Positions 1 to 64,000 of a stretch of 64,000 nt of DNA are shown here, piece after piece. The DNA is taken from assembly GCA_016871755.1 (NCBI GenBank), contig VHCJ01000006.1, positions 62,001 through 126,000 of the forward strand, given 5' to 3'. The notes below the pieces were generated by a model. It saw only the letters and a list, made by a program, of their open reading frames with translations, ran no database searches and had not been told where the DNA came from. The number at the start of each line of letters is the position of its first letter. The stretch's first letter is position 1. Origin of the DNA: Verrucomicrobiota bacterium (GTDB taxonomy: Bacteria; Verrucomicrobiota; Verrucomicrobiia; Opitutales; Opitutaceae). The translations under genes were made by a program, and so were the position numbers.

Positions 1-2
1 CC

Positions 3-275
3 TTCGTCGGCAGCGCGCCCCCGATCATCGGGCAGTGTTGCCACGGTGAAACCGAGGCCGCGGTCGTCCGAAAGCTGACGCCCATCGTTGAGGCGTGGGT
101 CGAGATCTTCCTGCGGGATGACCGTCCCCTTCCGAAACCCTCCGCCGGGAGAACCTTCAGCGGAAAGTTTCTCGTCCGGGTTCCACCTGAAGTCCATCGC
201 AGGGCCGCTCTCAAGGCGATGGCGCGGGGCGAGAGCCTCAACCAATTCGTGGCTGAGGCGATCGCCAACGCCTGA
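3..275 (+). CDS. HicB-family antitoxin-like protein, C-terminal part (5' end outside window)
   Basis: An open frame enters from the left edge and ends at a TGA after 90 codons; no start codon is in the window. The N-terminal visible half resembles the HicB soft-spot fold (a GQCCHGETEAAVVRKL segment followed by an acidic helix). The C-terminal half reads SGKFLVRVPPEVHRR then GESLNQFVAEAI, the ribbon-helix-helix signature of HicB proteins. Family members neutralise HicA mRNA interferases or act as stand-alone DNA-binding regulators. A hicA partner, if present, would lie left of the window. Family assignment is fairly secure; whether this is an active toxin-antitoxin pair cannot be judged. Confidence 0.75.
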   Translation, partial: FVGSAPPIIGQCCHGETEAAVVRKLTPIVEAWVEIFLRDDRPLPKPSAGRTFSGKFLVRVPPEVHRRAALKAMARGESLNQFVAEAIANA

Positions 276-391
276 CGGCTTCCGCCGCTCGGGCGGTAGG
301 AGGCGCATTCCGGTTGAGGCCCGCGCCCGGACCGGACAATGGCTCCGGGGGTTGACCAACCGCGCCACCGCCGCGGGGCCGCCGCGGCGCG

Positions 392-446
392 CCGCCCCCG
401 CACCCGCCTCCGCCCCCGCACCCGCCGCCCCCCCCCCCCCCCCCCC
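392..446. repeat. G/C-rich tandem repeat plus 19-nt C homopolymer
   Basis: Two copies of CCGCCCCCGCACCCG (392-406 and 410-424, 18-bp period) lead into an uninterrupted run of 19 C at 428-446. On the minus strand this is a G19 run plus further G-tracts, starting 11 nt after the stop codon of the FAD oxidoreductase gene. Such a tract can form G-quadruplexes and is prone to replication slippage and sequencing error. No gene is visible between 276 and 457. Confidence 0.85.
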
Positions 447-457
447 GCCCACCCGAC

Positions 458-2461
458 TCACCGGTAGGCGCGCAGTTCGAGGATGCGGGCGTGGTCGAGG
501 CCGTGGGTGGCATCCACGCGCACGCGGAGCGCGGTGACCATCCGAACACTCGAAAGGGCATGCACGCGGCGGCGCTGATAGTTGCCGCGCTCGCACACGA
601 CTTCGCTCCACGCACCGTCCGTCTCCACCTCGATGGCGTAGTCGCTCACCGTCTCGGCCTGCGGGCGGCCCCACTGCATCCTCTTCGTGTAGCCGTCGGC
701 CTGCGAAAGCGTGAGGTGTCGGTGTTGGCCGGTGTCGAAGATCAACTGGACTTCACCGATCTGCACCAGTGAGGCCCAGCGGACCTCGATCCACGCCGGC
801 AGTCCCGCTGCCGGGTCACTCATCCACCGATGCAGACCGGGCCGCGCGCGGTCGGGGGGCGCACAGGTCACGGCGGCGGGCGCCGCTGCGGCCGGGTCTG
901 AGGCCGGCTCTGAGGCCGGGGCCGCGCTGGGCGCCCCCGGAACACCGCTCCCCTTCGGTGGCGGCGGGGCGGCAGCGGCACGGCGGAGCACGTCCTCCCA
1001 GAGATTATGCGCCACCCGTCCGCCCGGACGCCCATGGATGGCGCGGGTCTGACCGCTCCGGATCCACTCCGGTTCACCGCCGGGTTGGTGACTGGACGCT
1101 GTGACGGTGGACGCAGCGCGCACAAGATCGTCCACATCCTCGTTCGCGACGCCGATCAGGTAGCAATCGTCGCGGAGCAGGCGCTGCTGCACGCGGCGCA
1201 GGAAGGCGGGATCCGTCGCGGCCTCGGCGAGAGCCGCGCCCTCGCGCAGCGCCAGAGCGGCGGCGGTGCCGAGCCCCTGACCGACCGCGGCGCAGGTCGC
1301 CATCACGCGGGTCGACGCGAACGCGATGTGCGTGGCGGAGAGGTTACGGCCCGCAAAAACGAGGTTGCGCACGCCCGCCGAAAGACACGAGCGCAGCGGA
1401 ATGTCGTAGAGAAACGGAAGATAATGCTGCTCGCACGGCGGCAGGGCGGGCGCGTCGACGCCCTCCGGCGGATGCGTATCAATCGGCCAGCCGCCATACG
1501 CGATGGCATCGGCGAACGGCCGCGACGCAACGAGATCATCCTCAGTCAGCACATGACGCCCCACGAAGCGCCGGCTCTCGCGCTTGCCAGGCAGGAACCC
1601 AAACCACTCCAGCGCCCAGTGGCTCGCATCGACCTCCGAGCGGTTCTTTACATGATCCCAGATGCCAAGGACGATCGCGAGGAGTTCGTCGCGGATGCGC
1701 TCATTGTCCTTGATCGTGTCGAGGCAGCCACCCCACTCCGCCCACCAGTAGCCGTACTCGAGGCCCAGATCGGAACCCGCCCGACCGAACGGCCGCAGAC
1801 GGAAATCGTCGTCCTTGAACCGCCTCACCCACGGCGGCGCGACGAAAGGCATCGGCTGGGCGTGGCGGCGCGCCAGAAAGAGGATCGTTGACCCGAGCGT
1901 CCGCTGGTCCGCCACCGGCGCCGCCAAGGACTCCCCGAATTCGTCGCGCCCTTCGCGTCCGTGCCGGAACGGGGCGCCCGCTTCGACGCCGAGACGACCA
2001 TCGCCCGTGCAATCCGCGAACAGCGAAGCCCGGATGCGGAACTGATCCTCGGTCGACGCCCGCGTCGCGGTCGCGAACCGGATCGCACCATCGACGACCT
2101 CCGCCCCATCCACGGTGGTGTTGAGCAGGAGGGTGAGGTTCGGCTCTCGGCGACACTTGTCGTAGAGCAGCAGATCGAACATGGACGGCGAGCGCTGCGG
2201 ATTCCTCACGGCAAGATCGAGCCGCAGTTCCTCGACGATTCCGCCCTCGCGCAACTCCGTCTCCAACGCCACCCCGGCATCCAATCCAGTGGCTCCGACG
2301 ATGTGCATGCGGACCTCGCTCGACGCGTTGCCGCCGAGCACCGGGCGGTCCTGGCACAGGATTACCCGCGCCCCGAGCCGCGCCGCGGCGAGCGCGCAGC
2401 TGACGCCCGCCGGACCGCCCCCGGCGACGAGAAGATCACAGGCCAATTCGTGCTGCGTCAT
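458..2461 (-). CDS. FAD-dependent oxidoreductase with C-terminal accessory domain
   Basis: 667-residue flavoprotein. An N-terminal dinucleotide-binding fold carries GGGPAG at residues 14-19, followed by VLGGNASSEVRMHIVG, typical of the FAD_oxidored (pfam12831-type) family common in Verrucomicrobia and Planctomycetes. An Ala/Pro/Ser-rich linker, encoded partly by short tandem repeats near 890-930, joins it to a C-terminal module of about 130 residues that looks like a beta-sandwich or discoidin-type domain. The ATG at 2461 was chosen because the GxGxxG motif starts 13 residues later and it overlaps the upstream peptidase stop by ATGA, indicating translational coupling; longer upstream frames have no family similarity. 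No export signal is evident. The substrate is unknown; carbohydrate or secondary-metabolite oxidation is a guess. Confidence 0.85.
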   Translation of the reverse strand: MTQHELACDLLVAGGGPAGVSCALAAARLGARVILCQDRPVLGGNASSEVRMHIVGATGLDAGVALETELREGGIVEELRLDLAVRNPQRSPSMFDLLLYDKCRREPNLTLLLNTTVDGAEVVDGAIRFATATRASTEDQFRIRASLFADCTGDGRLGVEAGAPFRHGREGRDEFGESLAAPVADQRTLGSTILFLARRHAQPMPFVAPPWVRRFKDDDFRLRPFGRAGSDLGLEYGYWWAEWGGCLDTIKDNERIRDELLAIVLGIWDHVKNRSEVDASHWALEWFGFLPGKRESRRFVGRHVLTEDDLVASRPFADAIAYGGWPIDTHPPEGVDAPALPPCEQHYLPFLYDIPLRSCLSAGVRNLVFAGRNLSATHIAFASTRVMATCAAVGQGLGTAAALALREGAALAEAATDPAFLRRVQQRLLRDDCYLIGVANEDVDDLVRAASTVTASSHQPGGEPEWIRSGQTRAIHGRPGGRVAHNLWEDVLRRAAAAPPPPKGSGVPGAPSAAPASEPASDPAAAAPAAVTCAPPDRARPGLHRWMSDPAAGLPAWIEVRWASLVQIGEVQLIFDTGQHRHLTLSQADGYTKRMQWGRPQAETVSDYAIEVETDGAWSEVVCERGNYQRRRVHALSSVRMVTALRVRVDATHGLDHARILELRAYR

Positions 2462-3822
2462 GATGACTGCCTCCCGGCCCCCGCGCGCGGTCCCCGCAGC
2501 GGGAAGCCGAAGAGTTCCTGGCCCAGTCGCGCGATGACCTGCCGCTGCGCCAGCGGCGGACGGGCTCCGAACGGCCAGTCCGCGGCGTCGGCCAGCGCGC
2601 CGATGACCGGGACCAGCGCCCCGACGAGTCGCGCCACGGCGTCGACGGAGACATTCTCGAGCGAGTCGGACGGACTGTGATGCTGCCAGCGGGCCCCGGG
2701 CGTGTTCGTGCGGAAGAACCACAGCGACGGCACGCCCGCCCAGTTGAACGGAAAGATGTCGCCGAACGGTGTGACCTCCGGCTTCGACGCGACGGCGAGC
2801 CCGTGCCCGGCCAGCGCCGCCTGCGCGTGCCGCGCGAGGGCGCGGTCACCGACGCAGTACATTTCCCAGTGTCCGAGCGGCGAGGACACGCTGTCGAGAT
2901 TCACGACCAAGCCCCACCTCCCGCGGTCGGCCAGGTGAGCGCGCACGTAGGCGGCGGCGCCGACGGAAAGCTGTTCCTCGGCACCGAAGGAGAGGAAACG
3001 GATGCCGCGCCGCGCCCGCCCGCGGCGCTTCGCCAGCAACCGAGCGATCTCCAGCAGCCCGACAACCCCGGACGCGTTGTCGTCCGCGCCGACGTTGCCA
3101 GCCTGCGTGTCGTGATGCGCCAGCACGAGGATCTCCGGAAGGAGCGGATCCTGACCCGGCAGCACCGCACTCACCGTCGGCGACAGCGCCGGCTCGAGCT
3201 GAACCGAGGCGGCGAGCCGCACGCGGCTGACCCCGGCCTTCCGCCACCGCCACGCATCGAGGTACGCCATCGCCACGGTGGTCGGCATGCCGTAACGCCG
3301 GACCCACTCCGGATAGACGCCATCGCTCTTCGTCCAAGCAAAGGGGAGGCGCTCATCGACGTGAATGACCGCATCCGGCGCCGCCGCTACGAGCCGCCGA
3401 TGATCGCGCGCGCTCGTCGGCAACGGGCCGAAGACCGCGGCGACGCGACCCCGCAACGAGCCCGGGGCGAGCCGCGCCGCCTCCTCGGGCATTTCCAGCC
3501 AGACCAGTTCCCGTTCCCCGGCGGCGCAGCCGGGAGCGCCGGCGAGGATGCGTGCGTCCGCCGCGCGCCAACGCCCCCCCTCGCGCGCGGCCAGATCGAC
3601 CCGCGACGAACGATGACTCAGGCACGGAAACTCCAGCACCTCGACCGACCGCAGACCGCCCTTCGCGAATTCGCCCGCGACAAACGCGGCCGCGCGATGC
3701 TCCTCCGGCGTCCCGGCGCGCCGCTCGCCAATGTCGGCGCACAGCACCTCCCAGTCACGCCAGAGACGGCGGCGATCAACGGAGACAGGTGCGGGACCAC
3801 GGGAGGAACCGGATCGGGGCAT
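2458..3822 (-). CDS. M28 family zinc peptidase
   Basis: 454 residues with the co-catalytic zinc-peptidase motifs of family M28: HHD (236-238), GADDNASG (245-252), FGAEE (279-283, catalytic Glu), NLD (308-310), and a late HHSPSD motif. These supply the metal ligands of aminopeptidase- or glutamate-carboxypeptidase-like enzymes. The N-terminal 200 residues resemble the PA-like or inserted region of this family. I see no clear signal peptide, so cytoplasmic location is possible, although many relatives are exported. It overlaps the downstream FAD oxidoreductase gene by 4 nt, so the two form an operon. The natural substrate is not predictable. Confidence 0.88.
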   Translation of the reverse strand: MPRSGSSRGPAPVSVDRRRLWRDWEVLCADIGERRAGTPEEHRAAAFVAGEFAKGGLRSVEVLEFPCLSHRSSRVDLAAREGGRWRAADARILAGAPGCAAGERELVWLEMPEEAARLAPGSLRGRVAAVFGPLPTSARDHRRLVAAAPDAVIHVDERLPFAWTKSDGVYPEWVRRYGMPTTVAMAYLDAWRWRKAGVSRVRLAASVQLEPALSPTVSAVLPGQDPLLPEILVLAHHDTQAGNVGADDNASGVVGLLEIARLLAKRRGRARRGIRFLSFGAEEQLSVGAAAYVRAHLADRGRWGLVVNLDSVSSPLGHWEMYCVGDRALARHAQAALAGHGLAVASKPEVTPFGDIFPFNWAGVPSLWFFRTNTPGARWQHHSPSDSLENVSVDAVARLVGALVPVIGALADAADWPFGARPPLAQRQVIARLGQELFGFPLRGPRAGAGRQSS

Positions 3823-4074
3823 GAAGCGGAGGGGGAAAGCGATCGGGGCGCGGGGAACGGAAAGGCCAACGACGCCGGCCCCGCACCCCTCGGCGCGAAG
3901 CCGCTCCGTCGACCGACCACCCGCCGCAGAATTTCCGCCTGACCGGCCACCGTCAAACCTCTAGTCCCCGAGACGCCGACTGCGTCGGCTTCCGCCCGGC
4001 ATCCGACGAGCCGCCGCACGCGTCTCTCCAGCATTGCCCCTCCCCGCCGCCTTGCTTTGCTCGCAGGCTTCGCC

Positions 4075-5217
4075 ATGCTGTCCCCTCAGCCGCCGGCCGT
4101 ACCCGGTCCCGACGAACGCGCCGCCCAGGCCCTCCGCGCCGCGACGCGCTTCCAACTGGACGCGCCCCCGATGCAGGCGGCACCCCACGGATCTGGGCAC
4201 ATCAACGACACCTTCGCCGTGACCTGCCGGACCGCGTCCGGACAGGCCCGACGGTATCTTCTGCAGCGCATCAACGGCCGGATCTTCCGGGACATCCCGG
4301 CCCTGATGGACAACATCGCGCGCGTCACCCGCCACGCCCGCGCGCGCCTTCCCGCCGGCGGCGGAGAACGAGCATTGACGCTCATCCCCGATCGCGAAGG
4401 TGCCGCCTTCGCCCGCGACGAAACCGGAGCCGCGTGGCGCTGCTATGACTTCATCGACGGCGCGCGCACCTATGACCTCCTTGAGCGCCCGGAGCAGGCC
4501 CGCGAGGCCGCCGCGGCGTTCGGGCGATTTCAGGGACTGCTCGCCGACCTTCCCGCACCCCGCCTGCACGAGACGATCCCCGCGTTCCACCACACGCGCC
4601 GGCGCTTCGAAACCTTCGTGGAAATGCTCCGTCGCGACCCCGCCGGACGCGCGGCCTCCGCCCGTGAGGAGATCGCCTTCGCCGCCGCCCGCGAGTCCAC
4701 GGTCGACCGCCTCCTCCAGCAGCACGCCCGCGGCGAACTTCCGGAGCGCATCACGCACAACGACACCAAGCTCAACAATGTGATGCTCGACGACGCCACC
4801 GGCCGCGCGGTCTGCGTGATCGACCTCGACACCGTCATGCCTGGACTCGCGCTGTACGACTTCGGCGACCTCGTCCGATCCGCGACAAACGCCGCGCCCG
4901 AGGACGGCACCGACCTTGCGCAGGTCACGGCGAGACCGGAGATCTTCACCGCCCTCGCCGAAGGCTACCTCTCGACCGCACGGGACTTCCTGTGTCCCGC
5001 CGAGATCGCCGAACTCGCGTTCTCCGGACGCCTCATCACCTTCGAGATCGGGCTGCGCTTCCTGACCGACTTCCTGGAGGGCGACGTTTACTTCAAGACC
5101 AAGCGCCCGGGCCACAACCTCGACCGCGCCCGGAACCAATTCGCGCTCGTCCGCAGCCTCGAGGCGCAGCAGGATGCCTTTCAGCGCCGCGTCGACCACC
5201 TCGCCGCCCATCCATGA
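4075..5217 (+). CDS. Aminoglycoside-phosphotransferase-fold sugar kinase, NahK-like
   Basis: 380 residues of the APH/choline-kinase fold. The substrate loop reads GSGHINDTF, the catalytic loop THNDTKLNNVMLD (HxD plus downstream Asn), and the metal-binding stretch VIDLDTVMPG then LYDFGDLVRS. The C-terminal FLEGDVYFKTKRPGHNLDRA is shared with N-acetylhexosamine 1-kinases (NahK/LnpB), long misannotated as mucin desulfatases. Those enzymes phosphorylate GlcNAc/GalNAc at C1. Overlap of the stop codon with the ATG of a UDP-sugar epimerase fits this role, since NahK works with a GalE-type epimerase in bifidobacterial hexosamine salvage. The ATG at 4075 is preferred over an upstream TTG. Exact sugar specificity is inferred. 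Confidence 0.78.
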   Translation: MLSPQPPAVPGPDERAAQALRAATRFQLDAPPMQAAPHGSGHINDTFAVTCRTASGQARRYLLQRINGRIFRDIPALMDNIARVTRHARARLPAGGGERALTLIPDREGAAFARDETGAAWRCYDFIDGARTYDLLERPEQAREAAAAFGRFQGLLADLPAPRLHETIPAFHHTRRRFETFVEMLRRDPAGRAASAREEIAFAAARESTVDRLLQQHARGELPERITHNDTKLNNVMLDDATGRAVCVIDLDTVMPGLALYDFGDLVRSATNAAPEDGTDLAQVTARPEIFTALAEGYLSTARDFLCPAEIAELAFSGRLITFEIGLRFLTDFLEGDVYFKTKRPGHNLDRARNQFALVRSLEAQQDAFQRRVDHLAAHP

Positions 5218-6131
5218 ACGTCCTCATCACCGGAGGTGCCGGCTTCATCGGCAGCCACCTCGCCGCCCGCCTGCACGGCGAGGCGCACGTCCGCGTGCTG
5301 GATGACCTCAGCACGGGCCGCCGCGACAACCTCGCCGGCCTGCGCGTCGAGTTGATCGAAGGATCGATCACGGACCGGGCCGCCGTCGCTCGCGCCATGC
5401 GGGACGTGGACGTCGTCTTCCACCTTGCCGCGATGGTGAGCGTGCCGGAGTCGATGCGGCGCCCTTACGCCTGCGTGGAGAGCAACGTCAACGGCCTGCT
5501 CAACGTGCTCACCGCCGCGGTCGAAGCCAAGGCTCGGCGACTCTGCTTCAGCAGCTCGGCGGCGGTCTACGGCGAGCGCCCGGAGTCGCCGAAGCGCGAG
5601 GACCTCCCCCCGGACCCGCGCAGCCCGTACGCGATCACGAAACTCGACGGAGAGTACTACTGCGGCCTGTGGTCGGCGACGACGCCGCTCGAGACCGTGT
5701 GCCTGCGCTACTTCAACGTCTTCGGCCCCCGGCAGGACCCCAGGAGCGCCTACGCGGCGGCGGTGCCGATCTTCCTTCGGCAGGCGCTGGCGAACGAGCC
5801 GATCACGATCTTCGGGGACGGCGGCCAGACCCGTGACTTCATCTCGGTGCACGACGTCGTGGCGGCAAACCTCTTCGCCGCACAAACCCCCGGAATGCGC
5901 GGCGTGTACAACGTCGGCTACGGCGGCGAGATGACCATCCTCGAACTGGCCCAGCGCATCCTCCGGGCCACCGGCTCGCGCGCGGCGATCCAGCATGCGG
6001 CGACGCGGCCCGGCGATGTCCGCCACTCGCGCGCCGACGTCACGCGGCTCCTCGCGGCGGGTTTCCGCCCGACCACGTCGGTCGACGCCGCGCTCGCCGA
6101 GTTGGTGGCGGAGAGCCGCGGCGGCGCCTGA
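5214..6131 (+). CDS. NAD-dependent nucleotide-sugar epimerase (GalE-like extended SDR)
   Basis: 305 residues. It has the Rossmann motif GGAGFIGS (7-14), the SSSAAVYG stretch (residues 113-120) with the catalytic Ser, and the YAITK active-site motif (Tyr139, Lys143). The C-terminal half has YFNVFGPRQDP and GDGGQTRDF, typical of UDP-glucose or UDP-N-acetylglucosamine 4-epimerases. It starts in an ATGA overlap with the kinase-like gene and very likely is translated with it. Together they could phosphorylate a hexosamine and interconvert its UDP form, for salvage or cell-envelope glycan synthesis. The fold is certain; the exact UDP-sugar substrate is not. Confidence 0.85.
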   Translation: MNVLITGGAGFIGSHLAARLHGEAHVRVLDDLSTGRRDNLAGLRVELIEGSITDRAAVARAMRDVDVVFHLAAMVSVPESMRRPYACVESNVNGLLNVLTAAVEAKARRLCFSSSAAVYGERPESPKREDLPPDPRSPYAITKLDGEYYCGLWSATTPLETVCLRYFNVFGPRQDPRSAYAAAVPIFLRQALANEPITIFGDGGQTRDFISVHDVVAANLFAAQTPGMRGVYNVGYGGEMTILELAQRILRATGSRAAIQHAATRPGDVRHSRADVTRLLAAGFRPTTSVDAALAELVAESRGGA

Positions 6132-6239
6132 ACGAGGGAAAGAACGCTCGCGCACCGGCGACCGACGGCGAGCGCGTCGCTACGCCTCCTTTAGGCCGGA
6201 GCGCACGCACCGAGCCGCGCGCCAGCCCCACCGCCCGCG

Positions 6240-6316
6240 CGCCCGCGGGCGGCGATCGCCTTCTCCAGAAGCGACGTCGCCTGCGACTCATCCCTCCACT
6301 CGCCCGCGGGCGGCGA
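6240..6316. repeat. Two copies of a 16-bp GC-rich direct repeat
   Basis: CGCCCGCGGGCGGCGA occurs at 6240-6255 and again at 6301-6316, in the gap between the convergent epimerase and PhoD-like genes. Each copy contains the self-complementary core CGCCCGCGGGCG and could fold as a short hairpin, so the pair might serve as weak terminators for the two converging genes. No poly-T tract follows. Confidence 0.5.
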
Positions 6317-6324
6317 AGCCGCGC

Positions 6325-7584
6325 TCAGCGGGTCGATGCCTGCCCCGCACCGGCAGCCGTGCCGACGCCTGGCTGCAACCCGGCGACGGACAGCCGCTGC
6401 CGCAGGACCTCGTCGCCGGTTTCCGCGCGCAAGGCGAGCGTGACCTCGCCTCCGCCGGCGGCGCCCCACTCGATGCTGATCAGGCCGAAGTGGTTGTAGC
6501 CGAAGCGTGAACCAATGCGGTGGCGATTGATCTCGTGGCTGAAGACCACCGGTCGGCGGGCCGGGTTGGCCGGCGGAGCGCTCGCGATGATGGGGGCGGA
6601 ACGATTCAAGGCGGACGAGGTGAGATCGAAGACGGGGTAGCCCGGGTCGATCGAGCTGCCGTCCGGTTCGCGCAGCGGGTCGAGACAGCTCAATTCGCCG
6701 GTGTGTCGGTCGCCGGAGAGCAGGATCACGCCCCCGATTCGATGGTCATGAATGAACTGGAAGAGCCGACGACGCTCGTGCGGAAAATTCCCCCACTTTT
6801 CAAAGCGATGATCGTCCGCGATGACCTGAATCGAGGAGACGATCAGCCGCACCTCCGCCGGTTGCCCGAGCGTGCGCTCCAGCCACGCCCATTGCTCAGC
6901 CCCGAGGAGCGTGGTGGTGGGGTCGGTGGTTGGCCGGTAGTTCCCCGGGCGGCCCTCGACCCGCTGATGCCGCGGGAAATCGCCCTCCTCCAGCGGGGAC
7001 CGGAACGATCGCGTATCGAGGATCACGATTTGGACCCGCCTGCCCGGCGGTCCGAGGATGATCGAGCTGTAGACGCCCGGACGCGTGCGGCGCGGACTGT
7101 CCTTGGGCTCGCCGTAGAAATCGAAGAAGTGCTGCTGCGCCTCGGCGCGTCCCGGGAAGTCGGCGCCCATGTCGTTCAACCCGTAGTCATGATCGTCCCA
7201 GGTGCCCATGATGCGGGCGCGACTCATGAGGCGCTGGTAGGCGGCCAACGCTCGCTGGCGCGCGTACAGGTCGGGCAAACGGTCCAGCACCACGCGCGTG
7301 CGCTCGGCAAGCGTCTTGCCCGGCGGGCGGGGATCATCGGCGTAGACGGTGTCGCCCAGCCACAGCCACACATCGGGATCGGCTTTCACGACCGCGTCCC
7401 AGACGGGGGCTGGCTGCGTGGAGTTGTTGCACGAGCCGAACGCGACCCGTTGGACGACGGCGGAGGGATCGGCGGGCAAGTCGAAGGCCCGCAGCACCGG
7501 TCCTGCGGTGGCGATGAGCAGCGCGGCAAGCGCCCCGCTCAGCCAATGCAACCCGGACGCCGAAGCAGAGGACGGCTGAAACAT
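6325..7584 (-). CDS. PhoD-like alkaline phosphatase, exported
   Basis: 419 residues with an N-terminal hydrophobic export segment (about residues 12-32). Metallophosphatase motifs include FGSCNN, WLWLGDTVYADD, GTWDDHDYG, VILLSGDRHTGE and a C-terminal YNHFGLISIEW, as in PhoD-like phosphatases and phosphodiesterases that use Fe/Ca centres. These release phosphate from extracellular organophosphates. It is transcribed away from and 69 bp downstream of the PhoA-type phosphatase gene on the same strand, so both probably belong to a phosphate-scavenging unit. The N-terminus lacks a clear twin-arginine motif, although PhoD of Bacillus is a TAT substrate. Confidence 0.88.
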   Translation of the reverse strand: MFQPSSASASGLHWLSGALAALLIATAGPVLRAFDLPADPSAVVQRVAFGSCNNSTQPAPVWDAVVKADPDVWLWLGDTVYADDPRPPGKTLAERTRVVLDRLPDLYARQRALAAYQRLMSRARIMGTWDDHDYGLNDMGADFPGRAEAQQHFFDFYGEPKDSPRRTRPGVYSSIILGPPGRRVQIVILDTRSFRSPLEEGDFPRHQRVEGRPGNYRPTTDPTTTLLGAEQWAWLERTLGQPAEVRLIVSSIQVIADDHRFEKWGNFPHERRRLFQFIHDHRIGGVILLSGDRHTGELSCLDPLREPDGSSIDPGYPVFDLTSSALNRSAPIIASAPPANPARRPVVFSHEINRHRIGSRFGYNHFGLISIEWGAAGGGEVTLALRAETGDEVLRQRLSVAGLQPGVGTAAGAGQASTR

Positions 7585-7653
7585 GGCGTAAGCAGACCGG
7601 TCACCGCGGTGCAGATCAACCCCGCTTTTCCCACCACGGCACGGTACCGGCCC

Positions 7654-9098
7654 TTAAGACGCTGCGCGAGGCAGGCCGAGCGCCTGTCGCAGCAAGGAAT
7701 GAACCTGGAGGTTCAGCAGCACCCCGGAGAAGGCCTCACTTCCGGGCCCGAGGGCCACGAGTTCGGCCATGTCGGACGTGTGGGAAATCCCGGTCCAACC
7801 GACCGCCAGATGGTTCGCGAGCACCTGACCGAGGATCACGATGGGGCTGGACCGCGCGCGGTACGCGTCGGAGTAATCCTTCCGCAACGCCCGGTGCACG
7901 AGGGCGGCCTCGGCCTTCGAGACATTCAGTCCGGTACCGAGGACAATGCGGTCGCGCACGGCGGCGGCGTCGCTCTGGGCGGAAAGCCCGTCGATGATCC
8001 AGTCGTTGGTCTGGCGCAGCGTGAACGCGCGCTCGAACGCCGCGTCGGTGTGCCGTAGGCGCCGCCGGTGCCATTGAGGCCCGGATTGGAGTTTCCATGG
8101 TCGGTGGTGACGATCACCAGCGTGTCGTCGCGACCGGCCGCGAAGCGCAGCGCGACGGCGAGGGCGTCGTCGAAGGCCAGCTGATCGTGAACCAATCCGC
8201 CGAAGTCGTTTGCATGGGCGGCGTGGTCCACGCGCGCCCCCTCGATCTGGAGCACGAAGCCACGATCCCCGCCCTGCGCACTCAGTCGCCCGAGGGCCAC
8301 CTCGGCCATCTCCGCCAGTGTCGGCACTGCGGCGGTGAGCTCGGCGGACGCGGCGCGATCCAAGGAGAACGGCAGATGGCCGGAGCTGAACGTACCGAGG
8401 AGACGTCCCGACTTCGGCGCGGCGGCGAGCGCCGCGCGGTCGCGCGCCACGGCACAGCCCGCCGCAGCGAAGGCGCCAAAGAGATCCTTGCCATCGACGC
8501 GACGCGCCGGGTCGAAGAAACGGGCGCCGCCGCCGAGGAACAGATCGATCTCGGAACGGAGGTAACGGTCCGCGATGGCGTCCTCGTCATTGCGCCCGGG
8601 GACGTTCACGGCGAAGCCCGCCGGCGTTGCGTGCGTGATCGTCGCGGTCGACACGAGGCCGGTCGCCCGCCCCGAGGCCCGGGCCGCGTCGAGCAGCGGT
8701 TGCGGCAGTTCGCCTCGTGGACCCACGTTGATCGCCCCGTTCGCCACCCGCATTCCGCCGCCCCACGCGGAGGACGCGGCCGCGGAATCCGTTACGATGC
8801 TGGAGGCCGACGCCGTGTCGATCAGGGCGCGGTGCACACCCTCGCGCCCGTAGAGGCCGATCCACTCGGTGCCCCTGCCCTCGCGACGCCGGCGGAACTG
8901 CTGCGCCATCGAAAGCGTTCCGAGGCTCATGCCGTCGCTGACGAGGAAGATCACATTGCGGGCGCCTCCGCTCTCGCCGCGCGCCCGCGACGCGGCCGGC
9001 TTCGTGCCCGTCGCCGCCGGCAATGCGGCAGGCAAAGCCGCGACGGCGGCACCAGAAACTGCACTCTTGAGAAACGCGCGTCTCGACGTGAGCGACAT
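7654..9098 (-). pseudogene. PhoA-type alkaline phosphatase interrupted by a -1 frameshift
   Basis: The reading starts at ATG 9098 with MSLTSRRAFLKS, a twin-arginine signal. It contains IFLVSDGMSLG, the catalytic TDSAAASSAW, EGARVDHAAHAND and TTDHGNS motifs of the alkaline phosphatase superfamily (EC 3.1.3.1). Near 8049-8054 the frame is lost after GTGGAYG. Similarity resumes one base out of register with TDAAFERAFTLRQTNDW and continues to the conserved GISHTSDMAELVALG metal-ligand region, ending at 7654. A single missing base explains this. No slippery heptamer is visible, so programmed shifting is unlikely; a sequencing error or a recent mutation fits best. Full length would be about 480 residues, normal for the family. 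Confidence 0.85.
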
Positions 9099-9190
9099 GC
9101 CGACTAGCGTGCCGGTCACGCTCAGCGGATCAACGCCCAAACCACGGTCCGACGGATCCGCTGCGCTGATTTTTCGCAAACCTTCACCCG

Positions 9191-9835
9191 ATGCGCTTCG
9201 GTCCCCGAACTCGTCTCCAGATCGTCACGCTCCTGTTGCTCGGAGTCACGCCGCTTCCGGCCTGGCAGAGTACACGCGTCGTGCGCGGCGCGGTGATCGG
9301 CGGGTATCACTACAACTTCGCGACCTATCACTCGCAGTTGATTCTCTTTGTCGAGTGCTTCGCCTCCGCGGGGCGGCACGCCTTCATCAGCAACGGCGGG
9401 TCGCTGGACTCCGGCATCGTGGTGGTCGACTCGGTCACGGCGCGCTCCACCACCTCATCCGAAGGTCACCGCCGCTGGTCGATGGGACTGCTCTTCGACA
9501 ACGTCCGGGCGGAGGAGCCGCAGGACCCGGACGTGATCCGCTTCTACAACCGAGGCGATTACGGCACCTCTCACGGCTGGGGCGCGGCGCACTCGGTGGC
9601 GTGGGCCTGCGACGTCACGCCGAAGGGACGCGTGGTGGTTCAGGCCCCGCCGACCGCGCAGAACTACGCGATCGGCTGCCGCGGACAGATCCTGACCAAG
9701 GGACCGTACCCCGGCGCACCCGGATTCGTGGAAGGCGCGAACCAAACGGGCCTCGAGCCGCGCTCGCTCTACCATGCGCAACTTGAGGAACGCGTCGGAC
9801 CCTCCCGAACAGGATTGCGCGATCCGGCAAATTGA
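9191..9835 (+). CDS. Exported protein resembling the end of a parallel beta-helix polysaccharide-active enzyme
   Basis: 214 residues. A signal peptide (about residues 1-26) is followed directly by a region that reads like the C-terminal rungs of pectate-lyase-like beta-helix proteins: GRHAFISNG, HRRWSMGLLFDNV, NRGDYGTSHGWGAAHSVAW, PPTAQNYAIGC and LEPRSLYHAQLEER. From memory, such proteins are usually several hundred residues longer, so this may be an internally deleted derivative that kept its signal sequence and its C-terminal part. It is divergent from the phosphatase gene and 13 bp upstream of the dioxygenase gene. The function is not established. Confidence 0.6.
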   Translation: MRFGPRTRLQIVTLLLLGVTPLPAWQSTRVVRGAVIGGYHYNFATYHSQLILFVECFASAGRHAFISNGGSLDSGIVVVDSVTARSTTSSEGHRRWSMGLLFDNVRAEEPQDPDVIRFYNRGDYGTSHGWGAAHSVAWACDVTPKGRVVVQAPPTAQNYAIGCRGQILTKGPYPGAPGFVEGANQTGLEPRSLYHAQLEERVGPSRTGLRDPAN

Positions 9836-9848
9836 CTACCGGAAGCCC

Positions 9849-10814
9849 ATGACCCCGAATCCAAGCGGCTTTCCGACCGTGGGTGGCCTGCATCACGTGA
9901 CCGCGATTGCGGGCGACCCCAATCGCAGCGTCGCCTTCTACACGCGGCTCCTCGGCCTTCGGCTCGTGAAGAGAACCGTGAACTTCGACGATCCGACGGC
10001 ATACCACCTGTACTTCGGCACCGAGACGGGTGCTCCGGGAACTCTGCTCACCTTCTTTTACTGGCGGAAGGATCGAACCGATTTTCAAGGCCATGGGGGC
10101 GTCGGTGGCGTGGCGGCCCTGACCCTTTCGATTCCCCGCGGCGCGCGGCCCCATTGGCAGGAACGCCTGGCGGCAGCCGGCGTGGCGACGCGCGCGGGCG
10201 AGCGCTTCGGCGATCCACTCTTGAGCTTCTCCGACCCCGACCAGATCCCGGTTGAACTTGTCGAATCCGCCGACGACCGCCGTCCCTGGAACGGAACCGA
10301 CGTGCCGGAGTCGCAGGCGATCACCGGCCTGCACAGCGCATCGCTCATGGTTTCCAAGCCGGACGCCACGGAGGCGATGCTGGGGGCGGGATTGGGACTG
10401 ACGCGCGTTGCGTCGGAGCCCGGACGAACGCGCTGGAGTGCAGGTCCGGCGCGCCCCGGGAATTTCGTCGACGTGTGCGTCGCTGGGGCGGATGCGCCGG
10501 ACGCCGCCGTCGGAATCGGCACCGTGCACCACATCGCCCTGAGAGCCGCCAACGGCGAGGCGCGGGAGCGCCTCCGGAGCCGACTGCTCTCGCGGGGCCA
10601 CGCGGTCTCGCCGCTGCGCGACCGCCAGTACTTCCAGTCCATCTACTTCCGCGAGCCCGGAGACGCGTTGGCGGAGATCGCGACGGACGGCCCGGGCTTC
10701 GCGGTCGACGAGTGTCCCACGCGGCTGGGCACGAGCCTCCGCGTCCCCCCGTCGCTGGAGCGGCAGCGCGAACACATTGTCGCTGCGCTCCCGCCGCTGA
10801 CCTTGGATCCCTGA
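9849..10814 (+). CDS. Ring-cleaving dioxygenase of the VOC superfamily, MhqO/MhqE-like
   Basis: 321 residues made of two vicinal-oxygen-chelate modules. The first begins GLHHVTAIAGDPNRSVAFY and contains TVNFDDPTAYHLYFG; the second contains GTVHHIALRA and REPGDALAEIATDGPGF. The HH and E positions are metal ligands of hydroquinone- and catechol-type dioxygenases. In Bacillus subtilis the relatives MhqO and MhqE protect against quinones and are encoded beside an MhqD-type esterase; the same arrangement is seen here with a 12-bp gap. ATG 9849 is chosen because similarity begins shortly after it. The role in aromatic or quinone detoxification is inferred from this context. Confidence 0.85.
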   Translation: MTPNPSGFPTVGGLHHVTAIAGDPNRSVAFYTRLLGLRLVKRTVNFDDPTAYHLYFGTETGAPGTLLTFFYWRKDRTDFQGHGGVGGVAALTLSIPRGARPHWQERLAAAGVATRAGERFGDPLLSFSDPDQIPVELVESADDRRPWNGTDVPESQAITGLHSASLMVSKPDATEAMLGAGLGLTRVASEPGRTRWSAGPARPGNFVDVCVAGADAPDAAVGIGTVHHIALRAANGEARERLRSRLLSRGHAVSPLRDRQYFQSIYFREPGDALAEIATDGPGFAVDECPTRLGTSLRVPPSLERQREHIVAALPPLTLDP

Positions 10815-10826
10815 ACGATTCGGCGC

Positions 10827-11468
10827 GTGCCTCCACCCGATTCCAAGTCCGGCGCGGTCCTCGCGCTCGGTGCCGATTCCCGGAGCGCGCGCGCGGCGGT
10901 GGTGCTGGTACACGGACGCGGGGCGAGTGCGGAGGCCATCGCCGGACTGACCCGGCGCCTGCCGCAGGGGGACATCGCCTATCTCGCGCCGGGTGCGCCC
11001 GGAGGCGTGTGGTATCCGCACCGCTTCCTCACCCCGCGGGCGGAGAACGAACCCGCGCTCTCGCGGGCGCTTGGACAAGTCGCGGACGTGGTGTCCGGGC
11101 TGGTTGCTGACGGCGTTCCGCAGGAGCGCATCGGCCTCGTCGGCTTCTCGCAAGGCGCCTGCCTCGTGCTGGAGCACGCGCGGCACGCGCCGGGAAAGTA
11201 CGGCTTCGTGGCGGGCCTGAGTGGAGCGATGATCGGCCCGGCGGGCGAGGTGCGCGAGACCGTGGACCTGCGCGGGACCCCCGTGCTGATTGCCTGCGCG
11301 GAGGACGACGCCCATATCCCGAGGGAGTACGTGGAGGCGACGGCTCTCTGGTTCCGCGCCTGCGGCGCTGCGGTCACCCATCTCACGTTCGCCGGCGACC
11401 ATCACGGCGTCTTTCCAGAGGAAGTGGCGTGGCTGCAGGACCACGTAGCGACGCTGGCTCGGAGTTGA
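10827..11468 (+). CDS. Alpha/beta hydrolase, phospholipase/carboxylesterase family (MhqD-like)
   Basis: 213 residues beginning at a GTG. The alpha/beta-hydrolase hallmarks are VLVHGRGAS (oxyanion region), GFSQGA with the nucleophilic Ser, CAEDDAHIP with the catalytic Asp, and GDHHGVFPEE with the His. Length and layout match the small cytosolic carboxylesterase/phospholipase family. It follows the VOC dioxygenase by 12 bp, as MhqD sits with MhqE/MhqO in firmicutes, so it may hydrolyse ring-cleavage products. The substrate is not known. Confidence 0.85.
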   Translation: MPPPDSKSGAVLALGADSRSARAAVVLVHGRGASAEAIAGLTRRLPQGDIAYLAPGAPGGVWYPHRFLTPRAENEPALSRALGQVADVVSGLVADGVPQERIGLVGFSQGACLVLEHARHAPGKYGFVAGLSGAMIGPAGEVRETVDLRGTPVLIACAEDDAHIPREYVEATALWFRACGAAVTHLTFAGDHHGVFPEEVAWLQDHVATLARS

Positions 11469-11550
11469 GGCGGGGAACAGCGTCGGCGGGAAACGGTAAG
11501 CTTGCCTCCCGGTGGGCCGCGTGCGGCGATCTCAGCGTCGCTGCGAATTC

Positions 11551-12921
11551 ATGGCTTTTCCTCCTACCCCCTCCCGCCGGACGTTCCTTCGTACGCTCGG
11601 GGCCGCGTCGCTCGCGGCTCCCGCCTTCGTGCGCCACCTGCGCTCCGCTCCCCCGAGCGGCACCCTCCGCCACGCCAGCTTCGGTGCGGCGGGGATGGCG
11701 TGGGCCGACATCCAATCGATCTGCAGCAACCCCTTCGTTAAGCTGGTCGCCGTCGCCGAAGTCGACCTAAACCGCATCGCGGAGCTCAAGGCGTGGCACC
11801 CGGACGTGCGCATCTACCAAGACTGGCGCCGTTTGCTGGACCGGGAACAGGGTGAGATCGACTCGGTCAACGTTTCCACCCCGGACCACCTCCACGCGCC
11901 AATCGCGCTGCGGGCGATGCAACTGGGCAAGCACGTCTACTGCCAGAAGCCCCTGGCCCACAACGTCCACGAGACCCGGGTGCTCACGGAGATCGCCCGT
12001 CAGAAGCGCCTCGTGACCCAGATGGGCATCCAGATCCACTCCCAGAAGGTCTATCGCCAGGCCGTCGCCCTCGTGCACTCGGGCGCGATCGGCAAAGTCC
12101 GGGAAGTCCACACTTGGAGCAACAAGAAGTGGGGTGACGCCGGCCCGCCGCCGGTCACCGGAGACGCGGTGCCCGCCGACTTCGATTGGGACCTCTGGCT
12201 CGGTGGGGCAGCCGTGCGACCCTTCGTCGGCAACGGCTACTACCATCCCGGCAACTGGCGGAAGCGCCTCGACTTCGGCACGGGCACGTTCGGAGACATG
12301 GGATGTCACATCTTCGATCCCGTGTTCGAGGCGCTGGCCCTCACGGCGCCGCTCAGCATCCGCTCGGAGGGCCCGGCACCGGACGCGTGGAACTGGGCGA
12401 TCAACGCGCGCATTCAGTACGTATTTCCGGGCACGCCGTATACGGCGGATCAGACGGTGCCGGTGACCTGGTACGACGGCGCCGCCCGTCCCCCGGCGGA
12501 CGTGCTCGCTCTCGTCACCCCCTCGCCGGCGGCAGTGAACGGCAACCGCGGCGGCAAGGCCCGCGACGTGATGGAGCAGGGCTCGATCATCATCGGCACC
12601 CAAGGCGTCCTGCACGTGCCCCACATCGACACCCCGCGCCTGTATCCATCCGACAAGTTCAAGGACTTCCCGATGCCCGCGGTGAAGGACGCCCACCATT
12701 GGTCGCAATGGGCGGAGGCCTGCCGCACCGGCGCCGTGCCCTCGGCCTCGTTCGACTACTCCGGCCCGCTCACGGAGGCCGTGCTCCTCGGCAGCGTGGC
12801 GGTGCGTTACCCGCAGACCACGCTGGCGTGGGATTCGGCCCGCTTGACCTTCACCAACCTCCCGGAAGCCAACGTGCACCTGCGGCGCGAGTACCGGAAG
12901 GGTTGGGAGTTCGCGGTGTGA
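11551..12921 (+). CDS. TAT-exported Gfo/Idh/MocA family oxidoreductase
   Basis: 456 residues. The N-terminus MAFPPTPSRRTFLRTLGAA is a twin-arginine signal, so the enzyme is exported already folded with its nicotinamide cofactor. A Rossmann-type domain follows, with STPDHLHAPIALRAM and the YCQKPLAHNV motif that replaces the usual EKP. The C-terminal substrate domain has FGTGTFGDMGCHIFDP. Related exported members are abundant in Verrucomicrobia and Planctomycetes, and probably oxidise or rearrange sugars released outside the cell. It is followed by the PVC-type dehydrogenase on the same strand after 167 bp. The precise substrate is unknown. Confidence 0.88.
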   Translation: MAFPPTPSRRTFLRTLGAASLAAPAFVRHLRSAPPSGTLRHASFGAAGMAWADIQSICSNPFVKLVAVAEVDLNRIAELKAWHPDVRIYQDWRRLLDREQGEIDSVNVSTPDHLHAPIALRAMQLGKHVYCQKPLAHNVHETRVLTEIARQKRLVTQMGIQIHSQKVYRQAVALVHSGAIGKVREVHTWSNKKWGDAGPPPVTGDAVPADFDWDLWLGGAAVRPFVGNGYYHPGNWRKRLDFGTGTFGDMGCHIFDPVFEALALTAPLSIRSEGPAPDAWNWAINARIQYVFPGTPYTADQTVPVTWYDGAARPPADVLALVTPSPAAVNGNRGGKARDVMEQGSIIIGTQGVLHVPHIDTPRLYPSDKFKDFPMPAVKDAHHWSQWAEACRTGAVPSASFDYSGPLTEAVLLGSVAVRYPQTTLAWDSARLTFTNLPEANVHLRREYRKGWEFAV

Positions 12922-13088
12922 CGACCGCGTCCACCGGGAAAGCCACGTCCACCCCGCACCGGATGCGTTCGGCAAGGTGCCCGGGTGGGCGGCACCAGGC
13001 TCGCTGCGCAAGGATGCCCGCTTGATCTGGACCGTGTCCATGGCACGTTTCTCCCCCCCCTTTAGCCACCACTCTCTTTCCCGACCTC

Positions 13089-16000
13089 ATGAGACGCTCC
13101 CTGTGTCGCCTTCTGCTCGCCGTGGGTGCGGCGATGCTGCTCCCGACGCTGCCCGCCGCGGAAGCTCCCATCCTGAAAGTGCTTTTTCTCGGCGACGCCG
13201 GTCCCTTGGAGCCGGCGACCCGCCTCCGCGTCGCGGCACCGGCGCTGATTGATCGCGGCATCCATCCCGTGTACTCGGAGACTCTTGCCACGCTGACGTC
13301 CGAGACCCTGCCTCACTACGCGGCGATTCTCGTCTACGCGACCCGGAACGACCTCACGGCGGCGCAGGAGGAAGCCCTGTGGCGGTACATCGACAACGGC
13401 GGCGGACTCATCGTGATCAACGGCGGCGCCTCGGCGTTCGCCGGATCGGACGCGTTTGCGCGTCTGGTGGGTGCCCGCCTGCGCCGCGGCGAGACGGCGA
13501 CGGTCACGACGCGCGTCGAGGCGGCGAGTCACCCGGTGATGCAAGGATTTCAGGCCTTCGAAGCGAAGGACGAAGGCGGTGTGGTCGAACTGCTCGGCGC
13601 GAACGACCGCACCGTCCTCGAGTCGCGAGGTGGCCGGCCCTCGACCTGGGTCCGCGCCCAAGGCCGCGGCCGCGTGTTCTACACCACCTGGGGCCGCGAA
13701 GCGGCGACGTGGGGCCTGCCCGGATTCCAGGACCTGCTGGAGCGGGCGGTGCGCTATGCCGCCGGGCAAATTGAACCAGCGAACCCGCGGCACCGCCCAG
13801 CCACCGCGCGCCTCGAGCGCGTTCCGCAGACGGGCATCCCGTACTACTCGCCCGGCCAGCGCACTTCCGGAGAGAGCCAGTGGCCGCTGATCCAAAAGCC
13901 GCTCAGTCCCGAGGCCTCGATGCAACGCCTCGTCGTCCCCGGCGGATTCGCCGTCGAATTGGTCGCGGCCGATCCGGAGATCCGGAAACCGATCGCGATG
14001 GCCTGGGACGAGCGCGGCCGACTCTGGCTCGCTGAGACCCTCGACTATCCCAACGTCCTGCGCGAACCCGGCCAGCCCGGGCGCGATCGCCTGGTGGTCT
14101 GCGACGACCATGACGGCGATGGCCGCATGGACACCTTCACGGTCTTCGCGGATGGCTTGAACATCCCCACCGGATTCACGTTCGCGCGCGGCGGCGTCGT
14201 GGTCGTGCAGGCCCCCCACACCCTCTTTCTCCGGGACAACGACGGAGACGACCGCGCGGACGAGCGCGAAATCCTCTTCACTGGCTGGGGGCGCTACGAC
14301 ACGCATGCCGGCCCGAGCAACCTCATTGCCGGGCCCGACAACTGGATCTGGGGCACGCTGGGCTACTCCGGCTTCACGGGCAGCGTTGGTGGCGAGCCGC
14401 ACAACGTTCGCCAAGGCTTTGTCCGCTTCCGGCCCGACGGCACGCGGTTCGAGTTTCTCCGGGCGACCAACAACAACACGTGGGGACTCGGGTTCCGCGA
14501 GGACGGCATCGCCTTCGCCTCGACCGCGAACAACAACCCCAGCGTCTACCTCCCCCTCCCGAACCGGCTTTACTCCGCCGTGGGCGCCGAGGCGCGCACG
14601 CTGGGCGGCATCGCGGACACGTCGCGCTTCGTCGCGCTGACCGACCGCGTCCGCCAAGTCGATGTGCACTGGGGCTACACGGCCGCGGCCGGTCACGCCT
14701 TCTACACCGCGCGGAGCTACCCGCGGGAGTACTGGAACCGCATCGCCTTCGTGACGGAGCCCACGGGCCATCTCGTCGGTGAATTCGTCGTTGAACCAAC
14801 CGGCGCGAACTTCCGCTCCTCCAATCCGACGAACCTGATCGCCAGCGATGACGAGTGGTTCGCGCCAATCATGGCGGAGGTGGGCCCGGACGGCGCCGTG
14901 TGGGTGATCGACTGGTACAACTAAATCGTGCAGCACAACCCGACGCCCAAGGGATTCGAGCGCGGCGCCGGCAATGCGTACGAGAATTCGCTGCGTGACC
15001 AGCGACACGGCCGCATCTACCGCATCGTGTGGCGCGGCGGCCCGTCGGCGACGGCGCCCGCGAAGCCCGCGCCCTTCAGCCTCGCGGGAGCCAAGCCCGA
15101 TGCCTTGGTCGCAGCGCTCGGGCACGAAAATCTACTCTGGCGACGGCACGCGCAGCGCCTGCTCGTGGAACGCGGCCGCAAGGACGTGGTGTCGGCGCTG
15201 CTGGCGCGCCTCGCGGACCGCCGGGTTGATGAACTCGGCCTCCATCCCGGCGCGCTCCACGCCCTCTGGACCCTTGAAGGCCTGAACGCGGTGGACGCGA
15301 TCCCGGAGGCGCTGGAGGCAGTCACGCGCGCCCTCGATCATCCGTCCGCGGCGGTCCGCCGCGCGGCGACGCTCGCCCTGCCCCGCACGCCCGCCACCGT
15401 CACCGCGCTGCTGAAGGAGGACGGTCTCGCGGATCCCGACGCCCAGGTGCGCTTTGCCACCCTGCTTGCGCTCACCGAGGCTCCGGCCAGCCCGGAGGCC
15501 GGCCGCGCGATCCATGCGTTCCTCGACCGCCCGAACCTGACCGTGGACCGCTGGACGGCGGAGGCCGCGCAACTGGCCGCCCTGCGCCATGCCCGCGGGT
15601 TCATCGCGGCGGCGCGGCCTGACGCACGGGCCGCCGCGGAAGCCGAGATCGCGCGGCGAGCCGCGCCTGGCAAGTCCGTGCCGGCGGTGCTCCCGCTCGA
15701 CAGCTTCGAAACCGCGCCGATCGGCACCCGCGGCGAGTGGACCCTGCATGTCCGCGAGGGCGAGGCGACCGCGGAAGTCGTGGAAGGCGGACGCACGAGC
15801 CACCGCAGCCTCCGACTGGCCGCCGGTCCGGGTGGAGCGGACGCCGCGGTCAGCCGCACGCTCACGGTGAAGCCCCACACCCGTTATGAGATCAGCGCCT
15901 CCGGCCGCACGGAGGCGGTCGAGACCACCGGCAACGCCCTTGGCGCCCTCCTCTCGGTGCCCGACCTCCACCGCCCCCAGCCGCAGCAAAGCGTGGCGAG

Positions 16001-16619
16001 CCGAGGTACGAGCAACTGGAGCATCACCCGCCTGATCGTCGACACCGGCCCGCGCGACACCTTGGACTTCAGCCTCGTCCTCGGAGCCGGCGGGAAGGTG
16101 ACCGGCAGCACGTGGTTTGACGACGTCACCCTCGTTGACCTCGGTCGCACGGACGAGCAAGTCGAGAACCCCCTTGCGGAGACGCTCGTGCAGGTCATCA
16201 CCCGCACGACGGCGCGGACGGCGGCGGCGGACCCGGACCGGGACGCGGTGGTGGTGCAACTGGGCGTGGTGCCCGACGTGATGAAGTACGACCGCACGGA
16301 GATGACGGTGAAGGCGGGCGAACGGATCCGCCTGGTCTTCCGCAACTGCGACCACATGCAGCACAATGCGCTGCTGCTCGCGCCCGGAGCGACCGACAAG
16401 ATCGGCGCCCTCGCGGACGCGATGCTCAGCGACCCCCGCGCGCTCTCGAAGCACTACGTCCCCGAGAGCCCGGACGTGCTGGCGCACACGCCGTTGGTGA
16501 ACCCGGGCGAGACCTTTGAGCTGGTGTTTACCGCGCCCGAAAAGCCCGGGCGTTATCCGATCATCTGTACCTTCCCGGGTCACTGGCGCATCATGCAGAG
16601 CACCCTGATCGTGCAATAG
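13089..16619 (+). pseudogene. PVC-type dehydrogenase with ThuA, beta-propeller, HEAT and cupredoxin domains, split by an in-frame TAA
   Basis: The frame stays open for 1,176 codons except for one TAA at 14922-14924 (codon 612), where the text reads DWYN-stop-IVQHNPTPKGF. Related proteins have Tyr there, so one base change (TAC or TAT to TAA) explains the break. Order of parts: signal peptide; ThuA-like domain (about 25-225); soluble-dehydrogenase-type beta-propeller from about 280 (LVVPGGFAVELVAADPEI, AMAWDERGRLWLAETLDYPN); a helical HEAT-like stretch; a beta-sandwich; and a C-terminal cupredoxin (NCDHMQHN, ICTFPGHWRIM) with His, Cys, His and Met copper ligands. No CxxCH haem site is visible, so the copper domain would be the electron acceptor. 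It is probably periplasmic sugar oxidation. The second half could start at GTG 14928 but would lack a signal peptide. Confidence 0.85.
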
Positions 16620-16825
16620 TCCAGCCGGCGGGTGGCGCGCCGCTTGCGCGCGCCGCGTCGCTCCCACTGCGGCGAGGTTGCGGAGGGATTCTGAAGTGCG
16701 TCCAAGCCGGGGTGGGCACACGCTTCCGCCGCACTCGGATCGCCCCCCGGAAGGCGCCCCTGCGGGTGTGCACTCGACTTCGCCCGCCGCTCCCGCTCCA
16801 CTCCCCCGCCGTCACCCCTCATCCC

Positions 16826-17683
16826 ATGTCCAAGATCGTCCACATCGCGAACCTCTGGTCCCTGAACGGCCATCCCTCGCCGAAGCGCGAATGGCCCCTT
16901 GAGCGCAAGATCAAGGCCGTCGCCGCCGCCGGCTTCGACGGCATCACCACGGCGCTGACGGCCGAACACCGCCGGCTCGCGGAGAAGCATGGCTTGGAGC
17001 ACCTCATTGGGTTCATCTCGTCGAGCAACCCGGCGGACTGCCCCGCCCTCCTCCGCGCACAGAAGGAGGCCGGAGCGGTGCAGATCAACGTCCAACTCGA
17101 CGATCATGACACGCCCCCGGCGGTGGCGACGAAGCACTGGATCGCGATGGTGCGGGCGGCCGAGAAGATCGGCGGCCTTGTTCCCTCACTCGAGGTGCAC
17201 CGCGACTGCTGCACCGAGACCCCGGAGAAGACCTACGAAATCGCCGAGCGCTACGAGCGGGCGACGGGCGGGATGATCAAGATCAACTTCGACTTCTCGC
17301 ACCTCTCGGTAGTGAAGCACCTCGGACCTTCGAATTACATCGAACGCCTGCTCGATCATCCGGCGCTCGTACAGAATTCCGACCAGTCGCACTGCCGTCC
17401 CTTCAACGGACACCACTGTCAGGTACCCGTGACCTACCGCGGAAAGCTGACCGACGAGGTGCGCTCCTACCTCGTCTTTGTCGAGGCCCTCTTCACGATG
17501 TGGAAGTCGGCCCCGCAGAACCAGGACCGCACACTGTTCGTCTGCCCGGAGATGGGGCCCTACCATGAGGGCGGCGCGGGCTACAACATCACGGGCCTCC
17601 CTCCCGCGTGGAACGATGCCGCCGTGCTGCGCGGCGAACTCGCGAAGGTCTGGGCCAAGGTGCGTCCCAAGGCCGCCCGCTGA
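16826..17683 (+). CDS. TIM-barrel sugar phosphate isomerase/epimerase-like protein
   Basis: 285 residues of the xylose-isomerase-like TIM-barrel (AP endonuclease 2 type) fold. Barrel-strand motifs include KAVAAAGFDGITTAL, LEVHRDCCTETPEKT, KINFDFSHLSVVKHLG and FVCPEMGPY; the conserved His, Asp and Glu would bind a divalent metal. No signal peptide is present. ATG 16826 is preferred because family similarity starts immediately after it. The gene lies among sugar oxidoreductases and converges with an SDR gene, so a role in sugar or polyol catabolism is likely, though the substrate is undefined. Confidence 0.8.
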   Translation: MSKIVHIANLWSLNGHPSPKREWPLERKIKAVAAAGFDGITTALTAEHRRLAEKHGLEHLIGFISSSNPADCPALLRAQKEAGAVQINVQLDDHDTPPAVATKHWIAMVRAAEKIGGLVPSLEVHRDCCTETPEKTYEIAERYERATGGMIKINFDFSHLSVVKHLGPSNYIERLLDHPALVQNSDQSHCRPFNGHHCQVPVTYRGKLTDEVRSYLVFVEALFTMWKSAPQNQDRTLFVCPEMGPYHEGGAGYNITGLPPAWNDAAVLRGELAKVWAKVRPKAAR

Positions 17684-17684
17684 C

Positions 17685-17712
17685 GGCGCGGCGGCTCCGT
17701 GAGCCGCGCGCC
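17685..17712. terminator. Hairpin between convergent genes, possible bidirectional terminator
   Basis: GCGGCTC at 17691-17697 pairs with GAGCCGC at 17701-17707 around a CGT loop. The stem extends by five more G-C pairs with one bulged G. It sits 2 bp after the isomerase stop and 20 bp before the end of the SDR gene. There is no long T-tract. Confidence 0.5.
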
Positions 17713-17731
17713 GCGCGGACCGACGGCGTGA

Positions 17732-18505
17732 TCAGCGCAGCAGCGTGACCCCGCCATCAATCTCGTAGGCGGAGCCAGTGATGAACCCGGCTTCGCGGGA
17801 GCAGAGGAAGGCGGCGAAGGCCGCGATTTCGTCGGGCGTGCCCATGCGGCCGATCGGCTGCGCGGCGGACAACTTGGCGAACATCTCGGCCTCGCGCCCC
17901 GGATAGTTCTTGGCGAGGAAGCCGTCGACGAACGGCGTGTGCACGCGCGCCGGGCAGAGGCAGTTGCAGCGGATGCCACGGCTCACGTAGTCGCGCGCGA
18001 CGGACAGCGTCATGCTCAGCACGGCGCCCTTGGTCATGCCGTAGCCGAACCGGTCCGCCAGACCGAGACGCGAGGCGATGGATGCGAGATTGAGGATGAC
18101 GCCGCCGCCCTGGGCGAGCAGGCGCGGCACGCCGAAGTGCAGCCCGTGGTAGACCCCCTTCACGTTGACGGCGTAGAGCCGGTCGAGATCGGCGGGTTGG
18201 GTGGATTCGACGGTGCCCACGTGCGCGATTCCGGCGTTGTTGACGAGGATATCGAGGCGCGGCAGGGCGGCGAAGATCGCCTGCATGGCGTCCGTCTGCG
18301 ACACGTCGCACGCGACCGCCGTGGCGCTGCCACCGGCGGTGTGGATCGCGCTGGCCACCGCCTCCGCAGCGGTGAGCGAGGCATCGAGCACGACCACGTG
18401 CGCGCCCTCGGCGGCGAAGCGCTCGGCGATGGCGCGGCCGATGCCGGAGCCGGCTCCGGTGATCAAGGCGTGGGCGTGCTGGAGGCGGGACGGGAACGGT
18501 GTCAT
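17732..18505 (-). CDS. Classical short-chain dehydrogenase/reductase
   Basis: 257 residues with the classical SDR pattern: TGAGSGIG cofactor loop, NNAGIAH, the catalytic Ser in NLASIAS, the YGMTK motif, and a C-terminal GSAYEIDGG. The acidic Asp after strand beta-2 (VVVLDAS) predicts NAD preference. The region CPARVHTPFVDGFLA with PIGRMGTPDEIA resembles 2-keto-3-deoxy-L-fuconate dehydrogenases, which would suit the surrounding sugar genes, but this subfamily assignment is tentative. The gene is transcribed towards the TIM-barrel gene. Confidence 0.85.
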   Translation of the reverse strand: MTPFPSRLQHAHALITGAGSGIGRAIAERFAAEGAHVVVLDASLTAAEAVASAIHTAGGSATAVACDVSQTDAMQAIFAALPRLDILVNNAGIAHVGTVESTQPADLDRLYAVNVKGVYHGLHFGVPRLLAQGGGVILNLASIASRLGLADRFGYGMTKGAVLSMTLSVARDYVSRGIRCNCLCPARVHTPFVDGFLAKNYPGREAEMFAKLSAAQPIGRMGTPDEIAAFAAFLCSREAGFITGSAYEIDGGVTLLR

Positions 18506-18856
18506 GGCGGAAGAAATTTCATCCGACGATGGGCCAAACCCCGATGTCCGGCGAGAACAGAGTCGCCGCGACCAAGCCCGACCGCTTACCTCCCCGGCCG
18601 CGCTCCTTGCATCTCCCCCGACCGACCGTGCTCCTGCGTCCGCGGCGGAAGCGAGGAATCGAAGGTTGAACCAAAGCGGACGATGCCTTCGCGTTTGCCT
18701 TCGCGCCGCGGTTCGCGCATCGCCCTTTGCGGTTCTGCCCTCACTTCCTCGTCATCCTGTTCTTGCCTGCCGCTCCCGTCCCTTGACCACGTTCGACCTT
18801 CGCAACCATTCCCCATCTCCGTCCCGACCGGTTCGCTCCTTTTCACTTTGACGCTC
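18506..18856. other. 351-bp intergenic region without a recognised gene
   Basis: Lies between the divergent SDR and glycosidase-like genes and should contain both promoters. An open frame continues upstream of the glycosidase-like gene here but shows no protein-like composition. A TTGACC hexamer at 18783 could be a -35 element, but no convincing -10 follows at the proper distance. No repeat or RNA structure stands out. Confidence 0.5.
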
Positions 18857-21187
18857 ATGTCCTCCTCCTCCTCTCCCCTCCCCCTTCGCGCCGTCCTTCT
18901 CCCCATCCAACCGGAGCCGGGTGAATTGACTGCGGCCGGCGAACTCGCCCGCCTGACGGGCGCCGCGATCGGCGCCCCCGGTGCGACCACGGGTGTGCGG
19001 GTGGCGCTCGCGAAGCGCGGCCTTCCCGCCGGCCTGCCGGCGAAGGCCGCCGACGAAACCGCCTGGATGTGGCTCCGCATCACCGAGCAGGGTGACGGCG
19101 AGATCTGCGCGACGCACGGTTCGTTCCTCTTCGCCGCCGTCCGCCTGCTTGCCGGCGGCACGACCCTGCTCGCACGCGAGAAGCTCGCCGAGGGCGTCTG
19201 GCTTCCCGCCACCTTCGGCTGGCATCGCCCGCACTGGGACGCCTGCCTGACCCAGTACTGGCGTACGGCTCGCACGTTCGACCCGGAGCAGTACGTCGCG
19301 GCGCTCGCGGAGTCCGGCTTCACGCACTGCGAGGTCAACGGCCTCCAGGCCCACATGCCGGTCGAGGACTTCGTCCCCTTCGAGTACTATCCGCAGTTCT
19401 ACAGCTACTGCCCTGGCTTCAACCACTTCGTCGACACCGAGCTGACCCGCGGGATGTGGCCGGCGATGTACCTCGACGCCAACGTGCAGAACCTGCGCAA
19501 GCTGGCCGACCTCGGCCGCAAGTACGGGTTGAAGCCGGGTGTGTGCATGTTCGAGCCCCGGACCCTGCCGGAGCGCTTCTTCACCAAGTACCCCTCGCTG
19601 CGCGGCGCCCGTGTCGACCACCCCTTCCGCTCGCGCCTGCCGCGCTACACGATGGCGCAGGATCACCCGATCGTGCAGCGCCACTTCCGCGAGGCGCTGC
19701 AGAAGCTCATGCACTACGTGCCCGACCTGTCGTACATGTCGCTCTGGACCAACGACAGCGGCGCCGGCTTCGAGCACTCGGCCTCGCTCTACGTCGGCCG
19801 CAACGGCGGGCCGTACATGATCCGCGAGTGGCGCAGCCACGACAAAGTCGCGCAGGCCTCCGGCCAGAGCATCGTGCGCTTCCTGCGCAACCTTCGTGAC
19901 GCGGCCGCCGGGATCAACCCCGACTTCGACGTCCTGCTCCGCATCGAGCCCTTCAAGGTCGAGCACGACCACATCAAGGCCGGCATGGGACCGCACGTCG
20001 GCTGGGAGGCACCGTCGCTCCTCGTGCGCGGATACTCCGTACCGTATTCCCATCCGAAATACCCGGAGAACTACGGCGTGGCGGGCACCCTTTTCCACAC
20101 CACGATGGACGCCGCGGAGAAGGAAGCCCTCGCCCAGTCCCGCGCCCAAGGCATCGAGCCCGTGCTGCATTATTCGGCGTCGAGCCCGTGGAACCACGAG
20201 CCCCTGATGGGCGTGCCGTACCCGCGCATGCTCCACGCCAAACTCAAAGCCGTGCACGAAATCGGCGTCCGCCGGATCAGCGCGCTCGGCGGTCTCGGCA
20301 ACCCGACCCAGGCGCCCTACTGGCCGAATCCCGCGATCCTCCGCGCGGCGCAATTCTTCCCGGAGAAGTCCATCGACACCGTGCTGTCGGACTTCGCGCA
20401 GACGCTCGTGGGCCCGGCCCATGCCACGACCCTCGTCTCCGCGTGGGACGCCTTCGAGGAGGCGCTCGGCGGGCAGCCCTTGGTCTACCTCTACTGCGCG
20501 TTCGGCTTCTGCTGGCAGCGCACGTGGGATCGCCCGTTCGTGCCCGACATCGAGGCAGTGCCGGCGGCGGAGCGCGAGTACTATGAGCGCCACGGCTGCT
20601 TCCAGCACAACAACCCCGGCCTGAACGACCTTGGCAAGGACGTGCTCTTCGACCTCATCACCCGCGACAGCGGCGCGAAGATGGCGGCCGACATGGATCG
20701 CGCCGTGCTCGCGCCCATGCGGGCGTTGATCGACCGCCTTGGCGTGCTCATCCCGACGCTGCCGGCCGAGGTGGCTTCCGTTTTCGTGGACCTCCGCGAC
20801 CGGGCCCGCGCCTACCTGCACTGGGCGACCAGCCTGCGCAACGTCTGCGCCTGGTGTGACTCGGTGTACAGTTACCTTGAGGCAAAGGATGATGCCACGC
20901 GCCAAGCCAGCATGGACCGCCTCCAGAAGGCCATCGATCTGGAACTGGAGAGCACCCGCGGACTCATCGAACTCCTTGAGACCACCCGCAGCGAGGTCCT
21001 GGTGATGTCCGGCGTTGCCGAGACCACCTTCTTCTACGGTGAGAACCTCGTGGACCACCTCCGGACGAAGATCCGCCTGACGACCCAGTACCGGAACCAC
21101 CCGCCGCGGATCGACCGGAGTATCTTCTGGCGTCCGATCCCGGGCACGCAGTGGCCGGCCGGGTGGAGCGCGGAGTCGCCCATGTGA
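18857..21187 (+). CDS. Large glycoside-hydrolase-like protein (GH20/GH67-like architecture), specificity unknown
   Basis: 776 residues starting at ATG 18857. The first 110 residues resemble the small alpha/beta domain that precedes the catalytic barrel in hexosaminidases and alpha-glucuronidases (ICATHGSFLFAAVRLLAGG). A TIM-barrel-like region follows, with LAESGFTHCEVNG, MWPAMYLDANVQNL, SLWTNDSGAGFEHS and PVLHYSASSPWNHEP. The C-terminal 250 residues are mainly helical (two Glu-rich helices near 700-740). I do not recognise a characterised family, and no signal peptide is evident, so it may act on imported oligosaccharides. A strong hairpin follows the stop. Its position among sugar genes and an AraC regulator supports carbohydrate degradation. 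Confidence 0.7.
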   Translation: MSSSSSPLPLRAVLLPIQPEPGELTAAGELARLTGAAIGAPGATTGVRVALAKRGLPAGLPAKAADETAWMWLRITEQGDGEICATHGSFLFAAVRLLAGGTTLLAREKLAEGVWLPATFGWHRPHWDACLTQYWRTARTFDPEQYVAALAESGFTHCEVNGLQAHMPVEDFVPFEYYPQFYSYCPGFNHFVDTELTRGMWPAMYLDANVQNLRKLADLGRKYGLKPGVCMFEPRTLPERFFTKYPSLRGARVDHPFRSRLPRYTMAQDHPIVQRHFREALQKLMHYVPDLSYMSLWTNDSGAGFEHSASLYVGRNGGPYMIREWRSHDKVAQASGQSIVRFLRNLRDAAAGINPDFDVLLRIEPFKVEHDHIKAGMGPHVGWEAPSLLVRGYSVPYSHPKYPENYGVAGTLFHTTMDAAEKEALAQSRAQGIEPVLHYSASSPWNHEPLMGVPYPRMLHAKLKAVHEIGVRRISALGGLGNPTQAPYWPNPAILRAAQFFPEKSIDTVLSDFAQTLVGPAHATTLVSAWDAFEEALGGQPLVYLYCAFGFCWQRTWDRPFVPDIEAVPAAEREYYERHGCFQHNNPGLNDLGKDVLFDLITRDSGAKMAADMDRAVLAPMRALIDRLGVLIPTLPAEVASVFVDLRDRARAYLHWATSLRNVCAWCDSVYSYLEAKDDATRQASMDRLQKAIDLELESTRGLIELLETTRSEVLVMSGVAETTFFYGENLVDHLRTKIRLTTQYRNHPPRIDRSIFWRPIPGTQWPAGWSAESPM

Positions 21188-21201
21188 TTGCGGTCGGATG
21201 C

Positions 21202-21229
21202 CCGCTCGCGGTTGCTCCACCGCGGGCGG
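21202..21229 (+). terminator. GC-rich hairpin after the glycosidase-like gene
   Basis: CCGCTCGCGGT (21202-21212) pairs with ACCGCGGGCGG (21219-21229) through an 11-bp stem containing one G-T wobble, loop TGCTCC. It lies 14 bp after the stop codon. A T-tract is lacking, so it may be a rho-assisted or partial terminator. Confidence 0.45.
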
Positions 21230-21341
21230 GAGGGTGATCAAGGGAAGAATCGGGACCGCCTCGCCGCCGTGCGAAACGACGCGATGCGACGCCTTGCGGA
21301 CGCGACCTCGGGCATGCCGCGCGAAGCGCGCCTGCAGCGGT

Positions 21342-22193
21342 TCACTTCCCGCGCAGACGCCGTCGGTAGTCGCTCGGTGTGACGCCTGTCTGTTGCTTGA
21401 ACGCCTTGGAAAAGTGGAACACGTCGCAGAACCCCAATTCGTCGGCGATTTCCTTGAGGGAGTGTCCACCCTGGTAGAGCGCGGCGCATGCCCAGTCGAT
21501 GCGACGCCGCTTCTGGAAACGCCCGGGTGATTCCCCGGTGAGTTGGACGAAACGCTTGCGGAAGTTCTCGTAGTTCATGCCCACGGAACGGGCGACGACC
21601 TGCGGGGCGGGCCACCCGGCGGCCTGCCGATCGCCGAGCAACTGCCGGCTTCGCTCCAGCCACGTCTCGGCGCTGCCCGGACCGCTCGTGTCGGATTCTG
21701 CACCCGACATCTCGAGGAGCGCCCCGAGCAGGCGGCCCATGGCCCGAAGCGGCGCGCCTGGCCGGTGCGCGGCCTCGGGCGAGACGATCTCGGCGAGACG
21801 CTGGCGCCAATAGTCCGGCGAACCCAGCCGCCAGATCGGACGGGCGGGATCGAGGAGCCCCCGACTCCGGCACAGGTCGAACACCGGCCCGGAGAACACG
21901 AAGTACGCCTGGGACCACTCGGATCCCCCCACGCCCCCGTAGGCATGGGGAACCTCCGGAAAGACGACGATCACGTCGCCTGGGATCAGATCCCGCGACG
22001 CCCCCCGACCATCGTGAAAGTAGGCCCGACCCTCCAGGACCAGAACCAGCGCGAATCGTCGCAAAATCCGCATTCTCGCCGGATCAATCCCGACCTCGTT
22101 GCGCAACAGGCCGGCCAGTTCGATCTCCCCAAGCGGGGAGCGCAGCGGGCTCTCCAGCCACGCCTGAGTACGCACGGAGGAAAATGACGGCAT
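21342..22193 (-). CDS. AraC-family transcriptional regulator
   Basis: 283 residues. The N-terminal half is a cupin-like sensor domain (DLIPGDVIVVFPEVPHAYGG), and the C-terminal ~95 residues form two helix-turn-helix motifs: VGMNYENFRKRFVQLTGESP and ADELGFCDVFHFSKAFKQQT, ending in GVTPSDYRRR. This is typical of AraC-type regulators of carbohydrate genes. It is divergent from the PhyH/ferritin-like pair across a 76-bp AT-rich gap, so it probably regulates that pair and perhaps the neighbouring sugar genes. ATG 22193 is used rather than an upstream TTG. The effector is unknown. Confidence 0.9.
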   Translation of the reverse strand: MPSFSSVRTQAWLESPLRSPLGEIELAGLLRNEVGIDPARMRILRRFALVLVLEGRAYFHDGRGASRDLIPGDVIVVFPEVPHAYGGVGGSEWSQAYFVFSGPVFDLCRSRGLLDPARPIWRLGSPDYWRQRLAEIVSPEAAHRPGAPLRAMGRLLGALLEMSGAESDTSGPGSAETWLERSRQLLGDRQAAGWPAPQVVARSVGMNYENFRKRFVQLTGESPGRFQKRRRIDWACAALYQGGHSLKEIADELGFCDVFHFSKAFKQQTGVTPSDYRRRLRGK

Positions 22194-22269
22194 TGCTCCC
22201 AAAATCTACATTATAACTCCCAGTTCAACCATTTAACGTCCGCCCGGTGCGGTGTATCTTTGCGGCCTC
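22194..22269. promoter_or_regulatory. Divergent AT-rich promoter region for araC-like and phyH-like genes
   Basis: This 76-bp gap is much richer in A+T than its surroundings. On the minus strand it contains a perfect TATAAT (22215 to 22210) placed 16 nt before the regulator's ATG, implying a very short leader. An 11-bp palindrome AACTCCCAGTT (22215-22225) overlaps it and could be part of an operator. The -35 element is weak (GTTAAA), which would suit activation by a regulator. Confidence 0.5.
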
Positions 22270-23193
22270 ATGCTCCCCACGCTTGAACTCCCCCAGCTGC
22301 ACTCGTACGGCCACCCGCTCGACATGTCCGAGGACAAGGTCGGGCTGCTGCGCGACTCTTCGGACGCGGCGGATGACGTCGAGGAACTGCGCCGCCGCGT
22401 TGCGGCGGACGGCTACCTCTACATGAAGGGCTACTTGGACCGTGAGCAGGTCCTGCGGGCGCGCGCGAGCCTCACCTCGCGCCTCGCGGCGGCGGGCGTT
22501 CTGGACCCCGCGTATCCGCACGAGGAAGGCGTGTGCAAGCCGGGATCCGGCTACGTCTTCAAGCCGGAGATCACGAACAACAACCCCGAGGTGCAGGGCC
22601 TCCTTTATTCGGGCCGCCTGGTGGAATTCTACACGCGCCTCTTCGGCGAGCCGATTCGGCACTACGACTACACCTGGCTCCGCGCGATCGGGCCCGGCAA
22701 GGGCACGAACCCGCACTGCGACCTCCCGTACATGGGCCGCGGCACGCACCGCCACATGACCTGCTGGCTGCCGTACGGTGACATCTCGTTTCAACTCGGC
22801 GGCCTGATGATCCTCGAAGGCTCCCACAAGCGCATGGACCTGCTGGAAAACTACGTTTACCGCGACGTGGATGCGTTCTGCGAGAACAAGCCCAGGGACG
22901 CGGAGAACGCGAAGAAAGGCACGTGGTCGTTCAGCGGCACCCTCTCGCACAACCCCCCGGTCGTGTGCAACAAGTTCGGCGGCCGCTGGCTGACGACGGA
23001 GTTCGAAGCCGGTGACTTCCTGACCTTCGGGATGTTCGTGGTGCATGCGTCGCTGGACAATCGCAGCGAGAATCGCCTGCGCATTTCGAGCGACTCCCGC
23101 TACCAGCGCGCGAGCGAACCGATCGACGAGCGCTGGGTCGGCGTAAACCCGCCCGGCCACTCGACGGCGGGCAAGCGCGGGCGCATCTGCTAG
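22270..23193 (+). CDS. PhyH-type Fe(II)/2-oxoglutarate dioxygenase
   Basis: 307 residues of the phytanoyl-CoA dioxygenase (PhyH) family. The iron facial triad is visible as His149 and Asp151 in TNPHCDLPYMG and His259 in MFVVHASLDN; an Arg at 269 or 271 would bind 2-oxoglutarate. Other family-like parts are RHYDYTWLRAIGPG and LMILEGSHKR. These enzymes hydroxylate small organic molecules in the cytoplasm. The next gene starts 16 bp downstream and encodes a ferritin-like protein, so both are probably one transcript under the divergent AraC regulator. The substrate cannot be predicted. ATG 22270 is preferred to an in-frame start 18 bp upstream. Confidence 0.87.
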   Translation: MLPTLELPQLHSYGHPLDMSEDKVGLLRDSSDAADDVEELRRRVAADGYLYMKGYLDREQVLRARASLTSRLAAAGVLDPAYPHEEGVCKPGSGYVFKPEITNNNPEVQGLLYSGRLVEFYTRLFGEPIRHYDYTWLRAIGPGKGTNPHCDLPYMGRGTHRHMTCWLPYGDISFQLGGLMILEGSHKRMDLLENYVYRDVDAFCENKPRDAENAKKGTWSFSGTLSHNPPVVCNKFGGRWLTTEFEAGDFLTFGMFVVHASLDNRSENRLRISSDSRYQRASEPIDERWVGVNPPGHSTAGKRGRIC

Positions 23194-23209
23194 GCACGGA
23201 CTCCCAGTC

Positions 23210-24532
23210 ATGGTTGCCTCCCCCTCAACGGTCTCTTCCTCTCCGCCAGCGGCGGGCCGCATGGCGGCCGTGCAGGAGATGGCGCGCCTGCAGCGCGTGC
23301 TGTTCGAGCTGGAGCGCGAGTTCCTGCGCACCGCGACCACGCTGATCTACCGGGTCGGAGAGCCCGAACTGAAGTACCTCCTCTGCCAGCACGTCTGGGA
23401 ATCGGCCGGGCACGCCCGCTTCCTCCGCGAGCGAGGCCGCGAAATGGCGGGCTTCGGCAACGGGGAGGACGTGCGACCGGAAATCCGTCGCCTCTTCACG
23501 GAAGCCATCCTGCCCGAGGATGCCGACGTCGCGCTGGCGGGCTTCTACGGAGCGATCAAGCCGGCGCTGCTTCACGCCTACCGCCACTACCTGAGTGCGA
23601 CCCACCACTTGGCGGACTGGCCCTCGCGGAAACTGGTCGAGGAGTTCATCGGTGACGAAGAGCGCCATGCGCGGGAGATCGTCGCCTTCCAGAAGGACTC
23701 GCCAGCGGCGGCCGAGTGGACGCAGCACCTCGGCGCGATCATCGCCGCAGGCGGCGGCCTCCTTGGCGAGCGCACGCGCATTCCCCTCCCGACGGACTTC
23801 ATCTGGCTGAGCGATCGGCGCACCTACCGGCATCCGGAGACCTGCAAACGCGGACGCTATCCGACCTGCTCCAGCGTTTTCAGCTACGATGCTGATGAGA
23901 CGCCGATCGTCCGTCCCTGGCTCGTCGATCCCGCGACGGACGCGCGCGTGATCCGCATCATGGTTTACGTGTGGTTGATGATGGAGATGGATGCGGTCGA
24001 CTACCTCGCCACCGTCTTCCTCGACACGCCGAACGCCCCCTTCGACCTCCATCACGACCTCGCTCGCCACCTCTGGGACGAGTCGCGGCACAGCGCCTTC
24101 GGCTACCGCCAACTTCCCAAACTCGGGGTCGACCTCACGACGGTCGAGCATTCGCTCGATCTCTACAACATCCTCGTCCAGATGCCCCCGCATGAGCGGT
24201 ACGCGATGATGACGATGGAATTCGAGGCCGGCAGTTTCCCGACCAAGGCGCTGGTGATGGATCGGATTCGCGAGCTGAACGACTTCGAGGCCGACACGCT
24301 CCTCGCGTTCGATCGCAACGACGAGCAAAACCACGTCCGGTACGGCCATCGCTGGCTCCCGGAAATGATGGCGCTCTTCGGTGAGACGCGCCCCGTGGAG
24401 GAATTCGTCAAGGCGACCCAGGCCCATTTCAAGACGATGGCTGAGCGCTTCGGCGGTCGGACCCCGCATGGCCTGCCGGCGGAACGCCGGCTGACCGGCA
24501 ACAAGATCAAGGCGCTGGTTGGCATCGCCTGA
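23210..24532 (+). CDS. Unrecognised two-domain ferritin-like (di-iron) protein
   Basis: 440 residues, mostly helical. Carboxylate-histidine pairs typical of ferritin-like di-iron proteins occur four times: Glu64/His68 (ESAGH), Glu150/His153 (EERH), Glu291/His294 (ESRH) and Glu372/His375 (EQNH). Each half of the protein has two, as if a four-helix-bundle domain were duplicated. Between them lies a linker with PHPETCKRGR-like basic and aromatic residues. I do not recognise a named family with a known reaction. Di-iron proteins of this shape are oxygenases, oxidases or hydroxylases. Close coupling to a PhyH dioxygenase suggests consecutive oxidations of one substrate, which is inference. Confidence 0.7.
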   Translation: MVASPSTVSSSPPAAGRMAAVQEMARLQRVLFELEREFLRTATTLIYRVGEPELKYLLCQHVWESAGHARFLRERGREMAGFGNGEDVRPEIRRLFTEAILPEDADVALAGFYGAIKPALLHAYRHYLSATHHLADWPSRKLVEEFIGDEERHAREIVAFQKDSPAAAEWTQHLGAIIAAGGGLLGERTRIPLPTDFIWLSDRRTYRHPETCKRGRYPTCSSVFSYDADETPIVRPWLVDPATDARVIRIMVYVWLMMEMDAVDYLATVFLDTPNAPFDLHHDLARHLWDESRHSAFGYRQLPKLGVDLTTVEHSLDLYNILVQMPPHERYAMMTMEFEAGSFPTKALVMDRIRELNDFEADTLLAFDRNDEQNHVRYGHRWLPEMMALFGETRPVEEFVKATQAHFKTMAERFGGRTPHGLPAERRLTGNKIKALVGIA

Positions 24533-24563
24533 CCGGCGACCAGCCGTTCGGGATCACGGAGGT

Positions 24564-24582
24564 GCGCGCGGCAACCGCGCGC
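24564..24582 (+). terminator. Perfect hairpin after the ferritin-like gene
   Basis: GCGCGCGG (24564-24571) and CCGCGCGC (24575-24582) form a perfect 8-bp stem with loop CAA, 31 bp after the stop. No T-tract follows. The rest of the 207-bp gap to the symporter gene is unusually AT-rich around 24640-24710 and probably holds the promoter of the downstream operon. Confidence 0.45.
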
Positions 24583-24739
24583 GGAGGGGACGTTTGCGCG
24601 GCGATGAAATGCCGGCGAACGCCACTGAGTTGATGCCAATAAATGACTTCAGCCTTGCCCGCAACCACGCTGCAATTTTCATCAATTTTCAGAATGATTC
24701 TTTCGGAGCGGTGGGCATACTCGCCGCACCTTTTCTCAC

Positions 24740-26830
24740 ATGCCCCGACCCCACTCCCCTTTCGCACTGCACCTCGCCACCCTGATCCTGATGCTGGCGG
24801 GTTTGGCAGTCGGGACGACGGGCTGGGCGCGGCCGGAGTCATTGACGACCTTGAAGGTTCAGCCCCTGGCGGAGGTGCCGGCGGCGACGCCCTCGGAACT
24901 CCGGATCGGTGACGAGACGGTGGTGCTGACGGCGGCCTTGGGTGGCCCGAAGCTGGCAGGTTTGCCGGACACCCTTCGCGTGGTGTCCGGGGTGATGCAG
25001 GCGAATGCCGCGTGGGTGCTGACGCAGGATGCAGCGGGCGCGGTGCAACTGTGGCGTCACGACAAAGCGTCCGGTTGGAAGGCCCGGTCGGCGCCCCCGC
25101 TGGTTCCGGTGGCGGGGGCGGCGCGGGCCTCCGGGCAGGCGCACCTGCTGGTGCTCGCGAAGAACCCGGGCGGCGGGGTGGAGATGCTTTCCTACCAGAC
25201 GATCACGGATGCCTGGGCGCGTCTCGGCGGCGTCGACCTTCGTGGCACGATTACGGACGTGCGCCAGCACGCCACGGGTTTCGCGGTCCGGACTGGCGCG
25301 GCGGCCCCGTACACCGCGGTGACGATCGAAACGAGCAAGCGCCTGCTCAAGTCCATCGATTGGATCGTGATCGTGCTCTATCTTTCCCTCTCGGCGGGGG
25401 TGGGCCTGTTCTTCTACCTCCGTGAGAAGAAGACGAGCAATGCGGACTACTTCCTCGCGGGCCGCAACGTGCCATGGTGGGCGGCGGGCATCAGCCTGTA
25501 TGCGACCGGGACGAGCGCGATCTCGTTCATCGCGATCCCGGCGAAGTCGTTCGCGACGAACTGGCACCTCCTCGCGCAGAACGTCGTTGCGCTCTTCGCC
25601 ACGGCGGTGGTGGCGGTCCTGATCATTCCCCTAATCCGCCGGTTGAACGTGATGTCGGTGTACCACTACCTGGAGATGCGCTTTCACCCCTCCATCCGGA
25701 CGGTGAGCAGCGGCATCAACATCATCCTCCAGTTGGGCGGCCGCATGAGCATCGTGCTCTTCCTTCCCTCGCTCGCCCTGGCGGCGGTGACCGGCATCAG
25801 CGTGGTTTACAGCATTCTCCTGATGGGCCTCGTGACGATCGTCTACACGCTGCTCGGCGGCATGAAGGCGGTCATCTGGACGGACGTTCTCCAAGTGATC
25901 GTGATGCTCGGCGGTGCGTTCTTCGCGATCGGCTACGTCATCTGGCACGTCGATGGTGGCCCCTCCGGATTTCTCGCGGCGGCGCAGGCGGACCAGAAGA
26001 TGGACGTCTTCAACTGGGCCTTCGACATCCGGCAGCCGACGATCTGGGGCTTTCTGCTGTTCGCGGTCATCGACATCATCACCTACCCGAAGGATCAGGT
26101 GATGATGCAGCGCGTCCTGGCGACGAAGAACCCCAAGGAAGCTGGGTGGTCCGTGTGGACGCTGGCGGCGATCGTGGTGCCGGGGAGCCTGACGTTCTTC
26201 GGCATCGGCACGGCGCTGTACGTCTTCTACAAGCAGAATCCGGAGAAGATGAACCCGCTGCTGAACGTCGACGCGACGTTCCCGCACTTCATCGCCGCGG
26301 AACTTCCGGTGGGCATCACCGGACTGATCATCGCCGGCATCTTCGCGGCCTCGATGTCGACGCTCTCCAGCTGCATGAACAGCGTGGCGACCCTGATCTC
26401 GGTGGATTTCTACGAGAAGTTCGCCAAGAACCCGACGCAGGAGAAGAGCGTGCGCCTGGCGGAATGGATGACCGTGGCGGCCGGCGTGATCGGCGTCGGG
26501 ACGGCGTTGATCCTCTCCCAGATCAACATCCAGTCCGCCCTCGACAAATCGTGGGAGCTGCTTGGTCTGCTCGGCGGCGGCTTCGCGGGCTGTTACGGAC
26601 TGGGCATGTTCACCCGCCGGGCGAACTGGCAGGGGGCGATCGTGGGCGTGATCGGCAGCCTGATCATCACCTTCGCCTGCTGGCGCGTCGGCCTCGTGAA
26701 CGCCGTCTTCTACCAGCCTCTCGCGATCGGCGGCTGCATCCTTGTTGGCTACCTCGCCAGCTACCTCTTTCCTCCCCCGCAGCAGTCACTGCTCGGCCTG
26801 ACCATCTTTGATCGCAAGAAATCAACCTGA
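24740..26830 (+). CDS. Sodium:solute symporter (SSS) with N-terminal periplasmic domain
   Basis: 696 residues. A signal-like hydrophobic segment (about 10-30) precedes a roughly 170-residue beta-rich domain with Trp/Leu repeats (VLTQDAAGAVQLWRH, LLVLAKNPGGGVEML), reminiscent of a propeller remnant. The SSS transporter core begins near residue 207 (DWIVIVLYLSLSAGVG) with NADYFLAGRNVPWW, TGTSAISFIAIPAKS and YTLLGGMKAVIWTDVLQ, the sodium and substrate-binding helices. In Bacteroidetes and PVC bacteria, SSS carriers fused to Kelch-type mutarotase domains import sialic acid or other sugars. This N-terminal domain is shorter, so the substrate is uncertain. It is first gene of a five-gene operon. 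Confidence 0.88.
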   Translation: MPRPHSPFALHLATLILMLAGLAVGTTGWARPESLTTLKVQPLAEVPAATPSELRIGDETVVLTAALGGPKLAGLPDTLRVVSGVMQANAAWVLTQDAAGAVQLWRHDKASGWKARSAPPLVPVAGAARASGQAHLLVLAKNPGGGVEMLSYQTITDAWARLGGVDLRGTITDVRQHATGFAVRTGAAAPYTAVTIETSKRLLKSIDWIVIVLYLSLSAGVGLFFYLREKKTSNADYFLAGRNVPWWAAGISLYATGTSAISFIAIPAKSFATNWHLLAQNVVALFATAVVAVLIIPLIRRLNVMSVYHYLEMRFHPSIRTVSSGINIILQLGGRMSIVLFLPSLALAAVTGISVVYSILLMGLVTIVYTLLGGMKAVIWTDVLQVIVMLGGAFFAIGYVIWHVDGGPSGFLAAAQADQKMDVFNWAFDIRQPTIWGFLLFAVIDIITYPKDQVMMQRVLATKNPKEAGWSVWTLAAIVVPGSLTFFGIGTALYVFYKQNPEKMNPLLNVDATFPHFIAAELPVGITGLIIAGIFAASMSTLSSCMNSVATLISVDFYEKFAKNPTQEKSVRLAEWMTVAAGVIGVGTALILSQINIQSALDKSWELLGLLGGGFAGCYGLGMFTRRANWQGAIVGVIGSLIITFACWRVGLVNAVFYQPLAIGGCILVGYLASYLFPPPQQSLLGLTIFDRKKST

Positions 26831-26839
26831 TTCCCTTCC

Positions 26840-27940
26840 ATGAAAACCTACCGCGCCGCACTCGTCGGCACCGGTTCCATCAGCAATGCCCACGTCCGGG
26901 CGGTCGAAGCGACCCAAGGTCGCGTGGTCCTTGAGGCCGCGATCGACATCGATGCGACCCGCGTCGCCGACTTCGCCCGACGCCACGGCATCCCGAAGCA
27001 CTTCACGGATTACGAAGCGATGCTGGACACGCTCCGGCCGGACTTCGTGCTGGTGGCCACGCCGCCGTCGATGCATGCACCGATGAGCATTGCGGCGATG
27101 AAGCGCGGAGCCTGGGTGCTCTGCGAGAAGCCGCTGTGCGGTTCGCTGGCGGAGCTGGATCAGATCCAGGCGGCGGAGGACCAGACGGGGTGCTTCACGG
27201 CGTGCATCTTCCAGATGCGCTTCGCGAGTTCGACCGCCCATGTGCGGCGCCTGGCCGACGGCGGCCTCCTCGGTCGTCCGCTCGTTGGCGTGTGCAACAC
27301 GCTCTGGTACCGTGACACCGCGTACTATGCGGTGCCGTGGCGCGGCCGCTGGGCGACGGAGCTCGGGGGGCCGACGATGGGGCACGGCATCCACGCGATG
27401 GACCACTTCCTGCACCTCATGGGCGACTGGCGGGAAGTGCGCGCGCTGGCCGCGACTCTGGACCGCGAGATCGAGGTTGAGGATGTTTCGATGGCGATGG
27501 TCCGGTTCGCCAGCGGGGCGGTCGGCTCGATCGTGAACAGCGTGCTCAGCCCGCGGCAGGAGACCTATCTCCGTTTCGACTACCAGAAGGCGACCCTTGA
27601 GCTGACGCACCTGTACAGCTACACGAAGGAGAACTGGAAGATGACGCCAGTGGTCCCGGGCCACGACGAGACTCTCCAGCAGGCATGGCAGAGCTTCCCG
27701 CCCGACGTTGGTTCGACCCACGGGGCCCAACTCTGCGCCTTGGTGGCGGACCGGGACCAAGGACGACGCCCTCTCACCTCCGGATTCGAGGCCCGCAAGA
27801 CGCTGGAGTTCCTGACGGCGATCTACAAATCGGCCTTCACCGGGGAGAGCGTCGCCCGCGGATCGATCCACCCGGACGACCCCTTCTACCACGCGCTCCA
27901 CGGGGGCCGCGCGCTGGAACGCCGCAAGGCTTCCGCCTGA
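26840..27940 (+). CDS. Gfo/Idh/MocA family oxidoreductase (cytoplasmic)
   Basis: 366 residues without an export signal. The Rossmann motif is VGTGSIS (9-15), followed by LVATPPSMHAP, the catalytic Lys in CEKPL, and a C-terminal domain with GGPTMGHGIHAMDHFLHLMG, whose His residues form the active site in this family. It follows the symporter by 9 bp and precedes the ABC exporter by 16 bp, so it most likely oxidises or epimerises the sugar imported by the symporter. The substrate is unknown. Confidence 0.9.
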   Translation: MKTYRAALVGTGSISNAHVRAVEATQGRVVLEAAIDIDATRVADFARRHGIPKHFTDYEAMLDTLRPDFVLVATPPSMHAPMSIAAMKRGAWVLCEKPLCGSLAELDQIQAAEDQTGCFTACIFQMRFASSTAHVRRLADGGLLGRPLVGVCNTLWYRDTAYYAVPWRGRWATELGGPTMGHGIHAMDHFLHLMGDWREVRALAATLDREIEVEDVSMAMVRFASGAVGSIVNSVLSPRQETYLRFDYQKATLELTHLYSYTKENWKMTPVVPGHDETLQQAWQSFPPDVGSTHGAQLCALVADRDQGRRPLTSGFEARKTLEFLTAIYKSAFTGESVARGSIHPDDPFYHALHGGRALERRKASA

Positions 27941-27956
27941 TCCGGCTCCGGAGCCG

Positions 27957-29728
27957 ATGAAACGCGAGGCCCTGGCATCGCGGACGCTGACCGGCTACAT
28001 CTGGGCCAGTCGCCGGGTGCTGCTGCCCGGACTGGCCCTGGCGCTGCTGCGATCGCTGGCGGTGGCGCCCTGCCCGTGGCTGTTCCAGCGGATGATCGAC
28101 GTCTGCGTGCCGGCGCGCGACCTTGAGGGCCTGCTCCTGCTGGCCGGCATCTTCATCGGACTGCTCGGCGTGCATTACGTCTTCTCGGTCTGGGGGGCGA
28201 ATGAGATCGCGAAGGGCATGGCGCAGATGCTGGTGGAACTCCGCAGCCGGATCTTCTTCAAGCTGCAGTTCCTGAGCTTCGGCTATCTCGACCAGCAGCG
28301 CACGGGACGCCTGCTCTCCAAGTACGCCTTCGACACGCAGAAGGTGGAAGCGCGCTGTACAACATCCTGAATCAGTTCCTGCCGAACGTACTCTACGGCG
28401 CGAGCATCCTGCTGATCCTCGCCGTGCTCGACTGGCGGCTGGCGGTGATCCTTGCCCTCGTGCTGCCGTTCTACGCGGTGGCGAAGCTGAAGTTCTCGGA
28501 GCGAATCCAAGGCACCAATCGCGACGCCCGGCTGGCGCAGGAACGGCTCACCGGGACGGCGAGCGAGTACATCTCCGCGCTGCGGCTCGTGCGCAGCTTC
28601 GGCGAGGAACGGCAGGCGGAGGCGGACCTCGACCGCAGCAGTCTCGACTTCGCCCGGAGTCGCGTCGCGCAGAGTTACGTCAACGCGGTCTTCGGCACCT
28701 TCTGGTGCGTCAGCACCCAGATCATCGCCCTCGTGGTGATGGCGGGCGGCGCCTACCTCGCGATCCGCGGAGGCCTCTCCCTCGGGACGCTGTTCGCCTT
28801 CGTCGCCGGCCTGCCCATCGTGCTTGGACCGATTCAGGCGTTCATCGGACTGACCGAACAGTACTTCGCCGGAAGGGAGAGCTTCCACAGCATCAAGGAA
28901 CTGATCGACTCCGCGTACGTGGAGTCGTGGCACGGGACCCGGCGCACCGGGCGACTCCGCGGCGAAATCCGGTTCGAGTCGGTGGCCTTCGCCTATCCGA
29001 CGGCCCCGGAGCGGCGGGTGCTCGAGCCATTCTCGCTGCACATCCAGCCGGGCGAACACATCGCCTTCGTCGGTCCGTCCGGTTCCGGCAAAAGCACTCT
29101 GGCAAACTTGCTCCTCGGACTCTACGCCCCGGATGAAGGCCGGATCCTGATCGACGGCGTTCCGCAGTCGGAATGGGACATGCGGTGGATCCGACGCCAA
29201 CTCGCCGTCGTCCTGCAGGACAGCATCCTGCTCTCGGGCACCGTGCGCGAGAACCTGCGCTTCGCGAAGGCCGACGCCACGGACGCGGAGATCCGCGAGG
29301 CGGCGCGCCAGGCCAACGCCGAGGAGTTCATCCAGCGTCTCCCGCAGGGCTACGACACCCTCGTCGGGGAGCGCGGCACCACCTTGTCCGGCGGCCAACG
29401 CCAACGCCTGGCGATCGCCCGCGCGGTGCTGCGGAATCCACCCGTCCTGATCCTCGATGAAGCGACGTCGGCGCTCGACTACGAGAGCGAGCGGCTCATT
29501 CAGGAGGCGATCGACCGCCTGTCCGCTGGACGGACGGTGATAACGATCGCCCACCGGTTGAGCACGATACGCAATGCCTCGCGCATCGTCGTCCTCGACG
29601 CCGGACGTCTGGTCGAGGAAGGCAACTTCACCTCCCTGCTGGCGCGCAACGGTGCCTTCGCGCGGCTTGTCGCCGCGCAGGAAGTCGCCCACGCTTCCCC
29701 TACTCCGGCCTCCCCCCTCCGCTCATGA
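27957..29728 (+). pseudogene. ABC exporter (MsbA-like half-transporter) interrupted by a -1 frameshift
   Basis: The N-terminal membrane domain starts at 27957 and reads normally to SKYAFDTQKVE; then the frame runs to a TGA at 28368. Similarity resumes one base out of register at ALYNILNQFLPNVLYG, and the rest (about 455 residues) is intact. Loss of a single G or C near 28350 explains it. The nucleotide-binding domain has Walker A GPSGSGKST, Q-loop VLQDSILLSG, signature LSGGQRQRLAIARA, Walker B LILDEATSALD and the AHRLSTIR switch. Full length would be about 590 residues, normal for lipid or peptide exporters of the MsbA type. The 3' end overlaps the next gene by ATGA. A sequencing error is as likely as true inactivation. 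Confidence 0.87.
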
Positions 29729-30246
29729 AACGACTCGCCCTGCTTACCCTGGCCCTCGCCGGCCTCCTCCCCACCCTCCCGGCCCAGACCACCAGCCCGG
29801 GCCTGCGCGCGATACTCTCCGAAGCCGAATGGCGGCGCGCGGGGCTCGACCGCCTCACGCCCGACCAGATCGGAGTGATCGACGCCGCCCTGATCCGCCA
29901 CTACCAGGGTTCCACTCAGGCGCTCAAGACGGAGTTGGAATCCGCCAAGCGCGAGATCGCCGCCGTGACGGAAGTGAAGCGGGAACGCACGCTGCTCGAG
30001 CGCTTCGGTCTGCCGATCCTGAGCGACGTCGACTGGCGCGAACTGCCGCCGCTCCGTGCGAAGGTCGTCGAATGGCAGACTGCCAACCGCTTCAAGCTCG
30101 ACAACGGACAAGTCTGGGAGGGCCTTGAGCCCATCCCGTATGAACTCGCCGGCCAGGACGTGGAAATCACGGCGCGCCCGGCCGGTCGCTTCCAGCTGAC
30201 CGTCGCCGGCCGCAGCACCGGGCTCCGGGTCATCCGCCTGCGCTGA
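29725..30246 (+). CDS. Small exported protein of unknown function
   Basis: 173 residues. Residues 1-20 are a clear signal peptide (MKRLALLTLALAGLLPTLPA). A charged helical stretch (about 60-100, rich in Lys and Glu) may form a short coiled coil. The C-terminus has KLDNGQVWEG and AGRFQLTVAG then LRVIRLR, a small beta domain seen at the end of various short periplasmic proteins of proteobacteria and Opitutaceae, with no known activity. The start codon overlaps the ABC exporter stop (ATGA), so translation is coupled; it may be a periplasmic partner of that exporter. The function is unknown. Confidence 0.75.
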   Translation: MKRLALLTLALAGLLPTLPAQTTSPGLRAILSEAEWRRAGLDRLTPDQIGVIDAALIRHYQGSTQALKTELESAKREIAAVTEVKRERTLLERFGLPILSDVDWRELPPLRAKVVEWQTANRFKLDNGQVWEGLEPIPYELAGQDVEITARPAGRFQLTVAGRSTGLRVIRLR

Positions 30247-30250
30247 TCCT

Positions 30251-31105
30251 GTGATCACTCTCGCCAACGCCGAACTCGCGCTGCAAGTGCTCGATCCGGT
30301 CGCTGACCGGGAACGCCTGGGCAGCCGTTACTGCTGGGGCGGCTACATCTGGCAGGTGCTCGACGCGGCCGGTGCCCCGCTGGTCACGGGACCCGAATGG
30401 CCGAATCCGGCGCCCCGCCCCTTCAACGGTCAGGGTCTGCCTGAGTCATTCCGCTTCCGGCGACGCAGCGGCGAAGCGCTCACGTGGGACGGCCGCGAGG
30501 GCGTGCATCTTGGCGGCGGGCGAGTCGGACTCGACGCTAAGGGTGAGCCCATCGTGGTCGAGCCCTGCACGTGGGAGATCGAGCGCGGCGTGGATCGCCT
30601 CCACTTCCGGACCGCGCAACGCACGCACGGGTACGACACGGCGCTTGAACGCGAAGTCCGGCTCGAAGGCCGCACCGTCTGGTCATTCTCCCGACTCACC
30701 AACCGCGCCCCCCGGCCCCTGTCGCTGGAGTGGTTTCCACACCCGTTCTTCGCGCTCACCGACCGCCTGATCGAGGTGGAGGTGCCTCCCGCCTGCCGCC
30801 TCGCGGACAACCCGGGGTTCTCGCTGGAAGGACGTCGCTTGGCTTCCCGCAAACGCTTCGACGGCGACCGCGATGGGCACATGGACTTCCTGATCCTGCC
30901 GCCGGAGATCCCCGTCCGCGCGCGCCTCAGCCATCCCCGGCTGGAGTGGGTCGACTTTGTCACCAGCTACGCGCCGTCGGAGTGCCTGGTCTGGGGCAAC
31001 GGCAACACCTTCTCGATCGAACCCTACCTCACCGCCGTGCTCGCGCCCGGCGAGACGCGGGAGTGGTGGGTCAGCACCGCGTTCGGCCCGGCCCGCCCGG
31101 CCTGA
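30251..31105 (+). CDS. Galactose-mutarotase-like protein
   Basis: 284 residues starting with GTG 30251, 4 bp after the previous stop. The sequence is almost all beta-strand. Features such as CWGGYIWQVLDAAG, RTVWSFSRLTNRA, LEWFPHPFFALTD and CLVWGNGNTFSIEPYL recall the aldose-1-epimerase supersandwich fold, including a conserved His (HPFF) and a late Glu. It would bind or mutarotate a sugar in the cytoplasm. Last gene of the symporter/oxidoreductase operon, which supports a sugar role. Assignment to the fold is reasonable; activity is inferred. Confidence 0.65.
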   Translation: MITLANAELALQVLDPVADRERLGSRYCWGGYIWQVLDAAGAPLVTGPEWPNPAPRPFNGQGLPESFRFRRRSGEALTWDGREGVHLGGGRVGLDAKGEPIVVEPCTWEIERGVDRLHFRTAQRTHGYDTALEREVRLEGRTVWSFSRLTNRAPRPLSLEWFPHPFFALTDRLIEVEVPPACRLADNPGFSLEGRRLASRKRFDGDRDGHMDFLILPPEIPVRARLSHPRLEWVDFVTSYAPSECLVWGNGNTFSIEPYLTAVLAPGETREWWVSTAFGPARPA

Positions 31106-31161
31106 CGCCGCCCGACGGGGCGCCCGCGGCGTCGCGAGCGTCCGCCCAACCAGGTCCGAGG

Positions 31162-31983
31162 TCAGTCGTCCTGCGGCCGCCAGCCCAGTTCATCCGCGAG
31201 GCCACGGAGGTCGATGAAGGAACTCAGGGGTTCATCGCCGGCGACGGGAACTTGCGGGAAGAAACGCTCGCGGATGCGCTCGATCGGCCAGTCGAGCCAC
31301 GGGCGGGCACTGGCCGGAAGGAAACACCGGTAGCCGGAGCGCGGGCGCACGAGCGCCTGGTGGATGGCCCGGGCGGCATCGGCATACGTGCTCCACGCGA
31401 ACGCCTCGTCGACCGGGACGTCGCGGTCCACGACCGTGATTCCGCGGGGGCGGGGCGCCGGGAACAGGGCCGGGAACCGAAAGGCAATCCCGGTGAATCC
31501 GTGGCAGTGCACGAAGTAACGCAGTTGCTCCTCCCCGAGGGCCTTGGACAGGGCGTAGGGGTTGGTCGGCGTGGCGGGGGAGTCACCGCTCAGCGGCAGC
31601 CCGGACAACCGGCTGGGGGCATCGTGCTGGGAGAACCGCTCCGACCGCATCGCCTGCACGGAGCTGGCGAAGATGAAGCGCCCCACCCCTCCCCGCCGCG
31701 CCCGCTCAAGCGCGTGGAAGTTCATGGTGACGTTGTCCGTGAAGACCATCCGGCCATCGAGACCGTAGGACGTGGCGTGGTTGGCGAGGTGCACGACCGC
31801 ATCGCAGCCCGCCCACGCGTCGTCCACCACCGCCGCGGCGCGAAGGTCCTCGACGCGCAGGACGCCGGGAACGTCGGTCGCCGACACCACGTCGCTGGCC
31901 AGCACCTCGTGCCCCGCGGCGAGCAACTGCCGCCACGTCTCGCGGCCGAGCCGGCCGGCTGCTCCGGTCAGGACGATGCGCAT
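31162..31983 (-). CDS. NAD-dependent epimerase/dehydratase
   Basis: 273 residues of the extended SDR family: GAAGRLGRE nucleotide-binding loop (about 7-15), FIFASSVQAM with the active-site Ser, and NPYALSKALGE (YxxxK). Its profile is like uronate dehydrogenases and related NAD-dependent sugar enzymes. The ATG at 31983 lies 16 bp after the stop of the ABC ATPase gene, so it is the final gene of the polyamine-type importer operon or is simply transcribed from it. No functional link to polyamines is known. A convergent mutarotase-like gene ends 56 bp away. Confidence 0.82.
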   Translation of the reverse strand: MRIVLTGAAGRLGRETWRQLLAAGHEVLASDVVSATDVPGVLRVEDLRAAAVVDDAWAGCDAVVHLANHATSYGLDGRMVFTDNVTMNFHALERARRGGVGRFIFASSVQAMRSERFSQHDAPSRLSGLPLSGDSPATPTNPYALSKALGEEQLRYFVHCHGFTGIAFRFPALFPAPRPRGITVVDRDVPVDEAFAWSTYADAARAIHQALVRPRSGYRCFLPASARPWLDWPIERIRERFFPQVPVAGDEPLSSFIDLRGLADELGWRPQDD

Positions 31984-31999
31984 GGCGAGGGGCGGGAGC

Positions 32000-33088
32000 T
32001 CAGGCGGGTCCGACCACGGCGACATCGTCGCTGTGGACGCCGCACCACACGGTGTCGCCGGCGTGGATGGCCTCGCGGAGCGCGCTCTCGTTGGCGACCA
32101 GCGCAGTCAGTCGCGTTCCGGATTCGGTTTGCAGATGCAACCGGTCAAGCGCCCCCTGGAACAGTTCGTCGGTCACGCGCGCGGTGAACCCCGCCGCGTC
32201 ACCGATCGGCCGCTTGGAGACGAGGATCTTCTCGGGCCGCAGTGAGACCACTCCGCTGGTCCAGTCGGAGGGCCAGCGCTCCGCCGGAATCTCGACCTCC
32301 AGCCCCCCCTCGACCCGCAGCCGGACCGCGGCCGGGGTGCGGCTGAGCGCCTCGGCGCGGAGCAGGTTGGCCTCGCCGATGAAGTCGGCGACGAACGTCG
32401 TGCGCGGATGGTGATAGATGTCGGACGGCGAACCGATCTGCTCGACACGGCCGCGATTGAAGACGGCGATGCGGTCGCTCATGGTCAACGCCTCCTCCTG
32501 ATCGTGGGTGACGAACACGAACGTCATGCCCAAGTGCCGCTGCAGGCGCTTCAGTTCCAGCTGCATTTGCTGGCGCAGTTTGGCGTCGAGGGCGGAGAGC
32601 GGCTCGTCGAGCAGAAGCACCTTCGGTCGCGGCACGATCGCGCGCGCGAGGGCGACGCGCTGGCGCTGTCCCCCGGAGAGTTCGTGGGGACGGCGGGCGG
32701 AGAAGCCGCCGAGGGCGACGAGATCGATGACCTCGCCGACCCGCCGCTCGATCTCGGCCGCCGGGACCTTCTGCATGCGCAGACCGAAGGCGATGTTCTC
32801 GGCGACCGTCAGGTGCGGGAACAAGGCGTAGCTCTGGAAGACCTGGTTGACGTTCCGGCGGTAGGGCGCGAGGTGGGTGACATCCTCGCCGTCGATCCGC
32901 AGTGCACCGCGGGTGGGCGTCTCGAATCCGGAAAGCATCCGCAGGAGGGTGGTCTTGCCGCAGCCCGAGGGTCCCAGCAACGTGAGGAATTCGCCGGCGG
33001 CGACGTCGAGACTGACACCGTCGACCGCGGTGAAGCTGCCGAAGCACTTGGTCACCTCACGGATTTCGATCACGGCGGCGGACGGCAT
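32000..33088 (-). CDS. potA: Polyamine-type ABC importer, ATP-binding subunit
   Basis: 362 residues. Walker A GPSGCGKTTLL, Q-loop QVFQSYALFPHLTV, signature LSGGQRQRVALARA, Walker B VLLLDEPLSALD and the switch His (VTHDQEEA) are all present, followed by a TOBE-type C-terminal domain. Sequence and setting fit PotA of spermidine/putrescine importers. It follows the permease gene potB by 18 bp. It hydrolyses ATP at the inner face of the membrane to drive import. Iron(III) or sulfate importers share this ATPase type, so the name depends on the neighbouring binding protein and permeases. Confidence 0.9.
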   Translation of the reverse strand: MPSAAVIEIREVTKCFGSFTAVDGVSLDVAAGEFLTLLGPSGCGKTTLLRMLSGFETPTRGALRIDGEDVTHLAPYRRNVNQVFQSYALFPHLTVAENIAFGLRMQKVPAAEIERRVGEVIDLVALGGFSARRPHELSGGQRQRVALARAIVPRPKVLLLDEPLSALDAKLRQQMQLELKRLQRHLGMTFVFVTHDQEEALTMSDRIAVFNRGRVEQIGSPSDIYHHPRTTFVADFIGEANLLRAEALSRTPAAVRLRVEGGLEVEIPAERWPSDWTSGVVSLRPEKILVSKRPIGDAAGFTARVTDELFQGALDRLHLQTESGTRLTALVANESALREAIHAGDTVWCGVHSDDVAVVGPA

Positions 33089-33106
33089 GGCGGCGGTGCG
33101 GAAGGC

Positions 33107-33991
33107 TCACGGGCTGGCGGACGACCGGCGACGGCGGTGGGCGAGCGCGTAGGTGACGATGAACATCAAGGTGAACACGATGCCCAGGGCGGCGCCGAAC
33201 GGGGCGTTCCGGGCGCGGAAGAACTGGTTCTGGATGACGTTGCCGATCAGCGGCACCTGAGCGCCCCCCATCAGGTCGGTGATCGCAAACATCCCGATCG
33301 CCGGGACGAACACCAGGAGAATGCCGGCGGCGATGCCCGGCCACGTCAGGGGAATGATCACCTCGGAAAACGCGCGGATCGGCCCGGCGCCGAGATCATG
33401 GGCGGCCTCGACCAGCGCGTTGTCCAGCTTCTCCGCGCTGCCGTAGATCGGCAGGATCATGAATGGCAGGTAGGCGTAGACGAGGCCGATGATGACGGCG
33501 GTGGGTGTGTAGAGGAGGGAAAGCGGTGCGGTCACCACACCCGAAAACTGCAGGAGCCCGTTCAGCAAGCCCTCCGTCTTGAGGATCGCGATCCACGCAT
33601 ACGTCCGGATCAGGAAACTCGTCCAAAAGGGAATCATCACGAGGAGGAGGAGCCGCTCGCGCAGCGGCGAACGCTGGCGCGCGATGAACCACGCCACCGG
33701 GTAACCCACGGCGACGCAGATCACGGTGGTGACGGCGGCGTAGCCCACGGAGCGGCCGAGGATGCGGAGGTAGATCGGGTCAAAGACGCGGGCGTAGTTT
33801 TCCCACGTGAAGTCGTAGATCACGCGGCCGAGATCGTCGCGCTGGCAGAAACTGTACACGGCGAGACCAGCGATCGGCACGACCACGAACAGCACCAGCC
33901 AGAGGCCGAGCGGGGCGAGCAGCAGCCATGCCATCACCCCCGCCCGGCGGCCGCCCGCCGGGGCGGGCGCGGTGTCGGACAGGGCGTGCAT
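33107..33991 (-). CDS. potB: Polyamine-type ABC importer, permease subunit 1
   Basis: 294 residues with six predicted membrane helices (first near 20-40, LLLAPLGLWLVLFVVVPIAG) and the cytoplasmic EAA loop VEAAHDLGAGPIRAFSEVII that docks to the ATPase. The LPFMILPIYGSAEKLD segment is typical of PotB. It lies between the binding-protein gene (33-bp gap) and the ATPase gene. It forms the transmembrane channel with the PotC-like subunit. Confidence 0.9.
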   Translation of the reverse strand: MHALSDTAPAPAGGRRAGVMAWLLLAPLGLWLVLFVVVPIAGLAVYSFCQRDDLGRVIYDFTWENYARVFDPIYLRILGRSVGYAAVTTVICVAVGYPVAWFIARQRSPLRERLLLLVMIPFWTSFLIRTYAWIAILKTEGLLNGLLQFSGVVTAPLSLLYTPTAVIIGLVYAYLPFMILPIYGSAEKLDNALVEAAHDLGAGPIRAFSEVIIPLTWPGIAAGILLVFVPAIGMFAITDLMGGAQVPLIGNVIQNQFFRARNAPFGAALGIVFTLMFIVTYALAHRRRRSSASP

Positions 33992-34024
33992 TGAGGACCG
34001 GTGCCGGGGACGTGACTCCCGCGG

Positions 34025-35065
34025 TCAGCGGGAATTCTTGAGGTCCGTGATCAACTCGTCGATCAAGGCCCCGGTCTCGCCGAGGTGGCGGAACGTATCG
34101 AACTTCCGGTTACCCGGCGGGTAGCTCGCCGGGTTGGCCAGTTGCTCGGCGGAGAGCAGGCGCCGCGCCGCGCCGTTCGGGTTGGTGTAGGGGAACTCGT
34201 CGGAGATCGCCTTGCTCACCTCCGGCCGGAGCAGGTAGTCGATGAAGCGGTGCGCGGCGTCGACGTTCTTCGCGCCCTCGGGGATCGCCATGACATCGAT
34301 GAACTGGTGCGCCCCCTCCTTCGGGATGACATAGGCGAACTTCGGGTTCTCCGACCACAACCGGGCCGCCTCGCCGCCCCAGACGTAGCCGAGGTCCACG
34401 TCGCCGTTGAGCAGGGCCGTCTTGGGACTGTCGGAGTCGTACAGCTTGATGCGCTTCATCCACTGCGCGAGCAGCGGCCGCGCCTCGGCAAGGTTCTTCG
34501 CGTTGATCTCGTTGAGCGGATAACCGAGCACATAGAGGGCGGCGGTGACGAGTTCGCGGGCATCGTCGACCACCACGATGCGGCCGGCATGGCGGGGAGC
34601 GAAGAGGTCGGCGAGGCCGGTGACCGGTTCCTTGATGCGCTCGGTGTTCACGACGATTCCAACGGTGCTCACCATGTACGGCACGGTGTAGCGCTGCTCG
34701 GGGTCGTGCGGCAGGTTGAGGTACTCCGGCAGGAGGTTGCTCACTCCGGGCAGCTTGGCGCGATCCAGTGGCAGGAGCAGACGGTTCCGAATCAAGGCCT
34801 CGGCGATGTAGTCCGGCGGCTGGACCAAGTCGTAGGCCGTCCCGCCCGCCAGCAGCTTGGCGAGCATTTCCTCCCCGGAGGCGAAGGTCTCGTAGTTGAT
34901 GCGGATCCCGGTCTCACGCGTGAATCCCCCGAGGACCGATTGCGGGAAGTACTCCGACCAAGCGAACAGGTTGATCTCTTTGTTGGCGGCACGGAGCGGC
35001 GCGAGCAGCAAAGCCAGCGCGGTGACGAGGACGGCGAGGGCGCGGGAACCGGGGAGCGGGATCAT
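34025..35065 (-). CDS. potD: Polyamine-type ABC importer, periplasmic substrate-binding protein
   Basis: 346 residues with an N-terminal signal peptide (about 1-26, LAVLVTALALLLAPLRA). The mature part begins NKEINLFAWSEYFPQSVLGG, the classic start of PotD/PotF proteins, followed by GGTAYDLVQPPDY, YTVPYMVSTVGIVVN and YVWGGEAARLW. Asp and Trp residues in these stretches line the polyamine pocket in the family. Whether putrescine or spermidine is bound cannot be told. The gene begins 10 bp after the PotC-like permease gene, an unusual position between the two permeases. Confidence 0.9.
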   Translation of the reverse strand: MIPLPGSRALAVLVTALALLLAPLRAANKEINLFAWSEYFPQSVLGGFTRETGIRINYETFASGEEMLAKLLAGGTAYDLVQPPDYIAEALIRNRLLLPLDRAKLPGVSNLLPEYLNLPHDPEQRYTVPYMVSTVGIVVNTERIKEPVTGLADLFAPRHAGRIVVVDDARELVTAALYVLGYPLNEINAKNLAEARPLLAQWMKRIKLYDSDSPKTALLNGDVDLGYVWGGEAARLWSENPKFAYVIPKEGAHQFIDVMAIPEGAKNVDAAHRFIDYLLRPEVSKAISDEFPYTNPNGAARRLLSAEQLANPASYPPGNRKFDTFRHLGETGALIDELITDLKNSR

Positions 35066-35075
35066 AGAAAAGGGT

Positions 35076-35906
35076 TCAGGGGGCGCGCCGTCCGAGTCGG
35101 CGCAGGTGTTCCGAGAAGAGGACGAAAGCGACCGTCGCGACGATGAACAGGACGGAGAGCGCGTTCAACATCGGGTTGAGCCCAACCTTGGCCATGCCGA
35201 ACACGAGGAGCGGCAGCGTCGCCACCTGCGCGCTCGCGGTGAAGAAGGTCACAATGAGTTCGTCCAGCGAGAGGGTGAACGCCATCAGCGCGCCGGAGAG
35301 GATTGCCGGACGAAGGTAGGGTACGATGACGAGGAGGAAGGCTCTTACGGGGGTGGCGCCGAGATCCATCGCGGCCTCTTCCAATGCAGGATCCATGCCC
35401 TGCAACCGCGCCTGCACGGCAATGAGCACGAACGGGAAGCAGAAGGTGGTGTGGGCCACGATCACGGTGAGGAAACCCAGCTTCAGGCCGACGGTGGTGA
35501 ACAGGACGAGGAGGCTGATCCCCATCACGATCTCGGGCATGATCATGGGCACCGCGATCAGGGTCTGGAGGGTGCGACCGAAGCGGTACCGGTAGCGGTG
35601 CAGCAGCCACGCTCCGACCGTGCCGAGCGCCACGGAGAGAACGGTCGTGCAGCCGGCGACGATGAGGCTGTTTTTCAACGCCCGCATTATGCGCGTGTCG
35701 TCCCAGAGCCGTCCGTACCAATCGAGGGTGAATCCCTCCCAGACGACGTTGAGCCGCGAGGCGTTGAACGAATACACCACCAGCACGAGGATCGGCAGGT
35801 AGAGGAAGAGGAAGACGACAACCGTCCACGCGCCCAGCCCCGCCTCCAGCAACCTCAGCCCCGACCAGCGGGCATGGAGCGGGGGCGGTGGAGGGATCGG
35901 TCGCAT
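35076..35906 (-). CDS. potC: Polyamine-type ABC importer, permease subunit 2
   Basis: 276 residues with about six membrane helices and the EAA loop EEAAMDLGATPVRAFLLVIV. LPILVLVVYSFNASR near the N-terminus and FTLSLDELIVTFFTA near the C-terminus are PotC signatures. It is first in the importer gene order (C-D-B-A), 58 bp after the AsmA-like gene on the same strand. The start at 35906 is supported by a strong Shine-Dalgarno (see separate entry), which is rare in this window. Confidence 0.9.
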   Translation of the reverse strand: MRPIPPPPPLHARWSGLRLLEAGLGAWTVVVFLFLYLPILVLVVYSFNASRLNVVWEGFTLDWYGRLWDDTRIMRALKNSLIVAGCTTVLSVALGTVGAWLLHRYRYRFGRTLQTLIAVPMIMPEIVMGISLLVLFTTVGLKLGFLTVIVAHTTFCFPFVLIAVQARLQGMDPALEEAAMDLGATPVRAFLLVIVPYLRPAILSGALMAFTLSLDELIVTFFTASAQVATLPLLVFGMAKVGLNPMLNALSVLFIVATVAFVLFSEHLRRLGRRAP

Positions 35907-35908
35907 GC

Positions 35909-35922
35909 GTTCCTCCTTTCTC
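35909..35922 (-). promoter_or_regulatory. Strong Shine-Dalgarno sequence for potC
   Basis: On the minus strand AAAGGAGG is followed five nucleotides later by ATG 35906. Nearly all other starts in this window are preceded by pyrimidine-rich or unremarkable sequence with no such motif, so potC may be translated unusually well or initiated independently of the upstream gene. Confidence 0.75.
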
Positions 35923-35964
35923 GCCGCCCACCCCCCCGAGGCAAGCGGGGAAACGCCCGGACGG

Positions 35965-38900
35965 TTACTTCAGCGCCGTGGCCAACGCCAATAACACCGC
36001 CGGATCCCCCGCCCGGAGACGCCGCACGTCCTCCGCGGAAAGGGACACCCCGAGGACGCGATCCGCCACGGCGGCGATGAGTTTCGAGGCGTCCAGCGCA
36101 TCCGGAGTGCCCTCGAGCGCCACATCCAGCGAGAAGGGGACGTAGCCGAGGGCATCGCTGCCTCGCGAGAGGAGATTGATCCGCCGCAGGGCATCGGCGG
36201 ACCGACCGCGCGCCGCTCCCGTCAGTTGCAGGGTCAAGGGGCGCTGCCAAAACGGAGCCCCCGGAGCCGCCTGCAACGCCCCCTGCCCGACGAACCGGAG
36301 TTCCGGGCTGGTGATCGTGAGATCGCGGAGTGCGGTCGACCAGTCCGAGGCGACCCCCGCATCGAGCGTGAGTTGATCGAAGCGAATTTCGCCGAGGAGG
36401 CGCAGCACGGCCTCCAACTCCCCCAGACGGACCGCGAACTGCTGGGTCCTCGCCGCTGCTCCGCCCAGCGCGGACGGCAAGCGGGCCCCGATCGCGTCGG
36501 CCAGCGCTCCCAGCGCACCCGCTTGATCGCTCCGGCGCTGCAATTGATCCTTCGCCGAGGCCACCGCCGCAACATAGCTGGCCGGCAAGGGTCGGAGGAC
36601 GCCGCCCCGGCTCACCATCTGCAAATCGCCCCGGATTCCTCCGACCAGCTCACCCAGTGACTCGGCCCCGCCGACCAACCGCGACCGTAGGTCGAACCGG
36701 CCCTCCACCGCCGGGGTCCCACCCGCCGGGAGCACCGCCTGCAGAGCCGGACCCGCCTCAACGTCCCGCGCCGCCACGGTTCCATCCAGGACATACGCCA
36801 CCCCCGCTCCCGGCGGGGCATAGGACACCTTTCCGGAGCCCTCGACGTTGCCGCCCGTGGCGAGGATCGCCTGAAGGGTCTCCACCACCACGGCCACCTG
36901 CTCAATCGAAACCGTGCCTCGCACCTCGCGGGCGACGAGTTCGGGCGACGAGATCACCTCTCCCAAGGCAAAGGCCACCTTGCCGGAAACGCCCTGCCAC
37001 GCGGGACCGGACGGACCCGGCTGCGCGGCCGGCCCCGAGGCGGGCGCGGAGCCAGCCGCCCACGGCACCGCCAGCAACCGCAGGTCCGACACGAAAACCC
37101 GCTTCCCGGTGATCTGTCCGTCCACCGTCCAACCGCCCGTTCCGGCACTCGCCTGTCCGGCCACCACCAGATCGGTGACCCGCCCGGAAGCCTCCAGTCG
37201 AACGGGCATCCGCAGCGTGAGTCCACCGTTCGCCGCTTGGTCGATTCGCAGTTCCACGGACGCGTCCGGCAGCGCCGCGCCCGAGGCCTCGACCAAGCCG
37301 CTCGCCTTCAGGTCGAGAGCGGCCTGCCGCACCTCGCCTACGGTCGCCGACCCGGTCAACTGGACTTTGCCAGCCTTCAGGCGATCCGCCGCCGCCAAGA
37401 GTGGCTGCGCCAGAACGCCCGGCAGATCGAGGTCCAAGGTGCCGGTCAGCTTGAGAGCCTGACTCTCCCCCGCCGCCCGTCCGGCCCTCCCCGACCCCCG
37501 CGCCAGCACTGCTCCGCCGCCACGCACGACGGCGTCCGCCAACTCCGCTTGCCACCCGCGCGGCGTGAGATCAGCCGAGGGCCGGACCTCCAGTTGCACG
37601 TCGCGGAACGCGACCCCCTCGGGACGCAGGAGCGAGAAACGGGCAATGGCCAAAGGTTCGGTATTCCGCACCGCGATCCCGCCCGGAGACACCCGCAGAC
37701 TCCACGCCCCCGTCGCATCTCCTCCCTCGATCCGCAGCGGCGGCAGCATGGGTTGAAAGACCGCCAGCGGCAACCCACGCAGGCGAAAGGCGACGAGGTC
37801 CTTGGTCGGATCCGCCGCCTCAACTTCGCCCGAAGCCGGGTTCCAGACGAACGGCTGGCGCAATTCCAGCCCGAACAACGGAGCCCGCTCCGCCGCCTCG
37901 GTCCGCAGTGCAAACACGCGGATGCGGTCCCCTTCCCGCGCCAGACCAAAGTCAGCTGCGAGACGCACCGGCCCCAGCGCGCCGAGTTCCGGGAACAGCC
38001 GCTCCCAGTGAGCCGTCTCCACGCCAGCCTTGCCCGTGACCTCGACCGCCGACAAGTCCGACGCCGCCGAGAACGTGGTGTCCAGTCGGAGGGCAAACTC
38101 CGGCAGGGCGCGGCCAGGCAGCGCCGGAGAAACGTCGCGATCGTTGAGCTCAAGGGTGAGCGTGCCTCGCAGCGGGGCGGTCGGCGCGGCGCGACCGGCC
38201 CGCATCTCCAGCCAAGGTGCCCCGGCACGCCGGACGACAAGGGAGTAGCGCTCCCCGGACGCGGAGCCGGTCAGCCGCTCGATCCCACCGACCACCGCCA
38301 CCGCGTCGCCCGTCGGGAAGCCCGTGGCCTGCACGGAGAGGGTCCCGTCGCTCTGAACCGCCTCCAGCCGTGAGTCGGCACCTATGCGCAGGCCGACGCG
38401 GGACGCCCAGGAAACTCGATCCACGCCGCTCCCGCGCGAACCGGACGCCGTGAGATCGAGGAGCGCCTCCGCCCCGGCTCTCAGGCTGCCCCCCTTGACC
38501 TCGATGGTCAGGGTGCCGCGCTCGCCCGCCGCCAGGCTGCCCCGCACCTCGCCGCGGAGCGACAGTTGATCGATGGAGACTCCCTCGGGCAGTCGCCACG
38601 CATCCAAGAGCCCGCCGGCTCCGATGGACCCCGGCTCCCCCGCGCTCGACGGCCCGGACGGGTCGGGGGCGACGGTCGTCGCCGCCAGCACCCACCCCGC
38701 CCGAGCGCGCGGCACGGACGCCGTCACCGGCAGCGGCGCAGCGGGTGCCACACCCCACTCGACCACCCATCCCTCGGCGGCCAGTCGCCGGAGCGCGATC
38801 CGCCCGAGCAGCGCGGAAATGAGACTCCCCTCCACCTCCATCCGCGGAGCGGTGACGCGCAGGCCACCGCGCTGCAGCGTGAGTTGCGTCACGGTGCTGT

Positions 38901-39126
38901 GCGACAGGCCCACGTCCAGACGACCTACGGTCAAGCCGAGTTCGGGCCGCGCGGTGAGGACCCGCTGGGCCACGAACGTCTGGACCGCCGGGGTCAGGGC
39001 CAGACCCGCCAGCCCGGCGGCGAACGCGAGGACGGAAACGGCCACGGCGACGACGAGGCGCAGCCTCCGGCGACGCCGCGACGGCGCGGCGACCTCAGTA
39101 TCGGGGGAACGCGGACGATCGGCCAC
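35965..39126 (-). CDS. Large AsmA/YdbH-like inner-membrane-anchored protein
   Basis: 1,053 residues. After a basic N-terminus (SRRRRRLRL) comes a single transmembrane helix (VVAVAVSVLAFAAGLAGLAL, about residues 25-45), then a very long, almost entirely beta periplasmic region made of repeated short strands with many Thr, Val and Gly. It ends with GYVPFSLDVALEG and an amphipathic tail. This is the architecture of AsmA-like and YdbH-like proteins that bridge the periplasm and are implicated in phospholipid transport to the outer membrane. A GTG at 39126 is the best start, since the basic/TM segment follows and the upstream tolC-like gene ends 14 bp earlier. It is the last gene of an RND efflux operon. 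Subfamily assignment is tentative. Confidence 0.7.
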   Translation of the reverse strand: MADRPRSPDTEVAAPSRRRRRLRLVVAVAVSVLAFAAGLAGLALTPAVQTFVAQRVLTARPELGLTVGRLDVGLSHSTVTQLTLQRGGLRVTAPRMEVEGSLISALLGRIALRRLAAEGWVVEWGVAPAAPLPVTASVPRARAGWVLAATTVAPDPSGPSSAGEPGSIGAGGLLDAWRLPEGVSIDQLSLRGEVRGSLAAGERGTLTIEVKGGSLRAGAEALLDLTASGSRGSGVDRVSWASRVGLRIGADSRLEAVQSDGTLSVQATGFPTGDAVAVVGGIERLTGSASGERYSLVVRRAGAPWLEMRAGRAAPTAPLRGTLTLELNDRDVSPALPGRALPEFALRLDTTFSAASDLSAVEVTGKAGVETAHWERLFPELGALGPVRLAADFGLAREGDRIRVFALRTEAAERAPLFGLELRQPFVWNPASGEVEAADPTKDLVAFRLRGLPLAVFQPMLPPLRIEGGDATGAWSLRVSPGGIAVRNTEPLAIARFSLLRPEGVAFRDVQLEVRPSADLTPRGWQAELADAVVRGGGAVLARGSGRAGRAAGESQALKLTGTLDLDLPGVLAQPLLAAADRLKAGKVQLTGSATVGEVRQAALDLKASGLVEASGAALPDASVELRIDQAANGGLTLRMPVRLEASGRVTDLVVAGQASAGTGGWTVDGQITGKRVFVSDLRLLAVPWAAGSAPASGPAAQPGPSGPAWQGVSGKVAFALGEVISSPELVAREVRGTVSIEQVAVVVETLQAILATGGNVEGSGKVSYAPPGAGVAYVLDGTVAARDVEAGPALQAVLPAGGTPAVEGRFDLRSRLVGGAESLGELVGGIRGDLQMVSRGGVLRPLPASYVAAVASAKDQLQRRSDQAGALGALADAIGARLPSALGGAAARTQQFAVRLGELEAVLRLLGEIRFDQLTLDAGVASDWSTALRDLTITSPELRFVGQGALQAAPGAPFWQRPLTLQLTGAARGRSADALRRINLLSRGSDALGYVPFSLDVALEGTPDALDASKLIAAVADRVLGVSLSAEDVRRLRAGDPAVLLALATALK

Positions 39127-39140
39127 GGGCGAAGGCCGGA

Positions 39141-40484
39141 TCAGGAACCGGCGTTGAAGGGATCCGCCTGACCGATCGCCTTGCGGACCCGGGCGGCGGC
39201 GACGAGGTAGTTGTAGAAGGCGCGGAGCTGGTTGTTCCGCGCCTGCGTCAGATCGACCTGGCTGGAGAGCACGTCGAGTTGGGTGGCGGTGCCAGCGGCC
39301 TGCCGGACGGACGCGAGCCGGAGGGCCTCGGTGGCCTGCTCGACGACCCGGCGGGAGGCCTCGACCAGTTCGCCGGCCTCCTGCAGCAGGGACACCGCGC
39401 GCCGGACCTCCACCTCGATACCCAGCTCGGCCTCGCTGCGGGCGAGTTCGATCTGGGACAAAGCGGAGCGCGCCTGAACCACCCGGCCGGCGGTCGCGCG
39501 ACCATCGAAGAGACTCCATTCGGATTGGATGCCGAGCAGCCAGCCATCGCGTGCATCGCTGAAACGATCGCTGCCCCCGGCCTTGCGCCACTGGTAGCTG
39601 CCGACGAGATCGACGGCGGGACGGGACCCGGCGCGCGCGATGTCGACGCCCTTGGCTCGGGCTTCGACCAGCTTGTCGAGGCGGGCCAATTCAGGGCGGG
39701 ACGCGCGGGCGGTGGCGACGGCCGCAGCGGCTTCGTACTGCACCGGCTCGACCGCCAGTTCACCGACGATTTGCGGCGTGCGCAGCGCCGTGGCGGACCC
39801 ATTGGCCTCGCCACCGATCAGCTGCACGACCTCGTCCAAGGACGTGCGGAACGCATTGCGGGCCTGAATAAGGGCCGGCTGGGCGTTCGCGACGGCGACC
39901 TCCGCGCGGAGCACCTCGAAGTTCGAGGCCGCGCCCGCCTCGTAGCGGTTGCGGGCGTTCTGGAGCTGTTCCTCCAGCAGGGCGATGGATTGCTCCTGCA
40001 CCTTGATGCTCTCGCGGGCGAGCAGGACGTCGTAGAAGCGCGTGCGCACCGCCAGCAGCACCTCGTTGATGACCGCCTGCAGTTCAAGCACCGCCGCCTC
40101 GCGCGTCAGTCGGGCGCTCGCTGCAGCCCCCTGCACCGCGCCGCCGCTGTAGAGCGACTGGCGGGCCTGAATCTGGATCTGCCAGGCAGAGTTGTCCGCG
40201 GGGAACGACTGGGAAATGTCCGCATCGTTGCGCTGGTAAGCGGCCCCCACGCCGACGCTGGGAATTCCCCGCGCCGACACCTCGAGCACCACCCCGTCCT
40301 GCTGCTGGATCCGCTCTCGCGCCTGACGGATCGCGAAGCTGTTTTCGACGGCATAGACGACGGCGGTGCGGAGGTCGAGCGACTCCGGAAGCACGGAGGT
40401 CCGGCCGCCGGGGGCGGCGAGGGCACCCGGGGCAAGGCTGGCGCCGAGCGCGAGGGCGGCGACCCGAAGGAGACGGGAGGGCAT
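39141..40484 (-). CDS. TolC-family outer-membrane efflux protein
   Basis: 447 residues with a signal peptide (about 1-23). The protein is largely alpha-helical with two repeats of coiled-coil helices (for example FYDVLLARESIKVQEQS and VRQAAGTATQLDVLSSQVDL), as in TolC/OprM channels; RNRYEAGAASNFEVLRAEV is the family hallmark. It forms the trimeric exit duct for the adjacent RND pump. Only 5 bp separate it from the pump gene stop. Cargo is unknown. Confidence 0.92.
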   Translation of the reverse strand: MPSRLLRVAALALGASLAPGALAAPGGRTSVLPESLDLRTAVVYAVENSFAIRQARERIQQQDGVVLEVSARGIPSVGVGAAYQRNDADISQSFPADNSAWQIQIQARQSLYSGGAVQGAAASARLTREAAVLELQAVINEVLLAVRTRFYDVLLARESIKVQEQSIALLEEQLQNARNRYEAGAASNFEVLRAEVAVANAQPALIQARNAFRTSLDEVVQLIGGEANGSATALRTPQIVGELAVEPVQYEAAAAVATARASRPELARLDKLVEARAKGVDIARAGSRPAVDLVGSYQWRKAGGSDRFSDARDGWLLGIQSEWSLFDGRATAGRVVQARSALSQIELARSEAELGIEVEVRRAVSLLQEAGELVEASRRVVEQATEALRLASVRQAAGTATQLDVLSSQVDLTQARNNQLRAFYNYLVAAARVRKAIGQADPFNAGS

Positions 40485-40489
40485 GGGAT

Positions 40490-43400
40490 TCAGGATGAAA
40501 CAGGGTTGACCGTGGAGGCGAGGGACGGCGCCGGAGCCCGACGGGAGAAGTCTCGACCGATGAGCAGGTAGAAGACCGGGACGACGAAGAGCGTGAACAG
40601 CGTGCCGACGGCCATGCCGACGACGAGGACCCAGCCGATGCTGTTGCGGGCGGCGGCACCGGGGCCCTGCACGAAGATCAGCATCAGGTGACCGAAGACC
40701 GTGGCGGCGGACGTCATCAGCACCGGCCGCAGCCGCGTCGCCGCCGCGCGGCGGGTTGCTTCAAGCTTGGCCACTCCCTCGGCCTGCAGGCTGTTCGCAA
40801 ACTCGACGATGAGGATGCCGTTCTTGGCGATGAGGCCCACCAGCGTGATGAGGCCGATCTGCGAGTAGATGTTGAGGGACGTCTTCCAGAGAAAGATCGG
40901 GATCAAGGCGCCAAACACCGCCAGCGGCACCGAACCGAGCAGGATGATGATGGGATCGCGGAAGCTGTTGAACTGCGCCGCGAGCACGAGGAAGATCAGC
41001 AGCACCGCCAGTGCGGCGGCCTTCCACAGGGCGGTGCCCTCGGTGCGGAGCTGCCGCGACTGGCCGCCGTAGTCGATGGAGTAGCCCGGCGGCAGGACCT
41101 CCGCCGCCTTCGCCTCAAGCTTCTTCAGCGCCTGGTCGATGCTCGGCCCGACACCGGTGATCTTGACCGAGTTGAGCTGCTGGAAACGATTCAGCGTCCG
41201 CGGCTGCACGTTCTCGCGCAGCGTTGCGATCGTGGACAGCGGGATGAGGCGTCCCTCGGGGCCGCGGACATGGTAGTTGAGGAGTTGGTCGGCGTTCAGC
41301 CGCTTCGCGCGTTCGACCTGCGGGATCACCCGGTAGCTGCGCCCATCGTTCACGAAGCGGTTCACGTAGCCGCCGCCGAGGAGCGAGCCCAGGTCGCGGG
41401 CGACATCGGTCAGGCTGAGGTTCATCGCCGCGACCCTGTCCTTGTCGATTTCGATCTCCACCTGCGGCAGGTCGAATTTGAGGTCGCTGTCGGCGAAGTA
41501 GAACGTCGGCTCCGCGTTCGGCGCGTTCGCCTCCGTGTTGGCGTACAGCACCAACTGGTCGGTGAACTCCAGCATCTGGCGGTGGTCGGCGGTCGAGCGC
41601 ACCACGAACTCGATCGGGAACTGTCCGCCCGCCGGCAGGGGCTCGGGGGTGGTCAGGATGACGTTCATGCCGGCAATCTTGGCCGCGTCAGCCTGCAGCG
41701 ACTGGTCGACCTCCAACGCGGTGCGGCGGCGCTCCGACCACGGCTTGAGCACGGCGCCGCCGAAGCCGAAATTCGCGCCCGTGACCTGGAAGGAGGTCTG
41801 GTACTCGGGGAACGACTCGAACATCGCCTGCACCTCGCCGGCGAAGAGGGAGTTCTGCTCGATGGTGGAGGTCGGGGACGGGAGCAGGATGCTGAAGACG
41901 ACGCCCTGGTCCTCCTTCGGCGCCAGTTCACGCTGGGCGAACATCAGGAACGGCGCGCTCAACAGCGAGATCAACACCGCGAGCACGACGACCACCGGGA
42001 CCCAGTGCTGCAGGACGCGGCCGATCAGCCGGTCGTACCACGACCGCAGGCGGTCGAACGAATGGTTCACGAAACCGGTCAGACCCCGCTCCTCCGCATC
42101 GCCGCCCCTGAGGAGTTGCGCGCTCATCATCGGCGAGAGCGTGAGCGCGACGAACCCGGAGACGGCCACCGCGCCGGCGAGGGTGAACGCGAACTCGCGG
42201 AACAAGGCGCCGGTCAACCCGCCCTGAAAACCGATCGGCGCATAGACCGCCGCCAGCGTGATCGTCATGGCGATGACCGGACCGACCAGCTCGCGGGCTC
42301 CGAGGATCGCGGCATCGAACGGAGTCTGGCCCTCGCGGACATGGCGCTCGACGTTTTCGACGACGACGATGGCGTCGTCGACGACGATGCCGACCGCGAG
42401 CACGATCGCGAGCAGGGTGAGCAGGTTCACCGTGAAACCGAAGGCCAGCATCAGCGCGAAGGCGCCGATCAGCGACAGCGGCATCGCGACCAGCGGGATC
42501 AGCACCGACCGCAACGAACCCATGAAAAGGAAGATCACGACGGCCACGATGAGCAGCGTCTCGGTCAGGGTGGTCACGATCTCCTTCAACGCGTCCTCGA
42601 TGTAGCCGGTGGCGTCGTAGCCGATCTGGAGCTTGAGGGACGAAGGGAGGCGCGCCTCGATGCCCGGGAGGGCGGCGCGGACCCGCTTGATCACCTCCAC
42701 GGTGGAATCCGTCGGCAGCACCCAGATGCCCATGAAGGTGGCCTTCTTGCCGCCGAACCGGACCTCCTCGTCGTAGCTCTCGGCGCCCATCGTGACCTCG
42801 GCGATGTCGGACAACCGAATGATGGCCCCGTTGCGCTCGGCGACGACGAGGTTCTCGAACTCATGGACGTTCTTGAGGTCGGTGTCCGCGACGAGCGTGA
42901 CGCGCATCATCGAGCCGTTGGTGCTGCCGACGGCCGCGAGCGCGTTGTTTGCGGCGAGCGCCTGGCGCACTTGGGCGGGGCCGAGGCCCCGGGCCGCCAG
43001 TTCGTCGGGCTTGAGCCAGATGCGCATCGCGAACACCCGGCCGCCGAGCACGTCCGCACGCTGCACGCCCTTGATCGAGGACAGCTGCGGCTGCACGACG
43101 CGGGTGAGGTAATCGGTGATCTGGTTCTCCTCGAGATCGTCGGAGTAGAAACTCAGGTACATCGAGGCGAACTGGTTGTCGCTCGACTCGACGCTGATCG
43201 TCGGCGCCTCCGCCTCCGGAGGAAGTTCGCTGCGCACCTGGTCGATCTTGGAGCTGATCTGGGCGAGGGCCGCGTTGGTGTCGTAGTTGAGCCGGAGAAA
43301 CACGTCGATCGTGCTCAGCCCGGCGCGGCTGTTCGACTCGATGTAGTCGATGCCGTCGGCGCTGGCGATGACGCGCTCCAACTGCGTCGTGATGTAGCCT

Positions 43401-43585
43401 CGCACGGTCTCGGCACTGGCGCCGAAGTACAGCGTGGTGACCTTGACCACCGCGCTGTCGCTGCGGGGGTACTGGCGGACATTGAGCCGGCTGTAGGACA
43501 CGATGCCCACGACCAGGATCACGATGTTGACCACGAGCGCGATGACCGGCTTGCGGACGAAGAGATCGGTGAAGCGGGATTTCAT
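40490..43585 (-). CDS. RND efflux pump, inner-membrane permease (HAE-1 type)
   Basis: 1,031 residues, normal for AcrB/MexB/MdtB-type pumps. It begins FVRKPVIALVVNIVILVVG, has a large periplasmic loop, then GIVVDDAIVVVENVERH, whose adjacent Asp residues in helix 4 form the proton relay. A second half repeats the fold (LLIFLVLAAQFNSFRDPIII, GLIAKNGILIVEFANSLQ). It exports hydrophobic or amphipathic compounds by proton antiport. Closest in layout to the MexF/MexI/MdtB-like pumps. Operon: marR, adaptor, pump, tolC, asmA-like. Confidence 0.94.
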   Translation of the reverse strand: MKSRFTDLFVRKPVIALVVNIVILVVGIVSYSRLNVRQYPRSDSAVVKVTTLYFGASAETVRGYITTQLERVIASADGIDYIESNSRAGLSTIDVFLRLNYDTNAALAQISSKIDQVRSELPPEAEAPTISVESSDNQFASMYLSFYSDDLEENQITDYLTRVVQPQLSSIKGVQRADVLGGRVFAMRIWLKPDELAARGLGPAQVRQALAANNALAAVGSTNGSMMRVTLVADTDLKNVHEFENLVVAERNGAIIRLSDIAEVTMGAESYDEEVRFGGKKATFMGIWVLPTDSTVEVIKRVRAALPGIEARLPSSLKLQIGYDATGYIEDALKEIVTTLTETLLIVAVVIFLFMGSLRSVLIPLVAMPLSLIGAFALMLAFGFTVNLLTLLAIVLAVGIVVDDAIVVVENVERHVREGQTPFDAAILGARELVGPVIAMTITLAAVYAPIGFQGGLTGALFREFAFTLAGAVAVSGFVALTLSPMMSAQLLRGGDAEERGLTGFVNHSFDRLRSWYDRLIGRVLQHWVPVVVVLAVLISLLSAPFLMFAQRELAPKEDQGVVFSILLPSPTSTIEQNSLFAGEVQAMFESFPEYQTSFQVTGANFGFGGAVLKPWSERRRTALEVDQSLQADAAKIAGMNVILTTPEPLPAGGQFPIEFVVRSTADHRQMLEFTDQLVLYANTEANAPNAEPTFYFADSDLKFDLPQVEIEIDKDRVAAMNLSLTDVARDLGSLLGGGYVNRFVNDGRSYRVIPQVERAKRLNADQLLNYHVRGPEGRLIPLSTIATLRENVQPRTLNRFQQLNSVKITGVGPSIDQALKKLEAKAAEVLPPGYSIDYGGQSRQLRTEGTALWKAAALAVLLIFLVLAAQFNSFRDPIIILLGSVPLAVFGALIPIFLWKTSLNIYSQIGLITLVGLIAKNGILIVEFANSLQAEGVAKLEATRRAAATRLRPVLMTSAATVFGHLMLIFVQGPGAAARNSIGWVLVVGMAVGTLFTLFVVPVFYLLIGRDFSRRAPAPSLASTVNPVSS

Positions 43586-43637
43586 GAACGCGGGACGTCC
43601 TCGGACAGGAAAGGCGTGAAGGGGCGGGCGGGCCGAC

Positions 43638-44759
43638 TCAGGCGTTGTTCGGCCGCGGGGCCGGGTTGTTGGTCGGCTGCACGCGGTTGTTCACCCGGAT
43701 GCGGAGTCCGTTGCGCAGCTTGAAGACGCCCGAAGTCGCCACCTCCTCACCGGGCTTGACCCCGGAGAGGATCGCGATCTGGTCCCCGCGCGTCGCTCCG
43801 AGGCGGACGAATTGCTGGCGGACGCCGAGGTACTCCTGGCCGGTCTCGTCCTTCATCTTCTCGATCACGAAGACGGAGTTGCCGTAGGAGGCGTAGGACA
43901 CGGCGGTCGCGGGCAGCACCACCACCGGGGCGTTCTCCGGCAATTCGATCGCCGCGCGCGCAAACATGCCGGCGCGAAGGAGATCTTCCGGATTGGCCAC
44001 GGTGGCCTGCACAGCGATGTTCCGCGACGACGGGTCAACACCCGGGTCGATGGCCGTGAGCGTTCCGGTGAACGGTCGATCCGGATACGCATCCACCCGC
44101 ACCTGCACCGTCTGGCCGACGGCCAACTGCGGCAGGTGACGCTGCGGGATGCTGAAGTCGACGAACATCGGATCCAGCCGCTGCAGCGGCAGCAGTCGCG
44201 CCCCGCGGCCGACGTATTGCCCAACATTGACCGAGCGGATGCCCACGCGGCCCGCGAAGGGGGCCCGGATGACTTTCTTGTTGAGCAGCGCCTGCAGCGC
44301 CGCCACATCCGCATCCGCCTGATTCACCCGGGCCGTCGCGGCATCGAGCTCCGCCTGGCTGATCGAATTCTTGACCCGCAATTCCGCCGCCCGGTCGCGC
44401 TCCAGGCGCGCAATCGCCTGCCGCGCCGCCGCCGCCGCGAGTTGGGCGGTCTCCACGGACGTGTCGAGTTCGATGAGGACCTGGCCCGCCTGCACCGCCG
44501 CACCATTGTCGACCGCGATGCGCACCACGGTGCCCTCGGCGTCCGCCGCGACCGTGACGCCTTCGACCGGAGCGAGGGTCGCGATCGCGTCGATCGTCGG
44601 CCGCCACACCGCGGTCTCCGCCCGGATCGAGGTCACGGCCGGCGCCGGCATGTCGCGCGGCATGGCTGACATCTCGCGGATCTGCGCGACCTTCACGGCA
44701 CCGAGCGACACCACCAGCGCCGCGAATCCGGCGAGAGCGAGGATGAATCGTTTGATCAT
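43638..44759 (-). CDS. RND efflux periplasmic adaptor (membrane-fusion protein)
   Basis: 373 residues. One N-terminal membrane anchor (IKRFILALAGFAALVVSLG) is followed by a lipoyl-like half-motif (VRIAVDNGAAVQAGQVLIEL), a helical hairpin (about 95-150), the second lipoyl half (KKVIRAPFAGRVGIRSVNVG) and beta-barrel/membrane-proximal domains. This is the MexH/AcrA adaptor layout that links pump and TolC channel. ATG 44759 overlaps the regulator stop (ATGA), so the two are translationally coupled, and 52 bp precede the pump gene. Confidence 0.92.
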   Translation of the reverse strand: MIKRFILALAGFAALVVSLGAVKVAQIREMSAMPRDMPAPAVTSIRAETAVWRPTIDAIATLAPVEGVTVAADAEGTVVRIAVDNGAAVQAGQVLIELDTSVETAQLAAAAARQAIARLERDRAAELRVKNSISQAELDAATARVNQADADVAALQALLNKKVIRAPFAGRVGIRSVNVGQYVGRGARLLPLQRLDPMFVDFSIPQRHLPQLAVGQTVQVRVDAYPDRPFTGTLTAIDPGVDPSSRNIAVQATVANPEDLLRAGMFARAAIELPENAPVVVLPATAVSYASYGNSVFVIEKMKDETGQEYLGVRQQFVRLGATRGDQIAILSGVKPGEEVATSGVFKLRNGLRIRVNNRVQPTNNPAPRPNNA

Positions 44760-45349
44760 GGGACAGAGGAAGAGGAGGGAATGGCCGGTGCCGGGGAAGC
44801 AGGAGTCGCACCGGGCGCGCCGGAACACGGCGATGCAGAGACTTCCGCGCCCCGGACGAGTTTGGCGAGCAGGGCCACGAGCGTGCGGCGCTCGCTCTCA
44901 TCGAGCGGGGCCACCAGCGCCCCCATGCGTCGAAAGTAGGCCGGCAGCACTTGCGTGAGGAAGGATTCGCCCGCCGCCGTCAGCACCACCGGCGTCATCC
45001 GCCGATCGTTGGCATCCGGCTCCCGGCGCACGAGGCCATCCCGCTCCAAGGTATCGATCAGCCCCGTCATCGTGGCTCGGGTCACGCCCGACCGCTCCGC
45101 CAATTCCGCCGGGGTCAGCAAGCCACAGCCCCCATCCCGGCTCCGCATCAAGAGCATGAGCACGGTGAACCGACCGGCGCTGATTCCATGCGCCTCCAGC
45201 GGCTCACCACAGCAGCGGAAAGCCTCGTCGCCAGCCCGGAGAAGATTCAGATACACCTCGCAGGCCGAGGGATCCAACTCCGGGAAACGCCGCGCGCCGT
45301 CCAGGAGGCACTCGTAGCGCGGCAAGTCTCGGAGCAGCAGCATCGGCAT
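44756..45349 (-). CDS. MarR-family transcriptional regulator
   Basis: 197 residues. A winged helix-turn-helix spans about residues 50-140: LTPAELAERSGVTRATMTGL is the recognition helix region and REPDANDRRMTPVVLT is the wing with the conserved DxRR motif. The C-terminal 40 residues are a low-complexity Ala/Pro/Ser tail, absent from typical MarR proteins (about 145 residues). Being first in the efflux operon, it is likely an autorepressor released by a pump substrate. A palindrome TTAGGGGGCTAA lies 87 bp upstream of the start. Confidence 0.9.
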   Translation of the reverse strand: MPMLLLRDLPRYECLLDGARRFPELDPSACEVYLNLLRAGDEAFRCCGEPLEAHGISAGRFTVLMLLMRSRDGGCGLLTPAELAERSGVTRATMTGLIDTLERDGLVRREPDANDRRMTPVVLTAAGESFLTQVLPAYFRRMGALVAPLDESERRTLVALLAKLVRGAEVSASPCSGAPGATPASPAPAIPSSSSVP

Positions 45350-45435
45350 GGAGAACGCGGGGGAGGTCAGGCGGTTTCAGAAAAAGGCCCCCAGGCGGAC
45401 ACCAAGCGTCGCCGGGAACCCGGAACAGAAGGAAA

Positions 45436-45462
45436 TTAGGGGGCTAACTATCAGCCGCCTAA
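45436..45462. promoter_or_regulatory. Putative MarR/SlyA-type operator upstream of the efflux operon
   Basis: TTAGGGGGCTAA (45436-45447) has the TTAG-N4-CTAA form of SlyA/MarR boxes (SlyA consensus TTAGCAAGCTAA). It is nested in a larger inverted repeat: TTAGGGGGCT (45436-45445) and AGCCGCCTAA (45453-45462) match at 9 of 10 positions around a 7-nt spacer. Location just upstream of the marR-type gene fits autoregulation. Confidence 0.6.
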
Positions 45463-45464
45463 CC

Positions 45465-45548
45465 ACGAAAAAGCAAGCCCGAGCCGGGAGACAAAAGCTG
45501 CCCCGGCGACACCCCTGATCTGCGGCACAGCTCGGGTTGGGTCGCCGG
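45465..45548 (-). terminator. Two overlapping, mutually exclusive hairpins after transketolase
   Basis: On the minus strand CCGGCGAC (from 45548) can pair with GTCGCCGG (ending 45503), and is followed by CAGCTTTTGT. Alternatively CCCGAGC (from 45536) pairs with GCTCGGG (ending 45478), followed by CTTGCTTTTT. The two stems interleave, so only one can form at a time. Either could terminate transketolase transcription before the MarR promoter. Confidence 0.45.
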
Positions 45549-45575
45549 AGTCACGCCGGTTCCGAGGCCGCGCCC

Positions 45576-47567
45576 TCAGGGGAGGGCGCGGACGGCCTCG
45601 ACGATGGCCTCGACGGTGACTCCGAGTTCCTTGAACACGGTAGCGCCCGGTGCGCTGAGTCCAAATCGGTTGATGCCGATGGCCTTGCCATCGAGACCGA
45701 CCAGACCGGACCAGAGGCCGGTGACTCCGGCCTCGATCGACACGCGGCGGCGGATGGCGGACGGCAGGACGGCTTCGCGGACGTCCGGGGACTGGCGGGC
45801 GAAACGTTCCATGGACGGGACGGAGACGACTCGCACCCCGGCGCCCAGTTGCTGGGCGGCCGCCAAGGCCAGTTGCAGCTCGGAGCCACTGGCAAGCAGG
45901 ATGGTCGTCAACGGTCCGTCCTCCCGACGGGCGATGTAGGCACCCTGGAGTGCGCCCTCCCGACGGGTCGCAACCGGGATGTCGTTCAACTTCGGAAGCA
46001 CCTGCCGGGTCAGGGCGAGGAGGGTCGGACCGTCGGTGCGGGAGAGCGCGGCCGCGAAGGCTCCGGCAGTTTCCTCCGGATCGGCGGGCCGGATCACATC
46101 GAGCCCGGGGATCAAACGCAGCGCGGACACGGTTTCGATCGGTTGGTGCGTCGGACCATCCTCGCCGACGCCGATGGAGTCGTGGGTGTAGATGTAGACG
46201 ACCGGGAGCTTCGCCAACGCGGCGAGGCGCATCGACGGGCGCGAGTAGTCCGCGAAGACGAGGAAGGTGGCGATCGACGGACGGAACAGGCCGTCATAGG
46301 CGACGCCATTTGCGATGGCGGCCATGGCGTGCTCGCGGATGCCGAAGCGGATGTTGCGTCCGGTCCGGGTGGCGGGCTCGAAGTCGGGCGAATCAGAGAT
46401 GTGGTTGAGGGTCGACCCGTAGAGGTCGGCGCTGCCCCCGATCAGCAGCGGCAGGGCGGCCGCGAGCGGCTGCAGCACGGCCTTGCCAGCGGCGCGGGTG
46501 GCGAGCTTTGAGTCAGCCGGGAACGCCGGCACGGCGGCGAGCAGTCCGGCGGCATCGGGAGAGGCGCTGGCCCGGTCGAGCAACTCGGCCTTCGCCGGGT
46601 TGGCCTCGCGCCAGGCCCGGTAGGTCTTGTGCCAGCGGTTGCACTGCCGGATCAGGCGCGCCTTGTGGGACGCGAAGTAGGCCCGGACCTCCTCGCTGAC
46701 GAAGAAGTGCTGGTCGCCGGGAAGGCCGAGCGTGGCCTTGGCGCGGTCGATGAACTTCGCCCCACCCTCGCCGTGTCCCTTCGCGGTGCCTTGGACCTCC
46801 GCGATGCCTTTTCCGATGATGGTCTTGGCGATGATCAGTTGGGGGCGGCCCGTCTTGGCGCGCTTCGCCTTGGACACCGCCTTGAGGACGGCCGTCAGGT
46901 CGTGGCCGTCGATCGTCTGCACGTCCCACTTGAGCGCCTTGAACCGCAGCGCGGTGTTGTCGCTCTGCGTCTTGTCCGCCATCGCGTCGAGCGTCACCTC
47001 GTTCGCGTCATAGATCAGGATGAGGTTGTCGAGCCCCTGATGGCCGGCGAACGCGACGGCCTCGAGGGCGACGCCCTCCTGCATGCAGCCATCGCCAGCG
47101 AGGGCGATGACGTGATGGTCGAAGATCGTGTGCTCCGGCGTGTTGAAGTGGGCCTCGGCCATCTTGGCGGAGACGGCCATGCCGACGGCGTTGCCGACGC
47201 CCTGACCCAGCGGACCGGTGGTGGCCTCGACCCCGGGGGTCTCAAGGAATTCCGGATGGCCCGGCGTCTTGCTGTGCAGCTTGCGGAACGCCTTCAGATC
47301 GTCCAGCGAGACGTCATAGCCGCTCAAGTGCAGCCACGCGTACAGGAACATGGAGCCGTGGCCGGCGGACAGCACGAAGCGATCACGATTGATCCAGCGG
47401 GGACGATCCGGGTTGTGCTGGAGGGCGTGCCCGTACAGCACGGCGCCGATCTCCGCCGCACCAAGCGGCAGGCCGAGGTGGCCGGACTGGCAGGCGTGGA
47501 CGGCGTCCATCGCGAGTCCCCGGGCCTGATTGGCGGCGCGGGAGAGAAGCTGGGTTTGCAGGATCAT
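45576..47567 (-). CDS. tkt: Transketolase
   Basis: 663 residues, the normal length. Thiamine-diphosphate motifs are intact: GDGCMQEG with the downstream Asn (YDANEVTLD), and [19 protein letters not shown] near the N-terminus. The pyrimidine domain has [14 protein letters not shown] and [18 protein letters not shown] with catalytic His residues. The enzyme moves two-carbon ketol units between sugar phosphates in the pentose phosphate pathway (EC 2.2.1.1), needing Mg and ThDP. It is a single-gene unit flanked by hairpins on both sides; no Shine-Dalgarno is seen. Confidence 0.96.
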
Positions 47568-47642
47568 GGTGCGGTGAAGTGGAGGTCGAACCTCGGTGGG
47601 TGGATCCGGACGGAAAGCGTCGATTCAATGCCGGTGAGCATG

Positions 47643-47669
47643 AAAAAAGCGAGCCAGCGTTGGCTCGCT
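47643..47669 (-). terminator. Rho-independent terminator of the rpsP-trmD-rplS operon
   Basis: On the minus strand AGCGAGCCA and TGGCTCGCT form a perfect 9-bp stem with a 4-nt loop, followed directly by six T residues (47648 to 47643). It lies 51 bp after the rplS stop and 76 bp before the transketolase start. This is one of the clearest intrinsic terminators in the window. Confidence 0.85.
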
Positions 47670-47719
47670 CTTGCCACCCCGGCGGGAACCGCCGGGCGAC
47701 CGGGACATCGCGGAATGCG

Positions 47720-48106
47720 TCAGGCCGTCGCCGCGGCCGGGGACTCGGCCTTCTCGTCGTAGGCCTTGCGCTTGACCGCCATGGCGGCCTTGCCCTGCCG
47801 GTCGCGCAGGTAGTAGAGGCGGGCGCGCATCGGCTCCGACTCCTTCTCAATTTCAATCCGCTCCACGTTGGGGGAATTGACCGGGAAGACGCGCTCAACG
47901 CCCTCGCCGTAGCTGATGCGGCGAACGGTGAAGGTCTCGTGGATGCCGCTGCCCTTCAGGGCAATGACCACGCCCGCAAAGACTTGCACGCGCTCCTTGT
48001 CACCCTCGCGCACCTTCGTGTGCACGCGGACACCATCGCCGACCTTGAACGGCGGACGGTCTTTCTTCACCTGGGACGCGGTGACTTCCTTGATGATCGG
48101 GTTCAT
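47720..48106 (-). CDS. rplS: 50S ribosomal protein L19
   Basis: 128 residues. The L19 core is clear: [61 protein letters not shown]19 sits at the 30S-50S interface. A short C-terminal tail rich in Ala, Lys and Glu extends beyond the core. The ATG at 48106 overlaps the trmD stop (ATGA), so translation is coupled. It is the last gene of the operon before a strong terminator. Confidence 0.96.
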
Positions 48107-48795
48107 GGCTGGCCTTTCGTTGATGCGAGTAAATCGGGACGGACTTGACGGGTTTTCTCCTCTTGCCGCGCACGCCGCCATTTTTCGATTTCAGCATGGT
48201 TACCGGAAAGAAGGACTTCCGGCACGGACATGCCTCGGAATTCGGCGGGACGCGTGTATTGAGGAAAGTCGAGCAACTTGTTGGTGAAGGATTCGTGCGT
48301 CAATGACTTTTCCTCACCCAGGACGCCGGGGATGAAACGGCTCAACGCATCGATCACCACCGCAGCCGGCAGGGTGCCATTGGTCAGCACGTAGTCGCCG
48401 ATGGAGATCTCCTGGTCAATGAGGCGATCACGGATGCGTTGGTCGATGCCCTCGTAGTGCCCGCTCAACAGCACAAGGTGCTGCTCGTGACTCAGCGACT
48501 CAGCGAGCGTGGGCGAGAGCGGTACCCCGTCGGGCGTCAGGTAGACGCGTTTCGACTCGGGCCGCTGCAGCGCTTCGAAGGCGGAGAAGACCGGCTCCGG
48601 CTTCAGCACCATCCCCGCCCCGCCGCCAAACGGGCGGTCATCCGCGGTCCGATGGCGATCCGTCGTCCACTGGCGCAGATCGTGGACCTTGACGGTAAAG
48701 AGACCGCGCTCGACCGCCTTGCCCACGATGCTCTCGCTCAGGAACCCTTCCAGCATACGCGGGAAGAGGGTGAGGACGTCGATGTGCAAGGCCAT
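48103..48795 (-). CDS. trmD: tRNA (guanine-N1)-methyltransferase
   Basis: 230 residues. TrmD motifs of the SPOUT trefoil knot are present: [12 protein letters not shown] at the start, [31 protein letters not shown] and [14 protein letters not shown]. It methylates G37 of tRNAs at N1 using S-adenosylmethionine (EC 2.1.1.228), which prevents +1 frameshifting. A terminator-like hairpin lies just before its start codon, and no rimM gene is present between it and rpsP. Confidence 0.95.
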
Positions 48796-48801
48796 GGCGG
48801 G

Positions 48802-48832
48802 AAAAGAAAAGGCCCCGGCGTGAACCGAGGCC
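48802..48832 (-). promoter_or_regulatory. Terminator-like hairpin between rpsP and trmD (possible attenuator)
   Basis: On the minus strand GGCCTCGG (48832-48825) pairs with CCGGGGCC (48818-48811) through one wobble, loop of 6 nt, followed by the T-rich TTTTCTTTT (48810-48802) and, 7 nt later, the trmD start. It could terminate most transcripts after rpsP and so set the ratio of S16 to TrmD/L19. Confidence 0.6.
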
Positions 48833-48885
48833 GAGGAATCTGACGGGGCTGCACCCGGGACCGGGGGGCGGAGGCGGGGCCGCGC

Positions 48886-49152
48886 TTAGGCGGCCGAAGC
48901 GACGCCACCCGACTTGCGGGCGCGCTTGATCAGGGAGTTCACCGTCTCGGACGGCTTGGCACCCTTGCTGATCCAGTAATCGGCACGATCCACCTTCAGC
49001 GTCAGCGCATCGGCGGCCTTGGAGCGGGGCGAGTACGTCCCCAGCATCTCGACGGCACGACCGTCGCGGCGCGAGCGCGCCTCGGCGACGACCACGTGAT
49101 AGATCGGCTGATGGATGGCGCCGATGCGGGAGAGACGAATGGTGAGAGCCAT
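48886..49152 (-). CDS. rpsP: 30S ribosomal protein S16
   Basis: 88 residues. The S16 fold is recognisable from the first codon: MALTIRLSRIGAIHQPIYHV, VVAEARSRRDGR and DRADYWISKGAKPSETV. S16 stabilises the 5' domain of 16S rRNA during 30S assembly. The first gene of the operon, divergent from ychF across 104 bp. A perfect -35 hexamer TTGACA is found about 70 nt upstream. Confidence 0.96.
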   Translation of the reverse strand: MALTIRLSRIGAIHQPIYHVVVAEARSRRDGRAVEMLGTYSPRSKAADALTLKVDRADYWISKGAKPSETVNSLIKRARKSGGVASAA

Positions 49153-49196
49153 GGGAACGAAGAAGGAAACGCGGAAGGAGTCTGGAAAAGCGGAGG

Positions 49197-49228
49197 AGTG
49201 GACGGGCCGACAAATGGCTTGTCAAGCC
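49197..49228 (-). promoter_or_regulatory. Candidate rpsP promoter with overlapping palindrome
   Basis: A consensus TTGACA (49225 to 49220 on the minus strand) is followed after 17 nt by TCCACT, a weak -10. The -35 lies inside a perfect 13-bp inverted repeat GGCTTGACAAGCC (49228 to 49216), so a repressor or competing factor could cover it. The weak -10 keeps confidence low. Confidence 0.35.
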
Positions 49229-49256
49229 CTGACTCCCACCGCTCTTCTACCCCCTT

Positions 49257-50360
49257 ATGCTCAAAGCCGGAATCGTCGGACTGCCCAACGTCGGCAAGTC
49301 GACCCTTTTCAACGCCCTCACCCGCTCCCGCAAGGCCGAAGCGGCGAACTATCCTTTCTGCACGATCGACCCGAACGTCGGCGTCGTCTCGGTCCCCGAT
49401 GACCGCCTGTTCGTGCTGCAAAAGATTGCCAAGACCAGCGTGGTGATTCCGGCGGCGATCGAATTCGTCGACATCGCCGGGCTGGTCGCCGGGGCCAGCA
49501 AGGGCGAGGGGCTGGGCAACCAGTTCCTAGCCAACATCCGCGAGACGGACGCGATCGTGCACGTCGTTCGGTGCTTCGAGGACCCGGACGTCATTCACAC
49601 CATGGGTGCGGTGGATCCGGTGCGCGACATCGAGGTGATCACCACGGAACTGATCCTTGCGGACCTCGACGCCGTCACGAAGCGCATGGAGAAGTCGCAG
49701 AAGAAAGCGAAGAGCGGCGACAAGGAGGCTCAGGCGGAGATGGTCCTGCTGGAGCGCCTCTCCCCTCACCTCAACCAGAACCTCCCGGCCAACGTGCTGC
49801 CGTGCACGGACGAGGAGAAGCGCCTGCTCCAACTGTTCCAGCTGCTCAGCGCCAAGCCGGTGCTCTACGCCTGCAACGTGGCCGAGAGCGAGTTGGCCAC
49901 GGCGGAGCAAAATCCGTTCGTCCAGCAAGTCGCCGCGTACGTGAAGGCGCACCACGACGCCGCCTACGTGCCGATCAGTGCCCGCATCGAGGCGGAACTG
50001 ATCGACCTTGCGCCCGACGAAGCCAAGGCGTTCCTGAAGGATCTCGGAGTCGATGACTCCGGCGTTTCCCAACTGATCCGCGCCAGCTACGCCCTGCTTG
50101 GACTGCAGACCTATTTCACCGCGGGCGAGAAGGAAGTGCGGGCTTGGACGATCAAGAAAGGCTGGAAGGCGCCGCAGGCCGCCGGCGTCATCCACACCGA
50201 CTTCGAGAAGGGCTTCATCAAGGCGGAGGTCGTGTCCTACGACGACCTCGCCCGCCTCGGCAGCACCGCCGCCGCCCGCGAGGCCGGCCGATATCGGTTG
50301 GAGGGCCGCGACTACGTGTTCGCCGATGGCGACGTCGCGCTGTTCCGCTTCAACAACTGA
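49257..50360 (+). CDS. ychF: Redox-regulated ATPase/GTPase YchF (OLA1 family)
   Basis: 367 residues. G1 motif [15 protein letters not shown] (8-22), the G3-like [17 protein letters not shown], a coiled-coil arm (about 150-170, [17 protein letters not shown]) and a TGS domain with [13 protein letters not shown]-type ending ([25 protein letters not shown]). YchF prefers ATP over GTP, binds ribosomes and modulates the stress response. Single gene; no Shine-Dalgarno precedes ATG 49257. Converges with glgC. Confidence 0.96.
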
Positions 50361-50512
50361 GCGGCGCCCCGTCGTCGACAGCAGGCGCGCCACGCGCTCG
50401 GCCGCCGCGCCGCTCCGCCTCAACCCGGAGCGGGGCGCCCGACGCGATCGACCGCTCGGTCTGACCGCCTCGGCTCAGGGCGCCGCGCCAGCGGGAGCGA
50501 GCATGCCGGCGG

Positions 50513-50616
50513 TCTTTCCCACGCCCGCCACCTGAGGGGGCTCGCTCAGGCGCCCGTCGGAGCCCTCGACGATCTGCACCTTCCCCACGCCTGCCACCGG
50601 CGGGGGCTGGCTCAGA
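50513..50616. repeat. Imperfect 36-bp direct repeat after glgC
   Basis: Two copies (on the minus strand starting at 50615 and 50549, exactly 66 nt apart) agree at 31 of 36 positions. Read in one minus-strand frame they give LSQPPPVAGVGK and LSEPPQVAGVGK, and three of five differences are silent third-position changes. The frame ends at a TGA near 50476. The first copy overlaps the end of glgC out of frame. This suggests a former or overlapping coding tail. The remaining bases between 50361 and 50512 show nothing recognisable. Confidence 0.6.
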
Positions 50617-51904
50617 GCACCGTGCCGCTGGGCACGGTGACGCCCTTCGGGACCACGAGGACGCCGTCGCGGATCACGATGCCGTGCGGGTAATTTCCGT
50701 CGGCCTTGCCCGCGGGCGACAGGCGGACGTTGTCGCCAATGCGCGCGTTCTTGTCGATGATCGCGTGGTGAATGACGCAGTTGCGCCCCACGCCGAGGTG
50801 CGGGATGCCCCGGGCCTCGTTGGCAGCCAACTCGGCATCCGTCTCGTAGAAGTCAGCACCCATCACGATCACATCCTCCATCTGCGTTCCGTGACCCAGG
50901 AACGCGCGGATGCCCAGGACGCAGCGGTGGAGCTTGCAGTCCGTGACGATCGAACCGTCGCCGATGACCACGTGGTCGATCTCGCAGCGGTTGATCTTGG
51001 AGGCCGGCAGGAAGCGCGCCGACGTGTAGATCGGGGCCTCCTGGTCGTAGAAGTTGAACGGAGGCAGCGGGTGCGCGAGTTGCAGGTTCGCCTCGAAGAA
51101 GGCCTTCACCGTTCCGATGTCCTCCCAGTAGCCCTCGAAGACATGAGCGAAGAGTCGCTTCCGGCCAAGCAGGCTGGGAATGACCTCCTTGCCGAAGTCG
51201 GTCATGGTGTTGTCGAGCGCCTCGGCCAGCGCGGTGCGATTGAACACGTAGATGCCCATCGACGCGAGGCAGTGCTGCTCACCTCCCCCGGAACGAAGTG
51301 TCGCCTCACGGGCCGGGCTCAGCGCCAGTTGCCGGATGACGGCCGGATCCTTCGGCTTTTCGACGAAGCCGTTGATCTCCAGACGCTCATCCACGCGCAT
51401 CACGCCGAGACCCTCGACCTTGTTCAGCGGGACCGGGATCGCCGCGATCGTGACATCGGCGCCGTTGGCCACGTGATCCTCGAGGATCTTGCGGTAATCC
51501 ATCCGGTAGAGTTGGTCGCCGGAGAGGATGAGCACGAGGTCGTGCTTGGAATTGCGGAAGTGCACGAGGTTGCGGCGCACCGCGTCGGCCGTGCCCTGGT
51601 ACCAGTCCGCGCTCTTCTCCGTCTGTTCGGCGGAGAGGATGTCGACGAACCCGCCACCGAAGACGTCGAAGTTGTACGTCGCCTGCACGTGGCGGTGCAG
51701 CGACGCCGTGTTGAACTGCGTGAGCAGGAACACGCGGTTGATGCCCGAATTGATGCAGTTGCTGATCGGGATGTCGACCAGCCGGTACTTGCCGGCCAAC
51801 GGCACCGCCGGCTTGCACCGCTCCATCGTCAGCGGGTGCAGACGCGTGCCGCGTCCGCCCCCCATGATCACCGCGAGAACCCGTTTTTCGATGGTCGTAG
51901 GCAT
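50612..51904 (-). CDS. glgC: Glucose-1-phosphate adenylyltransferase
   Basis: 430 residues. The nucleotidyltransferase domain starts VIMGGGRGTRLHPLT and KPAVPLAGKYRLVDIPISNC, followed by LSGDQLYRMDYRKIL, NGFVEKPKDP and ASMGIYVFNR; a left-handed beta-helix forms the C-terminus, ending GVTVPSGTVL. It makes ADP-glucose from glucose-1-phosphate and ATP (EC 2.7.7.27), the committed step of glycogen synthesis, normally allosterically regulated. Length and C-terminus match the cyanobacterial/plant-like branch. Divergent from trpE. Confidence 0.96.
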   Translation of the reverse strand: MPTTIEKRVLAVIMGGGRGTRLHPLTMERCKPAVPLAGKYRLVDIPISNCINSGINRVFLLTQFNTASLHRHVQATYNFDVFGGGFVDILSAEQTEKSADWYQGTADAVRRNLVHFRNSKHDLVLILSGDQLYRMDYRKILEDHVANGADVTIAAIPVPLNKVEGLGVMRVDERLEINGFVEKPKDPAVIRQLALSPAREATLRSGGGEQHCLASMGIYVFNRTALAEALDNTMTDFGKEVIPSLLGRKRLFAHVFEGYWEDIGTVKAFFEANLQLAHPLPPFNFYDQEAPIYTSARFLPASKINRCEIDHVVIGDGSIVTDCKLHRCVLGIRAFLGHGTQMEDVIVMGADFYETDAELAANEARGIPHLGVGRNCVIHHAIIDKNARIGDNVRLSPAGKADGNYPHGIVIRDGVLVVPKGVTVPSGTVL

Positions 51905-52040
51905 GCTGTCTCTAGTCTTGCGACAGGATTCCGCGGCGGGGTATTTTCGCCAGACTAAAAACGACGACCACCGCCGGCCGGCGGGTCAGTCGATCCCTCC
52001 GGATCGCCCAACCCACCCACCGTTCAGCTTCGCGCCCTCG

Positions 52041-53531
52041 ATGAATATCTTTCCGGACCGTGACACTTTCCTCCGCCTCGCCTCGCAGGGCAACGTGATC
52101 CCGGTCTACGCGGACCTGATGGCTGACTTCGAGACCCCGGTCTCGGCCTACGCCAAGCTGCGCGCCGCCGGCCCCTCCTACCTGCTCGAGTCCGTCGAGG
52201 GCGGCGAACATCTCTCCCGCTACAGCTTCATCGGCTGCCGCCCGCGCAAGGTCCTGGCGTGCGGACCCGACACGACGGAGATCCGCGAGAATGGCCAGGC
52301 CACGCGCATCGTCACCACCCCGGCCGATCCGCTCACGCTGCTTGAGCGGGAGATGAGCGGCTACCGGCCGGTCAGCCTGCCCGGCCTGCCGCGCTTCACC
52401 GGCGGCGCCGTCGGCTTCATTGGCTACGAGTACGTGACCCGCATCGAGCCCACCGTCCCCGCGGCCCCGAGGGACGAACTGGGGCTGCCGATGCTGTACT
52501 TCATGTTTTCGGATTCGCTGCTGATCTTCGATCGCGCGAAACAGACCCTGCGGCTGTGCGTGAACGCCCACCTCGGCGGCGATCCCTCCGCCGCCTACAA
52601 CGCCGCGGTCAACGAACTGGGCCACCTCTTCTCGCTTCTGCGCGAGCCGCGCGAACTGGCCCCCGCCCCGCTCATCGATCCCGGTCCGATCGCGGTGCCG
52701 AAGGGCAACTTCACCCAGGAGCGGTTTTGCCAGGCCGTCGAGGACGGCAAGGAATTCATCCGCTCCGGCGACATCATCCAGTTCGTCCCGTCCCAGCGCT
52801 TCTCCACGCCGTTTTCCCAGTCGCCCCTCGACCTGTACCGGGCCCTCCGCACGGTCAACCCGTCGCCGTACATGTTCATCCTCGACACCGGTGACTTCGC
52901 GGTCGTCGGCGCCTCGCCCGAGGTCCACGTCCGCCTCACCGATGGCCGCGTCGAGAACCGGCCCATCGCAGGCACCCGCCGCCGCGGAGCCACGCCGGCG
53001 GACGACGCCGTCCTCGAGGCCGAACTGCTCGCGGACGAAAAGGAACGGGCCGAGCATCTCATGCTCGTTGACCTCGCCCGCAACGACATCGGCCGCGTGT
53101 GCCGCTTCGGCAGCGTGACCGTCCCGGAAATGATGGTGGTCGAGCGCTATTCCCACGTGATGCACATCGTGTCCCAGGTGGAGGGCACGATCGACGCGGG
53201 AAGGACGGCCTACGACCTCATGCGCGCCACGTTCCCCGCCGGCACCGTGTCCGGCGCACCGAAGATCCGCGCGATGCAGATCATCGCTGCCACCGAGCCC
53301 GTCCAGCGGGGTTTCTACGCCGGCGCCCTCGGCTACTTCGGGTACGACGGCAACCTCGATTCCTGCATCATGCTGCGCACATCGCTCATCAAGGACGGGC
53401 GCATCCATATCCAGTCCGGTGCCGGCGTGGTGGCCGACAGCGTCCCTCTCTCCGAGTACCAAGAGACCATCAGCAAGGCCTCCGCCCTCTTCAAGGCCGT
53501 GGCGATCGCTGAGCGACTGGCCCGCGCCTGA
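52041..53531 (+). CDS. trpE: Anthranilate synthase component I
   Basis: 496 residues. The Trp-feedback site LLESVEGG and SRYSFIGCRP are near the N-terminus; the chorismate-binding domain has FTGGAVGFIGYEYV, FVPSQRFS, NPSPYMFILD, GTRRRGATPADD, LVDLARNDIGRV and FPAGTVSGAPKIRAMQII, with catalytic His and Glu. With TrpG it converts chorismate to anthranilate (EC 4.1.3.27). A PabB role is less likely given the Trp-binding motif. No trpG lies next to it, and no leader peptide with tandem Trp codons is seen in the 136-bp gap upstream. Divergent from glgC. Confidence 0.95.
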   Translation: MNIFPDRDTFLRLASQGNVIPVYADLMADFETPVSAYAKLRAAGPSYLLESVEGGEHLSRYSFIGCRPRKVLACGPDTTEIRENGQATRIVTTPADPLTLLEREMSGYRPVSLPGLPRFTGGAVGFIGYEYVTRIEPTVPAAPRDELGLPMLYFMFSDSLLIFDRAKQTLRLCVNAHLGGDPSAAYNAAVNELGHLFSLLREPRELAPAPLIDPGPIAVPKGNFTQERFCQAVEDGKEFIRSGDIIQFVPSQRFSTPFSQSPLDLYRALRTVNPSPYMFILDTGDFAVVGASPEVHVRLTDGRVENRPIAGTRRRGATPADDAVLEAELLADEKERAEHLMLVDLARNDIGRVCRFGSVTVPEMMVVERYSHVMHIVSQVEGTIDAGRTAYDLMRATFPAGTVSGAPKIRAMQIIAATEPVQRGFYAGALGYFGYDGNLDSCIMLRTSLIKDGRIHIQSGAGVVADSVPLSEYQETISKASALFKAVAIAERLARA

Positions 53532-53547
53532 GCGCTCCGCGCAAGGA

Positions 53548-53567
53548 GGGCGGCTCAAAAGCTGCCC
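53548..53567 (+). terminator. Hairpin after trpE
   Basis: GGGCGGCT (53548-53555) and AGCTGCCC (53560-53567) form an 8-bp stem with one wobble and loop CAAA, 16 bp after the stop. No T-tract follows, so termination is uncertain. Confidence 0.4.
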
Positions 53568-53810
53568 CCATGCCGTCCCCGAAGGCGCGAGTCGGCGTGC
53601 CTTCCCGCCTGTGCCGATGCGTCCCAAGCGCGGCGTGTCGCTTGCCTAGGTGTGCCACATTGGCGCAGCGATTTCTGCATCCGCTGCATCCGGACCAAGG
53701 GGTTGCGCGTTCTTTAACCGTGGCGCGCTTTCCGCTGGGAGAGTGTTCCACTGTCCTCCCGGGAACTCTCCACCCTTCCCGTCGGTCACAACTCCTCACT
53801 ATCGCACGTC

Positions 53811-54899
53811 ATGGCCCTTCATTCAACCTCCCCCCGCAAGTTTGCCGACGACGATCTCGAAGCCCCGGCCGTCGCCACGCTCGCTCCGGAACGTCCGGCC
53901 GCGACCCCGGATGCCCCGCCGTCGTTCCTTGAGAAAGCCGAACCGGCCGCCCGCGAATACGTGGGGCCTTCGGACCGGAGCAGCCTGCAACTCTACCTCC
54001 AGGAAATCGGCAAGACTCCCCTCCTGACCATCGAGGAGGAGATCACCCTCGCGAAGCGCATCCGCCGCGGCGACAAGGCCGCCCGCGACCACATGATTTC
54101 GGCCAACCTGCGTCTCGTCGTGAAGATCGCGATGGACTACAAGGATTTCGGCCTGCCCCTCCTCGACCTCATCAGCGAGGGCAACCTCGGGCTGATCAAG
54201 GCCGTCGAGCGCTTCGATCCCCGCAAGGGCGGCAAGCTCTCCACCTACGCCGCGTGGTGGATCAAGCAGTCGATCAAGCGCGCCCTCGCCAACCAAAGCA
54301 AAACCATCCGGCTCCCGGTCCATCTCGTCGACAAGATCGCCAAGATGCGCCGCACCGCCATGGCCCTCTCGGAGGAACTCGGGCGCGAGCCGACGGATGA
54401 AGAGTTGGCCATGGAGCTTCAGATCCCGACGAGCAAGGTGGCGCACCTCAAGTCGGTCAGCGTCCGCCCGACCTCCCTCGACGCCCCAATCGGCGAGGAA
54501 GGCGACTCCGCCACCTTCGGCGACATCGTCGGCGACGAGAACATGGTCAACCCGCTGGACGCCCTCAAGGAACGCTCCCAGAATTCGGACCTGCGGGCCA
54601 TGCTCGACGCGCTGGAACCACGCGAGGCGGAGATCATCCGACTGCGCTTTGGTTTCGACGGCTACGACGAGATGACCCTCGAGGAGGTGGGCCGCAAATT
54701 CAAGGTCACCCGCGAGCGGATCCGCCAACTCCAGAACATCGCCCTCTCGAAGATCCGCAAGGCCATCGCCAAGAACGAGGCCCAGCGTACCGTGGACGAG
54801 ATCGAAATCGATGAGCGCCAGCGCAAGCGGATGGAAGTGATCAAGGAGTTCATCGAGTCAAAGTCCGTCGCCCCGATCCCCGGCTTGAGTCGGAACTGA
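53811..54899 (+). CDS. Sigma-70 family RNA polymerase sigma factor (RpoD/RpoS type)
   Basis: 362 residues. Regions 1.2 (LQLYLQEIGKTPLLTIEEEI), 2 (ISANLRLVVKIAMDY, DLISEGNLGLIKAVERFDP, STYAAWWIKQSIKRAL), 3 (RLPVHLVDKIAKMRR) and 4 (EMTLEEVGRKFKVTRERIRQ) are complete. There is no long N-terminal region 1.1, so it could be a group 2 sigma factor or the compact primary sigma of this lineage. An acidic and Pro-rich N-terminal stretch of about 60 residues precedes region 1.2. It has its own terminator and stands alone. Confidence 0.92.
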   Translation: MALHSTSPRKFADDDLEAPAVATLAPERPAATPDAPPSFLEKAEPAAREYVGPSDRSSLQLYLQEIGKTPLLTIEEEITLAKRIRRGDKAARDHMISANLRLVVKIAMDYKDFGLPLLDLISEGNLGLIKAVERFDPRKGGKLSTYAAWWIKQSIKRALANQSKTIRLPVHLVDKIAKMRRTAMALSEELGREPTDEELAMELQIPTSKVAHLKSVSVRPTSLDAPIGEEGDSATFGDIVGDENMVNPLDALKERSQNSDLRAMLDALEPREAEIIRLRFGFDGYDEMTLEEVGRKFKVTRERIRQLQNIALSKIRKAIAKNEAQRTVDEIEIDERQRKRMEVIKEFIESKSVAPIPGLSRN

Positions 54900-54965
54900 G
54901 CCCCGATCGCGACGGTCCGGGCGATACTGCAGCACCCACTCTCCTCTTCGATCTTTCTTGCTTCT

Positions 54966-55000
54966 CGCCCATCGGCGCTCGCGCCGGTGGGCGTTTCTTT
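54966..55000 (+). terminator. Rho-independent terminator of the sigma factor gene
   Basis: CGCCCATCGGCGC (54966-54978) and GCGCCGGTGGGCG (54981-54993) form a 13-bp stem with one wobble, followed by TTTCTTT. It is 66 bp after the stop codon. Confidence 0.85.
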
Positions 55001-55094
55001 GCCCCGACGGGCCGACGCCCCAACCGGGCGTGCGCGGAGTCGTCGGGACCGGGCACGTGCTCGCGGCAGTCGCACTTCCACGCCGCGCCGGACA

Positions 55095-55128
55095 AGCAAA
55101 AGCGCCTGCCCCTTGCGGGACAGGCGCT
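55095..55128 (-). terminator. Rho-independent terminator of rpsA
   Basis: On the minus strand AGCGCCTGTCCC (from 55128) pairs with GGGGCAGGCGCT (ending 55101) over 12 positions with one mismatch around GCAA, followed by TTTTGCTT. A smaller perfect hairpin, GGCCTCG with CGAGGCC, precedes it near 55138-55155. Confidence 0.8.
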
Positions 55129-55171
55129 GGAAAACGAGGCCTCGTCACCGAGGCCGCGGTCGTGGTCGGGC

Positions 55172-56842
55172 TTACTTGCGCTGAGCCTCGTCGAGGATGT
55201 CGCCGAGGTTCATCATGTCGTTGCCCGAGCCCTGACGGTTGAGTGCGTCGTAGCTCGCCGTCTCGGCCGCCAGTTGGTCCGACGAGTAGTTCGCGGCCTT
55301 GATCGAGAGACCGAGACGACGCTCGTCGCGGTCGATCTTGATCACGCGGGCCGTGACGACCTGGTCGGGCTTGAGGACGTCCTTCACCTTGTCGATGCGG
55401 TCCTCGCTGATCTGCGAGATATGGACGAGGCCGTCGATGTTGTCCTTGAGCTCCACGAAGGCGCCGAAGGAGGTGATCTTGGTGACCTTGCCTTGGACGA
55501 CGTCGCCGATCTTGAAGAACGAGTCGATGTCGGTCCACGGATCGATCGCCAGCTGCTTCATGCCGAGGCTGATGCGCTGCTGCGACGGATCGACGTCGAG
55601 AACGATCGCGTCCACTTCGTCGCCCTTCTTGAGCACTTCGGTCGGGTGATTGACCTTGCGCGTCCACGACATGTCGGAGACGTGCACCATGCCGTCGATG
55701 CCTTCCTCGAGCTCGATGAAGGCGCCGTAGGTGGTCATGTTGCGGACCTTGCCGCGGACGCGGGCGCCGATCGGGTAATTGTGGCGAACCATGTCCCACG
55801 GATTCGGCTCCAGCTGGCGGAGGCCGAGTGAGATCTTCTGGTCATCCTTCTGGATGCCGAGGACCACCGCATCGAGCTCCTGACCGACCTTGAGCAGTTC
55901 GGACGGCTTGGTGATGCGCTTCGTCCAGGACAACTCGGTGATGTGGACGAGGCCTTCAACGCCGGGCTCGATCTCGATGAACGCACCGTACGGGACGAGG
56001 TTGACGACCTTGCCGTGGACCTTCGCGCCGACCGGGTACTTGTGCTCGATGTCGTCCCAGGGATTCTTCGTGGTCTGCTTGAGGCCGAGGGAAACACGTT
56101 CCTTCTCGCGGTTGACCTCGATGATCATGACCTGAACCTCTTCGCCCTGCTTCACCATCTCGGACGGGTGAGCGATGCGGCCCCAGCTCATGTCGGTGAT
56201 GTGCAGCAGGCCGTCCATGCCGTCGAGGTCGATGAACGCGCCGAAGTCGGTGATGTTCTTGACCACGCCCTTGCGGACCTGGCCCGGCTGGATCGAGTCC
56301 AGCAGGTTGCGACGCTTGCTCGTGCGCTGCTCTTCGATGAGTTCGCGGCGCGAGAGAACGATGTTCTTCCGGTCGAGGTTGATCTTGAGAACCTTGAAGT
56401 CGTAGGTCTGGCCGACGTACTGGTCGAGGTTCTTGGGGGGCTGGATGTCGATGTGCGACGCCGGCAGGAACGAGTCCACGCCGATGTTCACGATCAGGCC
56501 GCCCTTGACCTTGGCGCGGACACGGCCGGAAGCCACGGAGCCCTCAGGAAAGCGAGTGAGGATGTTGTCCCAGTTCTTCTTCTGCTCGGCCTTGTCGAAG
56601 GAAACGACCGGATTGCCGTTCTTGTCCTCGAGCTTCTCGAGGAGGACATCGATCGTCGAACCGATCTGGAGTTCGCCGAGATCGACGAATTCATTGGCGG
56701 GGATGACCGCCTCCGCCTTGGCGCCGATGTCGACGATGACGTCGTTCTGGCGGATTTCGGTGATGACGCCGGGAATGATGGCGCCTTCCTTGAGCAGCCC
56801 GAGCGAGGTCTGGGCCAACAGTTCTTCCATTACTGAACTCAT
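55172..56842 (-). CDS. rpsA: 30S ribosomal protein S1
   Basis: 556 residues with six S1 (OB-fold) repeats; repeats 3 to 6 are highly alike (GAFIDLDGMDGLLHITDMSW, GAFIEIEPGVEGLVHITELS, GAFIELEEGIDGMVHVSDMS, GAFVELKDNIDGLVHISQIS). S1 binds mRNA and unwinds leaders, helping initiation on messages with weak Shine-Dalgarno sites, fitting for a genome where most starts lack one. The ATG at 56842 (MSSVMEELL) is preferred; ATG 56830 is an alternative. A clear terminator follows. Divergent from the broken ppsA. Confidence 0.95.
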   Translation of the reverse strand: MSSVMEELLAQTSLGLLKEGAIIPGVITEIRQNDVIVDIGAKAEAVIPANEFVDLGELQIGSTIDVLLEKLEDKNGNPVVSFDKAEQKKNWDNILTRFPEGSVASGRVRAKVKGGLIVNIGVDSFLPASHIDIQPPKNLDQYVGQTYDFKVLKINLDRKNIVLSRRELIEEQRTSKRRNLLDSIQPGQVRKGVVKNITDFGAFIDLDGMDGLLHITDMSWGRIAHPSEMVKQGEEVQVMIIEVNREKERVSLGLKQTTKNPWDDIEHKYPVGAKVHGKVVNLVPYGAFIEIEPGVEGLVHITELSWTKRITKPSELLKVGQELDAVVLGIQKDDQKISLGLRQLEPNPWDMVRHNYPIGARVRGKVRNMTTYGAFIELEEGIDGMVHVSDMSWTRKVNHPTEVLKKGDEVDAIVLDVDPSQQRISLGMKQLAIDPWTDIDSFFKIGDVVQGKVTKITSFGAFVELKDNIDGLVHISQISEDRIDKVKDVLKPDQVVTARVIKIDRDERRLGLSIKAANYSSDQLAAETASYDALNRQGSGNDMMNLGDILDEAQRK

Positions 56843-57116
56843 GTGCAAAAACGACGGGGCGACGCGTGTTCCAAGACGTCGAACCATCGCGGGGTCCGTG
56901 AGGACCGTGGGTTGAAGGTTAGTGACTGACGGGCCAGCGGGAACGGTGCGGCGGACGCTGACCAGAACCAAACGATGCCGCGAAGGGTCAGAATCGCCCC
57001 GATCCGGCGGATGAAGCAAGCGGAATCGGCCCGCCAGCCAGTCCAGCCGCGTTCCCGCTCATTCCCCACAGACTCTCTTTCGTCAGGCCGCCCCCACCGG
57101 CTCACCAGGTGGTTTC

Positions 57117-57675
57117 ATGCAACGCACCATTCGGTGGTTCTCCGAGATCGGGCTAGCCGACCTCGCGCTCGTCGGCGGCAAGAACGCCTCGCTGGGCGAA
57201 ATGTACCGTGAGCTCACGGCCCAGGGAATCCGGGTCCCCAATGGGTTCGCCGATCACCTCGGACGGCTACCGGGCCTTCCTCGCCCAAGGCGACCTCGCC
57301 GTGCGCCTGCGCCGCGAACTCGAGGGGTTGGATAACCATGATATCGCAAACCTTCAGCAACGGGGTGTCGCCGTGCGGCGTGCGTTGTTGGAGACTCCCC
57401 TCCCCGACGACCTTGCCGCGGAAATTCTCGACGCGTACCGGGAACTCGGGGGGCAGCGCCCGGACCTCGCCGTGGCCGTCCGCAGCAGTGCCACGGCCGA
57501 GGACCTGCCGGAGGCCAGTTTCGCGGGCCAGCAGGAGTCCTTCCTGAACATCCGGGGTGAGGGCGCCCTGCTGGAGTCCAGCCGGCGCTGCTTCGCCTCC
57601 CTCTTCAAGGACCGCTCGATCTCTTACCGTGGATCCTTCAACCCCTCGTCGATGCGCCGGAACAGGACCTCGTAG
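57117..57675 (+). pseudogene. ppsA: Phosphoenolpyruvate synthase, 5' remnant with frameshift and truncation
   Basis: The start reads RWFSEIGLADLALVGGKNAS, the ATP-binding N-terminus of PEP synthase. At 57252 one extra base moves the frame after PNGFA; similarity then continues ITSDGYRAFLAQGD, VAVRSSATAEDLPEASFAGQ and SRRCFASLFKDRSISYR. Near 57640 all similarity stops and the frame ends soon after. Only about 175 of roughly 800 residues remain; the phosphohistidine and PEP-binding domains are missing. The next gene, on the opposite strand, starts within this end, so a deletion or rearrangement joined them. The product cannot be functional. Confidence 0.85.
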
Positions 57676-58097
57676 AGCGGGCTGTCCTTGAGTCCGTTCT
57701 CGGTGGCGTGACCCGGGCCGCGGTCAAAGGTGTCCTCGAGGACCTCGGTGAACAGCGCGCGCACGCGGGCTTCGTCGCCGTAGGGGGAAATCTCGAGTTG
57801 CAGGCGGATCTGCCGGCTGGCGGCGAGGTCCTGGCCCGTCTGCAGTCCGCCAAAGGCCTCGATCTTGCCCTGCGCCGTGCCGGCGCGGTCGATGCGGAAG
57901 CCCATCGCGATGACCGCCCGCCGCGCGGCCTCAAAGGTAGCCCGGGCATCGCCCGTGAACGCGCGCTCGCGGTACTGGGGGCCGGCAAACTTCTCGCGCA
58001 CGCCCTCGCGGATGTCGGAGCGCACCGACTCGCAGCCCGGGGAAACGAGAAGCGAGGCACCAGCGACACAGAGGGAAAGAAAGGCGCGAAAGGTCAT
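57624..58097 (-). CDS. Small putative lipoprotein of unknown function
   Basis: 157 residues. The N-terminus MTFRAFLSLCVAGASLLVSP ends at Gly-Cys, a plausible lipobox (Cys about residue 22). The mature part contains GDARATFEAARRAVIAMGFR, RQIRLQLEISPYGDEARVRA and LKDSPLYEVLFRRIDEGL, a compact alpha/beta pattern resembling small outer-membrane-anchored proteins; no family is assigned. ATG 58097 overlaps the agmatine deiminase stop (ATGA), so it is co-translated with polyamine genes, though the role is unknown. Its 3' end overlaps the ppsA remnant. Confidence 0.7.
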   Translation of the reverse strand: MTFRAFLSLCVAGASLLVSPGCESVRSDIREGVREKFAGPQYRERAFTGDARATFEAARRAVIAMGFRIDRAGTAQGKIEAFGGLQTGQDLAASRQIRLQLEISPYGDEARVRALFTEVLEDTFDRGPGHATENGLKDSPLYEVLFRRIDEGLKDPR

Positions 58098-59167
58098 GCG
58101 GGCTGTTGCTGGGAGATGCAGTGGAGCGTACCGAGTCCCCAGACAAGGTCGAGGCAATCGATCGGAATGACCTCGCGCCCGGGGAAGCAGGACGCGAGCA
58201 CCTCGGCGGCCTCGCGATCGCGGCGGGGCTGGCGGAACGCCGGCATGAGCACGGCACCGTTGATCACGAGGAAGTTCGCGTAGCTGGCGGGCAGGCGCTG
58301 GCCGTCGCAGTACGCAGGCCGTGGCATCGGTAGTTCGACGATCCGGAACTTCCGGCCCGCCGGCGTGCGCAGGCTCCGCAGGCGCTCGAGGTTTTCACGC
58401 AGGATGGGGTGATTCGGGTCACGCGGGTTCGACTCCACCGCGGTCACAATGCCGTCGGACCGATAAAACCGACTCAGGTCGTCCACGTGCCCATCCGTAT
58501 CGTCACCGAGGATGCCGTCCCCGAGCCAGAGGATCGTGTGCACCCCGAGGTAATCCCGCAGCGCCTGTTCGATCTCGGCACGGGAGAGCGACGGGTTGCG
58601 GTTGGGATTCAGGAGGCAGGCCTCGGTGGTGAGCAGCAACCCCTCGCCATTGACGTCGATGGAGCCGCCCTCGAGGACCATGTTTTTCTCGAAGCGCCGC
58701 AGCCCGAGGGCGCGACCGATCCGCGGCGGGATGAGGTTGTCGAGGCGGAAGGGGGGATACTTGCCGCCCCACGCGTTGTATTTCCAGTCGGTGAGTGCCA
58801 CCTCGCCGGTCCGGTCGTTGCGCACGAAGATCGGCCCGTGATCGCGGCACCACGCATCGTCGGTCGGGTGCGGAAAGAAGCGGACGCGCTCCATCACCGC
58901 CCCGGCCCGCTGCACGAGGGCGCGGGCGCGCGGGATCAGCGCCGGAGCGGCGTTGATCCTCACCTCCTCATGCCGCGAGATGACCGCCGCGATCTCGGCG
59001 AACTTCGCCGGGATCGGACGGAACTTGCCGGGCCATGACGCCCGCTTGTGCGGCCACGACAACCACACCGCCACCTGCGGCTCCCACTCCGCAGGCATGC
59101 GGAACCCCAAGCTCGCGGGCGCGGGCGACGACGGTTCCTCTGACCTCTTCGAACGAACGGCGGGCAT
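58094..59167 (-). CDS. aguA: Agmatine deiminase
   Basis: 357 residues of the PPAD family. DAWCRDHGPIFV and TDWKYNAWGGKYPPF bind substrate; VLEGGSIDVNGEGLLLTT, GDDTDGHVDDLSRF with the catalytic His/Asp, and the C-terminal GLGTLHCISQQ with the nucleophilic Cys are all present. It converts agmatine to N-carbamoylputrescine (EC 3.5.3.12). The partner amidase gene lies 14 bp upstream on the same strand, completing the route to putrescine. Confidence 0.94.
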   Translation of the reverse strand: MPAVRSKRSEEPSSPAPASLGFRMPAEWEPQVAVWLSWPHKRASWPGKFRPIPAKFAEIAAVISRHEEVRINAAPALIPRARALVQRAGAVMERVRFFPHPTDDAWCRDHGPIFVRNDRTGEVALTDWKYNAWGGKYPPFRLDNLIPPRIGRALGLRRFEKNMVLEGGSIDVNGEGLLLTTEACLLNPNRNPSLSRAEIEQALRDYLGVHTILWLGDGILGDDTDGHVDDLSRFYRSDGIVTAVESNPRDPNHPILRENLERLRSLRTPAGRKFRIVELPMPRPAYCDGQRLPASYANFLVINGAVLMPAFRQPRRDREAAEVLASCFPGREVIPIDCLDLVWGLGTLHCISQQQPA

Positions 59168-59181
59168 GGAGCAGCGCGAAC

Positions 59182-60060
59182 CTAGTCGATGAAACGCCGC
59201 GTCAGGTCACCGTACGCATCGATCCGCCGATCCCGCAGGAACGGCCAGTGGGTGCGGGTGACATCGACCTTTCCGAGATCGACGTCGACGAGAAGGATCT
59301 CCTCCTGATCGACTGAAGCCTTGGCGAGGATCTGCCCGCTGGTGCCGGCGACGAAGCTCTGGCCCCAGAATTCCAAACCGTCGCCGCCGACCGGCGTCTC
59401 GTGGCCGATCCGGTTGACCGCGGCCACGAAGCAGCCGTTCGCCACCGCATGGCCGCGCTGGATGGTCTCCCACGCCCCGTGCTGGTTCGTGCCGTACTCG
59501 GCCTTCTCGCCGGGATGCCAGCCGATCGCCGTCGGGTAGAAGAGGATCTCCGCCCCCTGCAGCGCCGTCAGCCGGGCGGCCTCCGGGTACCACTGATCCC
59601 AGCAGATCAACACCCCGATCCGTCCGTAGCGCGTCGTCCACGCCCGGAAACCGGTGTCGCCCGACGTGAAGTAGAACTTCTCGTAGAACAGGGGATCGTC
59701 CGGGATGTGCATCTTGCGGTACACGCCCAGCAGCGAGCCATCCGCATCGATGATCACCGCGGTGTTGTGGTAAAGACCCGACGCGCGCTTCTCGAAGAGC
59801 GAGGCGACCACCACGACGGAGTGCTTGCGCGCGAGCTTCTGGAACGCCGCCGTGCTCGGGCCGGGAATCGACTCCGCCAGCGCAAAGTTCGCATGGTCCT
59901 CGTTCTGGCAGAAGTACTGCGAACGGAAGAGTTCCTGCGTGCAGATGATCTTGGCACCCTGCTTCGCCGCCTTTTCCGCGAGCGCGAGGGTCTTCTTCAG
60001 GTTGCCCGCCGGGGCGGCGGAGCACGCGTGCTGGAGGAGTCCGAGCTTGACCGTGGCCAT
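59182..60060 (-). CDS. aguB: N-carbamoylputrescine amidase
   Basis: 292 residues of the nitrilase superfamily. The Glu-Lys-Cys triad is visible: Glu in CTQELFRSQYFC, Lys in GVYRKMHIPDDPLFYEKFYF, and Cys in GVLICWDQWYPEAARL. It hydrolyses N-carbamoylputrescine to putrescine, CO2 and ammonia (EC 3.5.1.53). First gene of the aguB-aguA-lipoprotein operon; hisG lies 25 bp upstream on the same strand and may be co-transcribed. Confidence 0.94.
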   Translation of the reverse strand: MATVKLGLLQHACSAAPAGNLKKTLALAEKAAKQGAKIICTQELFRSQYFCQNEDHANFALAESIPGPSTAAFQKLARKHSVVVVASLFEKRASGLYHNTAVIIDADGSLLGVYRKMHIPDDPLFYEKFYFTSGDTGFRAWTTRYGRIGVLICWDQWYPEAARLTALQGAEILFYPTAIGWHPGEKAEYGTNQHGAWETIQRGHAVANGCFVAAVNRIGHETPVGGDGLEFWGQSFVAGTSGQILAKASVDQEEILLVDVDLGKVDVTRTHWPFLRDRRIDAYGDLTRRFID

Positions 60061-60085
60061 GAGAGGGAGAGAGGGGGGCGGCGCG

Positions 60086-60946
60086 TCAGTAGACGACCTT
60101 GTTGAGCGGATACTCGACGATGCCTTCCGCGCCGAGCGCCTTCAGTTCCGGGATGATTTCCCGCACCACGCTCTCGTCGATGATCGTCTCCAACGCCACC
60201 CAGTCGGGGTTGCTCAGCGGCGAGACAGTGGGGTTGCGCAGCGCCGGAATCGTCTTCGTGATCCCCTCCAAGGCGCCGCGCGGGGCGTTCATCTTCAGGC
60301 CCACCTTCGAACCGGCCTCCAGGGCCCCCCGGAGCAACAGCGCGATCGTCTCGATCTTGCGCCGCTTCGCCGGGTTCTCCCAGCTGCGCCGGTTGGCGAT
60401 GAACTTCGTGTTGGTCTCCAGGAGCGTCGAGACGACCCGCAGCTTGTTCGCCCGCAGCGACGAACCAGTCTCCGTGATGTCCACGATCGCATCGACCAGG
60501 TCAGGCACCTTCACCTCCGTGGCACCCCACGAAAACTCCACCTCCACCGGAATCCCCAGGGACGCAAAGTAGCGCTTGACGGTGTTGATCATTTCCGTGG
60601 CCACCCGCTTGCCCGCCAAATCCTGCGGCGTGCGCACCGGCGAATCCTCCGGCACCGCCAGCACCCAGCGCGATTTGCGCACCGAGGCGCGGCTGTACAC
60701 GAGGTCGCACACCTCCACCACGTCCGATCCATTTTCCTGAATCCAGTCATGGCCGGTCAGGCCGCAATCGAAGAAGCCGTGCTCCACGTAACGACTGACC
60801 TCCTGGGCGCGGACGAAACGCCCGTCGAGTTCCGGGTCGTCGATGGCCGGCTTGTAGGAACGCGAGCTGGTCGTGATCTTCCAGCCCGCCTTCGCAAAGA
60901 GGGTCTTGGTGGATTCCTCGAGACTGCCTTTCGGCAGACCGAGCAT
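60086..60946 (-). CDS. hisG: ATP phosphoribosyltransferase, long form
   Basis: 286 residues. [17 protein letters not shown] is the HisG start, with [28 protein letters not shown] and [17 protein letters not shown] (the phosphate-binding loop). The length and C-terminal domain ([21 protein letters not shown]) indicate the self-contained long form with the His-binding ACT-like domain. It performs the first step of histidine synthesis (EC 2.4.2.17). ATG 60946 is the start; upstream in-frame codons lack similarity. No other his gene is nearby. Confidence 0.94.
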
Positions 60947-61152
60947 CAGAAGTGGCGCAGGGGCGGACACCCGGCCAGAGCATGGTCCGCCTCCAGACCT
61001 CGCAAGTCTATTTCCACGCCGCTCTCGCAGCGCGACTCGGTCTTTCTGGCGGCTTCGGCCCTGAACGACGGAGAAACTAATTGTAAAATCACGGGCTTTC
61101 GCCACGCTGCCGCTGAACTCGGCGACTCCCTCCCGGACCCGCCTCCTCGGTC

Positions 61153-61914
61153 ATGCGCACGGCACCCAAACACCTCATCCTCGTGGTCGAAGACGAAGAG
61201 GAGCTCGCCAAGCTGGTCTGCCTCCACCTGGAACAGGCCGGAATGCAGACGCAGGTCTGCAACCGCGCCCAGCATGCTCTCCGGTTCCTGACCCGGAACT
61301 TCGCGAACCTGATGCTTCTGGACGTCAATCTCCCCGACCAGTCCGGTTTTTCCCTGCTGGAGGAGTTGAAGTCCAAGGACATCACCATCCCGACCATCTT
61401 CGTTACCGGCAATTCCGGCGAGGTCAGCAAGGTGAAGGGACTCGAGCTTGGCGGTGATGACTACGTGACCAAGCCGTTCGGCTACGCCGAACTGGTCGCC
61501 CGCATCCGCGCCGTGCTGCGCCGCGCCGAGTCCAAGGCCGACCTCAACGTCACCAAGAACGTCCGGGTGTCCGACGAGCCATTCGAATTTGTCGGCGCGC
61601 GGATCTCGCCCATCCGGCTGGAAATCACCTTCCCCGACGGCGCCACCCGCAAGCTCGGGCGGAAGGAACTGGGAATCCTCGCCTACCTCGCCGACCACCG
61701 CGGCGTCGTCATCCCGCGCAAGGCGCTCATCCACTCCGTCTGGGGCATCCACGCCGACGTCCGCAGCCGCTCGCTCGATCAATACATCGTGAAGGTGCGC
61801 GAACTGTTCCAGGACCACGGGATCAAGCTCGACTGCTTCCGCACCGTCCACGGGGTGGGCTACATGTTCGATCCCGAGGGCGTCGCCTCCCCTCCCGCCA
61901 GCCCCGGGGCCTGA
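61153..61914 (+). CDS. OmpR/PhoB-type response regulator
   Basis: 253 residues. The receiver domain has VVEDEEELAKL (acidic pocket), LMLLDVNLPDQSG with the phospho-acceptor Asp, FVTGNSG and the conserved Lys in DYVTKPFGYAELVARI. The C-terminal winged helix reads LGRKELGILAYLADHRGVVI, SRSLDQYIVKVRELF and FRTVHGVGYMF. No sensor kinase gene adjoins, so its partner is encoded elsewhere. Divergent from hisG. Confidence 0.93.
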   Translation: MRTAPKHLILVVEDEEELAKLVCLHLEQAGMQTQVCNRAQHALRFLTRNFANLMLLDVNLPDQSGFSLLEELKSKDITIPTIFVTGNSGEVSKVKGLELGGDDYVTKPFGYAELVARIRAVLRRAESKADLNVTKNVRVSDEPFEFVGARISPIRLEITFPDGATRKLGRKELGILAYLADHRGVVIPRKALIHSVWGIHADVRSRSLDQYIVKVRELFQDHGIKLDCFRTVHGVGYMFDPEGVASPPASPGA

Positions 61915-62002
61915 CCGCACCCAAGGCGCGCTAAGGGAAAGTCCCTCGGCGCGACGACCTCCCTCCGGCCGCGGCGGGGCAAGGCAGCGACGAGTCGCCC
62001 GC

Positions 62003-62884
62003 CTAGAAGAGTTCGGGTTGCTCGTAGCGTCGCCGCGCGTCGGCCAGGGAGGTGCGCATTTCGAGTTCCTCCAGAAGGGCGTAGAGATCCGCCAGCTGCG
62101 GCCTACCTGCCTCGGGCGGAACCACCGGCAGGGCGAGGTTCAGGGTGGTAAGCCGGCGATTGCGTCGGAGCAGTTCCCCCGACGACGCCACCACCTCGCG
62201 AAAACGCGCGGGTTCCAAGTCAGCGGCATGCTGGATCACGCCCTCCAGGCTGCCGTGCGCCTGCAGCCACTTCGCCGCCGTCTTCGGTCCGACTCCTTCA
62301 ATGCCCCGGATGTTGTCCGACGTGTCCCCGACCAGCGCCAGGTAGTCCGCAATCTGCGACGGCGGCACCCCGAACTTCTCCCGCACGCCCGCCGCGTCGA
62401 GCGCGCGCCAGCCCAGCTTCGGATTCGCCGTGGGGGGCGGCAGCAGCACCGAGACGTGCTCGCCGATGATCTGCGCGAAGTCCTTGTCCGAACTCACCAC
62501 CAACGCATCGTGTCCGGCCCGTGCCAGCGACACGGCCTGCGCCGCCAGCAGGTCGTCACTCTCGACCCCCTCCTGCTCGACCATCACGAGGCCCATCGCC
62601 CGGGTCAGGCGCTTCACGTAGGGAAGCTGCTTCTCCAGCGCCTCCGCCATTTCCTCGCGGTGCGCCTTGTACTCTGGATGCAGGGCAAGGCGATCCTGCG
62701 AACCGCCGAGATCAAAGAAGACGTAGGTGCCCGCCGGCTTCTCCTGGTCCTCCAGCTTCCAGATCGACTTCACCCAACCGTGCAGCGCGTTGGTGGGAAA
62801 TCCGTCCGCACGCGTGAGCTCCGGAATCGCGAAGAAGCAGCGGTACGCGAGGTTGAATCCGTCAATCAGCAGCCACTTGGCCAT
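62003..62884 (-). CDS. 5'-3' exonuclease (flap endonuclease, Pol I N-domain type)
   Basis: 293 residues. PIN-like nuclease acidic motifs are LLIDGFNLAYR, EQEGVESDDLLAA and VSSDKDFAQI; a helix-hairpin-helix follows in DYLALVGDTSDNIRGIEGVG. This matches stand-alone 5' nucleases such as ExoIX or the N-domain of DNA polymerase I, which remove RNA primers and flaps. It is a free-standing gene; whether a Pol I lacking this domain exists elsewhere is unknown. Confidence 0.92.
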   Translation of the reverse strand: MAKWLLIDGFNLAYRCFFAIPELTRADGFPTNALHGWVKSIWKLEDQEKPAGTYVFFDLGGSQDRLALHPEYKAHREEMAEALEKQLPYVKRLTRAMGLVMVEQEGVESDDLLAAQAVSLARAGHDALVVSSDKDFAQIIGEHVSVLLPPPTANPKLGWRALDAAGVREKFGVPPSQIADYLALVGDTSDNIRGIEGVGPKTAAKWLQAHGSLEGVIQHAADLEPARFREVVASSGELLRRNRRLTTLNLALPVVPPEAGRPQLADLYALLEELEMRTSLADARRRYEQPELF

Positions 62885-63146
62885 CGGTGAACGCTGAGAG
62901 AGGCGACGCCGCCACGCCAGCGCAGAATCGTCGGCACCGCGCGCGGTCCCACGCCGCCGCGCCCGCCGCTGCGGTCAATGCACGAACTGCTGCCCGTTCG
63001 CGGCTGACTGCGTCGCGCCCACGCCGTCCCGCCGGTCGCGGCGATCAACGCACCTCTTCGCGGCCCGAGAGCGACCGAGGGGGCAAGCGGCGGCCGGGAC
63101 GTGAACCAGCGCGTCAAACAGGGAGGGACCTCTCGCCACAGAAGGA

Positions 63147-64000
63147 TCAGGGCGGCAGCGCCGGATCCCGGGACCGCACGCCCGCCGGAGTGACGAGTAC
63201 CGGGCTCCGGAACAGCGCGCCGGGAGGCAGGTCGCCGACGATCTGCTTCTTCGGCGATCCTCCGGGACTCACGAGGTTGGCGGTCACAAAGATGAGGAGG
63301 TTCCGTTTCTGCGAGCTCTCGCCGCGCGAGCGGAAGAGCCGGCCCAGCAGCGGCACGTCGCCAAGGATCGGGATCTTGTCCTCGACCTTCCTGACCTCCT
63401 CCCGGGTCAGACCACCCATCACCAACGTCGCCCCGTCCCAGAGCGTCACCCGGGTCGAGACCTCGCGCACCGAAAAGATGGGCTGATAGAAGCCGGGCGG
63501 CACCGTCACCGTCCGCCCGCCCGAAACCGCCACGCTGGGTCCGCCAAACTCCACGAAGCCCTCGAACTCCGTGACCTTCGGTGCGAGGTCGAGGCTGATC
63601 GAGTAGTCGTCCTCCTCGACCGTGGGCGTCACCTTCAGTTCCACACCGACATTCCTCGACGTGAAATCCTGCGGCGTACCCGCCGTGATCGTCACCCCGG
63701 CCGAGCCGCCGCCAGCACCGTCGGCCGCCGTCCGGCCCGCGCCGACTTGGCTCTGGATTTCGCCGAAGCTCTGCGGGTAGCGCATCTCCTGCGCGACCGT
63801 GATGGTCGCGGTGTGCCCGGAGAGCACCGTGACGCGGGGCGCGCTGAGCAGATCCCCGCCCGCCTTCTGCGCGAGCAGGCGCACCAGCGCATTCACGTCC
63901 ACCCCGGAGAACTCCCCGCTGATCTCGGCCAGCGGCGGAGCGTCAGTCCCGACCGGCACCGCTCCCGGCAGCGCGGGCGGATGAGTCGACGCCACCGCCT
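63147..64000 (-). CDS. Secretin-family outer-membrane protein, C-terminal part (5' end outside window)
   Basis: At least 284 residues of a secretin barrel: LLSAPRVTVLSGHTATITVA, GVELKVTPTVEEDDYSISLD, STRVTLWDGATLVMGGLTRE, KIPILGDVPLLGRLFRS and RNLLIFVTANLVSPGG. The REVSTRVTLWDGATLVMGGL pattern is typical of the verrucomicrobial type IV pilus or type II secretion secretin (Amuc_1098 group). The gene continues past the right edge, so N-domains are not visible. Partner pilus or secretion genes would be to the right. Confidence 0.9.
   Translation of the reverse strand, partial: AVASTHPPALPGAVPVGTDAPPLAEISGEFSGVDVNALVRLLAQKAGGDLLSAPRVTVLSGHTATITVAQEMRYPQSFGEIQSQVGAGRTAADGAGGGSAGVTITAGTPQDFTSRNVGVELKVTPTVEEDDYSISLDLAPKVTEFEGFVEFGGPSVAVSGGRTVTVPPGFYQPIFSVREVSTRVTLWDGATLVMGGLTREEVRKVEDKIPILGDVPLLGRLFRSRGESSQKRNLLIFVTANLVSPGGSPKKQIVGDLPPGALFRSPVLVTPAGVRSRDPALPP

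Follow-up and report, generated by a model that had tools for sequence, protein, structure and literature searches.

A conserved gene for a multidomain protein in a draft Opitutaceae genome is interrupted by one in-frame TAA, and the likeliest explanation of this stop is an error in the sequence or a copy that broke very recently, not a new way of reading a gene. We consider it probable, from sequence comparison, that the TAA is a consensus error that arose during sequencing or assembly. From the stop itself, its absence in relatives, the constraint found on both sides of it and the other lesions of the same assembly, we infer that the base may be wrong, as opposed to reflecting a real recent mutation.

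A multidomain gene with a lone internal stop

The window, that is, the whole stretch of 64,000 nucleotides that was analysed, belongs to a draft assembly of the family Opitutaceae with 144 contigs and 3.67 Mb. Frame reading, profile matches and comparison within the genus delimit a gene at 13089–16619 on the forward strand, which encodes a protein of 1,176 positions with ThuA, DUF7133/TIGR02604, HEAT-like and cupredoxin parts and has one interruption. Exactly one internal stop is present, a TAA at 14922–14924 (codon 612), the rest of the frame being open up to a terminal TAG. The first-pass annotation had reported a lone TAA in 1,176 otherwise open codons; the lone stop and the open frame stand, while the exact count is 1,177 codons, made up of 1,175 sense codons and the two stops. 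A stop would arise from 256 of the 10,575 single-base changes that are possible in this frame (2.4%). The homologous protein of the named nearest relative, an Opitutaceae MAG (L033), aligned with the window gene as a single HSP spanning residues 1–1176 with 82% identity, in agreement with the earlier claim that similarity continues through the stop. Beside the TAA, 14 of 15 residues were identical on one flank and 15 of 15 on the other, and codon-usage scores over 50 codons on each side (19.3 and 15.8) identified both flanks as coding.

All domains lie on the forward strand. The ThuA domain (PF06283, E 1.5e-24) occupies 13275–13760, corresponding to residues 63–224, and is preceded by an N-terminal stretch of about 25 residues that, judged by eye, looks like a Sec signal. 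The propeller-like domain (13905–14921) matched both DUF7133 and TIGR02604 above their curated cut-offs, the latter, named for PVC-type heme-binding CxxCH proteins, with 222.7 bits against a cut-off of 122.2, and has a weak fold match. The DUF7133 match ends at profile position 349 of 385, where the TAA falls. Beyond the stop, HEAT-like repeats (PF13646, 15261–15473) scored 23.4 bits, under the Pfam cut-off of 27.7, and a cupredoxin domain (PF00127, 16254–16616) scored 36.8 bits, above the Pfam cut-off of 21.2, so that the copper domain is indeed kept in the downstream half, as had been proposed. Its stretches CTFPGH and MQHN were invariant across nine sequences. Among solved structures, auracyanin A (2aan) was the closest to this C-terminus (E 6.7e-22), followed by azurins; the azurin equivalog model TIGR02695 gave 31.7 bits, far under its cut-off of 105.1.

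The product read through the stop contains no CxxCH haem c motif, and the haem motif in the name of TIGR02604 is therefore missing here. Thus, the window protein resembles TIGR02604/DUF7133 proteins in its propeller-like domain, which exceeds both curated cut-offs, but differs from them in the absence of CxxCH and in the presence of an N-terminal ThuA and a C-terminal cupredoxin domain. The earlier designation as a PVC-type dehydrogenase accordingly suits the propeller part and not the whole protein, given the missing motif and the cupredoxin end. With the blue-copper proteins of the auracyanin/azurin type it shares the C-terminal domain, whose best match among solved structures is auracyanin A; in the window protein this cupredoxin is a fused domain, whereas theirs is a separate small protein. 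The combination in one protein of ThuA, a PVC-type propeller free of the haem motif, a HEAT-like region and an auracyanin-like cupredoxin is an unusual fusion, and no literature on the function of a ThuA/PVC-propeller/auracyanin-like cupredoxin fusion was found among open-licence papers.

Structure models were used for the position of the stop within the propeller. The model of the whole gene had a mean pLDDT of 56.2, with about 20–37 in the propeller region, and was discarded for placing residue 612, its confidence being too low. A model of the domain alone, built with 15 sequences, reached a mean pLDDT of 61.0 and a pTM of 0.68. Its best Foldseek match was soluble quinoprotein glucose dehydrogenase (1qbi_B, E 8.5e-8), a weak likeness (TM 0.46, rmsd 14.7, 14% identity) obtained with a model whose mean pLDDT is 61. 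Codon 612 corresponds to residue 348 of this model and opens a low-confidence stretch (348–369), with a predicted strand at 340–344 before it and the last strand at 378–384 after it. The only inference drawn from the model is that the TAA would lie ahead of the last strand of the propeller domain.

The interrupted codon in related genomes

Matches to the protein were present in all 10 genomes of the genus. Codon 612 is covered in eight of the nine other genomes (in G003, the contig ends at residue 310, which leaves the codon outside), and all eight read TAC, with no stop, at the site that the first-pass annotation had recommended comparing in close relatives. In seven of the nine, the orthologue is one unsplit full-length frame. 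The orthologue in G002, a fragmented assembly (440 contigs, 78% complete), is likewise broken: on contig C373 (1915–5181), it consists of several frame pieces and has an additional TGA.

A search of 200 genomes of the family yielded matches in 43 (48 rows, part of which fall short of codon 612), and a stop occurred only in the window's own row. Thirty loci were retained from this search, and 28 of them span the codon: apart from the window's own TAA, there were 19 TAC, 1 TAT, 3 TTT, 3 TTC and 1 CTC. The 27 other spanning loci thus encode tyrosine (20), phenylalanine (6) or leucine (1), and none has a stop. The residue had been described as a conserved tyrosine, which is correct within the genus and does not extend farther out, where phenylalanine and leucine occur. 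An exact-pattern search of viral_contigs found no independent copy.

Purifying selection on both sides of the stop

Relative to the genus genome G005, the nearest relative, whose protein is 82% identical, dN/dS (Nei-Gojobori) was 0.112 before the stop and 0.096 after it, rough values given a dS of about 1. There is thus no sign of relaxed selection past the lesion, as would be expected of a pseudogene, a comparison that is blind to a very recent null allele, which would show no relaxation either. Polarised amino-acid changes were also evenly shared, with 18 in the window lineage and 17 in the G005 lineage before the stop, and 15 and 12, respectively, after it. Sites invariant in nine relatives were all kept in the cupredoxin domain (41 of 41) and in codons 613–700 (38 of 38). 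Counted along the entire downstream part, 2 of 139 invariant sites are altered in the window sequence, and the same number in the control L033. Since dN/dS is equally low on both sides and the stop is absent from relatives, the stop must have arisen very recently, be missing from the organism itself, or be read through.

The first of these possibilities corresponds to a genuine, very recent nonsense mutation in the strain or in part of its population, which we regard as possible, if on balance doubtful. The product would comprise 611 residues and break off before the end of the propeller, so that it lacks both the HEAT-like region and the cupredoxin; it would probably be inactive. The TAA is present in the deposited sequence, a single base change is enough to produce it, as reflected in the fraction of stop-creating changes given above, and undecayed constraint on both sides is also what a very recent null would show. 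Such an allele would have to be too recent to have left a mark on the 564 downstream codons, and several other conserved genes of the same genome would need equally recent hits.

Further lesions of the assembly

Contig C4 of G005 and the window are collinear (457–54456 of the window in the stretch compared), and this comparison revealed two 1-nt deletions. One, near 8055, lies in an alkaline phosphatase gene (7663–9110, reverse strand) that is a single open frame in G005; the other, near 28353, lies in an ABC transporter gene (27819–29722, forward strand) and puts the ABC membrane domain partly in each of two frames. No long homopolymer was found at either gap. Elsewhere in the genome, a second TIGR02604 gene (L112, contig C12, 9127, reverse strand) has a TGA where the codon is TGG in G005, G009 and G001; the segment is 95% identical to G005. 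Stops affect 2 of the 23 TIGR02604 rows of the window's genome, and none were seen in 121 rows of G005, G009, G001 and G007. Among the matches listed in the genus search, five rows contained stops, all of them in G000 (two) or G002 (three).

A two-way lesion scan found two stops and four frameshifts in 99 HSPs (39,561 codons) of the window's genome, and no stops or frameshifts in 96 HSPs (38,476 codons) of G005 under the same criteria. This excess over a close relative, of the kind expected from assembly errors, is a small contrast (six against zero, with one control genome; one-sided about 0.016 by hand arithmetic). In its first pass, the scan was dominated by wrong-frame ORFs, giving four frameshift rows here, two in G005 and many stops both ways, and the filters were tightened twice following the noisier passes. 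In the final version, the filters removed 12 stops here and 28 in G005; the closest of the rejected G005 cases (L132, within 11537–12823) had 13 and 14 identical flanking residues and was excluded with codon scores of −3.0 and 2.1. A separate scan for interrupted genes by codon usage was dropped in its first version, which overlooked the known TAA. The second version recovered it and named 21 further candidates here, against 8 in G005, many of them resembling neighbouring genes that share one frame; L096:18186 (reverse strand) and L110:10496 (forward strand) are possible single-stop interruptions in the window's own genome.

The six lesions are distributed over five genes; two of the four frameshifts fall inside the window, and three of the six lesions lie no more than 2.1 kb from a contig start (L098 and L100). 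Ranking by the nonsynonymous to synonymous ratio was possible for four lesioned genes, which are dispersed across the 86 ranks (the two pieces of the ABC transporter gene at 7 and 67, the others at 38, 60 and 82), with no clustering at the relaxed end. The beta-lactamase-family hydrolase (PF00144) of L100 (contig C4, reverse strand) differs from its G005 counterpart by a TAG as well as a frameshift, at about 1036 and 1851 and near the contig start. Doubly damaged and ranked 82nd of 86, it may be a real pseudogene, which would suggest that genes are also truly decaying in this genome and lends some support to a true null allele at codon 612. At the same time, no stops were detected in PF00005 rows (64 here, 75 in G005) or in the seven PF00133 rows here, indicating that the assembly is not riddled with stops. 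Given these stop-free families and the possible pseudogene in L100, error and true gene loss may both be active in this genome.

What favours a consensus error over a null allele at codon 612 is the occurrence of further isolated lesions in conserved genes of this assembly. If both stops in the 39,561 scanned codons were errors, the substitution error would be roughly 0.07% by hand arithmetic, a plausible value for a draft assembly. One published study gives low read coverage or quality as a cause of spurious 'pseudogenes' with internal stops (PMC11017572). The lesions described here resemble the assembly-error pseudogenes of that study: they are isolated stops or 1-nt frameshifts, they affect conserved genes that are undamaged apart from them, and they are commoner than in a relative. 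The difference is that its authors had reads and near-identical genomes, whereas here the consensus alone is compared, with a nearest relative 82% identical in this protein.

Readthrough, gene split and reassignment

Of the three explanations offered by the first-pass annotation, a sequencing error and a very recent null survive, with error favoured, and readthrough finds no support. Programmed or tolerated readthrough of the UAA at a useful rate in this strain, inserting tyrosine or another residue, would yield both a short product and a full-length one that includes the copper domain as electron acceptor, and would represent a newly arisen bacterial switch. In its favour, the frame beyond the stop has remained intact under purifying selection, and the product of readthrough would be a normal protein. 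The stop itself is not conserved, being present in none of the 27 other spanning family loci and none of the eight covering genus genomes, and neither a suppressor tRNA nor a structured RNA was detected: none of the 45 tRNA places found has the anticodon UUA that would read UAA, there was no Rfam match within 12900–16800, and the 120 nt past the stop fold like shuffled sequences (z 0.44). We therefore consider readthrough very improbable.

Equally improbable is a division of the gene into two functional ones, in which translation of the downstream half would depend on coupled reinitiation. Its earliest possible start, a GTG 4 bases past the stop, opens a frame of 563 residues (14928–16619, forward strand), but the best upstream match to AGGAGG is 2 of 6, a weak point given that the gene's own start at 13089 is, by eye, also without a clear Shine-Dalgarno site. 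Moreover, the break lies within the DUF7133 match, the downstream half would be without the N-terminal signal-like stretch, and the full-length orthologues of seven genus genomes are unsplit. Reassignment of TAA was rejected: in 464 kb of sequence, 40 of the 386 frames that look coding terminate with it, so that it functions as a stop, and the other interrupted genes here have TGA and TAG.

The intact gene and its significance

Under the favoured explanation of a consensus error, the gene in the living organism would be one continuous open frame, and its product would be an exported protein composed of ThuA, a propeller like that of quinoprotein dehydrogenases and a C-terminal blue-copper domain. 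Such an intact enzyme would probably oxidise a sugar-like substrate and pass the electrons to its own cupredoxin. The intact gene thus probably encodes an exported oxidoreductase that brings along a blue-copper domain as its electron acceptor. Caution is called for with this assembly, whose isolated stops and 1-nt deletions should not be taken for biology unless reads back them. If the allele is real, it would represent an ordinary recent loss. As an enzyme architecture, the fusion of ThuA with a PVC-type propeller and a cupredoxin of the auracyanin kind is mildly interesting.
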